Below the pieces are notes generated by a model. The model worked only from the letters and a program-made list of their open reading frames with translations, had not been told where the DNA came from and made no database searches. Source: Ruminococcus sp. (GTDB lineage Bacteria > Bacillota > Clostridia > Oscillospirales > Ruminococcaceae). From it: a stretch of DNA of 64,000 nt. The translations under genes were made by a program, and so were the position numbers. The stretch is from the NCBI RefSeq assembly GCF_024691275.1, contig NZ_JAILNU010000030.1:1-64000 (forward strand), in the 5' to 3' direction. How positions within the stretch are numbered: position 1 is the stretch's first letter; each line of letters begins with the position of its first letter. Of the stretch, positions 1-64,000 are shown piece after piece.

Positions 1-1
1 T

Positions 2-1057
2 GTTAATTTGGAAATAAGAGATAAGGAGTTCATCGTTCTCGTTGGACCTTCCGGCTGCGGTAAGTCAACAACTCTCCGTATGATCGCCGGACTCGAAGAG
101 ATCTCGGAAGGTGAGCTTTATATAGGCGATAAGCTCGTAAATGATATCGCTCCAAAGGACAGAGATATCGCAATGGTTTTCCAGAACTATGCTCTTTACC
201 CTCACATGACAGTTTTTGATAACATGGCTTTCGGACTTAAGCTCCGTAAGGTACCAAAGGATGAAATAGAGAGAAAGGTAAACGAGGCTGCAAAGATCCT
301 CGACCTTACACACCTTCTTGACAGAAAGCCTAAGGCAATGTCAGGCGGTCAGAGACAGAGAGTTGCCCTCGGCCGTGCTATCGTTCGTTCACCTAAGGTA
401 TTCCTTCTCGACGAGCCTCTCTCAAACCTCGATGCAAAGCTCCGTGCTCAGATGAGAACCGAGATCGCTAAGATCCACAAGAAGCTCGGTACAACATTTA
501 TCTACGTTACTCATGACCAGACAGAGGCTATGACAATGGGTGACAGAATCGTATGTATGAAGGACGGCTTCGTTCAGCAGATCGACACACCTCAGAACCT
601 CTATGAGAACCCTGTAAACAAGTTCGTTGCAGGCTTCCTTGGCTCACCTCAGATGAACTTCATCGACGCTGTACTCAAGGAAGAATATAACCAGTACGTT
701 GTAGAATTCGGCGGAAGAAACCAGAAGTATCAGATCATCGTTCCTGAGTCAAAGGTAAACGAGAGCCTCAGTGACTATGTTGGCAAGGAGATAATCCTCG
801 GTGTACGTCCTGAGTCTATCCACGATGAGGAAATGTACCTTTCAAATGCTTCAACAGGCGTTATCGACGCAAACGTTGAAATTACAGAAATGATGGGTGC
901 TGAGACATACCTCTACCTCCTCTGCGAGGGTATCCCGCTTACAGCAAGAGTAAGCCCAAGATCAACAGCAAGACCTGGTGATGATATCAAGGTTGCTATT
1001 GATCCTAACAGAATCCACCTCTTTGACAAGGAAACTGAGAAGGCAATTGTAAACTGA
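2..1057 (+). CDS. ABC transporter ATP-binding protein, sugar-type (MsmK/UgpC/MalK-like), 5' end outside window
   Basis: Walker A GPSGCGKST, signature SGGQRQR, Walker B VFLLDEPLSNLDAK, C-terminal TOBE-like region; frame is open to the window edge and the ORF-track start is an internal TTG. Confidence 0.93.
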   Translation, partial: VNLEIRDKEFIVLVGPSGCGKSTTLRMIAGLEEISEGELYIGDKLVNDIAPKDRDIAMVFQNYALYPHMTVFDNMAFGLKLRKVPKDEIERKVNEAAKILDLTHLLDRKPKAMSGGQRQRVALGRAIVRSPKVFLLDEPLSNLDAKLRAQMRTEIAKIHKKLGTTFIYVTHDQTEAMTMGDRIVCMKDGFVQQIDTPQNLYENPVNKFVAGFLGSPQMNFIDAVLKEEYNQYVVEFGGRNQKYQIIVPESKVNESLSDYVGKEIILGVRPESIHDEEMYLSNASTGVIDANVEITEMMGAETYLYLLCEGIPLTARVSPRSTARPGDDIKVAIDPNRIHLFDKETEKAIVN

Positions 1058-1085
1058 TTAATTCTTTTCATATTTATCCTTTCTT

Positions 1086-1115
1086 TGTACACAGTGCCGA
1101 GCGGCACTGTGTACA
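1086..1115. repeat. 30-bp perfect palindrome (14-bp arms, 2-nt centre)
   Basis: TGTACACAGTGCCG-AG-CGGCACTGTGTACA read directly. Confidence 0.85.
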
Positions 1116-1122
1116 CGCAAAT

Positions 1123-1151
1123 TACCGCAGTATTTTTACTGCGGTTTTTTG
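1123..1151 (+). terminator. Rho-independent terminator after the ABC ATPase
   Basis: ACCGCAGTATTTTTACTGCGGTTTTTT. Confidence 0.85.
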
Positions 1152-1275
1152 TATATTTGATCTCATGAAAAAGCCGAAATACAGGTGTCAAGTAACTCTT
1201 TCGCCCCTGAAAACAGCGATGAAAAGAGGGTATTGCTTTACTTTTTCTGCTTGCTGTTTTATGATAAAAGCGGAG

Positions 1276-1344
1276 ATGAAAAAAAACATCGGAAAAAATA
1301 TCCGAGATATCAGAACTCAAAATAATATGTCACATGAAAAGTGA
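1276..1344 (+). pseudogene. N-terminal remnant of an XRE-type HTH regulator
   Basis: In-frame MKKNIGKNIRDIRTQNNMSHEK* resembles the first helix region of XRE repressors, then stop. Confidence 0.45.
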
Positions 1345-1352
1345 GGTAAAAT

Positions 1353-2648
1353 ATGTCAGAAATAAAAAAGTATATTAATGAACATAAAGATGAAATGATC
1401 GACTTTTTAACTGAGCTCGTGGCTGTGCCAAGTGTACAGGGAAAGACTGAGGAAGGCTTTCCATTCGGCGAAATGCCTGCAAGAGCGCTGGAAACTATGC
1501 TGAAAAAATGTGAGGAGTACGGTTTTCATGTGGAGAATGTGGAAAACTACGCAGGCTCGGCAGACGTGAACGATATGCCTGCACAGCTTGCCGTGCTCAC
1601 CCACCTTGACGTAGTTCCCGTGGGCTCGGGCTGGACTACAGACCCATTTGTACTGCGCTATGAGCCCGATACAGACAAGCTCATCGGACGCGGAGCTATC
1701 GACGATAAAGGCCCTGCTGTTGCAGCTCTGTTCGCCGCAAGAGCAGTCAAAGAGCTGGGACTGCCGCTGAAAAAGGGCATACGCCTTATCTTCGGCACCA
1801 ATGAGGAGAACGGCTCGGCTGACCTTGCGTACTACCGCAAAAAGCGCGATTTACCGCCAATGGTGTTCACTCCCGACGGCGAGTACCCACTTATCAATGC
1901 TGAAAAGGGTATGCTGAGAGTGTACTTCTCGTCGGACTTCGACGACGACGAAATAGCCGAAATACAGGCAGGAACAGTGATAAATGCTGTGCCGCAGTTC
2001 TGCACAGTGAATATGTATAACGACGACGGCGAGAAGGAAGAAGCCGTCTATGAGGGAGTTTCTGCACACGCTTCAACTCCCGAAAAGGGCGACAATGCCA
2101 TAACTCAGTTCTTGCAGAGCTACTGCGGCGAGAATCTGCTGCTCATGTCTCTTGCGGAGCTCTTCCCCCACGGAGAGCTGAACGGAAAGAGCTGCGGACT
2201 TGGCTTACGTGACGATATTTCGGGCGATATGACCTGTGTGCTGTCTATGCTGAACACTGAAAACGGACGCATCAGGGGCGGTATCGACATACGCTTTCCG
2301 CTTGACCGCACAAAGGCTGAGATCAGCGAAATTATATGCAGGGCTCTTGAGGAGGCAGGATTCACTGTTGACAGCTGCGACGGCGTAGAACCTCACTGCA
2401 CCGACGAAAACAGCGAGTTCGTGCAGGCACTGCTCCGTGTGTATGAGCGCGTTACAGGCGATAAGGGACACTGTATCGCCATCGGCGGCGGTACTTATGT
2501 CCATGAGATAGAGGGCGGAGTTGCTTTCGGTGCGGAGTTTCCAAACGAGGACGGTCGTATGCACTGTCCCGACGAGTTCATAACCGTGGAGAATCTGCTG
2601 AAGAATGCCGAGATCATGGCGGAGGCTATGGCAGAGCTGTGTAAATGA
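1353..2648 (+). CDS. M20 family dipeptidase (PepV/Sapep-like)
   Basis: LTHLDVVPVG, GRGAIDDKGP, GTNEENGSAD metal-binding motifs of M20 peptidases. Confidence 0.9.
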   Translation: MSEIKKYINEHKDEMIDFLTELVAVPSVQGKTEEGFPFGEMPARALETMLKKCEEYGFHVENVENYAGSADVNDMPAQLAVLTHLDVVPVGSGWTTDPFVLRYEPDTDKLIGRGAIDDKGPAVAALFAARAVKELGLPLKKGIRLIFGTNEENGSADLAYYRKKRDLPPMVFTPDGEYPLINAEKGMLRVYFSSDFDDDEIAEIQAGTVINAVPQFCTVNMYNDDGEKEEAVYEGVSAHASTPEKGDNAITQFLQSYCGENLLLMSLAELFPHGELNGKSCGLGLRDDISGDMTCVLSMLNTENGRIRGGIDIRFPLDRTKAEISEIICRALEEAGFTVDSCDGVEPHCTDENSEFVQALLRVYERVTGDKGHCIAIGGGTYVHEIEGGVAFGAEFPNEDGRMHCPDEFITVENLLKNAEIMAEAMAELCK

Positions 2649-2653
2649 CAATT

Positions 2654-2677
2654 TGTAGGGGCGGATATTATCCGCCC
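2654..2677 (+). repeat. REP-like palindrome (GTAG head + hairpin)
   Basis: TGTAGGGGCGGATATTATCCGCCC; shares GGGCGGATATTATCCGCCC with 34960-34978. Confidence 0.7.
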
Positions 2678-2753
2678 TTTTTATTATAATTAGATCAGAA
2701 ACACGAACTTTTCAACATTTTATTTCTGAATGTTGAAAAACTCAGGCAGCTGA

Positions 2754-2780
2754 AAAGGCGGACATATAGTCCGCCTTTTG
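2754..2780. terminator. Bidirectional-looking terminator hairpin between convergent genes
   Basis: AAAAGGCGGACATATAGTCCGCCTTTT. Confidence 0.75.
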
Positions 2781-3128
2781 TTATCGGTCTTTCTTTTTTG
2801 TGGTGGTGGTTTTCTTGCTGTCGTCTTCCTTATCGCCGTCGAGGCCGTCTATAACGTCGTCGGCAGCGTCCTTAGCGCCGTCGATGATGTCCTTTCCTGC
2901 TTCACCTGCACCGCCTATAATGTCTTTTCCTGCGTCACCGACACCGTCGGCAGCGTCATCAACTCGGTCGCGGACGCTCTTGTTTTCTGATTTTTTGTCA
3001 GTAGTACCGTCTTCGATAACAGCTCCGTTTCCGTTATCTGTATAATGACCGTCGTTATTATTGCTGCATGATGTCAGAGATGCACAAACGGTAACAAATA
3101 TGGAGCATATTGCTAAAAGCTTTTTCAT
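2781..3128 (-). CDS. Small lipoprotein with Gly/Asp/Ala-rich repeats, unknown function
   Basis: MKKLLAICSIFVTVCASLTSCS lipobox; repeated AGKDIIGGAGEAGKDIIDGAKDAADDVIDG; the ORF-track start is too far upstream. Confidence 0.75.
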   Translation of the reverse strand: MKKLLAICSIFVTVCASLTSCSNNNDGHYTDNGNGAVIEDGTTDKKSENKSVRDRVDDAADGVGDAGKDIIGGAGEAGKDIIDGAKDAADDVIDGLDGDKEDDSKKTTTTKKKDR

Positions 3129-3166
3129 ACAAATCATATCCTTTATAAAGTATTGTTGTGGACTTG

Positions 3167-3345
3167 TTTTCCACAACGCAAATTTATTGTTTACACGTTT
3201 TCCCTGATTATCCACACCTTTTTCAACTTTTTAGCACTTCCAGAAAGTGTATTCTGCGTTGTTTTCCACCTTTTCCACAGAGTTATCAACAATCGAACAT
3301 ATGAATCCACACTCATTTCAACAGCTTGTGGAAAACTTTTCCACC
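3167..3345. promoter_or_regulatory. Cluster of DnaA-box-like 9-mers
   Basis: TTTTCCACA 3167-3175; TTATCCACA 3208-3216; TTTTCCACC 3262-3270; TTTTCCACA 3271-3279; TTATCAACA 3283-3291; TGTGGAAAA (reverse) 3328-3336; TTTTCCACC 3337-3345. Confidence 0.6.
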
Positions 3346-3482
3346 CGATTGTGAAATAAAAATAGGACTATATTGCTGTAAAATAATGGTTAAAAGTTGT
3401 TTCGCTTGAATAATGTCGGAGTATGTGATATAATATTTTGAGCAATTTGATGCAGCGTTACGCTGCTCAGTTTGAAGCAGAA

Positions 3483-4247
3483 ATGGAGAAAAATATGTTT
3501 GAAGGTTTTTCACAGGAGGCGCTGGAGTTCCTCCTCGGCATTAGGCATAACAACAATAAGGACTGGTTCGAGCCGCGCAAGGCGGTCTATACCGAGAAGA
3601 TATACAAGCCCTTGAAAGAGCTGGGTGAGGAGCTTTTTGCGCCGTTTGCAGATATCGAGGGAATGGTCTCGAAGGTGGGCAGGATATACCGCGACGAAAA
3701 TTTCGCGCCGTATCTGCACTACCGCGATACCTTGTGGATATATGTCCGCTATGACGCGTGGTACTGGAACAAGACTCCTACCCTGTATTTCGAGCTATCT
3801 CCCGAGGGAGCTGAGTTCGGCTTCCGTATATCCAAGCCCGAAGCCGCAGTTATGGAGCGTTTCCGCAGCGGACTTATTGAAGATTCAGCGCCGTTTTTCA
3901 ACATGATAGCAGAACTTGTTGAAAAGTACGGGCTTACGGTCGGCGGTGACGAATATAAGCGGAAAAAGCCCTGTCCAAAACCCGAATTGGAGAAATATTT
4001 CGTTAAAAAGGGACTTAGTGTATATACAAAGGTCAGTGATCCTGCGGAGCTTTTCTCCCGAAAAATAGCGGAGCATACCGCCGAGGTGTTCAAGGCTTTG
4101 CAGCAGCTCAACGACTACTTCCATGAAATTGTTGAAATTGAGGAGCTTGCCAAAGCTATACTCAGAGAAGAAAAGGAGCAGCAGCTCTCCCAGCCCGAAC
4201 CCGAAATAAACATGGTAAAAGCTCCCGATGTAGAGTTCATGTGGTAG
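3483..4247 (+). CDS. DUF2461-family protein (TIGR02453-like)
   Basis: FLLGIRHNNNKDWFEPRKAVY...KVGRIYRDENFAPYLHYRDTLWIYVRYD family pattern; start chosen at ATG 3483 (3495 also possible). Confidence 0.8.
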   Translation: MEKNMFEGFSQEALEFLLGIRHNNNKDWFEPRKAVYTEKIYKPLKELGEELFAPFADIEGMVSKVGRIYRDENFAPYLHYRDTLWIYVRYDAWYWNKTPTLYFELSPEGAEFGFRISKPEAAVMERFRSGLIEDSAPFFNMIAELVEKYGLTVGGDEYKRKKPCPKPELEKYFVKKGLSVYTKVSDPAELFSRKIAEHTAEVFKALQQLNDYFHEIVEIEELAKAILREEKEQQLSQPEPEINMVKAPDVEFMW

Positions 4248-4389
4248 CAGCGTGACGCTGCACCCTTGCCACGCGAGCTGAGCCAGCTCGACCGCAGCCA
4301 CGTTGTCGCTCATAAACTCGCTCGCTCTGTACAAAACGTTGATCTGTAATCGCTTACGGCACTATATGCAAAATGTAACATGAAACAAC

Positions 4390-4418
4390 TGTAGGGGCGA
4401 ACACTGAGCGCCCCTACA
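4390..4418. repeat. REP-like palindrome, 10-bp perfect arms
   Basis: TGTAGGGGCG-AACACTGAG-CGCCCCTACA. Confidence 0.8.
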
Positions 4419-4434
4419 ATTCCGAAATTATGAT

Positions 4435-5304
4435 TCAAAACAGTCCCCTGACATCTTCAAATGTCAGAGTTGGATGCAAGGCGAGATTTATGCCGAACGC
4501 AAGCAGCTGTGAAGCTCTTTCTGTCAGGCGGTCTATATCACGGGGAGTTACCAGCATATTTGGCAGCTCCCTGTTTATTTTTCTCCCTGTGAGGCTTTTG
4601 ACGATAGTATGCATATCAACGACTGTTGGAACTCCAATGGCTATGACAGGGATACCGAGACTTTTTTCCGAGAGCTCCATTCGCTGATTGGAAACTCCGC
4701 TCCCGGGGGATATACCGCTGTCTGTGAGCTGTATGGCGGTACCCAGACGGCTGATATCGCTGCAAGCGAGAGCATCAATGGCGATTATGCAGTCGGGTTT
4801 TACCTCAGAAGCGACTGCGCGGACAAGTTCTGCACTTTCTATGCCTGTCTGTCCCATAACGCCTCCTGCAAATGAACATACCCGACGCAGCGATGTTAAA
4901 AACTTCTCCTCTTCGCTGTCGTAATTATCGCTGAGATGCCTTGTGGCAAGTATCTTTGCAGCCGTTTGCGGCCCAATGGCATCGGGGGTGATATCGTTGT
5001 TGCCAAGCCCGACCACCATTATCTCGCCGTCGGGAACGAGCAGAGAGAGCTCCTGTGCGAGCTCCTCAGCCATGAACTGATAATCGTCGGAAAAACGGCT
5101 CAGGCAGTCGCCTTCAAGAGTGATGTAGCGACCCTTGCCCTTTCCGATAGTGGAAAGGCAGCTGTCGTCGTCAATGGTTATCTCTGTGATGCTGAAAGCT
5201 CTGCCCCGTTCGGAGATGTGAACGCTCTTAGGGAGAGCGTCTGCGGAGAAGCTTTCGAGAGCGAGATCTGTGCGAATATTCATGATTTCCTCCATATTGT
5301 GCAT
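4435..5304 (-). CDS. gpr: GPR endopeptidase (spore germination protease)
   Basis: IRTDLALE start, VVGLGNNDITPDAIGPQTA, NQRMELSEKSLGIPVIAIGVPTVVD; adjacent to rpsT as in many Firmicutes. Confidence 0.93.
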   Translation of the reverse strand: MHNMEEIMNIRTDLALESFSADALPKSVHISERGRAFSITEITIDDDSCLSTIGKGKGRYITLEGDCLSRFSDDYQFMAEELAQELSLLVPDGEIMVVGLGNNDITPDAIGPQTAAKILATRHLSDNYDSEEEKFLTSLRRVCSFAGGVMGQTGIESAELVRAVASEVKPDCIIAIDALACSDISRLGTAIQLTDSGISPGSGVSNQRMELSEKSLGIPVIAIGVPTVVDMHTIVKSLTGRKINRELPNMLVTPRDIDRLTERASQLLAFGINLALHPTLTFEDVRGLF

Positions 5305-5509
5305 ATTGCTTTAATTGTGGAAAATTTTTCTTACTATAATTTCACTTTTAGCTATTGAAAATATTGTTGAAAAATGATATAATTGTATTTGTCTCAGTAT
5401 GGCAGCTGTGCGTTGCAGCTGTCGGGAGTGAACGAACCCGTGTTTGCTCCTATTATCTGTAAAATGCGGGCATATATACGGTCTGCATAATTTGAGGAGG
5501 TGTAACGAA

Positions 5510-5770
5510 ATGCCAAACATTAAGTCTGCAAAGAAGAGAGTAAAGGTAAATGCTACAAAGGCTGCTGCTAACAAGGCAAGAAAGTCTAACCTTAAGACTA
5601 CCCTCAAGAAGGCTGATGCTGCTGTAGCAACAGGCGCTGCTGATAAGGCAGAGGCAATCAAGGTTGCTATCAAGAGAGTTGATCAGGCTTGCGCTAAGGG
5701 TCTTATGCACAAGAATAAGGCTGCAAGAAAGAAGTCACAGCTCGCTAAGAAGCTCAACTCTGCTGAGTAA
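5510..5770 (+). CDS. rpsT: 30S ribosomal protein S20
   Basis: MPNIKSAKKRVKVNATKAAANKARKS...; GGAGG RBS upstream of ATG 5510; the ORF-track start is too far upstream. Confidence 0.96.
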   Translation: MPNIKSAKKRVKVNATKAAANKARKSNLKTTLKKADAAVATGAADKAEAIKVAIKRVDQACAKGLMHKNKAARKKSQLAKKLNSAE

Positions 5771-5797
5771 TCGGTCTCTTTAACGATATAAGAAATG

Positions 5798-5845
5798 GAA
5801 ATCCCCTTGCGGACAACTCACGGTCGGCAAGGGGATTGTTTTTAT
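5798..5845 (+). terminator. Rho-independent terminator of rpsT
   Basis: AATCCCCTTGC...GCAAGGGGATTGTTTTT. Confidence 0.85.
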
Positions 5846-5895
5846 CATATGATATTTTATTCATAGTAATCACGAAAAAGCGCTAATAGTAACAC

Positions 5896-6084
5896 TTATT
5901 TGTGGTTAGCATCTTTGGTCACAATTGTAAAAGTTGTTATAGCAATAATAACCAAAGTGATAGCAGTAATAATTATTATTATTGCTGTAATTATTTTTTT
6001 ATTCTTGGCAGTATTGTTTTTTCTAATTGAAGTAATTAGACCAATAATCAATATAATGCAATAAGCATATCTCAACCAGTTCAT
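5896..6084 (-). CDS. Small hydrophobic protein, uncertain
   Basis: 62-aa ORF with two hydrophobic segments; strongly AT-rich, so possibly spurious. Confidence 0.35.
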   Translation of the reverse strand: MNWLRYAYCIILIIGLITSIRKNNTAKNKKIITAIIIIITAITLVIIAITTFTIVTKDANHK

Positions 6085-6085
6085 A

Positions 6086-6169
6086 AAAATTTCGAAGCTT
6101 TACGGAACGAGTACGGATTATATTCTTGGGCTTACAGATGAAAAGGCGAAATACCCCGTAAAAAAGTGA
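6086..6169 (+). pseudogene. C-terminal remnant of an XRE-family HTH regulator
   Basis: Reading frame KISKLYGTSTDYILGLTDEKAKYPVKK* matches the typical SinR/XRE end (STDYILGLTD); no intact N-terminus upstream. Confidence 0.6.
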
Positions 6170-6259
6170 TATAAAAGCAAAACAGCCATAGAGAAGGGAA
6201 AGCTTCTTTATGGCTGTTCATATTAGAGAAGTGTCTGTGAATTTCGATAAAATATTTTA

Positions 6260-6769
6260 TTATTCTTTGACGTATACGCCGACTATTTCAGAGATGTATG
6301 CGCGGTGGTAGGGGTCGTTTCCGAAGAATTTCTCGTTAAGCCCATCATCTGTGAGGAAGCCCTCGCCTTTGAAGTCATAGCTGTAGAGCTTGCGGCAGAC
6401 GATGACCATTTCAGCCTCTGCGAATGTCATAGAGCCGTCTATCTCAGCAGGAGTAAGACCTGTTTCCTCAGCCTTGTTGCAGTCTCTGCCCGAATGTGAG
6501 CCGCAGAATGAGAGAGCATTTCTGAACTCCTCGCCGAGAAATGAAGCAGTAAAGCATTCGTTATCCTCAACGAAGCCGTATGTATAGCGGTTAGGTCTGA
6601 TATAGCAGGTGAGGACGTTTTTGTTCCAGAGAACGCCGAGCTGTCCCCATGAAGCGGTCATGGTGTTGTAGCTGTCCTTATTTCCTGCTGTGAGGAGCAT
6701 CCACTGCTTGCCTATTTTCTCGAATGGGTTGAAAGAAAGTTCGCTGATATCAATTTTTCTGAAAGCCAT
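6260..6769 (-). CDS. Flavin reductase family protein (FMN-binding split barrel)
   Basis: WMLLTAGNKDSYNTMTASWGQLGVLWNKNV, YIRPNRYTYGFVE. Confidence 0.85.
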   Translation of the reverse strand: MAFRKIDISELSFNPFEKIGKQWMLLTAGNKDSYNTMTASWGQLGVLWNKNVLTCYIRPNRYTYGFVEDNECFTASFLGEEFRNALSFCGSHSGRDCNKAEETGLTPAEIDGSMTFAEAEMVIVCRKLYSYDFKGEGFLTDDGLNEKFFGNDPYHRAYISEIVGVYVKE

Positions 6770-6841
6770 TGTAATTCTCCTTTACGTTAAAGAAATGTGC
6801 GGAATATCCGCTTAACATATCATCATCGCGGCTGACACATA

Positions 6842-7597
6842 TCAGTTTGCTTTAAGAGTTGATTTATAGCGCAGTCTTAGTTTATCTGTGATAAGCGCGA
6901 TGAATTCTGAATTTGTGGGTTTGCCCTTACCCGTATCGACGGTATATCCGAAGAAGGAATTGAGGGTATCCACGTTGCCTCTGTCCCAGGCTATTTCGAT
7001 AGCGTGTCTTATAGCGCGTTCGACGCGGGACGAGGTGGTGTCATATATACTTGCCACTGTAGGGTACAGCAGCTTAGTAACACTGTCAAGAAGGGTCTTA
7101 TCGTTTATGGAATGGAGTATAGCCGTGCGCAGGTAGTGATAGCCCTTGATATGCGCAGGAACTCCCAGCTGATGTATCATATCCGTTACGACGACTTCCA
7201 TATCGTCGCTGAAGCTGTTGACTCTTTCGCCCAGTGAAGAATTAATAGCTGTACAGAGGTCGTCTGCACTGCATGGGCGCAGCAGGAACTTAGAAGCGCC
7301 GTTTTCCATGACCTGTCTTTCGATGAATTCGTTGTCGTAAGCGGAAGTTATGATGAACACAGGTGGATTTATGCCGGAATCCTTTGTATTTTTCATAAGA
7401 GAGATCACGTCGCCGTTCTGGGTAGATATATCGAGTACAGCCACATCAGGCGGATCTTTTTTGATAGATTCCAGTATGATGCCGCAGTCCTTGCGTCTTG
7501 TATATGCATACATACCTTTTTCGCGGAGTTTGTTTGCGATACTTACACCTGTTTCTGCTGTATCGTCGCCAATGAGAACTTTTACCTTATTATTCAT
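6842..7597 (-). CDS. spo0A: Sporulation transcription factor Spo0A
   Basis: C-terminal [54 protein letters not shown] is diagnostic; N-terminal REC domain. Confidence 0.95.
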
Positions 7598-7784
7598 GAT
7601 TTATACCTCCTTTTGTACAGCGGTTTTCGACCGCTTAATAATAATATCACATCACAAAAGGAGCGGCAACGATATTTTTTAGGTTATTTCGTATTAATTG
7701 GTGTGGAAATGTCGCATATTGAGCGGGCGAAAAAAGCCGTCGGAAAATGCTGTTGCATATTCATGAATACGGGGGAAAAGGACA

Positions 7785-9095
7785 TCATTTACGTTTTTTT
7801 CTGTGAATGACAGCCTCTGACATCTCTCTTACGCGTGTGCCTTCAGGGAAAAGTCTGTCGGCGAGCTTCTGAAGAGAGTTCTTTTTGATAGTTTTTGAGT
7901 GGACAGGAGCGAGTTTCGGTTCACTTTCGGGCTTGCCCCAATTTTTCTTTTCCGAATCGTTAAGAAACGGCATGATCTTGTTCCTGTCGCCGATATAGCT
8001 GTGCTGTTCGAGGAATTCCAACGGCAGCTGACAGCCTTCGCTGCCGTATTTCCCGATGAAATCTCCGAAATGGTGGAACATCATCTCCTTGAAGTCATCT
8101 CTGCCGTCGGCGATCTTTTTATTGTTCTCCATAGCCTTTATGAGAGCTTCCTGTGTCTCGTTATCGCTGTGGAAGTCTTTGATAAGAGTCAGGGGGCCGA
8201 GCACGATGAAGCCCAGCATATACTCATCACCGCAGAAGTCGCTCTGAGGCTTTTTAGTCTGAGGGACATCGAAGCCGTATACTGCATACAGAGCCAGAGC
8301 GCAGCGCAGAGGGAAGAACTGTTTCTCGTCGATGTCGTAGAGGTGTTTTTCCTCGATATAGCCGCGGAGTCTGCCTGATTTCACCATGAGCGGCAGTATG
8401 GGCTGGAGCATCAGCGAGCGCATACCCTTTACGATAGGAGCTTCCACGTCTATGAAGTAATCTCCGCCTATGTGGAGTATATTGTTTGATTCTACCTTTG
8501 ATTTTCTTATAACAGCGTCGAGGAAGGCTGTATCAGCGGAATCGGGGATATTCAGTTCCGCAGGGATAATGAGCGTATCATAGCCGCCGTAGCCGCAGTC
8601 GCAGAGTATCTTGACGATGACATCACGGGGATAGTAGGATACAGAGGTAACGATGATATGGTTTTTGCAGTCCTTAGCCTTATCGAACAGCAATTTGCCT
8701 ATCCTGCGCGGAAAGGTGTAATGGTGGATAAGGTCGCACTCACGGTTTATGAGCTTGTCTCTGCCCGTCTGGGTGATGCCGCTCATTTTTGTAAAGATAT
8801 CGTATATCTTTTCGAGGGTGACATTGCCTTTCAGACCGTATTTTTTCTCGGCAGCCTTCTGTGCAGCTATACGCAGCTCTGTGAAGCTCTTGTCCGAGGT
8901 GCTCACCATAGCGAAGTCGTCCTCCATGAACAGGAACATATCCTCAGGCTGTGAAAAGGGCGTGATTACGAGGGTGTCCCACAGCTTGAAGCTTGTTACC
9001 CTGTGATCGTTTCTTTCCACTTCATGGAGCATCTTAACGAGTATCTCGTCCTGTGCGGCGGAGTTTGTACGATTTGGCTTGAATTCGTCGTACAT
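7785..9095 (-). CDS. HAD-superfamily-like protein with altered motif I
   Basis: SFKLWDTLV in place of FDxxDTL; later ILHIGGDYFIDVEAP resembles HAD motif IV. Confidence 0.6.
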   Translation of the reverse strand: MYDEFKPNRTNSAAQDEILVKMLHEVERNDHRVTSFKLWDTLVITPFSQPEDMFLFMEDDFAMVSTSDKSFTELRIAAQKAAEKKYGLKGNVTLEKIYDIFTKMSGITQTGRDKLINRECDLIHHYTFPRRIGKLLFDKAKDCKNHIIVTSVSYYPRDVIVKILCDCGYGGYDTLIIPAELNIPDSADTAFLDAVIRKSKVESNNILHIGGDYFIDVEAPIVKGMRSLMLQPILPLMVKSGRLRGYIEEKHLYDIDEKQFFPLRCALALYAVYGFDVPQTKKPQSDFCGDEYMLGFIVLGPLTLIKDFHSDNETQEALIKAMENNKKIADGRDDFKEMMFHHFGDFIGKYGSEGCQLPLEFLEQHSYIGDRNKIMPFLNDSEKKNWGKPESEPKLAPVHSKTIKKNSLQKLADRLFPEGTRVREMSEAVIHRKKRK

Positions 9096-9113
9096 ATGAT
9101 ACCTCCCTTCGTA

Positions 9114-10793
9114 TTATTTTTCAGTTGTAACAGTTGTATCGGATACAGCTTCTTCCGAAGCATCTTCTGTATCTTCCTTTACTTCAAATCCTCTCAGCTT
9201 GCGGTATTCATCGAGGGTCATAGCGCCGTCGGAGTTATAGGCTCTGACGAGGGCTTCCTTGCTGTTGAATTCTTCGCTGAAATTGCCTTTATCGTTCTGG
9301 ATATACTTTCCGTACCACATACCGAAGAACGACCATACCGCGTTATCGCGGAAAGCCGTATCCATATCGGGTACACAGCCGCATTCGCTGATAGCGATGA
9401 GCTTATCGCTGCCCACGAATTTCTGAACAGCCGCGAATTCCTCGTAGTACTTGCTTCCGCAGTCCTTTTCGCCGCTGAAGTACAGATCTACCGAGGCGAT
9501 ATCGAAGGTACGCCTGTCAACGAGGGTGCTGTCGCTCTGACCGTTCCATATCCAGATGAGGTTGTCCAGTTCAAAGTACTTTGTAAAGCGGTCATAGATA
9601 AGGTTCCACAGCCATTTATAGCTGTCCGTGCCCTTAGCGCCCCACCAGTACCAGCTGCCGCAGCCCTCGGGGAGAGGTCTCCACAGCACGGGTACTCCCC
9701 TGTTTCTGAGGGAGGTGAGCTGACCTGCCATATTATCTATATCCAGCATCAGACCGTAGCATTCCTTGGAAATATTGCCCTTGCTGTAGAGCTCTCGGAG
9801 CTCTTCCTCGGTCAGCTCGGCGATATTCTTATCGGTAACAGCCTTTGAAAGGTCGAAATCAGTTTCATCTGTACGAACGCCGCTCTTTTTATCGGAAGGA
9901 GCTTTCCAGAACCAGCTCACGCAGGAGATACCGCCGTTCAGGTACCAGTCGGCAGCTGCATCGACTTCCTTGAAGCTGTCGGCGAAGTTCTGGTCGGGCA
10001 CTTCAAAGTTAGCGAAGCGGATAACGGGATATTTTCCTGTAGTTCGGTAAATGAGGTCGAGCTCGGAGTTGTCTCCGCCGTAAGCGTACTGACCTGTGAT
10101 GATGTATTTTCCGTAGTTGTCGGAGAGGAAGCTCATGAGCTCCTTAGCGGACTCCCCTGCATTTTTGTTGACGAGCTCGCCCTTAGCGTCATAGCTTATC
10201 TCGCTGAGGGAAGTATTGTTCTCGATCTTCAGGTAATCGAGGCACACATCGCCGTTTTCGGGGACAAATTCGAGTTTTTGCCTGCCCTTTGTGAGAAATA
10301 CTCCATAGAGCGTTATATAGGTGAACTGACCGTTGTTGGTCGTCCTGAAAGTGGTTATCTGCTCATCGCCGAGCTTGATGCGGCAGTTCACAGCCTTTTC
10401 CGCTAAGATATTGAAGGATAGGTCGTAGTGCTGATTGGTGGGCACATCTATATCGAATACGACAGAAGCCTTGCCCTCCTCGCCGAAGCCTGTAACGTAG
10501 CCCTCACCGCTGAATTCGGGCTTATCCGTGGCAGCTCTTGCACCGCCTTTGAGTTCAGCTTTTTCGGCTTCATACAGGCTGCCTGACTGAGTTTTCTCGA
10601 TCTCGGGGTAGGTCACGGGATAGTCAGGGAAGGTCTCAACAGGGAGAGTGGTAGTTGCCTCCGTACTTTTATCGGTAGTTTCCTCAACGATAGGCACGGG
10701 AGCAGTGATCTCTGACTTTTTGTCACAGGCTGTGAAAGCTGCCGCAGCAGCTATGACAGCGGTTATAAAAGCGGTTATCTTGCGAATATCCAT
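9114..10793 (-). CDS. Lipoprotein glycoside hydrolase, CBM35-like + GH26 (beta-mannanase-like)
   Basis: Signal/lipobox AAAAFTACD; YEAEKAELKGGARA... CBM35-like; KYIITGQYAYGG, SWFWKAP, VPVLWRPLPEGCGSWYWWG, ISECG GH26-like motifs. Confidence 0.85.
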   Translation of the reverse strand: MDIRKITAFITAVIAAAAAFTACDKKSEITAPVPIVEETTDKSTEATTTLPVETFPDYPVTYPEIEKTQSGSLYEAEKAELKGGARAATDKPEFSGEGYVTGFGEEGKASVVFDIDVPTNQHYDLSFNILAEKAVNCRIKLGDEQITTFRTTNNGQFTYITLYGVFLTKGRQKLEFVPENGDVCLDYLKIENNTSLSEISYDAKGELVNKNAGESAKELMSFLSDNYGKYIITGQYAYGGDNSELDLIYRTTGKYPVIRFANFEVPDQNFADSFKEVDAAADWYLNGGISCVSWFWKAPSDKKSGVRTDETDFDLSKAVTDKNIAELTEEELRELYSKGNISKECYGLMLDIDNMAGQLTSLRNRGVPVLWRPLPEGCGSWYWWGAKGTDSYKWLWNLIYDRFTKYFELDNLIWIWNGQSDSTLVDRRTFDIASVDLYFSGEKDCGSKYYEEFAAVQKFVGSDKLIAISECGCVPDMDTAFRDNAVWSFFGMWYGKYIQNDKGNFSEEFNSKEALVRAYNSDGAMTLDEYRKLRGFEVKEDTEDASEEAVSDTTVTTEK

Positions 10794-10821
10794 TTATTCC
10801 TCCTATGGGGAGCGAGCTCCC

Positions 10822-13140
10822 TTATGCCTTTATGTTGTAGGTCTTTCCCTGTTCGGTATTGATTATGATAACGCCGTCATCAATGCATGAATCGACGGAT
10901 TCGCCGCCGCAGGCAACGCTTACGACGCAGTTTGCTCTCAGTCTGAGTTCGCCGCCCAGCTCGGAGTGTATATCCGCAGTAGTGAGCTTGCCCTCGACCC
11001 AGTTGATATCCACGGTAAATCCGCCCTTAGCTTTGAGACCGTATACGTGACCGCTGCTCCACTCCTCCGGGAGAGCAGGGAGAAGATTGATCTCACCGCA
11101 GCAGCTCTGCAAGAGAGATTCTGCAATAGCGGCAGCACCGCCGAAGTTGCCTTCTGTCTGGAAAGGCGGCTTTGTAGCGGTCATATTCGGGTTGGTGTAG
11201 TGAGAGAGCAGACGTTTGAGGTTTTCCGATACCATGCGGCTGTCGAAAAGTCTTGCCCACATATTTGATACCCATGCGCAGCTCCAGCCTGTTCTGCCGC
11301 CGCCGTTGATAAGTCTGCGGACGAGGGTAGCTCTTGCGGCATCTGCCAGCTTAGGTGTCTTGTAGGGATTAATGATATCGGCAGGGTGCAGAGCGAAAAG
11401 CTGAGAGATATGGCTGTGACCGATGTCGGTCTCATCGTAGTCCTCAGCCCATTCCATGATCTGACCGTACTTGCCTGTTTCGGGCTGCGGGAGGTATTCC
11501 AGCATCTCGGCGAGCTTGTCGGCGAGAGCCTTATCCTTTCCCAGTATCTCGGAAGCCTTGATAACGTCCCTGAAAAGCACAGTGATTATCTGTGAATCAA
11601 TGGCGGGGCCCATGCAAAGGCTTGCCTGAACGCCGTTTTCGTTGATATAGGTATTTTCGGGAGATACTGACGGGCCAGTAACAAGTCTGCCTTTGCTGTC
11701 CTTAGTGAGGTACTCGGTAAAGAACTCGGCAGCCTCTTTGAGGATATGGTATTTTTCGGCGAGGAAGTCCTTGTCGAGGGTATACTCGTAGTGTTCAAAA
11801 ATATGGAGAGCCAGCCAAGCGCCGCCCATAGGCCAGATGCTTGCTGTCCGCTCCTCGCCCTGAGGAGCTGTATCGCCCCATATATCGGTATTGCTGTGGC
11901 AAACGAAGCCCTTGTTTATGCCGTACATTTCCTTTGCGGTGACTCTGCCGTTGCCGCACACGCGCTCAAGGAGATCGAACAGCGGCAGGTGGCATTCGGA
12001 GAGGTTGCAGCTCTCAGCGAGCCAGTAGCACATTTCCGTATTAACTTTCAGGTCGTATCTGCTTCCGTTAGGCGGAGACATCTGGTCATTCCACAGACCC
12101 TGAAGATTAGCAGGCTGAGTGCCTGTGCGGCTGCACGAGATGAGGAGATATCTGCCGAAGTTGAAGTAAAGCTCAAAGAGTTTATTATCGTTGATAAGTC
12201 TGCGGCACTCCTTATTGTCCAGCTCATCGCCCTTCATACGGTCGATACGCTCGTTAGTGGTCATAAGGGAGAGGTCTTCCTCGCTGTTGTCGTTGAGGGA
12301 CAGCTCAACGCGCTCAAAGAGGTCGCGGTAGTCATTGACATGGCGGTAATATAGCTCATCGAATTCGCACTGCAAAGCCATTTCGGTGTCCACCTGAGCG
12401 GATTCCTCGAAATTCTGACTGTAGAAGCTGGTGCGGACTGACAATACGATCATGACCTCATCGGCATTTTCGGCGCAGATCTTGCTGCCGACGGTATGTA
12501 TGCTGCCGCCCTTAGCGGAAGCGCCGAGGCAGGCTGCGAAGAAAATACCGTCGCGGCTGCCTGTGCCGCCGTTGAAGAGTATCATATTCTGACCGCACGG
12601 GCGGTTGTCGTCGTAGTAGTCCTCTCTGCCGTCGATATAGCAGGAAAGGGAGACAGACGCGGGTTCAGAGGCGTGGATGCGGATCACCATTACCTCATCG
12701 GGAGCGGAAACGAAGTATTCCTTTGTATAATCAACGCCGTTTACGGTAAAGGAAGCGTCAGCAACAGCACTGCTCAGATCGAGACTGCGCGAATATTCGC
12801 GGGCTTTGCCGCCTAATTGCAGGTCGATATGTAGCTCGCCGAGTGGCATATATCTGCGCATATTCGGTGTAACGCCCTGCATTTTGCTGAAAGCAGCAAC
12901 TTCTGCTTCATCGGGTCTGCCCTCAGCGAGGAGAGCTCTTGCTTCATTGAAGCCGTTTACAGCGTCGGGGTTAATTCTATGGCGGAGACCGCCTGACCAT
13001 ACGGAGTCTTCATTTATGACAATAGACTCCGAAGCGGCGCTTCCGTAGATCATAGCGCCAATTCGTCCGTTTCCGATAGGGAGAGCTTCAAAGACGCTCT
13101 CAGCTGGGGAATCATATTTCATTAAAGTTTCGGTACTCAT
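10822..13140 (-). CDS. GH95 family glycoside hydrolase (alpha-L-fucosidase/galactosidase type)
   Basis: YDSPAESVFEALPIGNGRIGAMIYG, NEDSVWSGG, LQGLWNDQMSPPNGSRYDLKVNTEMCYWLAESCNL, WPMGGAWL; start at MSTETL. Confidence 0.92.
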   Translation of the reverse strand: MSTETLMKYDSPAESVFEALPIGNGRIGAMIYGSAASESIVINEDSVWSGGLRHRINPDAVNGFNEARALLAEGRPDEAEVAAFSKMQGVTPNMRRYMPLGELHIDLQLGGKAREYSRSLDLSSAVADASFTVNGVDYTKEYFVSAPDEVMVIRIHASEPASVSLSCYIDGREDYYDDNRPCGQNMILFNGGTGSRDGIFFAACLGASAKGGSIHTVGSKICAENADEVMIVLSVRTSFYSQNFEESAQVDTEMALQCEFDELYYRHVNDYRDLFERVELSLNDNSEEDLSLMTTNERIDRMKGDELDNKECRRLINDNKLFELYFNFGRYLLISCSRTGTQPANLQGLWNDQMSPPNGSRYDLKVNTEMCYWLAESCNLSECHLPLFDLLERVCGNGRVTAKEMYGINKGFVCHSNTDIWGDTAPQGEERTASIWPMGGAWLALHIFEHYEYTLDKDFLAEKYHILKEAAEFFTEYLTKDSKGRLVTGPSVSPENTYINENGVQASLCMGPAIDSQIITVLFRDVIKASEILGKDKALADKLAEMLEYLPQPETGKYGQIMEWAEDYDETDIGHSHISQLFALHPADIINPYKTPKLADAARATLVRRLINGGGRTGWSCAWVSNMWARLFDSRMVSENLKRLLSHYTNPNMTATKPPFQTEGNFGGAAAIAESLLQSCCGEINLLPALPEEWSSGHVYGLKAKGGFTVDINWVEGKLTTADIHSELGGELRLRANCVVSVACGGESVDSCIDDGVIIINTEQGKTYNIKA

Positions 13141-13552
13141 ATAATGCAACTCCTATGGGAAAAAAGTTTATATTCATGTGAAACGTGCGAAGATACGCAC
13201 ATTATAGTAAATAGTTGTGGTCCTGCAACGCAGAACCATAATATATCATTATATTATAGCACAAAACGTACAATATTGCAAATCCGCAGGTAATTTCCGC
13301 AAAAATTCCAGATAAAGCATAAAACTTAATGACGTAACAGGCAGTGATTTGGAAAAAATCATGAAATATCGGGCAATGGACAGCAAATCAGCTCCAACAG
13401 ATCGTTTCATGTTACGTTTAGGACAAATGCGGACGCGCAATGCGTGTTTCTACAATGAGCTGTTGAAATATTTTTATTTTAACTATTAAAATTTCGTCTT
13501 TTTGGCTGCTGAAAATCACTTATATATGTATACTGCCGAAAGGAGAAACAAT

Positions 13553-15019
13553 ATGAAAAAGATATTTGGTATATTAGCAGCAGCTGCAATGCTCGTGAGC
13601 TGTTATTCATGCGATGACAGCAAGAATAAGAAAAACGACAACGAAAATACAGAGATAGTTTCCGATGCTTCGGGAGAACAGGCGCTTGACGAGCCTGTAG
13701 AGCAGGAATTCAAGGAATACAGCGCAGACTATTTCCGCACTGTGAATCTCAATGTCAACAGAACCGATAATAAGCCGCCTTTTACCGAGTATTCCATGAA
13801 CATTGACGATCCCGATTTCGGTACACGTATATCGCCGTGCAGGGACGAGAAGTATATCGACCGCTACAAGCCTGATTTCAGCAGTATTGTCGATGCAGAA
13901 TACAGACAGCAGGCTGAGGATATGTGGGAAAACAGCAAGACTGTTCCTGTGAAAGGTGTAGTTGTATCGTACAATGCTTATAAAAACTATCTTTATGCTG
14001 CTGTAAACTATGATTACTGTATCGGTACTGAGGGTTATCATGAACTGTCCATATTCCGTGTAAACGGTGATACAGGCGAAAAAGATGAGATATTCAGACA
14101 TTCCGATCCCGAAAACGGCATAAATATTGATTCTATGTATTATTATAATGGGGTGCTTTATGTGGTATTATACAATAAAAGCATCTGTTATCTTGACGAG
14201 AAAAAGCAGGAGCTCGTACCTATAAAGGAGCTTGCCGCGGATCAGAACGTTACATTTCTGCCTAATAGTTCAGGCAGGTTCATTATCGAGACAACAGTAT
14301 ATGATAAGGAGTTCGTTACTGAGGATTATAAGCCGCAAAACGCTGAATATGTGTATGATGACGGCGGTGGTCAGCCTTATCTGATAAAAGGCATAGAGTA
14401 TACCCTTGAGGAGTACGATCCGAATACAAATGAGTGGACGGCTCTTTACAGTGCATATGAAAACGAAGATGATGAACCTGTAAGCGGTACGGCAGAATAT
14501 CCCTATCTTAAAGGAAAGTATTTCTCATGGCTTGAAAAGCCGGAGGGTAAGCGAAAGTACGATGTTGTCACCGAGAATTACAGGGTGTCAACAGGTCTTA
14601 CAAGCTGTGATATAGTGTATGTTGACGACAGCAAGGTAATGGTATCGCAGGTGAATATAAACGGCGGCGGCGGTAACAATACCCGTCTGCACGTATATGA
14701 CTTCGTGAAGGCTGAGCATTATATTATTGATACATCAGGCTTTGGAACGCTGTATTCGGTGTTAGGAGACGGGCTCATTGTTTCCTCTGATGACAGATGC
14801 TGCTATTTCAGACCAGAGCTTGGACTTATGTTCAAACTTGCGGAATATGACGGCGATGAAACCCTCGTCCCCTATAGGAATACCTTCATAGAAAACGAAA
14901 ATACTGTCGCATTAAATACCGTTCTGAAAAAGGGTGACTATGAAGAAGAGTTTAACGGCGAAACATACACAGTAAATGATTACGAAAACATTATCCACTG
15001 GTTCGTACTGGAGGAGTAA
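13553..15019 (+). CDS. Lipoprotein of unknown function (paralogue A)
   Basis: MKKIFGILAAAAMLVSCYSCDD lipobox; KPEGKRKYDVVTENYRVSTGLTSCDIVYVDD block shared with the next gene. Confidence 0.8.
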   Translation: MKKIFGILAAAAMLVSCYSCDDSKNKKNDNENTEIVSDASGEQALDEPVEQEFKEYSADYFRTVNLNVNRTDNKPPFTEYSMNIDDPDFGTRISPCRDEKYIDRYKPDFSSIVDAEYRQQAEDMWENSKTVPVKGVVVSYNAYKNYLYAAVNYDYCIGTEGYHELSIFRVNGDTGEKDEIFRHSDPENGINIDSMYYYNGVLYVVLYNKSICYLDEKKQELVPIKELAADQNVTFLPNSSGRFIIETTVYDKEFVTEDYKPQNAEYVYDDGGGQPYLIKGIEYTLEEYDPNTNEWTALYSAYENEDDEPVSGTAEYPYLKGKYFSWLEKPEGKRKYDVVTENYRVSTGLTSCDIVYVDDSKVMVSQVNINGGGGNNTRLHVYDFVKAEHYIIDTSGFGTLYSVLGDGLIVSSDDRCCYFRPELGLMFKLAEYDGDETLVPYRNTFIENENTVALNTVLKKGDYEEEFNGETYTVNDYENIIHWFVLEE

Positions 15020-15020
15020 T

Positions 15021-16409
15021 ATGGATAAAAAAGCTTTATGCGCAGCTCTGGTGCTTGCGGTGTCGGCAGTTACCGCAGGCTGTGACGACAAGGAAAAACC
15101 GAAGCCGAAGGACGAGGATATCCCCGTGACTTCGGACTCGTTCGGCGACTATGCCGAGGATACCGCAGAATACAGAGAGATAGCCGACAACGAGTTCAAA
15201 AACATAAATTTAGCTACCAATATCATTAAAAGCGAAGCTCCCGTGGAAGTAGAATGTATAGATCTCAGCGGCATAGAGCTCGGGGAGAGAGTTCCCGTAT
15301 GCTTTAATGAGCAGAATGTCGAGGCATACGTAAGAGCAAAGCAGGTATATGTATATGATCGGAATGAACACGCTGACTTTCCGTTCTACGACTGGCACGA
15401 TTTTGTAAACAAGCCCGTAAAAGGCTGTATAAAGAGTATTTACGTGCGCGGCAGGGAGTGCTTCCTGAATGTTGTGTATGAGGTAATGCTGGACTATACT
15501 GTTTACGACCAAGCTGTACTGCGCTATGATGCCGACAGCGGTGTTGCCGAGGAAATATACAGCTGGTCATCGTCCGATGTTGATGAATATGCCGACAGAA
15601 GGTGCATATTCGCCTATGATTCGGTATTTTTTACATACTGTAAGAAGTTTGAGGACAACTCCGATGTGGTACTTACGACCGTAAAAAGGCTTGATCTTGA
15701 TACAGGAGAGGTAACGACAGTGACACAGACAAGTCTTGAAGATGATGATACCCATGACAGAATGACGGTCTATATTGATACATACGGAGAACTGAAAATG
15801 AGCCGCAGCATCGTGGACGATACTTCGGGAGAGGTCATATCGAGTGAAACTCTCGTATATAATAATGAGAGCGACAGGTTTGAAAAGTCAGCGGAGATGT
15901 ATGTTTCCGATGAAGTAAAGACACAGGCGTACTTCGGCGGAAAAAGGTATTATCTTGTGAAGCCCGAGGGCAAGCGCAAGCTCGATATAGTCTGCGACAG
16001 CTACAGGGTAGGTACAGGTCAGACAAGCGGCGATATAGTATATGCGGACGACGCTTGCATTGTACTGAAGACAAAAGAAAAGGTGCATTACTACGACCTG
16101 ACTAAGAAAGAGCACTGTATATTTGACGCAACAGGCTTCGGTGACAATGCGGTAATGTGTGACGGGAAGCTTTTCATGGGCAGGAACGCCAGCTTTGAGC
16201 TGCCTGTGTACTGCATAATACCGCAGCTTGGAATGGCATATCCCATAACAGAGAGCGGATTATATGACGATTTCGTCAGCAAAGACGGCAAGGTCATATT
16301 CAGCGGCGGACATATGGAGAATATAGAGATAAGAAGCAATGACAGCGAATCTTATCAGTCGCATTCTTTTGATGTCATAGACAGAATATATATAGTGAAC
16401 AGCCGATAG
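15021..16409 (+). CDS. Lipoprotein of unknown function (paralogue B)
   Basis: MDKKALCAALVLAVSAVTAGCDD lipobox; KPEGKRKLDIVCDSYRVGTGQTSGDIVYADD block; starts 1 nt after the previous stop. Confidence 0.8.
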   Translation: MDKKALCAALVLAVSAVTAGCDDKEKPKPKDEDIPVTSDSFGDYAEDTAEYREIADNEFKNINLATNIIKSEAPVEVECIDLSGIELGERVPVCFNEQNVEAYVRAKQVYVYDRNEHADFPFYDWHDFVNKPVKGCIKSIYVRGRECFLNVVYEVMLDYTVYDQAVLRYDADSGVAEEIYSWSSSDVDEYADRRCIFAYDSVFFTYCKKFEDNSDVVLTTVKRLDLDTGEVTTVTQTSLEDDDTHDRMTVYIDTYGELKMSRSIVDDTSGEVISSETLVYNNESDRFEKSAEMYVSDEVKTQAYFGGKRYYLVKPEGKRKLDIVCDSYRVGTGQTSGDIVYADDACIVLKTKEKVHYYDLTKKEHCIFDATGFGDNAVMCDGKLFMGRNASFELPVYCIIPQLGMAYPITESGLYDDFVSKDGKVIFSGGHMENIEIRSNDSESYQSHSFDVIDRIYIVNSR

Positions 16410-16414
16410 TACCT

Positions 16415-16453
16415 ATGCAGGGGACGGTCTACCCGATATACCGTGCCCTGCAT
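16415..16453. repeat. REP-like imperfect palindrome
   Basis: ATGCAGGGGACGGT...ACCGTGCCCTGCAT. Confidence 0.6.
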
Positions 16454-16467
16454 GATAACACACCCGC

Positions 16468-16500
16468 AAAAAAGGACTGCAAGAGCAGTCCTTTTTTGTT
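16468..16500. terminator. Terminator hairpin between convergent genes
   Basis: AAAAAAGGACTGCAAGAGCAGTCCTTTTTTG. Confidence 0.9.
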
Positions 16501-16509
16501 TGCAGCTAT

Positions 16510-16983
16510 TCATTTGCTGAGGTATTCCTCGATGCTGTCGGTATTACCGTAGGTACGCAGGAGGGTATACCCCGTATTTTTTAGCACAGCGTTTACGAAT
16601 TCATCGCGCTCGATGCGATCCTGACGTTCGTGGGACTTGTCATCAAGCTCGATAAGAGCAACGATAGAGGTCTCGTCATCGGCGAGAGCGAAGTCGATAT
16701 GCTTAGCCTTGATTTTGTTGAAGCATTCCATCCAACAGGGATTCTCGGCTTTGGGTTTAGGCTCGATGAGGTCGGCAAGGCGCACCTTGGTGTAGATGCT
16801 CAGACCGTACTCGTCGGCGATGGGCTTGAGCCGTTTATAGAACGCATACTCCCTGTCAGTGAGAATGGTCTTGGCGTTGTAGAGCTTAGTGATATCGGGC
16901 TTTCTTAGCTTGAAATAGAGCCTGATACAGAAAGCAATGATAAGCGCGATGACAAAAAGCGCAGTAAGTTCGTTTACATTCAT
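16510..16983 (-). CDS. DUF2726-domain protein
   Basis: ILTDREYAFYKRLKPIADEYGLSIYTKVRLADLIEPK ... ALIELDDKSHERQDRIERDEF. Confidence 0.8.
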   Translation of the reverse strand: MNVNELTALFVIALIIAFCIRLYFKLRKPDITKLYNAKTILTDREYAFYKRLKPIADEYGLSIYTKVRLADLIEPKPKAENPCWMECFNKIKAKHIDFALADDETSIVALIELDDKSHERQDRIERDEFVNAVLKNTGYTLLRTYGNTDSIEEYLSK

Positions 16984-17011
16984 ATGTTTGTACAGTGCCT
17001 GACAGAGGGGA

Positions 17012-18139
17012 TCATCTTTCGATACCCGTCTTATATTCTTTGATGAGCTTGCCGTCCTCGTCTATTTCGGCGATGCAGTTCCAGAAGGCAGCCGAACCGC
17101 CGCTGACAAAGAGCTTGTCACCAATACAGCAGACGCGGGAGATGTAGTCACATTTAGTGAGCTTATCCGCGCTGAATATTTTTTCAGCCTTTCCGTTTTT
17201 ATCAAGAGAATAGACATTTGTAGCGTCTGCGAAGAATATTTTCTCGTCCGATATGCAGAAGTCCGAGCATCTTTCGTCGGTGAGCTTTTCCTCGTCGCCG
17301 CCGCCGAGTGGTTTTTTGTAGAGGTCGGATACACGGGTATAGTAGATATCATCTCCCGAAATATAGGCATTGCTGCCTGATATGACATCATCTGAGAAGC
17401 CGTCGCTGTCCACAGCGATGATATTTTCGGAAGTGCCGATATAGTATCCGCAGACCATGCATGACCTGCCGTTCACCTCGGAAATACCGATTATGCGGGC
17501 ATTTTTATGATCGACGGAGAAAACTTCATCGGTGAGCTTTCCCGAATAGTCCATAGACCTTATCTCGGTGCTCTCATCGTCCGACGAAGCGAAGTATATC
17601 TTGTCCTTGGTGAAAAGGAACTCCTCGCGCTCGGGGATATCGCCGTCAGAGGTAACAGTCTCCTTATTGAGCTTGGAAGTTTTGCCGTCGCTGTATTCGC
17701 ACAGTCCGTCCTCGGGAGCGTAGAAATAGAGCTTCTTGCCGTCCGAGTAGTAGACGCGGCTTTTCTCAGGGAGCTTCAGCTCCGTGGGTTCGCCCTTGCC
17801 GTCGTCGCTGACATAGGTCTCAACAGGGCCGTCGGAGCCGTTTCTTATCATGGGGTAGACATAAGCGCCGTCGTCCATGACAAAGAGTATCTGGGAGCGG
17901 TTCTGCGGATTGACTTCCTCCTGATCGGGGAGATCGGCGAAGGTCACAGTCTTTTTCACTGACTTCTTTTCGGTTTTTTCAGCCTTTGTAGTCGTTTCGG
18001 CAGTTTTTTCCTCAGATCCCGTGGTATATTCGGTGCTTTTCTCGGCATCGAAGTCCTTCGAGTTGTTATCTGAGCAGGCGGTAATGGAGGGCGCTGCGAG
18101 GAGCGCCCCTATAAAAGCCGCAGTAATACGGTACTTCAT
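17012..18139 (-). CDS. Lipoprotein of unknown function (DUF5050-like beta-propeller repeats)
   Basis: Signal AAPSITACSD; repeated IYFASSDD / IYYTRVSDLY / IFFADATNVYSL blade-like segments. Confidence 0.7.
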   Translation of the reverse strand: MKYRITAAFIGALLAAPSITACSDNNSKDFDAEKSTEYTTGSEEKTAETTTKAEKTEKKSVKKTVTFADLPDQEEVNPQNRSQILFVMDDGAYVYPMIRNGSDGPVETYVSDDGKGEPTELKLPEKSRVYYSDGKKLYFYAPEDGLCEYSDGKTSKLNKETVTSDGDIPEREEFLFTKDKIYFASSDDESTEIRSMDYSGKLTDEVFSVDHKNARIIGISEVNGRSCMVCGYYIGTSENIIAVDSDGFSDDVISGSNAYISGDDIYYTRVSDLYKKPLGGGDEEKLTDERCSDFCISDEKIFFADATNVYSLDKNGKAEKIFSADKLTKCDYISRVCCIGDKLFVSGGSAAFWNCIAEIDEDGKLIKEYKTGIER

Positions 18140-19374
18140 CAGTCAAATCTCTCGTCGATAACACGAGCGGTCTTCTTCATGCTTCTCGGGAGCACTCCGA
18201 CCTCAACGACCTTGACTATAGGAGTAAAGCCTATTCTGCTCTTTACCTTTTCGGAAATTCTCTTGCTGAGTGAATCAAAGTCCACATCGCCTGTGGATTC
18301 AACGTAGATACGCATAGTATCCTTGCCGTCGAGGTGAGAGATACGGATCTGGTACTCGCTGGAGATCTCCTCGAAGTTAGCGAGAACTTCCTCGATCTGG
18401 CTCGGGAACACGTTTACGCCCTTGATCTTCATCATATCGTCTGTACGACCCATGATAACGTCGATTCTCGGGTAGCAGCGTCCGCACTTGCACTTGCCCG
18501 GAACGATCCTTGAAAGGTCGTGGGTTCTGTATCTTATGAGCGGAGCGCCTTCCTTGACGAGGGTAGTGATAACTATTTCGCCCAGCTCGCCGTCGGGAAC
18601 GTTTTCGCCTGTCTTAGGGTCGATTATCTCGATGTAGAGGAAGTCGTCCCAATAGTGCATAGCCTTTTCACCGGGGCAGTTTATACCGATACCGGGACCG
18701 TATATCTCTGTAAGACCGTAGATGTCGAAAAGCTCGATGCCAAGCTCGTTGTGGATACGCTCGCGCATCTTGTCGCTCCAGCGCTCGGAGCCGATAACGC
18801 CTTTCTTGAGGTGTATCTTGTCCTTGATGCCGCGCTTCTCTATCTCCTCAGCAAGAAGGAGAGCGTATGAGGAGGTCGAACAGAGAACTGTTGACTTCAT
18901 GTCCTGCATCATCTGGAGCTGCTTGTCGGTATTTCCGGGACCCATAGGTATGACCATAGCGCCCAGCTTCTCGGCACCGTTCTGGAAGCCGATACCTGCT
19001 GTCCAGAGACCGTATCCTGGAGTTATCTGTATACGATCCATATTTGTGATGCCTGCTGTCTCGTAGCAGCGCTTGAACATGATAGCCCAGTCGTCAACGT
19101 CCTTGGCTGTATAAGGGATAATAACAGGAGTACCTGTAGTACCCGATGATGAGTGTATACGAACTATCTCCTCCTCGGGAGCTGTCATAAGTCCGAGAGG
19201 GTAAGCGTCACGGAGGTCTTTTTTCTCCGAGAACGGGAGCTTTGTGAAGTCCTCGGGAGAGTCAACGTGAGTGATGCCTGCCTCCGCAAGCTTTTTTCCG
19301 TAAAAGCTGCCTGCCTCAACGAGAGCCTTTATACGGTCGTTGACGAGGTCGAGCTGTTTCTGTGATATCTGCAT
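18139..19374 (-). CDS. paaK: Phenylacetate-CoA ligase family protein
   Basis: IHSSSGTTGTPVIIPYT, DIYGLTEIYGPGIGINC, RTDDMMKIKGVNVFPSQIEEVL. Confidence 0.92.
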   Translation of the reverse strand: MQISQKQLDLVNDRIKALVEAGSFYGKKLAEAGITHVDSPEDFTKLPFSEKKDLRDAYPLGLMTAPEEEIVRIHSSSGTTGTPVIIPYTAKDVDDWAIMFKRCYETAGITNMDRIQITPGYGLWTAGIGFQNGAEKLGAMVIPMGPGNTDKQLQMMQDMKSTVLCSTSSYALLLAEEIEKRGIKDKIHLKKGVIGSERWSDKMRERIHNELGIELFDIYGLTEIYGPGIGINCPGEKAMHYWDDFLYIEIIDPKTGENVPDGELGEIVITTLVKEGAPLIRYRTHDLSRIVPGKCKCGRCYPRIDVIMGRTDDMMKIKGVNVFPSQIEEVLANFEEISSEYQIRISHLDGKDTMRIYVESTGDVDFDSLSKRISEKVKSRIGFTPIVKVVEVGVLPRSMKKTARVIDERFD

Positions 19375-19396
19375 ATTTTTTCTTCCTTTCACTGTT

Positions 19397-19480
19397 TTTG
19401 CAGGGAACGCTGTCCTCGGCGTTCCGTTATAAACGTTTATCTTGCAGGCGGAGCGGCGAGGGTGCCGTTCCCTGCAAAAG
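19397..19480. repeat. REPIN-like arrangement: two REP-like ends in inverted orientation
   Basis: TTTTGCAGGGAACG (19397-19410) and CGTTCCCTGCAAAA (19467-19480) with an internal hairpin between. Confidence 0.55.
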
Positions 19481-19489
19481 ATAGCGCAA

Positions 19490-20071
19490 TTATAAAGTGT
19501 ATCTGAGAGCCTTGCTGTTTAGCTCCACGAACTGCGGTTTTACGGTCTTTTTCATGGTTGCCTCGATGTCGTCCACGGAGAACGGCAGAACGTCATTGCG
19601 CACGGAAGCTCCCAGCATTATCATGTTGAGGACCTTCGGCGAGCCTATCTCCTCGCAGGCTTTTGTGCCGTCAACGAGAAGAACGTTCTTGACATTGCGC
19701 TGCAAATACTCTATCATTTCGTTTCCCGTGTAGTCGGAACCGCTGAGAGTAGCTGTTACAGGCATGATAGGGTGGGTATTGACTACCACCTGACCGCCGT
19801 CTTTGAGGTAAGGCAGCATACGAACTGCCTCGGCAGGCTCGAAGCCGATGATTATATCCGCAGTCTTTTCGGGAAACATCGGGCAGTAGAGGTCATCGCC
19901 AAGTCTGAGGAAGCTGAAAACGCTTCCGCCCTTCTGAGCCATACCGATAGTTTCGGCGCTCATAACGGGTATATCGTGCTCCATAGCAGTTGCAGCGATA
20001 AGCTTCGATGTGAGGACGATACCCTGACCACCTACGCCGCATATAAGGATATTACTCTGCATCTTTGCCAC
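19490..20071 (-). CDS. iorB: Indolepyruvate oxidoreductase subunit beta
   Basis: ILICGVGGQGIVLTSKLIA, MSAETIGMAQKGGSVFSFLR. Confidence 0.93.
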   Translation of the reverse strand: MAKMQSNILICGVGGQGIVLTSKLIAATAMEHDIPVMSAETIGMAQKGGSVFSFLRLGDDLYCPMFPEKTADIIIGFEPAEAVRMLPYLKDGGQVVVNTHPIMPVTATLSGSDYTGNEMIEYLQRNVKNVLLVDGTKACEEIGSPKVLNMIMLGASVRNDVLPFSVDDIEATMKKTVKPQFVELNSKALRYTL

Positions 20072-21869
20072 CTCCTATTGCTCCGAAAGGACATACCTGC
20101 GAACAGAGTCCGCAGCCTGTACAGAGGGAATTTTCTATAGTTACCTTGCCGTTGCTGAGAACTATTCCGGGACAGCCCAGCGACTTTATGCACTTCTTGC
20201 ATGAGGTACACTTTGCGCTGTCGATGACAGCAGGCTTTCCGCTCTTGATAATGACAGCACACGGCGACTTGAATACGATAGCCTTCACGCCCTTTTCGGC
20301 AGCCACGCGCTTGACAGTCTCAACAGAAGTTTTCAGGTCGAGGGGGTTCACAGTCTCAACAGTCTTTACGCCCACGCCCTTGAGGACTTCCTGTATGCTC
20401 ACCTTTTCAACGACCTCGCCCATCATGGTACGGCCTGTACCGGGGTGCGGCTGATGACCTGTCATGGCAGTTGTGGAGTTATCGAGAACTACCAGCGTCA
20501 TATCTGCCTGATTGTACACGGCGTTCACAGCTCCTGTGATAGCGGAAGCGAAGAATGTGGAGTCGCCCACGAATGCGAAGCAGTTTGTATCAGGCTCTAT
20601 CTTGCCGATGCCCTGTGTTATGTTCACGCCTGCGCCCATGCAGAGGCAGGTGTCTACCATATCGAGAGGCATAGCGTTACCGAGAGTGTAACAGCCGATA
20701 TCTCCGCAGAAAACGGACTTCTTGCCCTTCATAGCTTCCTTTACCGCATAGAATGAAGCTCTGTGCGGACAGCCTGCGCAAAGCACGGGAGGTCTTACAG
20801 GGAGCGGCGGCGGAGTTTCGGTCTCAGGAGCGGAAGGCTTCTCCCAGCCCATGAAATCGGCAATATTTCCTGCCACAGAAGCACAGGTGTTCTCGCCTGC
20901 GGTCTTTACATTGTGGCTGAGCTTGCCCAGTATCTTTGTATTGAGGTGATACTTTCCGCAGATGTAAGTGAGTTCGCGTTCGATTATGGGGTCGAGCTCC
21001 TCGATACAGAGCACCTCGTCCAGTCCTTCGAGGAATTTCAGTGCAGCCTGTTCAGGGAACGGGAATGGTGTTGACACTTTGAACAGCTTAGGAGCGTCCT
21101 TTCCGCGGAGAGCCTCCATAGTGTATGTGTAGCTTATACCGTGAGTAGCGATACCCTTGCGGCAGCTCTTATCGGCAGCATCTGTGATGATATTGCGCTT
21201 GTAGTCCGAAAATACCTGCGATAGTTCCACATTGCGCTCCTCGATGTGGATATGCGCATTGTAGGAAAGCCGTGGGAATATTACCCATTTTGAGGAGTCC
21301 TTCACAAAGCCCTCGGGCTTGTTTATCTTGTATTCGTTCTCGTCCTTGACTTCGATGGAAGCGTAGCCGTGACAGACTCTTGTGGTAGGTCTGAAAAGCA
21401 CGGGAGTATGGTACTTCTCGGAATACTCAAAGGCTTCCTGTATCATGTCATAGGCTTCCTGAACCGATGACGGGTCGAAGCACGGGAGCTTTGAGAATGA
21501 AGCAAAATGGCGTGTATCCTGTTCGGTCTGAGATGATATCGGACCCGGATCGTCGGCAACGAGTATTACCATGCCGCCCTTTACGCCGATATAGGCAAGG
21601 CTCATGAGTGGGTCGGAAGCCACATTCAGACCCACCTGCTTCATGGTGACCATTGAACGTGCGCCGCTGTATGCTGCACCTGCGCCGAGTTCGAGAGCGG
21701 CTTTTTCATTTACCGACCACTCGACGTATATTGAGCCGTCGTTGACTTTTGCAGTAGTTTCGAGCACCTCTGTCGATGGTGTTCCGGGATAGCCTGAAAC
21801 GAGATTCAGACCTGCCGCCACAGCTCCCCTTGCTATTGCGGCATTACCCATTAAAAATTCCTTATGCAT
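20052..21869 (-). CDS. iorA: Indolepyruvate ferredoxin oxidoreductase subunit alpha
   Basis: GNAAIARGAVAAGLNLVSGYPGTPSTE; TPP motif GDSTFFASA...; C-terminal 2x[4Fe-4S] CTSCKKCIKSLGC / CTGCGLCSQVCP; overlaps iorB by 20 nt. Confidence 0.95.
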   Translation of the reverse strand: MHKEFLMGNAAIARGAVAAGLNLVSGYPGTPSTEVLETTAKVNDGSIYVEWSVNEKAALELGAGAAYSGARSMVTMKQVGLNVASDPLMSLAYIGVKGGMVILVADDPGPISSQTEQDTRHFASFSKLPCFDPSSVQEAYDMIQEAFEYSEKYHTPVLFRPTTRVCHGYASIEVKDENEYKINKPEGFVKDSSKWVIFPRLSYNAHIHIEERNVELSQVFSDYKRNIITDAADKSCRKGIATHGISYTYTMEALRGKDAPKLFKVSTPFPFPEQAALKFLEGLDEVLCIEELDPIIERELTYICGKYHLNTKILGKLSHNVKTAGENTCASVAGNIADFMGWEKPSAPETETPPPLPVRPPVLCAGCPHRASFYAVKEAMKGKKSVFCGDIGCYTLGNAMPLDMVDTCLCMGAGVNITQGIGKIEPDTNCFAFVGDSTFFASAITGAVNAVYNQADMTLVVLDNSTTAMTGHQPHPGTGRTMMGEVVEKVSIQEVLKGVGVKTVETVNPLDLKTSVETVKRVAAEKGVKAIVFKSPCAVIIKSGKPAVIDSAKCTSCKKCIKSLGCPGIVLSNGKVTIENSLCTGCGLCSQVCPFGAIGGGKDAE

Positions 21870-22030
21870 AATATCTCTCCTTTTTATCGTACCTTACGGG
21901 AAGGTATCAGTTTTCTGATACAGGTACGAGCTGATATGATCCATACATAAAATAATTATATCACCACGGATACGCATTGTCAAAGGGAAATGAACAAAAT
22001 GCGTAAAATTTAGCCCATAGCCTTTAGTAA

Positions 22031-22056
22031 TGCAGGGACGCATGAGCGCGTCCGCG
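22031..22056 (+). repeat. REP-like palindrome
   Basis: TGCAGGGACGCATGAGCGCGTCCGCG. Confidence 0.6.
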
Positions 22057-22098
22057 AATAAAAATACAACGATGCTGTTTGGAAATATGGGCATGAAT

Positions 22099-22126
22099 AA
22101 AAAAGGACTGCAAAAGCAGTCCTTTG
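22099..22126 (-). terminator. Terminator-like hairpin
   Basis: AAAAAGGACTGCAAAAGCAGTCCTTTG. Confidence 0.75.
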
Positions 22127-22128
22127 TA

Positions 22129-23052
22129 TCATGTAGAAGGTTCTTCTTCGGTGGGATCGAGGAGAATATTCTCATCGGGAATATCCTCGGCAGCCGAAGT
22201 GAAGTCGTAATCTGTGAATTTATCCACTTTTTTCAGCTTTATGACAAGACCTGCCTCGTCGTCGATAATGAGTGAGTCCCCGTCGTGCTTGATAACGAAT
22301 CCTTCGTAGTCGCTCCACATATAGAGCTGTTCCTTTTTCTCGGGTTCCCATTCGTAGTCCTGAGGTTCGCCGAACACGTTCATAGTTGAAGTGCGGTCGT
22401 TTTTGAGCTCAAGGCAGAACGAGACATTTACAGGGTAAACTCCCAGAGTATCGGTATAGGTTACGCCGTCGGAGGTCACTTCATAGGACTCCCACTTGCC
22501 CATGAATTTGCTGAAATCAGCCTTATCGAGCCCTGCCTCTGTAGTTTTTTGCGGAGTTGAGAACTCTGACTGCGGCGTGAGGAATATCTGGGTATCCTCG
22601 TCGATATCGGCGTATGTCATTACCATTTGTCCGCGTTCGAGAATGCAGTCATACGGGTCATCGGGGTTGCGCAGGTGCAGTGTATCCACGCCGTCCTCGT
22701 TGGTGATATCCCACGTATAGTCGTAAGAATGTTCCTTGCCGTGGGGGTTCAGTGCAACTATCATAGTTGCGGTATGGTCATCGAATATTTCTACCTTTGC
22801 AACTGCACTGAGCGGGTAGCCTGCATATTCAGTCTCGTACTCCTTGCCGAAGACGATGGCTTTGTAAGCCTCCCACTTTCCAAGGAAATGCTTGCCTGAG
22901 TTATCGGCTTGCGTAGTAGGTTCGGGGGGAGCCGAAGTAGTTGTATTGACTGTAGTATTTTCGGGCTTTTTAGTGTTTTTCTTGGTGTTGCAGCCTGACA
23001 GGCAGCTTGTTAAGATAGCAGCCGCCGTACAAAAAGTAAATAATTTTCTCAT
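22129..23052 (-). CDS. Lipoprotein with two GKWE-type (lipocalin-like) repeats
   Basis: LTSCLSGCN lipobox; two domains beginning LGKWEAYKA and MGKWESYEV; ends LKKVDKFT. Confidence 0.7.
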   Translation of the reverse strand: MRKLFTFCTAAAILTSCLSGCNTKKNTKKPENTTVNTTTSAPPEPTTQADNSGKHFLGKWEAYKAIVFGKEYETEYAGYPLSAVAKVEIFDDHTATMIVALNPHGKEHSYDYTWDITNEDGVDTLHLRNPDDPYDCILERGQMVMTYADIDEDTQIFLTPQSEFSTPQKTTEAGLDKADFSKFMGKWESYEVTSDGVTYTDTLGVYPVNVSFCLELKNDRTSTMNVFGEPQDYEWEPEKKEQLYMWSDYEGFVIKHDGDSLIIDDEAGLVIKLKKVDKFTDYDFTSAAEDIPDENILLDPTEEEPST

Positions 23053-23065
23053 AACCGCTCCTTAA

Positions 23066-23548
23066 TCAGTTATTGATGCCGAAGTTTTGTATAGCGCTTG
23101 CGGCACTGTTGAGCAAAGCAGGGTCTATCTGTGTAAATTCATCGACTTTTTTGAGGTATATTGCAGAGCCGCCCTCCTCGATGACCAGCATATCATCGCG
23201 GTAATTGAGGTTCATGGTCTGGGTAGCTTCCTTGCCTGAAATGTCAGTGACTTTGAATTCTATCCTGTTTTTCTCTGTTTCTTTCCATGTAATGTCCATG
23301 TTTGATTTTGCGTTCTGAATGATATTGTTATCGACAGCCGAACGCCATTTGACTTTGCCGTCGTCCGTTACTTCAAATCTGAAAAGGGCAGACAGCGGCA
23401 CGCCCATTACCGCAGTTGAGCTTTCGCCGCCCAGGTTCATGCTGTCGGCTTCCCATTTTCCGATATACTTAGGATCGCGCTTGCCGCAGCCGACGATGCA
23501 CAAAGTCAGCATAACAGCTGCGATCATAAGTGAAAGTATCCTTCTCAT
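23066..23548 (-). CDS. Single-domain GKWE (lipocalin-like) lipoprotein
   Basis: LTLCIVGCGK lipobox; IGKWEADSMNLGGESSTAVMGVPLSALFRFEV; YLKKVDEFT. Confidence 0.7.
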   Translation of the reverse strand: MRRILSLMIAAVMLTLCIVGCGKRDPKYIGKWEADSMNLGGESSTAVMGVPLSALFRFEVTDDGKVKWRSAVDNNIIQNAKSNMDITWKETEKNRIEFKVTDISGKEATQTMNLNYRDDMLVIEEGGSAIYLKKVDEFTQIDPALLNSAASAIQNFGINN

Positions 23549-23563
23549 TTAGTTATCTCCTTT

Positions 23564-24004
23564 TTATTCTGCTTTTTCGGTAAACGCAGCTACTTTGACG
23601 ATATGGGTCTCGCGCTTGCCGTTCACGTATACCAGATCACAGCCGATGAAATCGTAGCTTTCGGTGAGTTCTCCCATATCCTCGTACAGTATCTTAACGC
23701 CGCCGAGTGGGGTGATCGTCCATCTTATGGTCTGTTTATTACCGTTGGCATCGTAATAAAGACCCGTTCCGTTTTCGTCGAAAAGGTATCTTTTGTAAAC
23801 TTTTTCGATCTCGTTCCCGTCGAGCATTTCGTAGGAAGTTTCCCATTTTCCTGTGACTTCCTCGATTATCTCGTCGGTGGATTTATTGCTGAATGCTTCG
23901 GCGGAGGCTTTTACACCGCTGTTTGAAACGGGGTGGCTTCCGCATGAGGCGGAACAGCACAGCAGAGCAGCAGCTGCTGCGGTGATGCAAATAAGCTTTT
24001 TCAT
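23564..24004 (-). CDS. Single-domain GKWE-type lipoprotein
   Basis: MKKLICITAAAAALLCCSASCGS; VTGKWETSYEMLDG; the ORF-track start is too far upstream. Confidence 0.7.
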   Translation of the reverse strand: MKKLICITAAAAALLCCSASCGSHPVSNSGVKASAEAFSNKSTDEIIEEVTGKWETSYEMLDGNEIEKVYKRYLFDENGTGLYYDANGNKQTIRWTITPLGGVKILYEDMGELTESYDFIGCDLVYVNGKRETHIVKVAAFTEKAE

Positions 24005-24171
24005 AATGTCTGTCTCCCTTCGGTATAAAGGTATTATACCGCATAAAACGCTGTATGTAAAGTATTTTTTGAGAAAAATGGCTGTAACAGTAAGTGTTCC
24101 GTAATATTTTATCAAAAAGCAATGCTGTATGCAGGGACGGCAGCTCATACGCTCTCTTATTCCCAATCAAA

Positions 24172-24214
24172 ACAGCCGCCGCCCTCAGGCTATAGGCTAA
24201 GGGCTGACGGCTGA
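24172..24214 (-). terminator. Long hairpin downstream of thrS
   Basis: CAGCCG..GCCCT..TATA..AGGGC..CGGCTG inverted repeat. Confidence 0.5.
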
Positions 24215-24237
24215 TGACTTGATCGGGCTGGAACCGA

Positions 24238-26184
24238 TTATTTTACTTTCTTTGCGATATCGTCAAGAAGCTTGCCGATGAGGTCGTTCTGGCTCATAGA
24301 ACCAAGATCGCCTTCACGTCTTGAAGATACTGAAACAGTACCGCTCTCGACTTCCTTATCACCGACAGTTACCCATACAGGGAGCTTTTCAAGTCGTGCG
24401 TCACGAACCTTCTTGCCCACCTTTTCAGCTCTGTCGTCGATAGCTGCACGGATACCTGCTGCGTCAAGCTTAGCAAGAAGCTCGTTGCAGTAGTCAAGGT
24501 GACGGTCTGCAACAGGAACGATACGTACCTGCTCGGGAGCGATCCAGAGAGGAAGTGCGCCTGCATACTTCTCGATGAGGTATGCGAGAGTTCTCTCGTA
24601 GCAGCCCAGTGATGTTCTGTGAATGATGTAAGGAGTTTTCTTTGAACCGTCAACGTCAACGTACTCCATACCGAAACGCTGTGCGAGGAGCATATCTATC
24701 TGGATAGTAACGATAGTATCTTCCTTGCCGTAAACGTTCTTGTACTGGATATCCAGCTTAGGACCGTAGAATGCAGCCTCGTCGATACCGATAGTGTACT
24801 TTACTCCAAGGTGATCGAGGATCTTGCCCATTACTGCCTGAGCTTCGTCCCACTGTTCCTTAGTGCCCTCGTACTTGTTCTTCGGGTTTGCGGGATCCCA
24901 CTGTGAGAAGCGGAAAGTGCAGTCCTCGAGCATACCGACTGTTTCGAGCATATACTTAGCAAGCTCCAGACAGCCCTTGAACTCTTCTTCGAGCTGCTCG
25001 GGGCGGAGAATAAGGTGTCCTTCGGAGATAGTGAACTGACGAACACGGATAAGACCGTGCATCTCGCCTGAATCCTCCTTACGGAACAGAGTTGAAGTCT
25101 CGCCCAGACGCATAGGAAGATCACGGTAAGAACGCTGTCTGTTGAGGAATACCTGATACTGGAAAGGACAAGTCATAGGACGGAGAGCGAAACATTCCTT
25201 CTCCTCGTCGTATGGATCGCCCATAACGAACATACCGTCGAGGTAGTGATCCCAGTGACCTGATATCTTGAAGAATTCTCTCTTAGCGAATAAAGGTGTC
25301 TTTGTGAGGAGATAGCCGCGCTTCTGCTCAACGTCCTCAACCCAGCGCTGGAGGAGCTGAACGACTCTTGCGCCCTTTGGAAGAAGTACAGGGAGACCCT
25401 GACCGATAACGTCAACAGTTGTGAAGTACTCCAGCTCACGTCCGAGCTTGTTGTGGTCGCGGAGCTTAGCTTCCTCACGCTGTTTGAGGTCAGCTTCGAG
25501 GTCAGCAGCCTTCGGATAAGCTGTAGCGTAAACACGGCTGAGCATCTTGTTCTTCTCGCTGCCGCGCCAGTAAGCACCTGTACATGAGATGAGCTTGAAT
25601 GCCTTTACGGGAGCAGTTGTCATAAGGTGAGGGCCTGCGCAGAGGTCGATGAACTCGCCCTGCTTGTAGAACGAGATAGGCTCGCCCTTGTCAGCGTGTT
25701 CCTCGCAGAGCTCTACCTTGTAAGGTTCGTCCATTTCCTTGAGCTTAGCGATAGCGTCAGCAGGAGAGAGCTCGAACTTTTCAAGCTCGATGCCTTCCTT
25801 GACGATCTTCTTCATTTCAGCCTCGATCTTTTCGAGCTCCTCGGGAGTGAAAGGCTTTTCGAGGTCAAAGTCGTAGTAGAAGCCATTGTCGATAGCAGGG
25901 CCGATAGCAAGTTTAGCAGCAGGGTAAAGTCTCTTTACAGCCTGTGCAAGGATATGTGAAGCTGTGTGCCAGAAGGTCTTCTTACCGTCGATAGAATCGA
26001 AAGTGCATACCTCGAACTGACAGTCGCTGTCGATAACAGTGCGGAGGTCTTTTACCTCTCCGTTGACTTTTACGCAGCAGGCAGCCTTGTAAAGTCCCAT
26101 ACCAATACCCTTGATGATCTCTGCGGCTGACTGAGCAGACTCGATCTCACGAACGCTGCCGTCAGGTAATGTTAATTTAATCAT
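24238..26184 (-). CDS. thrS: Threonyl-tRNA synthetase
   Basis: TGS domain, FWHTASHILAQAVKRLYP, GPAIDNGFYYDFD, RPMTCPFQYQVF, RMEYVDVDGSKKTPYIIHRTSLGCYER. Confidence 0.97.
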   Translation of the reverse strand: MIKLTLPDGSVREIESAQSAAEIIKGIGMGLYKAACCVKVNGEVKDLRTVIDSDCQFEVCTFDSIDGKKTFWHTASHILAQAVKRLYPAAKLAIGPAIDNGFYYDFDLEKPFTPEELEKIEAEMKKIVKEGIELEKFELSPADAIAKLKEMDEPYKVELCEEHADKGEPISFYKQGEFIDLCAGPHLMTTAPVKAFKLISCTGAYWRGSEKNKMLSRVYATAYPKAADLEADLKQREEAKLRDHNKLGRELEYFTTVDVIGQGLPVLLPKGARVVQLLQRWVEDVEQKRGYLLTKTPLFAKREFFKISGHWDHYLDGMFVMGDPYDEEKECFALRPMTCPFQYQVFLNRQRSYRDLPMRLGETSTLFRKEDSGEMHGLIRVRQFTISEGHLILRPEQLEEEFKGCLELAKYMLETVGMLEDCTFRFSQWDPANPKNKYEGTKEQWDEAQAVMGKILDHLGVKYTIGIDEAAFYGPKLDIQYKNVYGKEDTIVTIQIDMLLAQRFGMEYVDVDGSKKTPYIIHRTSLGCYERTLAYLIEKYAGALPLWIAPEQVRIVPVADRHLDYCNELLAKLDAAGIRAAIDDRAEKVGKKVRDARLEKLPVWVTVGDKEVESGTVSVSSRREGDLGSMSQNDLIGKLLDDIAKKVK

Positions 26185-26261
26185 AATGATCTCTCCTTTT
26201 TATTGATTCATAATTCATAATGCTTAATGCATAATTATTGTTTTGCATATGCGATGATATA

Positions 26262-26786
26262 CTATTCCTTGCAGAATAATTCATCGTTTTCCCAATTTAA
26301 AGGATTGTTTTCAATGTAATCCCAAATCGCGGCTAATTCCTTGTCATTGCGTATTATATGATCGTAATAATTTCGCTGCCAAGGTGAAAATCCCGATTCT
26401 TTGGTTACAAGGATTTTAAACGAACGTATCAGTTTAGGTAACGATCGTGTAGGGGGCGATGCCCACATCGCCCCGTTATTGGGTACATAATTATTTTCGA
26501 TTCTCAAAATAATATGAATGTGATCCGGCATTATCACATATTTTATTATTCCATTTATACTTACAATATATTTCCGAACAATTTGCCCGATTTCCGATAA
26601 TTCGTACGGTAATGATGTTGAAATATCATTTATTGGCGGGGCGATGTGGGCATCGCCCCCTACAGGTTTACTGTAATCCCAAAAATAATGCTGTTTATTA
26701 TGTGTACATATCGTTACGAAATACGCGCCGTTACGAGAATAATCGTATCCCGACAATCTGTGTTCTTTTCTTATTGGTCTGTCCAT
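26262..26786 (-). CDS. REP-associated tyrosine transposase (RAYT / Y1-Tnp, IS200-like)
   Basis: GAYFVTICTHN, YVIMPDHIHIIL (HUH-type HxH), SPWQRNYYDHIIR (catalytic Tyr region); start overlaps upstream stop as TAATG. Confidence 0.9.
   Translation of the reverse strand: MDRPIRKEHRLSGYDYSRNGAYFVTICTHNKQHYFWDYSKPVGGDAHIAPPINDISTSLPYELSEIGQIVRKYIVSINGIIKYVIMPDHIHIILRIENNYVPNNGAMWASPPTRSLPKLIRSFKILVTKESGFSPWQRNYYDHIIRNDKELAAIWDYIENNPLNWENDELFCKE
26449..26474 (+). repeat. GTAG-headed hairpin inside the RAYT CDS, copy 1
   Basis: GTAGGGGGCGATGCCCACATCGCCCC; exact reverse complement of 26638-26663. Confidence 0.9.
26638..26663 (-). repeat. GTAG-headed hairpin inside the RAYT CDS, copy 2 (inverted)
   Basis: GGGGCGATGTGGGCATCGCCCCCTAC. 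Confidence 0.9.
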
Positions 26787-27166
26787 TATTCGACCCAGCC
26801 GGTTATTTCAAATATATCCGCAAAAAGCTCGATATGGGCATCTCCTTTCATAAATCCGTCCGAAGTACCTGTATCGAAGCAGACAACGATATCCTCGCCG
26901 TCCATATCCACGTATACATTTGACAGCTTCAATATCTTAGCGAGAGCCTCTGCATCGCTGCCCTCATAAAAACCGTCGTCGATAAGTATACCTGCAACGG
27001 TACTCTTGCTGCTGTCGAGTTTAGCGAGCTTCTTTGCAATAACGGAGAGGTTCTTCATGATAGTATCCTCGCTCTCGGTATAAAACCGAACGGTAAGCTC
27101 CTCGTTCCATATTTTATACGGCAGCTCATAGGCTTCTTCACGCTCGTTGTACTTTATATTGCTCAA
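26786..27166 (-). CDS. Conserved-looking hypothetical protein, 126 aa
   Basis: Intact ORF in the operon, translationally coupled (TAATG) to the RAYT. Confidence 0.7.
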   Translation of the reverse strand: MSNIKYNEREEAYELPYKIWNEELTVRFYTESEDTIMKNLSVIAKKLAKLDSSKSTVAGILIDDGFYEGSDAEALAKILKLSNVYVDMDGEDIVVCFDTGTSDGFMKGDAHIELFADIFEITGWVE

Positions 27167-27201
27167 ACACTCACCTCCCTGCTTTTAAAAAGTCATATCT
27201 A

Positions 27202-27513
27202 TCAATAGAATTCGCCTTCGTCGCCCTGCATGACAGCTCCGAGAGCTTCGGCGAGAGGACGTAATATTTCGTCAACATCATCGTTGCGGCAGGCAACATC
27301 TATCATACCGTCATCGAGCATAAATATTGCATCACCATAGGAATACATATTATCCATATCCGTACTGAGCGTAAGACCTGTTCGGGGATCTGTTATCGGC
27401 GGCTGACTGAATTCCGAAACGCCGTCAACTGCGAGCAGTTCTTCGGGAGTTATCGGATCGTCTGCGCCGTCAGTCCATTCTGTACCTCTGAAAATATGCA
27501 ATGTGTAAGCCAT
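27202..27513 (-). CDS. Hypothetical protein, 103 aa
   Basis: AGGAGG-like RBS upstream of ATG 27513; IFRGTEWTDGADDPITPEEL...LAEALGAVMQGDEGEFY. Confidence 0.75.
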   Translation of the reverse strand: MAYTLHIFRGTEWTDGADDPITPEELLAVDGVSEFSQPPITDPRTGLTLSTDMDNMYSYGDAIFMLDDGMIDVACRNDDVDEILRPLAEALGAVMQGDEGEFY

Positions 27514-27530
27514 GATTTCCTCCTGAAAAC

Positions 27531-27775
27531 AAAAAAACCCTTATGCCTATAATTAGACACAAGGGACGATAGACTACCGTGGTTCCACCCTGATTCACAC
27601 GGAGTTTTCTCCGTATCTCAAGTGCTCTGTAACGGGAGCTCCCGACGCTTATTGGGCGCACTCAGAGGCGGTATGCCAGAACCCTGAACGCTGCTGCCTC
27701 GCACCGAATGGCAGCTCTCTGTGAACGTTACTGTCGGGAAAAAGCCTTCCTCATCGACGTTTTTGGAATATTGTA
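27531..27775 (-). promoter_or_regulatory. T-box leader with intrinsic terminator; specifier possibly ACC (Thr)
   Basis: Minus strand: CGATGAGGAAGG, AGAGAGCTGCC..GGTGCGAGGCAGCAG stem I features, GGCATACCGCCTCTGAG putative specifier region, AGGGTGGAACCACGGTA T-box, terminator CCCTTGTGTCTAATTATAGGCATAAGGGTTTTTTT. Confidence 0.93.
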
Positions 27776-27958
27776 CAATTATCTTAACACATATTCAGCG
27801 GTTTGTCAAGGGGGTATGACATAAAAGACAAAAAATTCCTTTTGCCGCTGTGAAAATCAACAGTTTGTTTAATAAACGTGAAAAACCACAATTTGACGGG
27901 TTGAAATCTATTTAAAAATGTGATATAATGTTATAAATATAGAGAGGAACTAACAGCT

Positions 27959-29056
27959 ATGAACAATAATTTTGACCTTCAGGAATACCTGACAAAAGGC
28001 GTTGAGAACATAGTCGAAGGAACTTTGCGGGCTGTAATGAAAGACCCGAAGGAGACAGCTTTCATGCTGAAATTCGCTGCTGCCAGCCGAAAGGCTTCAA
28101 AAAAGCGCAGAAAAAGCTCCGAAAACGGCGAACACATACCGCCCTTTCTCATTGCGAGCATTACTTCAAGCTGCAATCTCCACTGTGCAGGCTGCTATTC
28201 AAGATGCAGCAGTGCAACTACAGACGCACCTCCGCAGGATCAGCTCTCGGCAGACGAATGGCTGAGGATATTCCGCGAAGCCGATGATATGGGCATAAGC
28301 TACATATTACTTGCAGGCGGAGAGCCTCTTATGCGCCGCGATGTCATCACGGCGGCTGCCGCTGTTAAAAACGTCATCTTTCCTATATTTACCAACGGAA
28401 CTTTCATAAATGAGCAATATTTTCAGCTTTTCGATAAAAACCGCAACCTTATACCCGTAATGAGCATAGAGGGCGGACGCGATATCACAGACACAAGACG
28501 CGGCAAGGGCGTATACGACCTGCTGTGCGGGAATATGGACAAATTCCATGACAAACACCTTATTTTCGGCGCTTCCGTAACTGTTACCACCGAGAATATA
28601 GCAGAAGTTGCCTCTGACAGCTTCATAGGCGGACTCGCCGAAAAGAACTGCAAGCTGGTAATATTCGTGGAGTACGTCCCGATGAGCGAAAACAGTGCGC
28701 ATCTTGCTCCCACCGACAAAGAACGGGAAATGCTTGCAGAGCGCATAGCTTCGCTGAGAGCTGCCTTTACGGAAACTGTCTTTCTGTCGTTTCCGGGGGA
28801 CGAAAAGACATCGGGCGGCTGTATTGCGGCAGGCAGGGGATTTTTCCATATAAATTCCCGCGGCGGTGCAGAACCGTGTCCGTTTTCGCCGTATTCCGAC
28901 ATAAATGTACGCGATACATCTCTGAGGGAAGCCCTCGGTTCAAAGCTTTTCACAGCTCTCCGCAGCGGTGATATCCTCTCGGACGACCATGCAGGCGGCT
29001 GCGTTCTGTACGAAAAACGCGCAGAAGTAGAAGCTCTGCTGAATAAAAATACGTAA
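27959..29056 (+). CDS. Radical SAM protein
   Basis: SITSSCNLHCAGCYSRC (CxxxCxxC), LLAGGEPLMRRD, C-terminal cysteines. Confidence 0.9.
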   Translation: MNNNFDLQEYLTKGVENIVEGTLRAVMKDPKETAFMLKFAAASRKASKKRRKSSENGEHIPPFLIASITSSCNLHCAGCYSRCSSATTDAPPQDQLSADEWLRIFREADDMGISYILLAGGEPLMRRDVITAAAAVKNVIFPIFTNGTFINEQYFQLFDKNRNLIPVMSIEGGRDITDTRRGKGVYDLLCGNMDKFHDKHLIFGASVTVTTENIAEVASDSFIGGLAEKNCKLVIFVEYVPMSENSAHLAPTDKEREMLAERIASLRAAFTETVFLSFPGDEKTSGGCIAAGRGFFHINSRGGAEPCPFSPYSDINVRDTSLREALGSKLFTALRSGDILSDDHAGGCVLYEKRAEVEALLNKNT

Positions 29057-29071
29057 AACAGGTGAAATTTA

Positions 29072-29992
29072 ATGAATATTGAGATAGCAAGAATAAATCA
29101 GGGAATAGAAAAAGACCCGAAAGAATACGTCAGGCTTGTAAATGAGGATTATCAGTACAAGCTTTCAAAAATCGTTGACGAAATAATCAAAAACCGCAAT
29201 GACAAGCCCGTAATACTTCTCTCAGGACCTTCGGGTTCGGGCAAGACCACTACTGCTCTTATGATCGAGAAGCTCCTTGACGAGCGCGGTCTCGAGACAC
29301 ATACCCTGTCTATGGACAACTGGTTCTGCCCGCTGACAGAAGCCGAAAAGAAGCTGGCTTCCGAAGGAAAAATGGATCTGGAATCGCCCATGCGCGTTGA
29401 CAGCGACCTCCTCAACAGGCAGATAGAGGATATCAGCGCCTGCCGTGAGATAGAGCTTCCGAAGTACAACTTCAAGACCTCCACACGTACAGGCTCGGGC
29501 AAGAAATTCAAGCGCAACAAGGGCGAGATAGTCATATTCGAGGGCATACACGCTCTCAATCCCTCTGTCATCACAGTTCCCGACAGCATGATAAACAAGA
29601 TATACGTCAGCGTCCGCACAAGAATATCAGGGGAAGGTATCCTCCTTCACCCCTCAAAGGTGCGTCTTATGCGCCGTATGATAAGAGACAAGAACTTCCG
29701 CAAGCGCTCACTGCGCGAGACTATGAATATGTTCCACAGTGTGGAAGCAGGCGAAAACAAGTACATTATGCCGTATAAGTACCGTTCAGATTATGATGTG
29801 GATACATTTATGGCGTATGAGCTCTCCGCATACCGCGGCGACCTCCTTGAAAGACTTCAGGAACTGAAAGACGTTCCCGAAGTACGGGAATGCATCAGTG
29901 TGCTGGAAAAACTTACACCTATAGACAAGAAGGATATTTCGCCCGATTCGCTCATATGCGAATTTATCGGCAACGGACAATTCAAGTACTGA
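29072..29992 (+). CDS. Uridine kinase-like P-loop nucleoside kinase
   Basis: ILLSGPSGSGKTTTALMIEKLL; SMDNWF; IVIFEGIHALNP. Confidence 0.8.
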   Translation: MNIEIARINQGIEKDPKEYVRLVNEDYQYKLSKIVDEIIKNRNDKPVILLSGPSGSGKTTTALMIEKLLDERGLETHTLSMDNWFCPLTEAEKKLASEGKMDLESPMRVDSDLLNRQIEDISACREIELPKYNFKTSTRTGSGKKFKRNKGEIVIFEGIHALNPSVITVPDSMINKIYVSVRTRISGEGILLHPSKVRLMRRMIRDKNFRKRSLRETMNMFHSVEAGENKYIMPYKYRSDYDVDTFMAYELSAYRGDLLERLQELKDVPEVRECISVLEKLTPIDKKDISPDSLICEFIGNGQFKY

Positions 29993-30027
29993 TTTCTCAT
30001 TTAAAATAAATCGTTAGGAGATAATAT

Positions 30028-32226
30028 ATGGAACACCTCGAAAATCGGGAGCTTTCATGGATAAAGTTCAACAAGCGTGTGCTTGAAGAAGCCTCAGCCC
30101 CCGAAAATCCCCTGCTGGAAAGGCTCTCTTTCTCAGCGATATATCAGAGCAACCTCGATGAATTCTTCATGGTCAGAGTGGGCTCTGTTACAGATAAAGC
30201 CAAGGAAAATAACTCCAAGAAGGACAAATTCTCTGGCATGACCCCCTCACAGCAGCTCGACGCTATCTTTACGGCTGTGCGCAGATTGCAGCCCTCTGTG
30301 GAGGATACTCTCCTTGCCACAATGAAGGAGCTCCAGCCCTACGGCTTCGAGCACGTAAGCTTCGACAAAGCCACAAAAGAGGAGCAGTCCTTCCTCGAAA
30401 TGTACTTTAAGCGCGAATTGAAGCCGTTTATCTCAGGCATGGTGGTGAACGACGCTCTGCCTTTCCCCTTCCTCAAGAACAAGGAGATATACGCAGTGGT
30501 GCAGCTCGCATCGAAAAAGGGCGTGTCTATAGGCATTATCCCTGCGAATACCAACAGCGCCGACAGGATAATCAGTCTGGGACGCGACGGCAAGCGCTTC
30601 ATACTCGAAGAAGAAGTGGTGCTGCACTACGCTCACCATATGTTCAAGAACTACAAGGTCATGGACCGCGCACTTATAAGAGTAACAAGAAGTGCCGATA
30701 TCATGGTATCGGGCAGAGGCCCCGAATTCCGTCAGCGCATGGAGGAGCTCGTTGACAAGCGCAAGCGCCTTGCACCTGTACGCCTTGAGATATCCGACGT
30801 TTTCAGCCGCGACGCTCTGGACTACCTCTGCAAGAAGCTGAAGCTGAAGAATGTCCGGGTATTCACATCGCGCATACCTCTTGACCTGTCCTATCTGTAT
30901 ACATTGCAGGAATACGACAGCGACCCGAAACTGCACTATGCTCAGCGTACACCGCGAAAGCCGGCGGCTCTTTCGGATACACGCCCTGTTTTTGCGCAGG
31001 TCAAGGCGAAGGATATACTCCTGAGCTACCCCTTTGAATCCATAAATCTCTCGTTCATAAGACTTTTGCAGGAGTCTGCCAACGATCCGAAGGTAACCTC
31101 CATAAAGATAACCCTTTACCGCCTTGCACGAAACAGCAAGGTCATAGACGCACTTTGCACGGCTGCCGAGCAGGGCAAGGAAGTCCTTGTTATGATAGAG
31201 CTCCGCGCACGTTTTGACGAGGAAAACAACATAGAATGGTCGAAGCAGCTGCAAGAAGCAGGCGTTAAGGTCATATACGGTCCCAAAGACTACAAGGCAC
31301 ACTCAAAGCTGCTGCTCATAACGAGAAAGGCTCAGGGCGGCAATTTCGACTACGTTACCCAGATAGGTACGGGTAACTACAACGAAAAGACATCAGCGCT
31401 CTACACCGACCTCATGCTGCTCACTGCCGACAAGGACATTGCTGCCGACGCAGAAGCGGTATTCAGCGGACTTCTCAACGGAACTTTCGTGGAAAAGACC
31501 AACAAGCTCCTTGTGTCTCCCCTTGCACTCAGACCGCAGGTGCTCGCCATGATGGATCAGCAGATAGAAATTGCAAGAAACGGCGGAAACGGCTATATTG
31601 CGGCAAAGGTCAACTCGCTCAACGACAGAGTTATCATCGGGAAGCTTATAGAAGCTTCTCAGGCAGGCGTTAAGATCGAGCTCGTTATCCGCGGACTATG
31701 CTGTCTTATCGCAGGAGTTCAGGGGTATACCGAGAATATCACCGTCCGCAGCATCGTCGGACGCTTCCTCGAACATAGCCGCATCTTCATCTTCGGTGAG
31801 GACGGCGCTGACCAGAAGATATACATTGGTTCTGCTGACTATATGAGCAGGAACACTATACGCCGTGTAGAGGTCGCTGCTCCCGTTGAGGACGAAAGGC
31901 TCAGAAAGCGTATCCGCGATATGTTCCGCATAATCATGCGCGACAACGTGAAGGCTCGCATCATGCTCAGCGACGGAAGCTATATCCATGAGCGCAGAAA
32001 TCCCGATATTCCGCTGAATTCGCAGGAATACTTCTACGAAGAAGCATACAAGCGCCTCGATGACAAGAAGAATCGTCAGGAGCAGCTCCGTATAAACCGC
32101 GAAAAGGGCGCAGCAAAAAAAACAGCTGCGAAAACTGCACGTAAACCTGCTGCAACTAAGTCCTCAGCCGCTAAAAAAGCTGCACCTGCTGCAAAAAGAG
32201 GACGTAAGAAAAAGACCTCGGAATGA
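30028..32226 (+). CDS. ppk1: Polyphosphate kinase 1 with Lys/Ala-rich C-terminal tail
   Basis: NRELSWIKFNKRVLEEA, YQSNLDEFFMVRVGSV, AHSKLLLITR, IGTGNYNEKTSALYTDL; tail AAKKTAAKTARKPAATKSSAAKKAAPAAKRGRKKKTSE. Confidence 0.95.
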   Translation: MEHLENRELSWIKFNKRVLEEASAPENPLLERLSFSAIYQSNLDEFFMVRVGSVTDKAKENNSKKDKFSGMTPSQQLDAIFTAVRRLQPSVEDTLLATMKELQPYGFEHVSFDKATKEEQSFLEMYFKRELKPFISGMVVNDALPFPFLKNKEIYAVVQLASKKGVSIGIIPANTNSADRIISLGRDGKRFILEEEVVLHYAHHMFKNYKVMDRALIRVTRSADIMVSGRGPEFRQRMEELVDKRKRLAPVRLEISDVFSRDALDYLCKKLKLKNVRVFTSRIPLDLSYLYTLQEYDSDPKLHYAQRTPRKPAALSDTRPVFAQVKAKDILLSYPFESINLSFIRLLQESANDPKVTSIKITLYRLARNSKVIDALCTAAEQGKEVLVMIELRARFDEENNIEWSKQLQEAGVKVIYGPKDYKAHSKLLLITRKAQGGNFDYVTQIGTGNYNEKTSALYTDLMLLTADKDIAADAEAVFSGLLNGTFVEKTNKLLVSPLALRPQVLAMMDQQIEIARNGGNGYIAAKVNSLNDRVIIGKLIEASQAGVKIELVIRGLCCLIAGVQGYTENITVRSIVGRFLEHSRIFIFGEDGADQKIYIGSADYMSRNTIRRVEVAAPVEDERLRKRIRDMFRIIMRDNVKARIMLSDGSYIHERRNPDIPLNSQEYFYEEAYKRLDDKKNRQEQLRINREKGAAKKTAAKTARKPAATKSSAAKKAAPAAKRGRKKKTSE

Positions 32227-32342
32227 TATATAGGGGCAAATGAAAAAATATACTTGAAAAGTTGCAATATTTATGTTATAATGTATGGTACTGATATTAA
32301 AAACACTTTTACTTGATAATATTGTTCATTGAGGTTTAAATA

Positions 32343-32987
32343 ATGATTGGATATTATAACTATACGGTTATTCTCACATATATGAGTCTTATCTCCTCTG
32401 TTATCGGTATGTTCTTTGCAGCAGGCTACGGCGGACTGAGACCTCACCCCGAATATGCCATAATATGTCTTATGGTATCGGGCCTTTGTGATATGTTTGA
32501 CGGTAAGGTCGCCCGTACCAAAAAAGACCGTACCGAAAGCGAGAAAAAATTCGGCATACAGATAGATTCGCTCTGCGATGCTATCTGCTTCGGCGTTCTT
32601 CCCGCAGTTATCGGCTATTCCGTAGGCATGAGAGACTGGTGCGATCTGCCCATTCTTGTGATGTTCCCGCTCTGTGCGGTCATCAGACTTGCCTATTTCA
32701 ACGTCGCCGAAGAGGAAAGGCAGAAAAAGACCACCGAGAACCGCAAGGTCTACGAAGGTCTGCCTGTTACAAGCGTCGCGCTGATACTTCCGCTTTTATA
32801 CAGCTTCCATAAGGATATTGGCAGAGAATGGTTCCCCGAGGTTTACGGCGGAGCTCTCTTCCTTATCGCTCTTGCCTTTATAACACGTTTCAAGGTCAAG
32901 AAGCCAAGCATGAAGACCATGCTCTGCTTTATCGGAGTTGGCATCGCTGAGCTTATATGGATGCTCTATAAGACAAAAACAAGGTAA
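32343..32987 (+). CDS. pssA: CDP-alcohol phosphatidyltransferase (CDP-diacylglycerol-serine O-phosphatidyltransferase-like)
   Basis: CDMFDGKVARTKKDRTESEKKFGIQIDSLCDAICFG (CDP-OH-P motif). Confidence 0.82.
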   Translation: MIGYYNYTVILTYMSLISSVIGMFFAAGYGGLRPHPEYAIICLMVSGLCDMFDGKVARTKKDRTESEKKFGIQIDSLCDAICFGVLPAVIGYSVGMRDWCDLPILVMFPLCAVIRLAYFNVAEEERQKKTTENRKVYEGLPVTSVALILPLLYSFHKDIGREWFPEVYGGALFLIALAFITRFKVKKPSMKTMLCFIGVGIAELIWMLYKTKTR

Positions 32988-33040
32988 AATAATGGGCTGC
33001 TGCATACAGTTAGTGCCCATATAACAGCTTTATATTGTTG

Positions 33041-33073
33041 AAAAAGCCCTTCTGATGAAGGGCTTTTAGTTTT
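33041..33073 (+). terminator. Terminator downstream of pssA
   Basis: AAAAAGCCCTTCTGATGAAGGGCTTTTAGTTTT. Confidence 0.8.
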
Positions 33074-33131
33074 CTCCGAACGTGAGCCGAGCAGCTTGTC
33101 CGCAGCCGCCCGTGCCTTTTAACATATAAGC

Positions 33132-33230
33132 GGGGTGCTCATATAGTAACTTTACACGAAATTATCGGGGGAAACCTTTTTCCAAAGGGTTTTCCTCAAT
33201 ATCTCACGTAAAAACTTCTGTCTAAGTACC
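33132..33230. repeat. MITE-like palindromic intergenic repeat, copy A
   Basis: GGTGCTCATATAG-TAACTTTACACGAAATTATCGGGGGAAACC... paired with ...GGTTTTCC..TCACGTAAAAACTTCTGTCTAAGTACC. Confidence 0.6.
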
Positions 33231-33360
33231 TCGCTTAGACAGTTCGGACACGGGAATCCTCAACGGTCAGAAATTATCCATGTGTGTGTCGCAGGCTGAT
33301 AAATACGTCGATGACGGCATATTCTTCGGAAGATACCGCAAGGTACAGGTTACGAAAAAA

Positions 33361-33383
33361 GGGCGGATATCTCCGCCCCTGCA
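33361..33383 (-). repeat. REP-like palindrome
   Basis: GGGCGGATATCTCCGCCCCTGCA. Confidence 0.6.
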
Positions 33384-33458
33384 CAGACATATAAAAAGGG
33401 CGCACACTGTGCGTCCTTTTTGTGGATTGCGGAACGCCGAGGAAGGCGTTCCCTACGA

Positions 33459-34865
33459 TCAGAATTCCATTTTAGCTTCGAGGTAAGCAACGAGGTCGTC
33501 GATAGCTACACGCTCCTGCTGCATTGTATCGCGGTCACGAACTGTTACGCAGTTGTCCTTTTCGAGTGTATCGAAGTCGTATGTGATGCAGAACGGAGTA
33601 CCGATCTCGTCCTGACGGCGGTATCTCTTACCGATAGTACCTGCCTCGTCGAAGTCTACCATGAACTTCTTGGAGAGCATCTCGTATACTTCCTCAGCCT
33701 TTGGTGAGAGCTTTTTAACGAGCGGGAGTACAGCAGCCTTGAAAGGAGCAAGAGCAGGGTGGAAGTGCATAACTGTTCTTGTTTCCTTCTTCTCGTTGCC
33801 GTTCTTGTCAGTGGAAACGAGTTCCTCCTCGTCGTAAGCCTCGGTAACGACAGAGAGGAAGAGTCTCTCTACGCCGAGAGAAGGCTCGATAACGTAAGGG
33901 ATATACTTCTCGTTTGTCTCAGGATCGAAGTATTCGAGAGACTTGCCGCTGGTATTGATGTGCTGAGTGAGGTCGTAGTCAGTTCTGTCAGCAACGCCCC
34001 AGAGCTCGCCCCAGCCGAACGGGAAGAGGTACTCGAAGTCTGTAGTAGCCTTTGAATAGAAGCAGAGCTCCTCCTTATCGTGGTCACGGAGGCGGATATT
34101 CTCCTCCTTGAGACCGAGAGAGAGAAGGAAGTTCTTGCAGTAGCTTCTCCAGTAGTCGAACCACTCAAGGTCAGTACCCGGCTTGCAGAAGAATTCAAGC
34201 TCCATCTGCTCGAACTCACGTACACGGAAGATGAAGTTACCGGGAGTGATCTCGTTACGGAAGGACTTACCAACCTGAGCAACGCCGAAAGGAACCTTTT
34301 TACGTGTAGTTCTCTGGATATTAGCAAAGTTTACGAAGATACCCTGTGCAGTCTCGGGGCGGAGATAAAGCTCGGACTTGCTGTCCTCTGTAACGCCCTG
34401 GAATGTCTTGAACATAAGGTTGAACTGACGGATATCGGTGAAGTTCTGCTTGCCGCAGTTAGGGCATACGATGCCTTTTTCCTTGATGTAGTTCATCATC
34501 TGCTCGTTTGACCAGCCTGCAACGTTAGTGCCGTCGAAGTCTTCGATGAGGTTGTCGGCACGGTGACGAGTCTTACACTCCTTACAGTCCATGAGAGGGT
34601 CTGAGAAGCCGCCGATATGACCTGAAGCGACCCAAGTCTGTGGATTCATGAGGATAGCGGAGTCAAGACCGACGTTGTACTTGTTCTCCTGAACGAACTT
34701 CTTCATCCAAGCTCTCTTGATGTTGTTTTTGAGCTCAACGCCCAGCGGGCCGTAGTCCCATGTATTAGCAAGACCGCCGTAGATCTCAGAGCCCGGGTAT
34801 ACAAAGCCCTTTGATTTACAAAGGTCAACTATTTTGTCCATAACTTTTTCATTGTTTTTAAGCAT
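33459..34865 (-). CDS. glyQS: Glycyl-tRNA synthetase (dimeric type)
   Basis: [73 protein letters not shown]. Confidence 0.96.
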
Positions 34866-34954
34866 AACAAGCAACCTCGCTTTTATTTTTTAATAGTCAA
34901 CTTATATTTTACCGCAAATGCGCTAAAAAGTCAAGACTTTTTAGCCGTTAACCA

Positions 34955-34982
34955 TGTAAGGGCGGATATTATCCGCCCTTAA
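34955..34982 (+). repeat. REP-like palindrome
   Basis: TGTAAGGGCGGATATTATCCGCCCTTAA. Confidence 0.7.
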
Positions 34983-35111
34983 ATAACGCGATAACGAAGC
35001 CCTTATGTAAAGATGAGCATGAATCAAAGTGCAGGGGCGAGCCGAGCCCGTTCCGACTTGCTTGCTTACAGCACAAAAATCAACGGACTGTCAAAGGCAG
35101 TCCGAAATGAT

Positions 35112-35294
35112 CTATTTGAAATTGAAGAAGGTAACGCCCGAAGCGAACAGACCTGCGCCTATAAGAACTGCCATAAAAATTGTCTTTTTTATCTTATGCT
35201 TTATCTTTATAAGCAGTACGAGTACGACAGCGAATAAGATGATAGCCCAGTATTGAGTGAAAAATGCAGATATTGAGTTTGTAATAGAGTCCAT
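35112..35294 (-). CDS. Small membrane protein, 60 aa, unknown
   Basis: Two hydrophobic segments; in line with the downstream glycosyltransferase. Confidence 0.45.
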   Translation of the reverse strand: MDSITNSISAFFTQYWAIILFAVVLVLLIKIKHKIKKTIFMAVLIGAGLFASGVTFFNFK

Positions 35295-35311
35295 TTTGAT
35301 CTCCTTGAAAG

Positions 35312-36289
35312 TTATTTTTCTTCTTTTTTATTGGTATCGCTGAGAAATTCCGCGATTATGTACCGCGGACGCTGTTTGACTTCGGCGTATATCTTGCCTA
35401 TGTACTCGCCGATTATGCCGAGACAGAAAAGCTGCAAGCCGCCTATTAGCCATATTGAACATATGGTACTCGACCAGCCGTGCTCGGTAAAGCCTGTTAT
35501 TTTTGTAATAAACGCCCATATAAAGGCAAAAAAGCTGACTACCGACATGATAAGACCCAGAGCCGTGATGAGTTTCAGGGGTTTTGTGCTGAACGAGGTT
35601 ATGCCGTTGACGGCAAAGGAAAGCATACGTTTCAGGGGGTATTTGCTCTCGCCTGCGGCTCTTTCGTGGCGTTCGTAGTACACCTTGCAGTTCTGGAAGC
35701 CTATAAGGGGTACCATTCCGCGAAGAAACAGGTTGACCTCCTTGAAGCCTGAAAGCTCCTGCAAAACTCTTTTGCTCATAAGGCGGAAGTCCGCGTGGTT
35801 GTATACCACATCAGCGCCCATGATCTTCATGAACTTGTAGAAGCCCTCAGCGGTTGTCTTTTTGAAGAAGGTGTCGGTGTCGCGGGCGCTTCTCACGCCG
35901 TATACGACCTGATTTCCCTCGTAGTACTTTTTTACCATCTCGTCGATGGTGTTGATATCGTCCTGAAGGTCGGCGTCCATAGTTATGCACATATCGCAGA
36001 TGTCTTTGACTGTCATAAGCCCCGCAAGGACTGCGTTCTGGTGACCGCTGTTATGAGCGAGGTCGATGCCCGAGAAGTAATTGGGTTCTTTGGCATGAAG
36101 TTCGCTTATGATCCCCCATGTCTGGTCAGCTGAACCGTCGTTTACGAATACGATGCGGCTTTCGGGAGAGATAAGCCCCTGGGATATCAGTGAGGAATAT
36201 TTTGCTTTTAACTGCTGTGCAGTCTCTCTGAGAACTTCCTGCTCGTTATAGCACGGAACTACCATATAAAGTATTTCGGGGGGATTCAT
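35312..36289 (-). CDS. Family 2 glycosyltransferase, membrane-anchored (GtrB/DPM1-like)
   Basis: VPCYNEQEVL, MDADLQDD, C-terminal TM helices and GEYIGKIYAEVKQRPRYI. Confidence 0.93.
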   Translation of the reverse strand: MNPPEILYMVVPCYNEQEVLRETAQQLKAKYSSLISQGLISPESRIVFVNDGSADQTWGIISELHAKEPNYFSGIDLAHNSGHQNAVLAGLMTVKDICDMCITMDADLQDDINTIDEMVKKYYEGNQVVYGVRSARDTDTFFKKTTAEGFYKFMKIMGADVVYNHADFRLMSKRVLQELSGFKEVNLFLRGMVPLIGFQNCKVYYERHERAAGESKYPLKRMLSFAVNGITSFSTKPLKLITALGLIMSVVSFFAFIWAFITKITGFTEHGWSSTICSIWLIGGLQLFCLGIIGEYIGKIYAEVKQRPRYIIAEFLSDTNKKEEK

Positions 36290-36481
36290 AGCTATTCCTT
36301 TCGATACGTTTTTTCTTTAGTATATCACAGGGGTGGAAAAAAGTCAACAAAAGCATTTTTGCAGGTATTGGCGTAGTTAGGGGGAGCGGCTGACAGCTCC
36401 TGCGTGTCGGGCGCTCCGCAGGTGTGAATAAAAAACGCCCTGCAAGAGAGGGCGTTCCATAAATAAGTGCAGTTTTTGAGA

Positions 36482-37819
36482 TCACTGCTTTTCTGAGTCG
36501 ATGAACATATCGTATATTCTTCTGATAGCCTCAGGGAGGTCGTTCTCGCTCACGCCGATGATAACGTTGAGCTCGCTTGAACCCTGATCTATCATCTTTA
36601 CGTTGATACGCGCATGAGCCATAGAAGCGAAGATACGAGCAACAGTACCTCTTGTGTTCTTCATTCTTCTGCCGACTACAGCGAGGAGAGCGATGCCGTC
36701 CTCGATCTCAAGGTGATCGGGATTAACAGCCTTGCGAAGTTCTGCAAGCACCTTGTCGCGTACAGGAGAGAGCTTCTCTGTGCTGACAGTGATGCTCATA
36801 GTGTCGATACCCGAAGGCATATGCTCGAATGAGAGCCCGTTGTCGTAGAGGACTTTGAGTACCTTCATACCGAAGCCTGTCTCGTTGTTCATCATAGCCT
36901 TTTCGATATTGATAGTGCTGAAGCCCTTTTTGCCTGCGATGCCTGTGATAGTATGGTTAAGACTTTCCCTGCTGAAATCGAAGTCGTTGCCCACGATCAT
37001 AGTGCCTGCGTCCTCGGGAGCGTTGGTATTTCTGATATTTATCGGGATACCTGCTGAACGTACAGGGAAAATAGCGTCCTCATGGAGAACAGAAGCGCCC
37101 ATGTAAGCGAGCTCACGAAGCTCGCGGTAAGTGATGACCTCGATAACGTCGGGCTTTTCGACTATTCTCGGGTCAGCAACGAGGAAGCCCGAAACGTCGG
37201 TCCAGTTCTCGTAGATATCAGCCTTTACAGCGTTTGCGATGATAGAGCCTGTAACATCTGAGCCGCCTCTGGAGAAGGTCTTGATGCAGCCCTCGGTAGT
37301 TCTTCCGTAGAATCCGGGGATAACAGCGTTGTCCAGACCGCTGAGCTTCTCGCGTACAGCCTTTACAGTCTCGTCGAGGAGAAGAACGCCGTTTGTATCG
37401 AAGATGATAACGTCAGCAGCGTCAACAAAGTTGAAGCCGAGGTAGTTTGCGAGGACCTTGCCGTTGAGGAATTCGCCGCGGCTTGCAGCAAAATCCTTAG
37501 CAGGGCGGGCTTTGAGCTCCTTGACGATAGAATCGAACTCAGCGTCGAGGGACATATCTATTCCCAGCTCTGAGATGATGCCGTTATAACGGTCCTTTAT
37601 GATCTGGAAATCCTTTGAGAAGTCCATACCGCTTCCTGCGAGCTCGCAGCACTTATAGAGCATATCGGTTATCTTGATATCGTCAGAGAAGCGCTTTCCG
37701 GGAGCTGACGGTACAACGTATCTGCGCTTGTCATCGCTCTTGATGATAGCAGCGACCTTTTTGAACTGGTTAGCGTCTGCGAGGGAGCTTCCGCCGAACT
37801 TTACGACTTTATTACTCAT
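36482..37819 (-). CDS. Aspartate kinase
   Basis: VVKFGGSSLADANQFKKV, TFSRGGSDVTGSIIA, ACT domains. Confidence 0.94.
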   Translation of the reverse strand: MSNKVVKFGGSSLADANQFKKVAAIIKSDDKRRYVVPSAPGKRFSDDIKITDMLYKCCELAGSGMDFSKDFQIIKDRYNGIISELGIDMSLDAEFDSIVKELKARPAKDFAASRGEFLNGKVLANYLGFNFVDAADVIIFDTNGVLLLDETVKAVREKLSGLDNAVIPGFYGRTTEGCIKTFSRGGSDVTGSIIANAVKADIYENWTDVSGFLVADPRIVEKPDVIEVITYRELRELAYMGASVLHEDAIFPVRSAGIPINIRNTNAPEDAGTMIVGNDFDFSRESLNHTITGIAGKKGFSTINIEKAMMNNETGFGMKVLKVLYDNGLSFEHMPSGIDTMSITVSTEKLSPVRDKVLAELRKAVNPDHLEIEDGIALLAVVGRRMKNTRGTVARIFASMAHARINVKMIDQGSSELNVIIGVSENDLPEAIRRIYDMFIDSEKQ

Positions 37820-38038
37820 ATATATCATTCCTTTATTACATTGATAAGTTTATAGCAATAATTATTATATCCCTTTTTCTGTCCGAAATCAATTGACAGA
37901 AAGTCGAATTTATACACTTTCACAACTGTGTTTTTGGTGAATACGCTTGTACGCCACTCGTGGACAATTCAGGCTCGGATAAAATGAGAACTAATGTCGA
38001 ATATTAGACAAATATTTTTTGAAATATATATTTTTATA

Positions 38039-38067
38039 TTGACAAGAACACACAGTTGATGTATAAT
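38039..38067 (+). promoter_or_regulatory. Consensus-matching sigma-A promoter upstream of lipoprotein
   Basis: TTGACA-17 nt-TATAAT. Confidence 0.75.
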
Positions 38068-38151
38068 TAAAAAAACGAATATTGACATATTAATGTCATA
38101 AAATTCGATACGCAATACTGATAAGATCTGCTAAGAAAGGAAGTTTTAAAC

Positions 38152-38562
38152 GTGAAAAAGAAACTATCAATATTTTTAACTGTATTAATGCTCATCAGTG
38201 TAATGGCTTTCACAAGCTGTGACAGCAACAGCAAGTACAAATCAAGCTATAATGCTGTTGGATGTGTGCATTCTAATTTGCCTAAATCGGGCTCGTTGAA
38301 GTTCTCATCATTCAGCGGTGTTATGTCATTTGAGCTGAAAGCGAAGGAAGATGCCGGAAAGCTTACATATTCTGGAGAACTCGGCAAGGGAAGCGCAAAA
38401 GTTTACTATGATGCTGACGGAACTAAAAAGGAACTGTTTTCTGTTGAGGCAGGCAGCAGCCAGAAAGGCGAGATACCTGATCTTAAAGAAGGAACAGTAT
38501 ATGTAATAGTCGAAACAAATGAGAAGTGTTCAGACGGAAAGTTTGAGTTCAAGATAAAATAA
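38152..38562 (+). CDS. Small lipoprotein, unknown
   Basis: MKKKLSIFLTVLMLISVMAFTSCDS; followed by a strong terminator. Confidence 0.75.
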   Translation: MKKKLSIFLTVLMLISVMAFTSCDSNSKYKSSYNAVGCVHSNLPKSGSLKFSSFSGVMSFELKAKEDAGKLTYSGELGKGSAKVYYDADGTKKELFSVEAGSSQKGEIPDLKEGTVYVIVETNEKCSDGKFEFKIK

Positions 38563-38568
38563 AAGACA

Positions 38569-38603
38569 GACCCGAAAGTGATATCTCACTTTCGGGTCTT
38601 TTG
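38569..38603. terminator. Terminator hairpin
   Basis: GACCCGAAAGTGATATCTCACTTTCGGGTCTTTTGTT. Confidence 0.9.
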
Positions 38604-38609
38604 TTACGA

Positions 38610-39887
38610 TCAAGCTTTCTCTTTTCTGAGTATCGCGCTGAATACAGTGCATACCGCTACACCTGCCGCGCCGAGAACGGCGAATAGCATAGCAGCTCCC
38701 GAGCCTTTTCCCATGCCGAACAGCGAGACAAATATACTGTCTGCGGACTGCTGTGACATAAACGGCTCTGAAATGTTGTCGATAAGGAAACCGCTTGACA
38801 GGTAGCCGATGGGGATAGTGAAGAATTGCAGGGTATTCCTGCATGAATAGACACGTCCCTGCATATCAGCAGGAATGGTGCTGCGGAAGATAACGTCCAG
38901 ATTAGCTCCCATATACGGTATGAGGAGCCAGCCCATTGACGCGCCGATGTACCATACAGCAGGGGTATCGGCGAATGCCAGCAGGAAGTTCTCCGTGCTC
39001 ATGGCGAAGAACAGCGAAAGGCATATTGCACGGACGCGGTTTTTCGGAGCAGGTGCGAAAGAAGCTATCATGCTTCCTGCGAGAGAAGCCGCTCCTGCGA
39101 AGAAATTTACCGCACCGAGGACGTTTTTGCCGCCCGATGCCTTTGAGAGCAGCATTGCGGGCAGAGCCGCTGTATGAGCCGAAGCGATGAGGTTTATGCC
39201 TGCCAGAAAGAATATCAGCTTCAGAACGAGAGTATTCTTTCTGAGCCATGCAAGACCTGCTTTTGCCGAAGCAAGAAGCGTTTCTTTTGACTTTTCAACG
39301 CTTTGGGGTTCGGGTATGTGTATAAACAGCAGCAGTACAGTGAACGCAGCCGCGAACGTTATGAGGTCGATGCTCATAACTGCCGATATACCGCCGAATG
39401 TAAAGAGAATTGTTGCCAGTACGGGAGTTAGCAGCGAATTGAGCGACTGCGAAAATGAGCGCAGACCGCTGGTCTTCTGGTAGTACTCCTTTGGTATTAG
39501 CTGTGTTGAAGCGACCTCGCTTGCAGGCTGCTGAACGGTATTCATAAGACCGTTCAGAGCGTTTATGACGTACAGATGCCACGGCTGAAGCGAGTCTGAC
39601 TTTATGAGTATGAAAGCCGCAGCGGTAGTCATTGCCGCGAAGAGGTCACACACCAGCATGGTGCGTTTTTTGTTCCATTTGTCGCTGAGAGCTCCTGCGA
39701 ATATGCTCATGAGCACATACGGAGTGTATGAGCATATAGTGAGCATAGCGGTTTTCAGTGCAGAACCGCTGTTCATGTAGAGCCACAGCACCAGCGCATA
39801 GCTGGTCATAGAGCTGCCGAGGGCAGATGCGGACTGTGTGCTCCAGAGTAAAAGGTAGTATTTAAGATGTTTTATTGAATATTTCAT
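38610..39887 (-). CDS. MFS transporter (macrolide-efflux/enterobactin-exporter-like)
   Basis: Approximately 12 hydrophobic segments; SMTSYALVLWLYMNSGSALKTAMLTIC, GALSDKWNKKRTMLVCDL. Confidence 0.88.
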   Translation of the reverse strand: MKYSIKHLKYYLLLWSTQSASALGSSMTSYALVLWLYMNSGSALKTAMLTICSYTPYVLMSIFAGALSDKWNKKRTMLVCDLFAAMTTAAAFILIKSDSLQPWHLYVINALNGLMNTVQQPASEVASTQLIPKEYYQKTSGLRSFSQSLNSLLTPVLATILFTFGGISAVMSIDLITFAAAFTVLLLFIHIPEPQSVEKSKETLLASAKAGLAWLRKNTLVLKLIFFLAGINLIASAHTAALPAMLLSKASGGKNVLGAVNFFAGAASLAGSMIASFAPAPKNRVRAICLSLFFAMSTENFLLAFADTPAVWYIGASMGWLLIPYMGANLDVIFRSTIPADMQGRVYSCRNTLQFFTIPIGYLSSGFLIDNISEPFMSQQSADSIFVSLFGMGKGSGAAMLFAVLGAAGVAVCTVFSAILRKEKA

Positions 39888-40036
39888 ATGACTTTGCTCC
39901 TTTGGATAGTATTATCGTCGGAAATGCAAAGTCAGAGAGAGCGAAGTTTCAGCTTTTGATCTCCATGCAGATTCCCTCAGACCTTGCATGGAGCATTTAC
40001 AATGCACATTCTCATAAAATTATCACCTTGACAGAG

Positions 40037-40083
40037 TGAAAAGTTGAGAGTTTGTATGTACGCAGACTCTCAACTTTTCTTAT
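40037..40083. terminator. Strong terminator-like hairpin
   Basis: AAAAGTTGAGAGT...ACTCTCAACTTTTCTT. Confidence 0.8.
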
Positions 40084-40096
40084 ATACGTATACGTT

Positions 40097-41983
40097 TTAC
40101 TTGATGAATTTAGCCTTGATAATGGTATATCCGTAAGGCTTTACAGTTAAGGTGTCGTCCATGAACGTACCGTAGAACGCCTGCAAGCCTTCAAAGCGAT
40201 CGAGGATAGAGCTCATATTGCTGAGCTGAACTGTATCGCCGCTTCTGTTGATGAAGAAGATATAGTCCATTTTCTGTCCCTGACGGGTGAAGCCGATAAG
40301 ACGGCTGTCGTGGACTTCCTTCTCGTTGATGACGAAGTATATTCTTCCGTCCTTCATATTCGGGATAGACTTTCTGATACGGCTGAGAGCCGAAACATAG
40401 GAGATAAGCTCCTTATCCTCGTGTCCCCACGGGTAGCAGCGGCGGTTGAACGGGTCCTTGTAGCCCTGAAGACCTGCCTCGTCGCCGTAGTAGATACATG
40501 GTATACCCGGAAGGAAGAAGAGCAGAGCCATAGCAGCCTTGAGCATTTCTTTTCCGTGGTTGTACTGTTCGTCCGAGAGGTAGCGTTCTGCCATCCAGTC
40601 CTTGCTCTTGTCGTCGCAGTTGTCGCCGCCGAGGCGGTTTATAGCGCGTTCGATGTCGTGGGTGGAGACAAAGTTCATGAGCACATCTATAGTAGGCTTG
40701 GGGTAGTTCTCGACGATATTCATGACAGCGGTTATGAATTCTATAGGCTTGCAGCCCTTCATGAAGGAGATTATAGCCTCACGGAAGGGGTAATTCATAA
40801 CCGAGTCGAGCTGATCTCCGAGGAGGTAGCGGCGCTTGATTCCGTAGCTTTCCTTAGTGGTAGCGTCCTCCCAGACTTCGCCGATAATCACCTTTTCCTT
40901 ATCGTAGCCCTTTACGCATTTTCTGAGGTTGCAGAGGAACTCCTCGGGAAGCTCGTCGGCAACGTCAAGTCTGAAGCCTGCTGCGCCCTTGTCGAGCCAG
41001 TAGCGGAGAACACCTTCCTCGCCGCAGATGAACTCGGTGTAGTCCTCGTTGTTTTCACATACGTTAGGGAGGGTATCAATACCCCACCATGCTTCGTAGG
41101 TATTCGGGTAGTCGATGAAGGTATACCAGTCATAATAAGGGCTGTCCTTGGACTGGAAAGCGCCGACAGTATCATATCGTCCGAATTTATTGAAGTAAAC
41201 GCTGTCCGCACCTGTGTGAGAGAATACACCGTCGAGAATTATTGATATACCGTAATTTTCGGCGACCTGACACAGCTCCTCGAACTCATCGTTCGTACCG
41301 AGGAGGGGGTCGGCTTTCATATAATTAGCGGTATTGTAGCGGTGGTTCTCGTGAGACTCGAATATCGGGTTGAGGTAGATGCAGGTAACGCCGAGGTCGT
41401 GGAGATACGGGAGCTTTGACTGTATTCCCGCGAAATCTCCGCCGAAATAGTCGTTGTTCCATACGTGACCGTTCTTGTCGGGCTTATAAAGAGGAGTTCC
41501 GCCCCAATCTTTGCGGAGAATACGTCCGTCGGGGATATTTTCCTTTGGCTTGCCGCTGTTGCAGAAGCGGTCGGGGAAAATCTGGTACATTATGCCGCCC
41601 TTGAGGAAGTCGGGAGTCTCGTAGCGGTTCTTGTAGACAGTGAGCTGGAACATTTCGCCGTGGTCGAGACCGCCCTCATGGATATTGATCTTCTTGATAT
41701 AGTGGCGGATTCCACCCTCGGTATACGAGAAGTAATAGAAATGAACGTCGGTATATCTTGCGTTATACACCGCGGAGTATGCAAAGCAGTCGTCCTCCTC
41801 GGTAACTTCGTTCATGTTGATGAAACGCTCCTTGAAGCCTGTTCGGAAGAGAACGAGAACAGGCGAAAAGTCGGGATTAACGTCCTTTGGCAGACGTATA
41901 GTGAAGCGGCAGGTCTCGAATTGCCTTACAGCTCCGAAAATTGATTTATAGCCCAGATTCCATGTATCATATAAAGGTCTCAT
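40097..41983 (-). CDS. GH13 family alpha-amylase / neopullulanase-like
   Basis: GIMYQIFPDRF, CIYLNPIFESHENHRYNTANY, GFRLDVADELPEEF, IGEVWED, FVSTHDIERA. Confidence 0.93.
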   Translation of the reverse strand: MRPLYDTWNLGYKSIFGAVRQFETCRFTIRLPKDVNPDFSPVLVLFRTGFKERFINMNEVTEEDDCFAYSAVYNARYTDVHFYYFSYTEGGIRHYIKKINIHEGGLDHGEMFQLTVYKNRYETPDFLKGGIMYQIFPDRFCNSGKPKENIPDGRILRKDWGGTPLYKPDKNGHVWNNDYFGGDFAGIQSKLPYLHDLGVTCIYLNPIFESHENHRYNTANYMKADPLLGTNDEFEELCQVAENYGISIILDGVFSHTGADSVYFNKFGRYDTVGAFQSKDSPYYDWYTFIDYPNTYEAWWGIDTLPNVCENNEDYTEFICGEEGVLRYWLDKGAAGFRLDVADELPEEFLCNLRKCVKGYDKEKVIIGEVWEDATTKESYGIKRRYLLGDQLDSVMNYPFREAIISFMKGCKPIEFITAVMNIVENYPKPTIDVLMNFVSTHDIERAINRLGGDNCDDKSKDWMAERYLSDEQYNHGKEMLKAAMALLFFLPGIPCIYYGDEAGLQGYKDPFNRRCYPWGHEDKELISYVSALSRIRKSIPNMKDGRIYFVINEKEVHDSRLIGFTRQGQKMDYIFFINRSGDTVQLSNMSSILDRFEGLQAFYGTFMDDTLTVKPYGYTIIKAKFIK

Positions 41984-42080
41984 ATAGAAAAACACTCCGT
42001 TTTCTTATTTTATAGACTGCATACCTCAGAATAGTTTAAAAAGGGGACGAAGTTGACCCGCCCCCTATTTTGGATATTGC

Positions 42081-44489
42081 TTATCTTAAATGCCAGATAT
42101 TTTCAGCGTACTCGGTAACAGCGCGGTCTGCGGAGAAGATACCCGCACCTGCGATATTATTGAGTGACATCTTAGCCCACTTGAACTTGTCGTTGTAACA
42201 TTCGGTGATGTACTGCTGAGCCTTTCTGTAGCTGTCGAAGTCTGCGAGGACCATATACGGATCTCTGTCCTTCAGTGAATTTGCCACATCGTTGAATGTA
42301 CAGCCGTTGATGCCGTGGTACATACGGTCGATGCCCTCACGTATACGCGCGTCGCTGTTGTAGAATTCGATAGGTCTGTAGCCTCTTGCCTTGAGATCGT
42401 TTACCTCGGGAGTCGTCATGCCGAAGATAACGATATTATCGTCGCCGCAGGCTTCCTTGATCTCGATGTTAGCACCGTCGAGAGTACCGAGGGTCACAGC
42501 GCCGTTGAGCATGAGCTTCATATTGCCTGTTCCCGAAGCTTCCGTACCTGCGAGAGATATCTGTTCTGATACATCAGATGCAGGCATGAGGTGCTCGGAG
42601 AGAGTTACGCAGTAGTTCTCAAGGAATACAACAGAGAGCTTCTGGCTGATCTTGGGGTTCTTTCTGATCTCCTCGGAGATAGCCCAGATCATCTTGATGA
42701 TCTGCTTTGCAAGGTAGTATCCCGGAGCAGCCTTTGCAGCAAAGATATAGGTCTTTGGAGTGAAAGGAGCGTCGGGGTCATTGAGCAGATATGCGTAATC
42801 TGCAAGTATATTCATAACGTTGAGGTGCTGTCTCTTATATTCGTGGAGACGCTTTACCTGAACGTCGAAGATGCTGTCGGTATTGAGGATAATGCCTGAT
42901 TCGTTCTTGACGTACTTTGCGAAGGCTTCCTTGTTTGCCTTCTTTACGTCCATGAGCTTTGCGAGAACTTCCTTGTCGTCCTGGAACTTGCGGAAGTTTT
43001 CCAGCTCAGCGCCGTCCTTGATGAACTTCTTGCCGATAGTCTCGCTGAGGAGGTCTGTGAGTCCCGGGTTGGACTGATAGAGCCATCTTCTGTAAGCGAT
43101 ACCGTTGGTAACGTTCTTGAACTTTTCGGGAGTATTCTCATATTCCTCGTGGAATACAGACTGCTTGATTATCTCCGAATGGAGCTTTGATACACCGTTT
43201 ACGCTGTGAGAAGCAGCAACGCAGAGAGTTGCCATGTGTATCTGATTGTCCTTGATTATGGACATACGTGTAGTTTTAGCGCTGTCGCCGCCGTTTCTCT
43301 CCATGAGAGACTGGCAGTAGCGGTTATTTATCTCAACGATTATGGAGAATATTCTCGGGATAACTGTCTTTACGAGGTTAACGTCCCATTTTTCGAGAGC
43401 TTCTGCCATAACTGTGTGGTTTGTGTAAGCGAAAGTTCTTGTAACGATGTCCCATGCCTGATCCCAGCCGTATCCGCAGTCGTCAAGGAGTATTCTCATG
43501 AGTTCGGGGATAGCGAGGGTCGGGTGAGTATCATTTATGTGGATAGCTACCTTGTCTGCAAGGTTTTCAAGAGTGCCGTAAACGTTCATATGAGTGTTTA
43601 CGATATCGCCTATCGAAGCTGCGCAGAGGAAGTACTGCTGACGCAGACGGAGGCTCTTTCCTTCGTGGTGGTTATCGTTAGGATAGAGAACCTTTGATAT
43701 AGCATTTGCGATAGAGTTCTGAGCAAGAGCCTTATCGTAGTTGCCCTTATTGAACATCTCCATGTCGAAGTTAGGAGCTTTTGCGGTCCACAGACGGAGA
43801 ACGGATACGCCGTCAGAGCCGTAGCCCGAAACATACATATCGTAAGGTGTAGCCACAACGGTGCTGTAGTTCACATGGGAGATGTAGTGGTACTGATTGT
43901 CCCAGTACTCCTGAAGATCGCCCTCGAAATGGATATCAATGGAGAGCTCGGGCTTCGGAACGAGCCATACCGAACCGCCCGGGAGCCAGTTGTCGGGAAG
44001 CTCTGTCTGCCAGCCGTCCTCAAGCTTCTGCTGGAAGATACCGTACTCATAGCATATGGAATAGCCCATAGCAGGGAAGTTCATGGTTGCGAGCGCGTCC
44101 AGATAGCAGGCAGCAAGTCTGCCGAGACCGCCGTTTCCGAGACCTGCATCAGGCTCGTACTCATAGATCTTGTCGAGGTTTATATCATACTGCTTCAGCA
44201 TATCCTTTATGCCGTCAGCAAGCTCTAAGTTATAGATGCTTGTTTTGAGGGAGCGTCCCATGAGGAATTCCATGGAAAGGTAGTAGATCTGCTTGCCGCC
44301 CACTGAGTGTGTATGATTAATGAAGCTCTGCCTCTTTGAGCCAAGCAGCTCGACAATAATAGCAGAGAGTACATGATAGACCTGCTTGTCGGAAGCTTCC
44401 TCGGGAGAAACGCTGTATAAAAGCTGGAGTTTTTTGGGAAACTCTTCTTTGATTCTGTCCATAAGAGGGTTTGCTTTTCTTGTAGTCAT
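42081..44489 (-). CDS. glgP: Glycogen/maltodextrin phosphorylase
   Basis: YYLSMEFLMGRSL, DAGLGNGGLGRLAACYLDALATM, PLP site EASGTGNMKLMLNGAVTLGTLDGANIEI. Confidence 0.97.
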   Translation of the reverse strand: MTTRKANPLMDRIKEEFPKKLQLLYSVSPEEASDKQVYHVLSAIIVELLGSKRQSFINHTHSVGGKQIYYLSMEFLMGRSLKTSIYNLELADGIKDMLKQYDINLDKIYEYEPDAGLGNGGLGRLAACYLDALATMNFPAMGYSICYEYGIFQQKLEDGWQTELPDNWLPGGSVWLVPKPELSIDIHFEGDLQEYWDNQYHYISHVNYSTVVATPYDMYVSGYGSDGVSVLRLWTAKAPNFDMEMFNKGNYDKALAQNSIANAISKVLYPNDNHHEGKSLRLRQQYFLCAASIGDIVNTHMNVYGTLENLADKVAIHINDTHPTLAIPELMRILLDDCGYGWDQAWDIVTRTFAYTNHTVMAEALEKWDVNLVKTVIPRIFSIIVEINNRYCQSLMERNGGDSAKTTRMSIIKDNQIHMATLCVAASHSVNGVSKLHSEIIKQSVFHEEYENTPEKFKNVTNGIAYRRWLYQSNPGLTDLLSETIGKKFIKDGAELENFRKFQDDKEVLAKLMDVKKANKEAFAKYVKNESGIILNTDSIFDVQVKRLHEYKRQHLNVMNILADYAYLLNDPDAPFTPKTYIFAAKAAPGYYLAKQIIKMIWAISEEIRKNPKISQKLSVVFLENYCVTLSEHLMPASDVSEQISLAGTEASGTGNMKLMLNGAVTLGTLDGANIEIKEACGDDNIVIFGMTTPEVNDLKARGYRPIEFYNSDARIREGIDRMYHGINGCTFNDVANSLKDRDPYMVLADFDSYRKAQQYITECYNDKFKWAKMSLNNIAGAGIFSADRAVTEYAENIWHLR

Positions 44490-44960
44490 AACTGATCTCC
44501 TTCTGCCGCACGAGCGGCTATATTACCTGTTGTATAATCTCCCCTGCTGTATACAGTAGCCCTTTTGCGAAAAGCCAAAAGCCACTTTACAAGAAGTATA
44601 CAAACAAATTATACTATGATTTAATAAATATTTCAAGTGGTTATTTCAACAAATATTTATCCACTAAATATACGTATTACGGAAAATCGCCAAAAAACAG
44701 AAAAAATAATCGCGGAACAGCGTGAGCTCAGTATACATTATGCCCAAAACGTCAGAAAACATCTTTAAAAATTGTGCACAAACACTATAGAAAAATGGCA
44801 GAAAAACGAAAAATATATTTTTAAAATATAAAACTTAGAAAATGTTTGAAATTTGCTATATTATGTGATATAATAGATAAAGCGGTTTGCGAAAAACAGA
44901 GCCGCATGGGAAAGTGTAGATCAAATATAAGACAACAAAAAATATGAAAAGGTGATATCT

Positions 44961-46175
44961 ATGGAAAAGAAAAAAGGTTTTTCAATACTTAAATTCGTTC
45001 TCATTCTGATATGTGTGATACTGATCGTACTGTCGATCGTGGTTAATATAGCTTTTTCAGGCGGCAAAACTCCGAAGATACTGGGCAATTACGTTTATAT
45101 CGTCAAGGAGTCCGACAATATGGGCAGCAATGTCACTAACGGCGCAGCTCTCGTAGCTCCCGACGCAAAGGATCTCTCGATAGCGAAGGGCGATATAGTT
45201 CTTGCATATCCTGCAAACGATCCCGATAAGCTCCATGTGCTCAGCATATTCGATATCGTTACCGCTGAGGACGGCACAGAAAAGTATATAACCTCCGATG
45301 CTTCCAATATCGGAAGTGAGGAGTCCATTCCGAAGGAGAAGATAGCTGCTCTCTGTACAGGTCATATGGAAAGTGCAGAGCTGGGAACACTCATCTCGTT
45401 CGCTTCAAGTGTAAAGGGCATACTTGTTCTGCTCGTTCTTCCGTGTGTGCTTCTTGTAATATTCCTCATCGCTAAGATCGCTTCCTCAAAGGACGACGAC
45501 GAGGACGACTTTGGCTTCTACCAGTACGACGAAAAGGAGAAGCAGAAGGAGCTTTCGGAAAACAGGAAAAATGCTCACGACAAGACAGGCAATCCGCTGT
45601 TTGAACCTTCACAGGAGATACAGCCAAGCAACGAGCTTGAGCGCAAGAAGATGTCTATTGCCGAGAATTTCAGCCAGAAGAAGGTAAATCCCGATTCTCC
45701 TTACCAGAAGGAAAAGGAGCGTACAATGCAGTTCAAGGCACAGCGCAGTGCTGAGAGCACCTTTGCTGCAAAGAATGTGGGAAGTTCTTCTTCAACAGCT
45801 CCTACAGCCGATGCCCTCAGAGAGGAAATGCTCCGCAAGACCGCTGAGGCTGAGCGTACAGGCACATTCAACATCAAGACAACAAGCACTCCTCAGCAGC
45901 CCGCAGCTCCTGCCGAGCCGATACCCGATAATACAGGTATCCTTTCCAAGAGCCAGCTTGCTGAAATGTCAAGAAACGATGTTCCTAAGACAACTCCTCT
46001 GAGAAGTCAGTCAGCACCTTCCACAGCAGCTCCAAAGCCGCCAAAGAAGAGCAGCACTCCTGATATCTCGGATATAATCAATAAGACCGAGCGCAATGAG
46101 CGCAAGAAGAAGGCTGCGGATATGTCCGTTGACGACCTCCTGAAGCTCATCGAGGAAGAAAAGAAAAAGCTCTGA
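44961..46175 (+). CDS. Membrane protein with degenerate S26 (signal peptidase I)-like domain and a low-complexity tail
   Basis: N-terminal TM, YVYIVKESDNMGSNV...IAKGDIVLAYPANDPDKLHVL, second TM, long charged/Pro-Ala tail. Confidence 0.55.
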   Translation: MEKKKGFSILKFVLILICVILIVLSIVVNIAFSGGKTPKILGNYVYIVKESDNMGSNVTNGAALVAPDAKDLSIAKGDIVLAYPANDPDKLHVLSIFDIVTAEDGTEKYITSDASNIGSEESIPKEKIAALCTGHMESAELGTLISFASSVKGILVLLVLPCVLLVIFLIAKIASSKDDDEDDFGFYQYDEKEKQKELSENRKNAHDKTGNPLFEPSQEIQPSNELERKKMSIAENFSQKKVNPDSPYQKEKERTMQFKAQRSAESTFAAKNVGSSSSTAPTADALREEMLRKTAEAERTGTFNIKTTSTPQQPAAPAEPIPDNTGILSKSQLAEMSRNDVPKTTPLRSQSAPSTAAPKPPKKSSTPDISDIINKTERNERKKKAADMSVDDLLKLIEEEKKKL

Positions 46176-46181
46176 TAAAAC

Positions 46182-46212
46182 GTAAGGCAGTCCATTCGGA
46201 CTGCCTTTTATT
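46182..46212. terminator. Terminator between convergent genes
   Basis: AAGGCAGTCCATTCGGACTGCCTTTTATT. Confidence 0.85.
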
Positions 46213-46219
46213 ATTGCCA

Positions 46220-46999
46220 TTAAATAATTATTAACATCGTTATCATCATAGCAAGCGGCATAGCAACGAACATCAAGCCGAAAATTATTGCAAAAAAGTG
46301 GCTGTTGACTCTGGCAGGCTCATAGATGACCTTTGGGTCGTCAGGGTCTATCATGATATCATAGTTCATATTCTTTTCGCGTATTTCATTGATGTTATTT
46401 ATGTAGCTCTTGTATGTCTCTCCCTCGTAGGTGTATTCATATGTTGGATTGTAGTATATTTTTGTGATCCTGCCGTTTACACGGGTCGTTGAGGTGCTGA
46501 CATCGACACAGGTCGCCGTGACGAATATCGTGCACCTTTCGGCATTGCCCTTTGAACCGCGAAAATCCGCTATAATTACAACGATACCGATAACAATGAA
46601 TATCATGAAGAACAGGCATAAACCGATCTTTATAAGAACTTTTTTAATGTCATCGGAGCCGTTACGGTACGCAAATATAGCTAAAATTGCCGATATACTG
46701 ATAACTGTCATCACCAGACACGCGATATCGAGCTTATGCTTTTTGACAGCACTGGAAATAAGTCCCAATATGCCGAACACAGCGAACAGCTGCACAAACG
46801 ATATTATTATCTTGTAGTCATTGCCTTCGGTTTGTGAAAGTCTGAACATATAGAAAATGGTTGCAAAAAAGTACAGTACCACCAGTATTCCGATTATTTT
46901 TTTGATCAAAGATGAACTATTGTTGTCAGTCTGCGGCTTTTCGTCGGTATAGTAGCCGTTTTCGTCGTAGTTCATCATGTCGTCTTCGTGTCTTTTCAT
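46220..46999 (-). CDS. Membrane protein, DUF3592-like (paralogue 1)
   Basis: Multiple TMs; YNPTYEYTYEGETYKSYI...YDIMIDPDDPKVIYEP. Confidence 0.65.
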   Translation of the reverse strand: MKRHEDDMMNYDENGYYTDEKPQTDNNSSSLIKKIIGILVVLYFFATIFYMFRLSQTEGNDYKIIISFVQLFAVFGILGLISSAVKKHKLDIACLVMTVISISAILAIFAYRNGSDDIKKVLIKIGLCLFFMIFIVIGIVVIIADFRGSKGNAERCTIFVTATCVDVSTSTTRVNGRITKIYYNPTYEYTYEGETYKSYINNINEIREKNMNYDIMIDPDDPKVIYEPARVNSHFFAIIFGLMFVAMPLAMMITMLIII

Positions 47000-47061
47000 A
47001 AAAACGCCCCCTTTTGCGGAAATTATACCACAAAAAGGGGGCGTTGTCAATTATTCGTTTA

Positions 47062-47676
47062 TTAATTAAATAGCGTTTTATATTGGAAAGCCACCAATGT
47101 AAATACCATAATTGCAAGTAGTACTATTGTCTGAATAACAGCTTCGGCTATTACAACCGATGTTTTTCTGCGCTGCGCAAAGGGATCGTATATCATCAGC
47201 GGATCAGACGGATTTATCATTATAGGATAAACCTCGCCTTTTTTGCGTTTTGTTTCGGTTTTGCCGATAGAAGCTGCGTATTTGACACCGTTCCAGATAT
47301 ACTTATATGCAGGATGGTATGTGAATCTGTTATCTGATATGTATGTTACAGGCGAAACGGAGAAACACTGAGCATTTACAAGCTGTGTGCATTTAGTTAC
47401 GAGTGTAAGATGAGTGTGTATTTTCTTATAGGAATCATAGAAGGCTATTGCAGCGAATATCAGTACATAAACATATATTATAACTTTTTTTGTGAAAGCA
47501 TCAGATATTGATCCAAGCAGCATATTAAAAGGTATTACGCCAATAATAACAATAGAATAGAGTAAAATATCCAGCCTGATATGTTTTTTTATCTTTTTGT
47601 TATCTGAAATGTCATCATATTTATAGCTGTCTTCCTGAAAGTAGAACGAATAATCATTATCATCAAAATCAGACAT
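47062..47676 (-). CDS. Membrane protein, DUF3592-like (paralogue 2)
   Basis: FTYHPAYKYIWNGVKYAASI...YPIMINPSDPLMIYDP. Confidence 0.65.
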   Translation of the reverse strand: MSDFDDNDYSFYFQEDSYKYDDISDNKKIKKHIRLDILLYSIVIIGVIPFNMLLGSISDAFTKKVIIYVYVLIFAAIAFYDSYKKIHTHLTLVTKCTQLVNAQCFSVSPVTYISDNRFTYHPAYKYIWNGVKYAASIGKTETKRKKGEVYPIMINPSDPLMIYDPFAQRRKTSVVIAEAVIQTIVLLAIMVFTLVAFQYKTLFN

Positions 47677-47722
47677 ATGCTCACCCCTTTTTCACAGATT
47701 ATACCACAAAAGGGGGAGATTG

Positions 47723-48697
47723 TCAATTTTTCTTTTGCGAGAAGATGATATTAACGACAGGTGAAAGAACAGCTGCAACAGGCCATACTATCCATGTTCT
47801 TCCCCAATCGAACGTGAGGAAGCTCCAGCCGAGATAGCCGGCGGTCACTATACACCAGTAAATCGACATTGCACCGGAAGCATACTTCTCCCTTGCTTTC
47901 TTATCCCTTGCGAAGTTATCTTCTTCAAGAAGCTTCTTGTAGCCGCCCATTATAATGCTTGCACGGACTATCAGAAATACTCCGGCAGCAACTATAACGA
48001 AAAATATCGCACCCGGGAATACGTCTGACAAAACGGTATCAGGAAACAGCTCATCGAAGAGTATGGCAGGTATGAACGAAAGTATGAACATAACAACGCC
48101 TGCAATGATGCTTATGATGAATTTAGGCTCAAAGTTCGTTTTTTTCTCCTTTACCATGCCGGAGATGCCGTATTCCGTATCAATGCCCTCTTTTCCAAGG
48201 TACTCGTATTTTTTCATTTTTGATCCTGAGATAATGAAAAGAGTTACTGCAATAGCTATAAGTATGAACATAAATGGTATACCTATAACATCTGCCAGAT
48301 GTTTTGATTTTACAGTTCCATCAAGAAGTATAGTGGGAACGGCGCAAATTATGCAGAGCACAACTCCGATAGAAGTGCGGACAGCTCTATTACGGTTTTC
48401 TGCAAGGAAATTATTAGCCTCTTCCATAGAAACTTTGTGCAGAGGCGGTTCTGTATCAACAGCTGCCTCAACAGCAGGAGCGGTGTCGTCAGGGAGAACA
48501 GCTTCATCTTTAAGTAAAGTGTCGGTGCTTACATTGAATATCTGTGATAGCTGTAATATACGGTTAAGGTCGGGAGTAGACTGTGCGCCCTCCCATTTTG
48601 AAACAGACTGGCGGCTCACTCCGAGCTTCTCGGCGAGTTCTTCCTGTGACATCCCTGATTTTTTTCTTAGTTCGATTATCTTGTCTGCGAGTATCAT
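47723..48697 (-). CDS. XRE-family HTH regulator with C-terminal membrane domain
   Basis: [56 protein letters not shown] followed by TM segments. Confidence 0.9.
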
Positions 48698-48938
48698 ATA
48701 CGTATCCTCCATATCATTTATTTCCTCGGGAACGTCCCTCGGTCTATGGTCATATTCTAACATTTTCGGCAGTTACATACAAGCAACCGCGCTTTACAAT
48801 TTGTCAATCGGCGGTTGCAATTGCCTGTATTTTGGCAAATTTGAGATTACATGGGTGCAGATCCAAAAAAATATTGATTTTTTATGAATGATGTGATATA
48901 ATAAAAGTACAAATTTTTACGAAAGAAGGTATCCCATC

Positions 48939-49133
48939 ATGGAGATCAAAAAAGCAATAGAAACCGTTGAGAAAAAAACAGGCATCGACCTTCCCGATGA
49001 GAAGATCGAAAAGCTTGCTACAAAAGAGAACCTCGAAAAGGCAAAAGACATGATAGGCAAGGTGGCTACCAAGGAAAATATCGCTAAGGTCAAGGACAAG
49101 GTCGGCGATATCGTGGATAAGATCAAGAAATGA
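48939..49133 (+). CDS. 64-aa Lys-rich amphipathic helical protein, unknown
   Basis: AAGAAGG RBS; internal repeat ATKENLEKAKDMIGK / ATKENIAKVKDKVGD. Confidence 0.65.
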   Translation: MEIKKAIETVEKKTGIDLPDEKIEKLATKENLEKAKDMIGKVATKENIAKVKDKVGDIVDKIKK

Positions 49134-49196
49134 TCGCAAAGGGGCATTTCAGTTATGAAATGTCCCTTTTATACTTATTTCGAGATGGGGGCATTA

Positions 49197-50087
49197 ATGA
49201 ATAAAATAATAGAGAGCGTTAAAAATATCGGATTGTTCCGATTTTTCATGCTTACAATAGCAGGAGTTGTGAACGCATTTGGCATCACGCTGTTCCTCAT
49301 GCCTGTGAAGCTCTATGACAGCGGCATTTCGGGAACTTCCATGCTGCTGGCTCAGGTAACGCCCGACGCATTATCGCTGTCGCTGTTCCTGATACTGCTC
49401 AATATACCGCTGTTCATGTACGGACTGAAGAAGCAGGGCGGGAGCTTCACCGTATCTGCCATATACACCGTAGCCGTGTATTCCGTGATGTCGTGGCTGA
49501 TAACGGATGTTCTGCCCATAGATGTGAGCATAGCCTCGCCGCTGGCAGGTACGGACCTGCTGCTGTGTGCGCTGTTCGGCGGCGTGATATCGGGAATAGG
49601 CAGCGGTCTTGCCATACGCTTCGGCGGAGCGATGGACGGCATCGAAGTCATGGCGGTAATATTCGCAAAGCGCATAGGACTGTCCGTGGGTTCGTTTGTA
49701 ATGGCTTATAACGTGGTGCTGTATATCGTGTGCGGAACTGTCATACACAGCTGGATACTGCCGCTGTACTCAATAGTCACATACGGAGCAGCTCTCAAGA
49801 CCGTGGACTACATCGTGGACGGCTTGCAGCGCGAAAAGGCAGCCATGATAATAACGGCAAAGCCCGATGATATAAAAAAGCAGCTCATGGAGGAGTTCGG
49901 CTGCGGAATGACACTTATAAAGGCAATGGGCGGATATTCGGGCGAGGAACGCACACTGCTGTACTTCGTGGTGAACCGCTTTCAGGTCATGAAGATGAAG
50001 GACATTGTCCAGAAAATAGACCCCCTTGCCTATATCACCCTTACCGAGGTGGCGGATATTTTCTCCGTAAATCAGGACAGGACTTAA
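49197..50087 (+). CDS. YitT family membrane protein (DUF161 + DUF2179)
   Basis: AFGITLFLMPVKLYDSGISGTSMLL; C-terminal GCGMTLIKAMGGYSGEERTLLYFVVNRFQ. Confidence 0.92.
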   Translation: MNKIIESVKNIGLFRFFMLTIAGVVNAFGITLFLMPVKLYDSGISGTSMLLAQVTPDALSLSLFLILLNIPLFMYGLKKQGGSFTVSAIYTVAVYSVMSWLITDVLPIDVSIASPLAGTDLLLCALFGGVISGIGSGLAIRFGGAMDGIEVMAVIFAKRIGLSVGSFVMAYNVVLYIVCGTVIHSWILPLYSIVTYGAALKTVDYIVDGLQREKAAMIITAKPDDIKKQLMEEFGCGMTLIKAMGGYSGEERTLLYFVVNRFQVMKMKDIVQKIDPLAYITLTEVADIFSVNQDRT

Positions 50088-50164
50088 TAACTTGCCGCGC
50101 CCATGAACGGATTCCCAAGTCGTCCCCTAATGGGCTGTCGAGAACGCCGTTTCCAACAAAAATA

Positions 50165-50650
50165 TTACAATGGCTTGCGCTCGAACATGAGCACAGGGTA
50201 GCCTTCGTAGTATGGCTTGACGATCTCGGGGTGCAGGTCTGCGTAGGCGAAGATAGTGTCTGCCAGTCCTTCTTTGAGGAAGTCCACAAGCTGAGAAAGC
50301 GGGCGGTGGTAGAGCTCGTCGCAGATAGAAGCGAAGGTTATGGCGCGTCTGCCGCCGACTTCCATTATTCTGTAAGGCCATATGCGGCAGTCGAAGGGCT
50401 TCTCGTCGCCTAACATACAGCCGTTTTCCGTAAGTGCAGGACACGAGAAGAGTTCGTCGCCGCGAAGCTCATGAACTTTGAATATATAGCCGCCGTCCTT
50501 TGAGATGAACTCGGTCTCAGGGCGGACGGCTTTTATTTTTTCGCAAAGCTCCGCCGTAAACACGGGGGTCTCCCAAACGTCATAGCGGTCGAAGATGCAG
50601 CAAAGTCTGCATTTAGCGCAGCTCTCGCCGCTGAGAATTTTTTTCAGCAT
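50165..50650 (-). CDS. YkgJ-type cysteine cluster protein
   Basis: ESCAKCRLCCIFD; CPALTENGCMLGDEKPFDCRIWPY; the ORF-track start is too far upstream. Confidence 0.8.
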   Translation of the reverse strand: MLKKILSGESCAKCRLCCIFDRYDVWETPVFTAELCEKIKAVRPETEFISKDGGYIFKVHELRGDELFSCPALTENGCMLGDEKPFDCRIWPYRIMEVGGRRAITFASICDELYHRPLSQLVDFLKEGLADTIFAYADLHPEIVKPYYEGYPVLMFERKPL

Positions 50651-50668
50651 ATAAAGTCCTCCTGATCT

Positions 50669-50690
50669 TGCAGGGCGGATATTCCCCGCC
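50669..50690 (+). repeat. REP-like palindrome
   Basis: TGCAGGGCGGATATTCCCCGCC. Confidence 0.5.
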
Positions 50691-50723
50691 AACACCTTGC
50701 ATAAAATGTGACCTGACCCGATA

Positions 50724-50750
50724 TGTAGGGGCTGCCTTTGGCAGTCCGCG
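50724..50750 (+). repeat. REP-like palindrome
   Basis: TGTAGGGGCTGCCTTTGGCAGTCCGCG. Confidence 0.6.
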
Positions 50751-50813
50751 AATAACAGTGCCGTGACTTGATGAACCGTAAGTCCGTGGAACAAGCGGCA
50801 ACGTGGTTAGGGT

Positions 50814-50828
50814 GCAGCGTCACGCTGC
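50814..50828. repeat. GCAGCGTNACGCTGC palindrome (also at 3452-3466 and 4247-4261)
   Basis: GCAGCGTCACGCTGC. Confidence 0.7.
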
Positions 50829-50854
50829 AAAAAAACGGGCATAACGCCCGTTTT

Positions 50855-51457
50855 TTACATATCGTTTCTGTTTTCAAGCGCTTTGAACAGCGTTACCTCG
50901 TCGGCGTATTCCAGTATACCTCCTACAGGCAGACCAAATGCAAGACGAGTTACCTTGATGCCCATTGGTTTGAGCAGACCTGCGATATACATAGCAGTAG
51001 CGTCGCCCTCGACAGTGGGATTGGTAGCCATTATGACTTCCCGAACACCGCCCTCGGCAATTCTCGCAAGGAGCTCCTTGACGCGGAGCTTATCGGGAGT
51101 AATGCCGTCCATAGGTGAGAGCAGACCGTGAAGCACATGGTAAACGCCGCCGTATTCTCTTGTACGTTCAAAGGCTGTAACGTCCTTGGGGTTCTCGACA
51201 ACGCAGATGACGCTCTTGTCGCGCTCGGGGTCGTCGCAGATAGGGCAGATATCCCTTTCCGTGAGATTCTGGCAGCACTTACAGCAGTGAACGTTTTTCT
51301 TTGCGTCGATCAGCGCCTTTGCGAAGTCCTCGACAGCCTCCGTATCCATAGACATTACATGGTAAGCAAGACGCTGAGCCGATTTCATGCCGATACCCGG
51401 GAGCGAAGCGAACTTCTCCGCCAGTATTACCAGTGGGAGCGCGTTATGGTCAGCCAT
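50855..51457 (-). CDS. recR: Recombination protein RecR
   Basis: KFASLPGIGMKSAQRLAYHV; CxxC zinc finger CCKCCQNLTERDICPIC; TOPRIM. Confidence 0.97.
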   Translation of the reverse strand: MADHNALPLVILAEKFASLPGIGMKSAQRLAYHVMSMDTEAVEDFAKALIDAKKNVHCCKCCQNLTERDICPICDDPERDKSVICVVENPKDVTAFERTREYGGVYHVLHGLLSPMDGITPDKLRVKELLARIAEGGVREVIMATNPTVEGDATAMYIAGLLKPMGIKVTRLAFGLPVGGILEYADEVTLFKALENRNDM

Positions 51458-51463
51458 TATCTA

Positions 51464-51814
51464 TCAGAAAAGACCGGGGAGAGAAACGCCGCCTGTGATT
51501 TTGCTCATTTCAGCTTCTGTAGTAGTCTCAACATTGTTGATAGCTTCGTTTACAGCGCTGATGATGAGATCCTGGAGCATATCGATATCCTCGGGATCAA
51601 CGACCTCAGGCTTGAGAGTAAGGGACTTGATAGTTTTCTTGCCTGTTATAGTAACTTCAACAGCTCCGCCGCCTGCTGTAGCGGAGAACTCTCTTGCTTC
51701 GATATCTTCCTGGAGCTCAGTGATCTGATCCTGCATTTTCTGAGCCTGCTTTATCATCTGGTTCATGTTCTGAGCGCCGCCGCCGTTTACGTTCTTTGGT
51801 ATTCTTGCTTTCAT
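51464..51814 (-). CDS. YbaB/EbfC family nucleoid-associated protein
   Basis: MNQMIKQAQKMQDQITELQEDIEAREFSATAGGGAVEVTITGKKTIKSL; located between recR and dnaX. Confidence 0.95.
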   Translation of the reverse strand: MKARIPKNVNGGGAQNMNQMIKQAQKMQDQITELQEDIEAREFSATAGGGAVEVTITGKKTIKSLTLKPEVVDPEDIDMLQDLIISAVNEAINNVETTTEAEMSKITGGVSLPGLF

Positions 51815-51939
51815 TTTAAAATTCTCCTTTGAAAATATGATTTCTTAATTTTTATATCAAGCAAAGTTAATTGCTTTTGAACTTGATTACGCTGAACGCC
51901 GAGGACGGCGTTACTACATATGAGTTTCATGTTATATTT

Positions 51940-51965
51940 TGCAGGGACGGTCATTGGTCGTCCGC
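51940..51965 (+). repeat. REP-like palindrome
   Basis: TGCAGGGACGGTCATTGGTCGTCCGC; close to the reverse complement of 60138-60163. Confidence 0.6.
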
Positions 51966-52020
51966 AAGGGTCGAATATTAATTTTCTCATGACGGGCGAA
52001 AACAGTTCGCCGCTACAAGA

Positions 52021-53628
52021 TCACTGCTTATCCACTGCAGTCTCTATCTGGCTTTCCATAGCCTTTTTAATGAGGTTCTCGGCGAGATTCTTCTGTTCGG
52101 TGACAGTAGTTGAGCATCTTGCCTTGATTATGAATCGCTGACCGAGCACATTGGCGATAGCCATACCCAGTGAATTTGCGTTCTCCTTGACCTTGAACAG
52201 CTCCATGAAGAAGCGGTTCTGAGCGGTGATGAAGATATAATTGCCTGCTGTGCCTGCGAAAGAGCCGTCGAGACTTCCCGCAACGGCAGGATTGATCTTC
52301 CTGAACTCCTCGAGTACGTCCTCCCAGCGGTCGCAGGGGACGATATCTTCGGGCTTCAGCTTTTTGATATCTATGGAAGGAACGATCTTCTCGTCCGCAG
52401 GAGCGGCGCTTGCTTCCATAACTTCCGGTTCTTCGGGAGCTTGTGAAGCCGCAGCAGCGGCTCTCGGAACTGAGTTGATCTTGTTCTCCAACTGTTTTAT
52501 TTTATCATAAATTTCAGAATTGTCAATACTTTCGGTTGTATTCCTGATATTTCCGCAAAGCTTTATGAGCGACATCTCGAACTCGACGCGCTTGTTCATA
52601 GCCTTTTGCATACGCTCGCGGCACTCCTGCAAAGCGGAGAGCCTGTCCATAACAGTGGAAAGATCGCTTTTTTCGGCGATAGCTTTGAGCCTTTCCAGCT
52701 CATCGGGCATACATACGATAAGGCTCTCGGCGGTATCGGGAGAAGCCTTTATGAGCATGATATTGCGGAGCTGAGTTATGAGCTCCTCACAGAGTCTTGA
52801 CAGATCCTTTGACATATCGTAAAGGTTGGCGGTTATAGCCAGAGCCTTTGGGGTATCGGAGTCGGAAACAGCGTCGAGCATATCGTACAGGTAGTCTCTG
52901 CCTGCGATGCCTGCGGCATTTGAGACAGTTTCCGCGTTGATGATATCTGCGCAGACCGAGCACTGGTCGAGGAGGGATACTGCGTCACGCATACCTCCGT
53001 CGGCGAGCTTTGCTATCATGGCAGCGCCGTCGTCGGTGAGGTTGAGTTCTTCCTGCTGAGCGATATAGCTTATGCGCTTTGCGATGTCCTCAGCCTTTAT
53101 CCTGCGGAAGTCGTAGCGCTGACAGCGGGAAACGATGGTCGCAGGGACTTTGTGTATCTCGGTGGTAGCGAGAATGAATTTCACATACGGGGGCGGCTCT
53201 TCCATTATTTTGAGCAGGGCGTTGAAAGCGCCTGCGGAGAGCATATGCACCTCGTCGATGATGTAAATTTTATAAGCTCCGCGTTCTGGAGTATAAACGG
53301 CAGCGTCGCGGAGGTCGCGGATATTGTCAACGCCGTTGTTGGAAGCAGCGTCTATCTCGACGATATCTGTGAGCGCACCGCTGTCTGCATCGCGGCATAT
53401 GTCGCATTCGAGACAGGGATTGCCGTCCTTCATATTGCGGCAGTTCACGGCTTTTGCGAGTATACGTGCGCAGGTGGTCTTACCCGTGCCGCGTGAGCCT
53501 GTGAAAAGGTAGGCATGGGCGGTCTTACCGCTGATTATCTGATTTTTCAGCGCTTCAGTAGTGTACTGCTGAGAGATAACGTCGTCAAAGGTCATCGGAC
53601 GCCATTTGCGGTAAAGAGCCTTATACAC
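52021..53628 (-). CDS. dnaX: DNA polymerase III subunit gamma/tau
   Basis: YRKWRPMTFDDVISQQ, FTGSRGTGKTTCARILAKAVNC, zinc cysteines, DEVHMLSAGAFNALLKIMEEPP. Confidence 0.97.
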   Translation of the reverse strand: MYKALYRKWRPMTFDDVISQQYTTEALKNQIISGKTAHAYLFTGSRGTGKTTCARILAKAVNCRNMKDGNPCLECDICRDADSGALTDIVEIDAASNNGVDNIRDLRDAAVYTPERGAYKIYIIDEVHMLSAGAFNALLKIMEEPPPYVKFILATTEIHKVPATIVSRCQRYDFRRIKAEDIAKRISYIAQQEELNLTDDGAAMIAKLADGGMRDAVSLLDQCSVCADIINAETVSNAAGIAGRDYLYDMLDAVSDSDTPKALAITANLYDMSKDLSRLCEELITQLRNIMLIKASPDTAESLIVCMPDELERLKAIAEKSDLSTVMDRLSALQECRERMQKAMNKRVEFEMSLIKLCGNIRNTTESIDNSEIYDKIKQLENKINSVPRAAAAASQAPEEPEVMEASAAPADEKIVPSIDIKKLKPEDIVPCDRWEDVLEEFRKINPAVAGSLDGSFAGTAGNYIFITAQNRFFMELFKVKENANSLGMAIANVLGQRFIIKARCSTTVTEQKNLAENLIKKAMESQIETAVDKQ

Positions 53629-53645
53629 AGCCTTTTCTCCTTTCG

Positions 53646-54533
53646 TTATTTGTTGTGGCTTTCAAGCGCGACTGCTGCCTGTATCTCTTTATAGTAGCGT
53701 GTAAATCCAACGGAATCTTCAATATGGTTAAGGATCGCCTGTGTGTACAGGGCTTCGCTCTTCTCGGGATTGTGGAGAAGTATCTGGGCGATGGCAGCTC
53801 CGCCGAGAGCGTTTGCGAACTGTTCGCGGCGTTCGATGGCTTCATTGAACCATTTCAGGGCAGTTTCGCCGTCATTGAGCTTTAGGTACATATTTCCCAG
53901 CTCGCAGCGTACTCTGCTGTAGTATTTATAGTCCTCGCGCATCAGTCCGATAAAAAGCTCCTCAGCTTTTTTGATGCTGCCGTTCTCTGCGTAGCAGCGG
54001 GCGATAAATATGGGCAGTTCAGGGATACTGAAGCCGTTTTCCACTGCATTTTCGTAGCATATTATAGCATTGGGGAAGGCTTCAAGGATATGATAGCAGC
54101 GTCCGCGGTAGAATTCGTTCACGCTTTTTTCCTTGACGGACATATCTTTTTCTTCCTTGCTGAGGTCGGTAAAGACTTCGAGAGCGTTTCTGAAATCGCC
54201 TCTGTGAAATAGGTTCAGCCCCTTCTCAAAGCACCTTGACCTGTGGTTGATGCCTGTAAAGGCATTGCCGATGAGGTCGTCGTCGAACTGGTGGAAGATG
54301 GTTTTCTTTAGCCGTGATATTTCATAGAATGATATGATGACCCAGATGAGCATGAAGGTCGTGAGCATGGAGGTGATCTCCTTTGAAGCAGTGGTCTCTT
54401 CGTCACCTGATGCCATAAGCGTTATCAAAACAAACACTGAGAACACGAAGGAAGCTGAAAAAGCCTTCGGAATACTGCGCCAGAAACACAGCAGGACGCG
54501 TTTTGTACGTGCTGCAAGAATGGAACGGAACAT
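53646..54533 (-). CDS. Membrane-anchored tetratricopeptide-like protein
   Basis: GGGAGG RBS before ATG 54533; TPR-like helices (GRCYHILEAFPNAIICYENAVENG). The longer ORF-track start overlaps the SRP RNA. Confidence 0.75.
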   Translation of the reverse strand: MFRSILAARTKRVLLCFWRSIPKAFSASFVFSVFVLITLMASGDEETTASKEITSMLTTFMLIWVIISFYEISRLKKTIFHQFDDDLIGNAFTGINHRSRCFEKGLNLFHRGDFRNALEVFTDLSKEEKDMSVKEKSVNEFYRGRCYHILEAFPNAIICYENAVENGFSIPELPIFIARCYAENGSIKKAEELFIGLMREDYKYYSRVRCELGNMYLKLNDGETALKWFNEAIERREQFANALGGAAIAQILLHNPEKSEALYTQAILNHIEDSVGFTRYYKEIQAAVALESHNK

Positions 54534-54570
54534 TCTTATCCTCCCTATCAAAGAAAAATTCCGAAACATA

Positions 54571-54672
54571 GATGTGCAGGCTTGCTGCGGCACACAACAC
54601 GCACCGCTTAATGCTGCTCGGTCTCCCGCCTGACATGGTTCACGGGGTCTTGTTGCACAGGGCCCACACATC
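54571..54672 (-). ncRNA. ffs: Signal recognition particle RNA, small bacterial type
   Basis: Minus strand GGGCCCTGTGCAACAAGACCCCGTGAACCATGTCAGGCGGGAGACCGAGCAGCATTAAG..., closing stem GATGTG/CACATC; near dnaX as in other Firmicutes. Confidence 0.92.
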
Positions 54673-54799
54673 TATATTCCGGAATTCAATAACGGATCAT
54701 ACGAGCAGATAATGCTCTTCTAATATGATATCATAAACCGAGCAGTTTGTCAAGAATTTTTTTCACTTGTATCAAACACACGGTATATCAATGAAAAGA

Positions 54800-54895
54800 G
54801 GGTACTTATACGGAAGTTTACATGAATTATTGAGGGAAACCTTTCCTCAGAAAGGCTTCCCCGATGATCCCGCGTAAAGAATCCCGTATAAGTAT
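54800..54895. repeat. MITE-like palindromic intergenic repeat, copy B
   Basis: GGTACTTATACGG-AAGTTTACATGAATTATTGAGGGAAACCTTTCC versus the reverse complement of its right half AATACTTATACGGGATTCTTTACGCGGGATCATCGGGGAAGCCTTTCT. Confidence 0.65.
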
Positions 54896-54922
54896 TACGT
54901 TTAGGACGTACCCTCGTTATGA

Positions 54923-55717
54923 TTATTCAGCAGCAGAGAAATAATTTTCAAATGTTGAGATATCGTCGTCCATATTGTAAGCTGTGCATGAGATAAGAAG
55001 TATGAAATCGCCTTCACGTCTTAAATAATATGCCTGTTCAAGCTCAATATTGTTCATTTCTGCCTTGAAAACAGCCTTTAAGAAGTCCTTGCCTGCCATC
55101 TGGATAGTTTCGGGGCCTGATGTCTTTGTGTATTTGATAGTTGGGACAGCAGAAAGCTGAGCTTCGAGTATTGCGTAGTAGTCATCAGCAGTAGTATCGG
55201 TGTTGAGAACAATGTTTTTATTGAGATTTTCGTATGTGATAGTAATATTCTGTGTTGAAGTTGAATTCATGCAAAGTGCGTCGCTGATAGTAGCCTGCTC
55301 GACGATCTTCTTTACTAAGTCAGCGTTGTCGCTGTAGGCAGTTTCAGCACCCAGATTCATCATCTTGAGAATTGTTTCGTCATCTGCAAATTTCCAGCCG
55401 TCAGGAGCTGTAAGCTTGATGCCTGCGAATTCGTTTGTGTAGACATTATTTTCCACAACGCCTCTCTTGAAGTCTGTGCCTTCAGCAGCAGGAGATGCGT
55501 CTGTGTCTTTGGAAGTTGTTGTTTTTTCTTCCGTAGAACCCTCGGTTGCAGCTTCTTCTGTTGTAGATTCTTCGGTTGTCTTTTCCGCAGCAGTTGTGGT
55601 TTCGACCTTGCTTTCCTTGCCTGAATCCTTGTCAGAAGAAGAAGAGTCTCCGCAGCCTGTAAGTGTGCATACTGCAAGGAGAAAAGCCAGTGTGAGCTTT
55701 AAAGCTGATTTTTTCAT
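54923..55717 (-). CDS. Lipoprotein with Thr/Glu-rich linker, unknown
   Basis: VCTLTGCGD lipobox; TTTAAEKTTEESTTEEAATEGSTEEKTT linker. Confidence 0.75.
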   Translation of the reverse strand: MKKSALKLTLAFLLAVCTLTGCGDSSSSDKDSGKESKVETTTAAEKTTEESTTEEAATEGSTEEKTTTSKDTDASPAAEGTDFKRGVVENNVYTNEFAGIKLTAPDGWKFADDETILKMMNLGAETAYSDNADLVKKIVEQATISDALCMNSTSTQNITITYENLNKNIVLNTDTTADDYYAILEAQLSAVPTIKYTKTSGPETIQMAGKDFLKAVFKAEMNNIELEQAYYLRREGDFILLISCTAYNMDDDISTFENYFSAAE

Positions 55718-55818
55718 AGTTTTAAATCCTCCATATTATCGTTTTAATTTTAATAATAGCATAATTATAGCACTTAATTGATAAAAAATCAACACTTGCT
55801 TCAAAATTTTTGCTGATA

Positions 55819-55907
55819 ACCGCACACTGGTGTAGAATTTTTTACATAAACTACCAAGAAAACCTTTCAACGATAATCCCACGCAAAAATTCTGCATAAG
55901 CTGTGGG
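55819..55907. repeat. MITE-like palindromic intergenic repeat, copy C
   Basis: CCGCACACTGGTGTAGAATTTTTTACAT... and ...CACGCAAAAATTCTGCATAAGCTGTGGG. Confidence 0.55.
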
Positions 55908-55979
55908 CATTTGCCGCTATTGACAAAATCAGGCGTGGAATGTATAATAAAAGCAGTATGCATTTGAAAGGAAATAGCA

Positions 55980-56795
55980 ATGATAAAAAGGAACAATGTT
56001 GTCAGGGCGATCCTGATATTTACACTTATAATGGGCGTTTCGGCGTTTGTGATGATGCTGACCAATACCCTTTCGGCGCGTCAGACGAACTATATAACCA
56101 TTGATGCCGCGACTATGAAGCTGGTACAGCTCGACGGTCCCAAGGAGGGCGATCCCATCGCTATTGTGGAGACTTCCATAGGCGAGTACAGATTTGTGCT
56201 GTATCCCGAATATTCTCCAAATGCCGTGGCAAACTTTACAGAGCTGGCGAAACAGGGGTACTATGATAATACTTATGTGTTCCATTCAGAGAGCGGAGCT
56301 TACTCCGCAGCAGGTGCGCCCAACAAGGACGGAACTGCCAATGATAAGTCGCATGAGCTGGTAGAGCGCGAGCTGCATCAGAATCTGTGGCCGTTCAAGG
56401 GCGCAGTCCTCTCGATGAATACCACTATCGACCAGAACTGGAAGGAGAAGCTCTTCGGCGGCGGTACTTATTATAATGGGAGCCGCTTCATGGTTTTGAA
56501 CACAGTCGAGTTCAACGACGAGTTCAAGGAGGAGCTGAAAGAAGTCTCCGAGAGCGAGGTGCTGGCGGACGCATTCATCAAAAACGGCGGTATACCGAAC
56601 TTTTCGCAGCAGATGACCGTTATCGGTCAGACCTACAGCGGCATGGACGTTGTTGAAAAGCTCGCTTCCCTTGAAACGCAGAATACAGGCAATTACAAGT
56701 ATCCCGTGGACGATGTTATGATAAATTCCATAAAGATCGGCACATATTCGTCCAAGGACGAAAAAGAAACTGCTGCAAAAGCAAAAAATAAATGA
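55980..56795 (+). CDS. Cyclophilin-like protein with degenerate active site
   Basis: IVETSIGEYRFVLYPEYSPNAVANFTELAKQGYYDNTYVFHSESGAY. Confidence 0.75.
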   Translation: MIKRNNVVRAILIFTLIMGVSAFVMMLTNTLSARQTNYITIDAATMKLVQLDGPKEGDPIAIVETSIGEYRFVLYPEYSPNAVANFTELAKQGYYDNTYVFHSESGAYSAAGAPNKDGTANDKSHELVERELHQNLWPFKGAVLSMNTTIDQNWKEKLFGGGTYYNGSRFMVLNTVEFNDEFKEELKEVSESEVLADAFIKNGGIPNFSQQMTVIGQTYSGMDVVEKLASLETQNTGNYKYPVDDVMINSIKIGTYSSKDEKETAAKAKNK

Positions 56796-56979
56796 AAGTA
56801 GTTGCATTTCAATTGAAATAAGACGTTTTCGGAGCGGTTTTTTGCCTTAAAACAACAAATTTGTTAGGAAAGTATTTACAAATTGATTTTTATGATGTAT
56901 AATATATAAGTTGAAGTGTAAATACTCATAATAAAATAAAAATAATAATTGTTCTCTCGATATGAGGAGTGAAATTTTT

Positions 56980-58473
56980 ATGTACAAAAAGGTTCTTGCA
57001 GCAATTTTCTGCGCGGCTCTTACGGCTTCTTCATTCGCTTCGTGCGGCAAAGATGAAGGCACAGGCACAACAGATGCGGATAATACTGCAACAACAGGCT
57101 CTACAGAGGCATATGTTCCTCCAACAGCCGAAAATGTTGATATCGCAAACTTTACTGAGCCTCAGAAAGGCGATACGATCATAGAAATGAAGATAAAGGA
57201 CTACGGCACTGTAAAGTTCAGGCTCTTCCCCGAATACGCGGACAAGGGTGTGCAGAACTTCGTGGAGCTGGCTAAAAAAGGCTATTATGACGGTCTGAAG
57301 TTCCACAGAGTTATCCAGGACTTTATGATACAGGGCGGCGACCCTCTCGGAAACGGTACGGGCGGCGAAAGTATCTGGGGCGGTAAGTTCGACGGCGGCA
57401 CAGACCCGCACCTCATTCACGTAGCAGGCGCTCTTGCATATGCAAACAGCGGCGGTACTTCCTCTGACGGAAGCCAGTTCTACGTGGTAACGGGAACTAA
57501 ATATACAGACGAGGATCTCACCTCACTTGAGCAGAAAGGCTACGCTTTCTCCGATAATTCAAAGGCTATGTACAAGACGATCGGCGGAGCTCCGTGGCTC
57601 GACGGAAACTATACGGTATTCGGACAGGTCATAGACGGCCTTGATATCATCTTCAAGATACAGTGCGTAAGCGTCAACCAGAGCTCCTCAATGCCTCTGA
57701 AGGACGTTATAATGGAGTCGGTAACTGTCGGCGAGTACGACGGTGAGGAGATACGCTGGTATATCACCGACTACGACGAGTTCGATGCAGATGAGATCAA
57801 AGCGTCCACAGGCAAGGAGAATGTTACGGTATCAAACTTTACCGCACCTGTAGAAGGCGAAACTATCGTCAGCATGAAGCTCAAGGGCTATGACCACCCT
57901 GTCAGGATAAAGCTTTTCCCCGAGTACGCAGATCAGGGCGTTGAAAACTTTGTCGAGCTTGCTAATAGGGGCTATTACAACGGTCTTACCTTCCACAGAG
58001 TGATAAAGGACTTCATGATACAGGGCGGAGATCCAAACGGTGACGGTACAGGCGGAGAATCCATATACGAAAGAGGCTTCGACGGAGGTACTGACCCGCA
58101 TCTTATCCACGCCGCAGGAGCTGTTGCCTATGCGAACAGCGGCAATACAGCTACGAACGGCAGCCAGTTCTATATAGTTACAGGCGAAAAATACGACGAA
58201 AGTACCATACAGCAGCTTGAAGACGGCGGTTATGCTTTCACGGATAACGAGAAGAAAGTGTATTCCACATACGGCGGAAGCCCGTGGCTCGACGGCAGCT
58301 ATACTGTCTTCGGACAGGTCTTTGACGGTCTTGACGTAGTTTTCGACGTTCAGAACGTTGAGGTCGATGATGCTACAGACAAGCCAAAGGAAGATGTCAT
58401 TATCGAGTCTGTAACAGTCGAGAAGTACGACGGCGGAGAGGTTCGCTGGAATATTTCCGATTATAATGGATAA
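56980..58473 (+). CDS. Lipoprotein with two tandem cyclophilin-type PPIase domains
   Basis: SSFASCGKD lipobox; two copies FHRVIQDFMIQGGDPLGNGTGGES and FHRVIKDFMIQGGDPNGDGTGGES. Confidence 0.92.
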   Translation: MYKKVLAAIFCAALTASSFASCGKDEGTGTTDADNTATTGSTEAYVPPTAENVDIANFTEPQKGDTIIEMKIKDYGTVKFRLFPEYADKGVQNFVELAKKGYYDGLKFHRVIQDFMIQGGDPLGNGTGGESIWGGKFDGGTDPHLIHVAGALAYANSGGTSSDGSQFYVVTGTKYTDEDLTSLEQKGYAFSDNSKAMYKTIGGAPWLDGNYTVFGQVIDGLDIIFKIQCVSVNQSSSMPLKDVIMESVTVGEYDGEEIRWYITDYDEFDADEIKASTGKENVTVSNFTAPVEGETIVSMKLKGYDHPVRIKLFPEYADQGVENFVELANRGYYNGLTFHRVIKDFMIQGGDPNGDGTGGESIYERGFDGGTDPHLIHAAGAVAYANSGNTATNGSQFYIVTGEKYDESTIQQLEDGGYAFTDNEKKVYSTYGGSPWLDGSYTVFGQVFDGLDVVFDVQNVEVDDATDKPKEDVIIESVTVEKYDGGEVRWNISDYNG

Positions 58474-58587
58474 TTTTTGAGCATCATGCTCAATAATTTA
58501 TATTGTCGGCGTTTTATGCCGAGGAACAAGAGAAAGAAATTCGGGAACAGAAAAATATAACCCCCGAAAAATAAGGAGAGAAAATAT

Positions 58588-59892
58588 TTGGATAAGTTTG
58601 TTATTAAAGGCGGCAGACGCCTTGAGGGTGAAGTTACTATAAGCGGCGCTAAAAATGCAGCTGTAGCAATTCTTCCGGCAGTCATACTTTCAGACGAACC
58701 ATGCGTTATCGAAAATGTTCCGTATATCAGCGATGTCAGGATCTGTATCCGTATTCTCGAAGAAATGGGTGCAGAAGTAACAAACATCGGCAAGGACGCA
58801 TACAGAATTGATCCTACCACTATAAATAAATTCTGTGTTCCTTATGAATATGCAAGAAAAATGCGTGCTTCTTACTATTTCCTCGGTGCGCTTCTCGGTA
58901 AATTCAATAAAGCAAGAGTGTCGATGCCGGGCGGATGTCCCCTCGGTGATCGTCCTATAGACCAGCATCTGAAGGCTTTCACAGCTCTCGGTGCGAAGTA
59001 TACCCTCAGTCAGGGCATGATCGACCTTACATCAGACAAGCTCATGGGCAGCCAGATATTCTTTGACGTTGTTACCGTCGGAGCTACTATGAACGCTATG
59101 CTCGCAGCTGTCAAGGCAGAGGGTCTCACAATAATCGAAAATGCAGCTAAAGAGCCGCATATCGTGGATCTTGCCAACTTCCTCAACTCCATGGGCGCTA
59201 ATATCATGGGAGCAGGTACAGATGTTATCAAGATCAGAGGCGTGGAGCACCTCCACGGCACTACTTACGCAGTTATACCCGATCAGATCGAAGCAGGTAC
59301 TTTCATGGTAGCTGTTGCGGCAACAAAGGGCGATGTTCTTATAAAGAACGTTATCCCAAAGCATCTTGAGTCCATCACAAAGAAGCTTGAAAAGATCGGC
59401 GTAAACATCGAGCAGTTCGACGACAGCATAAGAGTATGGGTAGACGGTCCGCTGGTCAAGACCAATGTAAAGACCGCTCCTCACCCGGGATTCCCTACGG
59501 ATATGCAGTCACAGATAGCAACTCTGCTCTGTTTTGCACAGGGTACAAGTATCATTACCGAGAATATCTGGGAACAGCGTTTCCGCTATGTTGACGAGCT
59601 GAGAAGAATGGGCGCGGATATCACTGTAAACGGCAAGGTCGCTCTTATCGAGGGCACAGGTAAACTCATGGGCGCACCTGTCAAGGCTTGTGACCTGAGA
59701 GCAGGAGCTGCGCTTATCATTGCAGGACTTGCTGCAAGCGGAGTTACTGAGATAGAGGATATCTACCATATCGAAAGAGGTTACGACTGCATGGAAGGAA
59801 AGCTCCGTGCGCTGGGTGCTGATATCGAAAAGGTAAGCATACCCGATAAGGCTGAAGAAACAAAGCACAACAGCGACAAGGCTGCTGTTTAA
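58588..59892 (+). CDS. murA: UDP-N-acetylglucosamine 1-carboxyvinyltransferase (TTG start)
   Basis: GGRRLEGEVTISGAKNAAVAILPA; MPGGCPLGDRPIDQHLKAF; LRAGAALIIAGLAASG. Confidence 0.96.
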   Translation: MDKFVIKGGRRLEGEVTISGAKNAAVAILPAVILSDEPCVIENVPYISDVRICIRILEEMGAEVTNIGKDAYRIDPTTINKFCVPYEYARKMRASYYFLGALLGKFNKARVSMPGGCPLGDRPIDQHLKAFTALGAKYTLSQGMIDLTSDKLMGSQIFFDVVTVGATMNAMLAAVKAEGLTIIENAAKEPHIVDLANFLNSMGANIMGAGTDVIKIRGVEHLHGTTYAVIPDQIEAGTFMVAVAATKGDVLIKNVIPKHLESITKKLEKIGVNIEQFDDSIRVWVDGPLVKTNVKTAPHPGFPTDMQSQIATLLCFAQGTSIITENIWEQRFRYVDELRRMGADITVNGKVALIEGTGKLMGAPVKACDLRAGAALIIAGLAASGVTEIEDIYHIERGYDCMEGKLRALGADIEKVSIPDKAEETKHNSDKAAV

Positions 59893-59904
59893 ATAAGAAT
59901 AATT

Positions 59905-59935
59905 GCTGCTGCACATATGTGCGGCAGCTTTTTCG
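59905..59935 (+). terminator. murA terminator
   Basis: GCTGCTGCACATATGTGCGGCAGCTTTTT. Confidence 0.85.
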
Positions 59936-60023
59936 TCATCTTGCAGGGAACGCCTTCTTCGGCGTTCCCCTCTGTCACTGCGTGACATCTCCCAGCAGTG
60001 CGGGGAGTCACCCCCGTGCCTCA

Positions 60024-60046
60024 CGTAAAAACTTCTGTATAAGTAC
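60024..60046. repeat. Right-half fragment of the MITE-like family, copy D
   Basis: ACGTAAAAACTTCTGTATAAGTACC, near identical to the right end of copy A. Confidence 0.5.
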
Positions 60047-60076
60047 CGTGCTTATGTGCGGCAGTTTTTTGTCATC

Positions 60077-60110
60077 TTGTAGGGAACGCCGCCCTCGGCG
60101 TTCCCTACAA
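60077..60110. repeat. REP-like palindrome, 14-bp perfect arms
   Basis: TTGTAGGGAACGCC-GCCCTC-GGCGTTCCCTACAA. Confidence 0.8.
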
Positions 60111-60137
60111 AGTTTATCGTTGGACGTTGTTTCATCA

Positions 60138-60163
60138 GCGGACGACCAAAGGTCGTCCCTACA
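60138..60163 (-). repeat. REP-like palindrome
   Basis: GCGGACGACCAAAGGTCGTCCCTACA. Confidence 0.65.
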
Positions 60164-60178
60164 GAATAAAGGAGAAAT

Positions 60179-61522
60179 ATGCAGGAAAATAAAAGTATAT
60201 ACAAAAAATTGTTCACCATTGTAGCGCCCATAGCCTTCCAGTACCTGATGATGTCGTTGGTATCGGCTTCGGACGCTTTTATGCTGGGTTTTCTCGATCA
60301 GGATTCGCTGTCGGCTTCGTCGCTGGCAGCGCAGATAGGCTTTGTCTACAGCCTGTTCGTCAACGCATTCATGTCGGGCTGCAACGTCCTTGCGGCTCAG
60401 TACTGGGGCAAAAAAGACAAGAACACCGTCGAGGAGATACTTGCGATGACTATGCGGTATTCGCTGCTCGTGGGAGCTGTATTTACTCTGGCGGCGCTTA
60501 TTGTTCCCGAGCAGATAATGCATATATTCACAAACGACCCCCAGCTCATACATCTTGGCGGAGTATACCTTCGTACAGTGGCGCTGTCGTATTTTCTTGC
60601 AGGTTTTTCGCAGGCGTATTTTGGCATAATGAAGGTCTGTGACCTTGCAGGTATGAGCTCGCTGATAGGCAGTCTGGCGGTCGTACTGAACATACTCATG
60701 AACTGGCTGCTGATATTCGGTATCGGACCGTTTTTCAAGATGGGCATAGCAGGTGCAGCTGTGGCAACAGTCATAGCGAGGGCATTTGAGTGCCTGTTCA
60801 TTCTTGCGGTCATCATGCGCGGAAAGTGCATACCGCTGCGAGTAAAGCTGATGTTCCGCACCAATGACCGCTCGCTGCACAAGGACTACGGGAAGTATAC
60901 CCTGCCGCTGCTGTTCAATCAGCTTGGCTGGGGCGGCGGAGTAACCATGTACTCGGTAATAATGGGACATCTCGGAAGCAGTGCGGTCGCAGCCAACTCC
61001 ATAGCGAGCATAGTCCGCAGCATGATAGCGAGCCTTTGCTGGGGCATTGCGGCAGGTGTAGGCATAATCCTCGGCGGTATGCTGGGCAGGAACGAGATCG
61101 AGGAGGCGAAAAAGGCAGGCGGCAAGTTCGTGCGGCTGTCCATATGGATAGGCATTGGTTCGGGAATAGTTATACTTGCAGTAACGCCGCTTATCCTGAA
61201 TGTAATAACACTTAACGGCAAAGCGCAGTATTATCTGAAGTTCATGATGTTCATGGCGGCTTACTATATCATTGGAAATTCTCTGAATTCCACTGTGATA
61301 GGAGGGATCTTCCCTGCGGGCGGAGACACGAGATTCGGCATGATATGCGACATTGTAACGCTCTGGTGCGTGGTAGTGCCAATGGGTATGATAGCAGCCT
61401 TCTGGCTGAAGCTCCCTGTGCTTGCAGTGGCGTTTATACTCACGCTGGACGAGTTCGTGAAAATACCTGTTGTATATAAGCATTACATGAAGTATAAATG
61501 GCTGAAGAACATCACCCGATAG
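60179..61522 (+). CDS. MATE family efflux transporter
   Basis: About 12 TMs; APIAFQYLMMSLVSASDAFMLGFLDQDSLSASSLA; GCNVLAAQYWGKKD. Confidence 0.93.
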   Translation: MQENKSIYKKLFTIVAPIAFQYLMMSLVSASDAFMLGFLDQDSLSASSLAAQIGFVYSLFVNAFMSGCNVLAAQYWGKKDKNTVEEILAMTMRYSLLVGAVFTLAALIVPEQIMHIFTNDPQLIHLGGVYLRTVALSYFLAGFSQAYFGIMKVCDLAGMSSLIGSLAVVLNILMNWLLIFGIGPFFKMGIAGAAVATVIARAFECLFILAVIMRGKCIPLRVKLMFRTNDRSLHKDYGKYTLPLLFNQLGWGGGVTMYSVIMGHLGSSAVAANSIASIVRSMIASLCWGIAAGVGIILGGMLGRNEIEEAKKAGGKFVRLSIWIGIGSGIVILAVTPLILNVITLNGKAQYYLKFMMFMAAYYIIGNSLNSTVIGGIFPAGGDTRFGMICDIVTLWCVVVPMGMIAAFWLKLPVLAVAFILTLDEFVKIPVVYKHYMKYKWLKNITR

Positions 61523-61540
61523 GCAGTCCGTATAAAACAA

Positions 61541-61572
61541 TAAAGGCAGTCCGTATGGACTGCCTTTTGTTT
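61541..61572. terminator. Terminator between convergent genes
   Basis: AAAGGCAGTCCGTATGGACTGCCTTTTGTTTT. Confidence 0.85.
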
Positions 61573-62186
61573 TACTTTTCGCCTTTCAGTTCATGCTGGG
61601 AAATAATGAGCCTGATAGAATCATACAGGTATGGTTTGAGCTTGTCCAACGAGCACGGTTCCTTATACAGGATAGCCGAATAGCAGGTAGAGCTGACGAG
61701 CTCGATTATCATAAACAGCATTATCTCGGGGTCGCGGAAGCCGTTCGGTGATTCTTCGAGCATATTGTAGTATACCTCTGCGAAATTAATATCATCTTCC
61801 GATACAGGAGAGGTTATTGCGTTCTTGAATATGCCCCAGCTCAGGTTCTTGGAAATAAAAGTCAGGAGTGACTGGTTGTTATTGAGCTGATTTACGATAT
61901 TATCGACGATTTTTATGATCTTATCTTCAAAAGGAATGTCATCGAGTTCACTTCCGAGCTCGTTCAGCGCGGTCTTGAACAGCAGACTTGATTTATGAGA
62001 CACAAGTTTATTGCGGATATCGTATTTATCCTTGAAATACAGATAAAAAGTTCCTTTTGCAACACCCGCTTTGCTTACGATGTCGGTTATGGAAGTCTTA
62101 CTGAAGCCCTTTGTCGTAAAGAACTCAAAGGCAGTTTTCAGCAGTGAGCTTTCTTTAAGCTTTTTATTTGTATCGACCTTTCCCAT
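61572..62186 (-). CDS. TetR/AcrR family transcriptional regulator
   Basis: AFEFFTTKGFSKTSITDIVSKAGVAKGTFYLYFKDKYDIRNKL. Confidence 0.95.
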   Translation of the reverse strand: MGKVDTNKKLKESSLLKTAFEFFTTKGFSKTSITDIVSKAGVAKGTFYLYFKDKYDIRNKLVSHKSSLLFKTALNELGSELDDIPFEDKIIKIVDNIVNQLNNNQSLLTFISKNLSWGIFKNAITSPVSEDDINFAEVYYNMLEESPNGFRDPEIMLFMIIELVSSTCYSAILYKEPCSLDKLKPYLYDSIRLIISQHELKGEK

Positions 62187-62270
62187 TTTTACACACCTTT
62201 CCGCTGGCTAACAACTGATTTGCTTGTATTTATTATAGCCCGAAAAACAGAGCCTGTCAAGGGCGTAAAA

Positions 62271-62370
62271 TTGACCAATGGTCAAGGTAAATCCTGCCGC
62301 TGTTTGTGCAACCATACAAAAATATGACCGAAAGTCATTTTTTAACGTTTCAAGTGTTGACTATCAGTCA
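62271..62370. promoter_or_regulatory. Three operator-like palindromes between tetR and MMPL genes
   Basis: TTGACCAATGGTCAA 62271-62285; ATGACCGAAAGTCAT 62324-62338; TGACTATCAGTCA 62358-62370 overlapping a -35. Confidence 0.7.
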
Positions 62371-62406
62371 TTTTTGTAATATACTATGAAATAACAAGAG
62401 AAACGG

Positions 62407-62513
62407 GCGTATATTGTAAGTCCGTGAAGTCTGTGTTAAGCTTTCTGTTTTCCCAGGCAGGATCGCATATTTCTCCTAAAGGTATCCTTGGCTCGCGGAC
62501 TTTCAATATACGC
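62407..62513 (+). other. Structured 5' leader candidate: 21-bp imperfect inverted repeat enclosing a 65-nt interior
   Basis: GCGTATATTGTAAGTCCGTGA (62407-62427) vs TCGCGGACTTTCAATATACGC (62493-62513). Confidence 0.6.
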
Positions 62514-62542
62514 TCGGAATTTATCAGGAAAGGAACGATAAT

Positions 62543-64000
62543 ATGCTGAAATTCGGTGAATGGATAGCAAAGCACAGAGGTCTTATCCTCGTTTTTGGTG
62601 TGCTTATGCTGATCCCTTCGGCGATCGGGTTCGTGAATACCCGTGTAAACTATGATATTCTTTCTTATCTGCCGAAGGATATAAATACAATGATAGGTCA
62701 GGATATTCTGAAAGATGAATTCGGACAGGGCGGCTTCTCCCTTGTGATGCTCGAAGGCATGAGCGACAAGGACGTTGCGGCGACTGCCGATAAGATCGGG
62801 AACATCGACCATGTTTCAAGTGTAGTCTGCTACCAGTCGCTTACAGACTGCAAGATACCTATGGAGATACTTCCCGACAATATCCACGATTTCTTCAATA
62901 AGGGCGATACCACTATGATAGCGGTATTCTTTGACGATACGACTTCCGCAGACGGCACTCTTGATGCAGTTGAGGAAATGAGGAACATTACCTCAAAAGA
63001 GTGCTTCATAAGCGGAATGTCAGCAATAACTCTTGATATGAAGAAGCTCACACAGAGCGAGACTCTCATATACGCAGTTATTGCAGTCATACTCACGAGC
63101 ATAGTTCTTATGCTCACCATGGATTCCTTCCTTATCCCTGTATTCTTTATGCTGAGCATAGGATTTGCAGTAGTCTGGAACCTTGGTTCAAACATCGTAC
63201 TTGGCGAGATATCCTTTATCACACAGGCTCTTGCAATGGTATTGCAGCTGGGCGTTACGATGGACTACTCCATATTCCTATGGCACAGCTACAAAGAGCA
63301 GCAGAACTACTACCCCGAAGACAGACAGGAGGCTATGGCACACGCTATAGCAGCTACCATAACATCAGTTGTAGGAAGCTCGTTCACAACAGTTGCAGGC
63401 TTCCTTGCAATGTGCTTCATGACATTCACACTTGGTCTTGACCTCGGCATCGTAATGGCAAAGGGCGTTGTATGCGGCGTTATCTCCTGCGTAACAGTTC
63501 TCCCTGCAATGATACTCATATTTGATGCGGCTATCGCAAAGACCTCACACAAGGATTTCCTCCCGAGCTTCTCACGTACATCATCATTCATCGTAAGAAA
63601 CTCATGGATATTCCTTACAGCTGCGATCGTAGTTCTTATCCCTGCACTCTACGGCAATAACAACTACGGTGTGTACTACAAGCTGGACAGCACGCTCCCC
63701 GCTCATCTCGACAGCGTTATCGCCAACACAAAGCTGGCTGAGGATTACAATATGAACAGCACGCATATCCTCATGGTAAAGTCGGATATGACCGCAAAGG
63801 ACGCAAACAAGATGCTCAACGAGATAAACAATGTTGACGGCGTTCAGTTCACGATGGGCTTCAATTCACTGGTAGGCTCGGCTATACCGGAGGAAGTCGT
63901 TCCACAGGAATTAAAGAGCATACTCAAGAGCGACAAGTGGCAGCTCATGCTGATAGGCTCTGAATATGAAGTAGCTTCCGATGCGGTAAACGCACAGGTA
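62543..64000 (+). CDS. MMPL/RND family transporter, 3' end outside window
   Basis: Open frame from ATG 62543 to the window end: MLKFGEWIAKHRGLILVFGVLMLIPSAIGF...; QLGVTMDYSIFLWHSYKEQ; SSFTTVAGFLAM. Not in the ORF track because it has no stop. Confidence 0.92.
   Translation, partial: MLKFGEWIAKHRGLILVFGVLMLIPSAIGFVNTRVNYDILSYLPKDINTMIGQDILKDEFGQGGFSLVMLEGMSDKDVAATADKIGNIDHVSSVVCYQSLTDCKIPMEILPDNIHDFFNKGDTTMIAVFFDDTTSADGTLDAVEEMRNITSKECFISGMSAITLDMKKLTQSETLIYAVIAVILTSIVLMLTMDSFLIPVFFMLSIGFAVVWNLGSNIVLGEISFITQALAMVLQLGVTMDYSIFLWHSYKEQQNYYPEDRQEAMAHAIAATITSVVGSSFTTVAGFLAMCFMTFTLGLDLGIVMAKGVVCGVISCVTVLPAMILIFDAAIAKTSHKDFLPSFSRTSSFIVRNSWIFLTAAIVVLIPALYGNNNYGVYYKLDSTLPAHLDSVIANTKLAEDYNMNSTHILMVKSDMTAKDANKMLNEINNVDGVQFTMGFNSLVGSAIPEEVVPQELKSILKSDKWQLMLIGSEYEVASDAVNAQV

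Follow-up and report, generated by a model that had tools for sequence, protein, structure and literature searches.

The thrS gene of a Ruminococcus flavefaciens-group genome most likely remains under the control of its ancestral T-box, as the last of four genes on a single threonine-responsive mRNA. In the window, by which we mean the whole 64,000-nucleotide stretch analyzed, the genes follow each other on the minus strand in the order T-box, P103, P126, RAYT (REP-associated tyrosine transposase), and thrS, with about 1.35 kb between the T-box and thrS. We assign a probability of about 0.77 to the explanation as a whole, namely a thrS operon under one threonine T-box into which P126, the RAYT, and P103 entered separately.

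In the mechanism that we propose, transcription would start upstream of the single threonine-specific T-box. Uncharged tRNA(Thr) would bind the specifier ACC by its anticodon and the UGGA bulge by its 3' UCCA end, so that the terminator would not be formed and the polymerase would run on through P103, P126, RAYT, and thrS as one mRNA. As to its history, the T-box and thrS would have come first, P126 would have entered in the genus and P103 sporadically, and the RAYT would have entered once beside thrS, usually just behind P126, to be decayed or lost later in many lineages. Co-transcription, induction by threonine limitation, and activity of the RAYT protein are what we infer from sequence. The features are collected in Table 1.

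Table 1. Features of the thrS operon in the window
Feature	Position	Strand	Basis or remark
Promoter-like TTGACA-17-TAAGAT, directly 5' of the leader	27781..27809	-	10/12 consensus positions; fits leader start; sequence only
T-box leader, specifier ACC (Thr), antiterminator bulge UGGA	27559..27766	-	RF00230, 80.2 bits; conserved in relatives; covariation
T-box intrinsic terminator, then T7	27538..27565	-	Folding; stem kept with changes in relatives
P103, 103-aa protein of unknown family	27202..27513	-	Between T-box and P126; sporadic in genus
P126, 126-aa orphan, TTG start	26786..27166	-	Kept between T-box and thrS in Ruminococcus
RAYT, intact	26262..26786	-	Pfam Y1_Tnp; HxH and Tyr conserved
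REP 1, GTAG-tagged palindrome, GTAGGGGGCGATGCCCACATCGCCCC	26638..26663	-	In RAYT reading frame; 0 expected by chance
REP 2, inverted, ends CTAC	26449..26474	-	In RAYT reading frame
thrS, threonine--tRNA ligase; TGS, SAD editing, catalytic, and anticodon-binding domains	24238..26184	-	TIGR00418, 591 bits

The T-box leader and transcription of thrS

The T-box belongs to a set of 11 in this genome. A covariance model search matched RF00230 over its full length (model positions 1-219, E 5e-16), and leader and terminator together span 27538-27766(-). Because the score lies below the Rfam gathering score of 93, as do those of five other T-boxes of the genome, a gathering-threshold Rfam scan missed the element. 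The terminator stem (27565-27538) has 12 pairs and a folding energy of -16.9 kcal/mol (z -7.6 against shuffles), and in an RNAalifold consensus of 27 sequences 24 of 51 pairs show two-sided compensatory changes. An earlier note on this DNA had described a full minus-strand T-box with terminator, and both the covariance match and the stem bear it out.

The specifier was read by position, in the form XXX-R followed by a 4-nt strand complementary to the 5' base of stem I. In the window ACC precedes CCUC, which pairs with GAGG, giving threonine. The same rule returned the correct amino acid at other T-boxes of the genome (GUA before valS, GCU before alaS, UGG before trpB and trpE, UGC before cysS, and CUC before leuA), where the downstream genes were named by us from their own sequence. 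ACC is invariant among the T-boxes of 27 aligned relatives and a simple pattern recovered it at 100 or more of the 107 same-genus loci, the other seven not having been inspected singly, while the UGGA antiterminator bulge is present in all 107. What had been offered as a putative threonine specifier thus holds. The UGGA bulge calls for a tRNA ending in UCCA, which presumably suits tRNA(Thr); no tRNA(Thr) gene was found by pattern search or in the loci scanned, so the match to the discriminator U is judged from UGGA by itself. Elsewhere in the genome, the Cys T-box (G000:C97:72467-72669) likewise does not adjoin cysS, an ORF of about 150 aa lying between them, and Ile (AUC) and Tyr (UAC) T-boxes (G000:C79:19490-19735 and G000:C67:22534-22750) precede no obvious synthetases; behind them lie a gene whose product has an XRE-like N-terminus and ORFs of membrane-like character.

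The one-strand gene order and the distance of thrS from the T-box noted earlier are confirmed by the coordinates, and the impression that nothing terminator-like lies directly upstream of thrS also stands, no minus-strand intrinsic terminator having been found in the window between 27538 and thrS. The RAYT start codon overlaps the P126 stop by 1 nt (TAATG). In RAYTs linked to thrS in other genomes, the RAYT start mostly overlaps the P126 stop or lies 1-2 nt from it, often as TGA-N-ATG, and this spacing suggests translational coupling.

An alternative to control by the T-box, to which we give roughly one chance in eight, is that thrS is driven mainly by its own promoter within or after the RAYT and that the T-box governs the small genes only. 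A promoter-like TTGGCA-18-TATAAT does lie in the 3' part of the RAYT at 26382-26353, matching 11 of 12 consensus positions 170 nt before thrS, and the 77-nt gap that precedes thrS is AT-rich. However, this site coincides with codons of the conserved motif WQRNYYDHII and only the RAYTs of genomes G117 and G031 preserve it, and the decayed RAYTs of G087, G043, G047, and G045 retain only the part after it. Moreover, thrS mostly begins 14-75 nt past the end of P126 in RAYT-less genomes. Single promoter-like sites mean little here, because these 4 kb contain 13 where 6.4 would be expected. The related suggestion of the earlier note, in which thrS is served by a promoter of its own and a cassette captured the T-box, consequently finds little support, given the 14-75 nt spacing, the lack of a terminator, and the unconserved promoter site. 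Since the promoter-like site lies within the RAYT, thrS could nonetheless receive extra basal transcription in addition to that from the T-box.

Two observations concern thrS and its downstream side. Within the genus, ThrRS is a domain chimera: residues 1 to about 225 (TGS and editing) are about 90% identical throughout, and the catalytic and anticodon-binding part occurs in two types that are about 30-35% identical. The window type is nearest to Staphylococcus aureus ThrRS among solved structures, and the second type, found in G117 and in cultured R. flavefaciens strains, is nearest to the E. coli/Salmonella/human type. Downstream of thrS, 22129-24166(-) holds three consecutive putative lipoproteins that share a G-K-W-E motif after the lipobox.

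Distribution of the intervening genes

We found thrS in 119 of 120 same-genus genomes, and the upstream DNA of about 110 was classified by script; most of the loci come from metagenome-assembled genomes (MAGs). A T-box core of the window type precedes thrS at 107 loci. Between the two, P126 is present at 89 of the 107 and P103 at nine. Immediately ahead of thrS, 27 loci have an intact RAYT and about 15 a decayed one, intact being assigned by script from frame length and coverage; at least two of the copies so classed (G044 and G018) have an internal stop or frame break. P126 alone is found at 50 loci, with an intact RAYT at 19, and with a decayed one at 11. Twelve loci hold none of the three genes in recognizable form, four a RAYT alone, and two a decayed RAYT alone, and the loci with P103 divide into P103-P126-RAYT (four), P103-P126 (three), and P103-P126-decayed RAYT (two).

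At eight of the 12 loci that lack all three genes, thrS lies about 90-115 nt from the T-box and at one 164 nt from it; in the remaining three (G083, G046, and G029) the distance is 437-726 nt, occupied by other sequence or by an unrelated ORF. Among T-boxes from other genera of the family, five are separated from thrS by 104-297 nt that contain no ORF of at least 60 aa, and two further ones have unrelated genes before thrS. None of these seven outgroup loci contains P126. Apparent RAYT matches at the start of outgroup thrS genes were rejected as an artefact of one query, from G094, whose frame runs into thrS. The comparison of thrS loci across relatives, which the earlier note had pointed to, did turn up directly adjacent T-boxes, and since most of the other genera and about nine Ruminococcus loci have the T-box directly on thrS, the census indicates that this was the ancestral unit. 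As P103, P126, and the RAYT are found in nearly all combinations, it likewise indicates that they arrived separately rather than as one cassette. About 60% of the T-box loci have no trace of a RAYT, so the RAYT is dispensable. Genomes without P126 may reflect its loss or a later gain, both of which are compatible with the census.

Both small proteins are well predicted by AF2, P126 as an alpha/beta fold (pLDDT 96) and P103 with pLDDT 84, and neither has a fold neighbor in the PDB below E 0.2. Scanning 84,980 species yielded 97 P126 relatives, of which the best 80 all come from Ruminococcus or from MAGs that are unnamed or apparently misnamed. A phage or defence origin was considered for both and set aside, with no match at E <0.01 in PHROGs, PADLOC, or Pfam; nor was P103 matched in phages. 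The dN/dS values are 0.05-0.12 for P126 and 0.07-0.18 for P103; for the RAYT they are 0.11-0.24 in nine of ten pairs, one recent pair giving 0.52. These values indicate purifying selection on P126 and the RAYT. From the operon context we infer that the role of P126 and P103 may be tied to threonine charging.

Origin of the RAYT and its internal repeats

The window RAYT scores 26.6 bits with Pfam Y1_Tnp, above the cut-off of 23, and 60.8 bits (E 1e-16) with NCBIfam REP_Tyr_transpos, under the cut-off of 80; it is clearly related to REP_Tyr_transpos but outside that equivalog model. HxH and one C-terminal Tyr column are at least 95% conserved in the 27 linked RAYTs, and we take this tyrosine to be the catalytic one by analogy with the E. 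coli protein.

In a maximum likelihood tree, 47 full-length RAYTs from the genus are split by a 100/100 branch into 27 linked and 20 unlinked ones, and the linked state changes once on the tree, compared to a mean of 15.3 changes in shuffles. Because the linked RAYTs form one clade apart from the 20 unlinked ones, a single entry next to thrS, followed by decay, loss, and allele exchange, fits the data. That RAYTs instead inserted here repeatedly and independently, the site being a preferred target, might explain their occurrence at the same position in many species and the alleles, with as little as 44% identity, that closely related genomes carry at one locus, but the full-length linked RAYTs all lie on one side of that branch and no flanking REP was found at the locus, and we consider this improbable. 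Many R. flavefaciens genomes (G049, G104, G018, G034, G071, G087, G047, G081, and G043) also carry an unlinked RAYT at a second locus, some 40-50 kb away from thrS, and the unlinked RAYTs form a separate clade.

Allele exchange is best seen between the window genome (G000) and its close relative G094, the R. flavefaciens MAG RUG12542. Their thrS products are 99% identical and the DNA of the locus is mostly 90-100% identical, whereas the RAYT segment has only 40-68% identity, with sharp borders, and the P103 segment 74-79% between flanks of 91-99%. The window RAYT is 86% identical to that of G117, though the ThrRS of G117 is far more different. The RAYT thus appears to have been replaced by another allele in at least one case, and recombination between conserved flanks would account for the exchanged segments, with the caveat that a MAG may be chimeric. 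In G094 the RAYT lacks a stop and continues in frame into thrS, giving an 841-aa open frame that could encode a RAYT-ThrRS fusion or be a simple read-through frame.

The earlier note had proposed that a three-gene cassette split the T-box from thrS; the outgroup arrangement upholds the split, but the uneven occurrence of the genes over the 107 loci and their nearly free combination do not favor one cassette. Indeed, a single mobile cassette inserted between T-box and thrS is very improbable, since the three genes stand together in four genomes (G000, G094, G049, and G104) but P126 alone is the commonest arrangement, a RAYT occurs without P126 in four, and P103 and RAYT were exchanged between G000 and G094 as separate segments.

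The two REPs of the window RAYT form an inverted in-frame pair, one before the HuH motif and the other between HuH and Tyr. No REP flanking the RAYT was found in the window or between T-box and thrS, the two internal ones being the only copies. Many linked RAYTs carry a REP pair at the same two places with other sequences, of the GGACGGCC, GGGCGCACA, GGGCGAAC, and GGGCGGCG types, and in several (for example, those of G049, G071, and G008) the search at the stringency used showed none. Counted over whole genomes, the GTAGGGGGCGATG core has six copies in the window genome, 56 in G117, and none in G030, where no RAYT was found; its reversed control gave no copy in any genome counted. A strict pairing of REP type with RAYT type was not borne out, the correspondence being only loose, and REP families are common to the clade whatever RAYT type a genome carries.

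Relation to known systems and significance

The leader resembles those of T-box/synthetase operons (RF00230) in being a complete element with a threonine specifier, UGGA bulge, and terminator upstream of thrS, but differs in that Ruminococcus-specific orphans and a RAYT come first and thrS last. Genes of unknown function behind T-boxes and next to synthetases, one of them 'Thr-tRNA ligase related', have been reported (PMC2494555). Our literature search found no paper on a T-box that precedes or controls a transposase. The RAYT shares with TnpA-REP/RAYT subclass 2.4 (Bertels group 4; PMC6006769) the HuH and Tyr motifs, GTAG palindromes in frame within the gene, which are a hallmark of that subclass (PMC6006769), and REP copies elsewhere in the genome; this is a likeness by features. 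It differs in being closely coupled in an essential T-box operon and in having an inverted REP pair inside and no flanking REP. REPtrons, in which REPs flank a RAYT (PMC3733652), likewise combine a RAYT with GTAG repeats, but here the repeats lie inside the gene and not around it. T-box and RAYT are both of known kinds; the combination of a resident RAYT under T-box control with a genus-specific orphan whose fold is unmatched is new to us.

The operon would place a transposase and a genus-specific orphan under control of tRNA(Thr) charging. We tentatively suggest, as a speculation that could well prove wrong, that starvation switches on REP mobilization or a RAYT function useful to the host, and that the RAYT is sheltered by its coupling to an essential synthetase gene. 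The locus bears on the questions of what allows RAYTs to persist and when they are expressed: one RAYT locus is common to many species, its transcription should follow a well-understood and experimentally controllable RNA switch, and natural intact, decayed, and empty RAYT alleles are available for comparison in cultured R. flavefaciens strains. Of these strains, YL228 (G117) and 007c (G071) have an intact RAYT, FD-1 (G044) has one with a single stop, and ND2009 (G047) retains a short remnant. The operon also provides a physiological setting for the orphan P126, namely threonine charging, and suggests that control of thrS by a T-box can survive an insert exceeding 1 kb.
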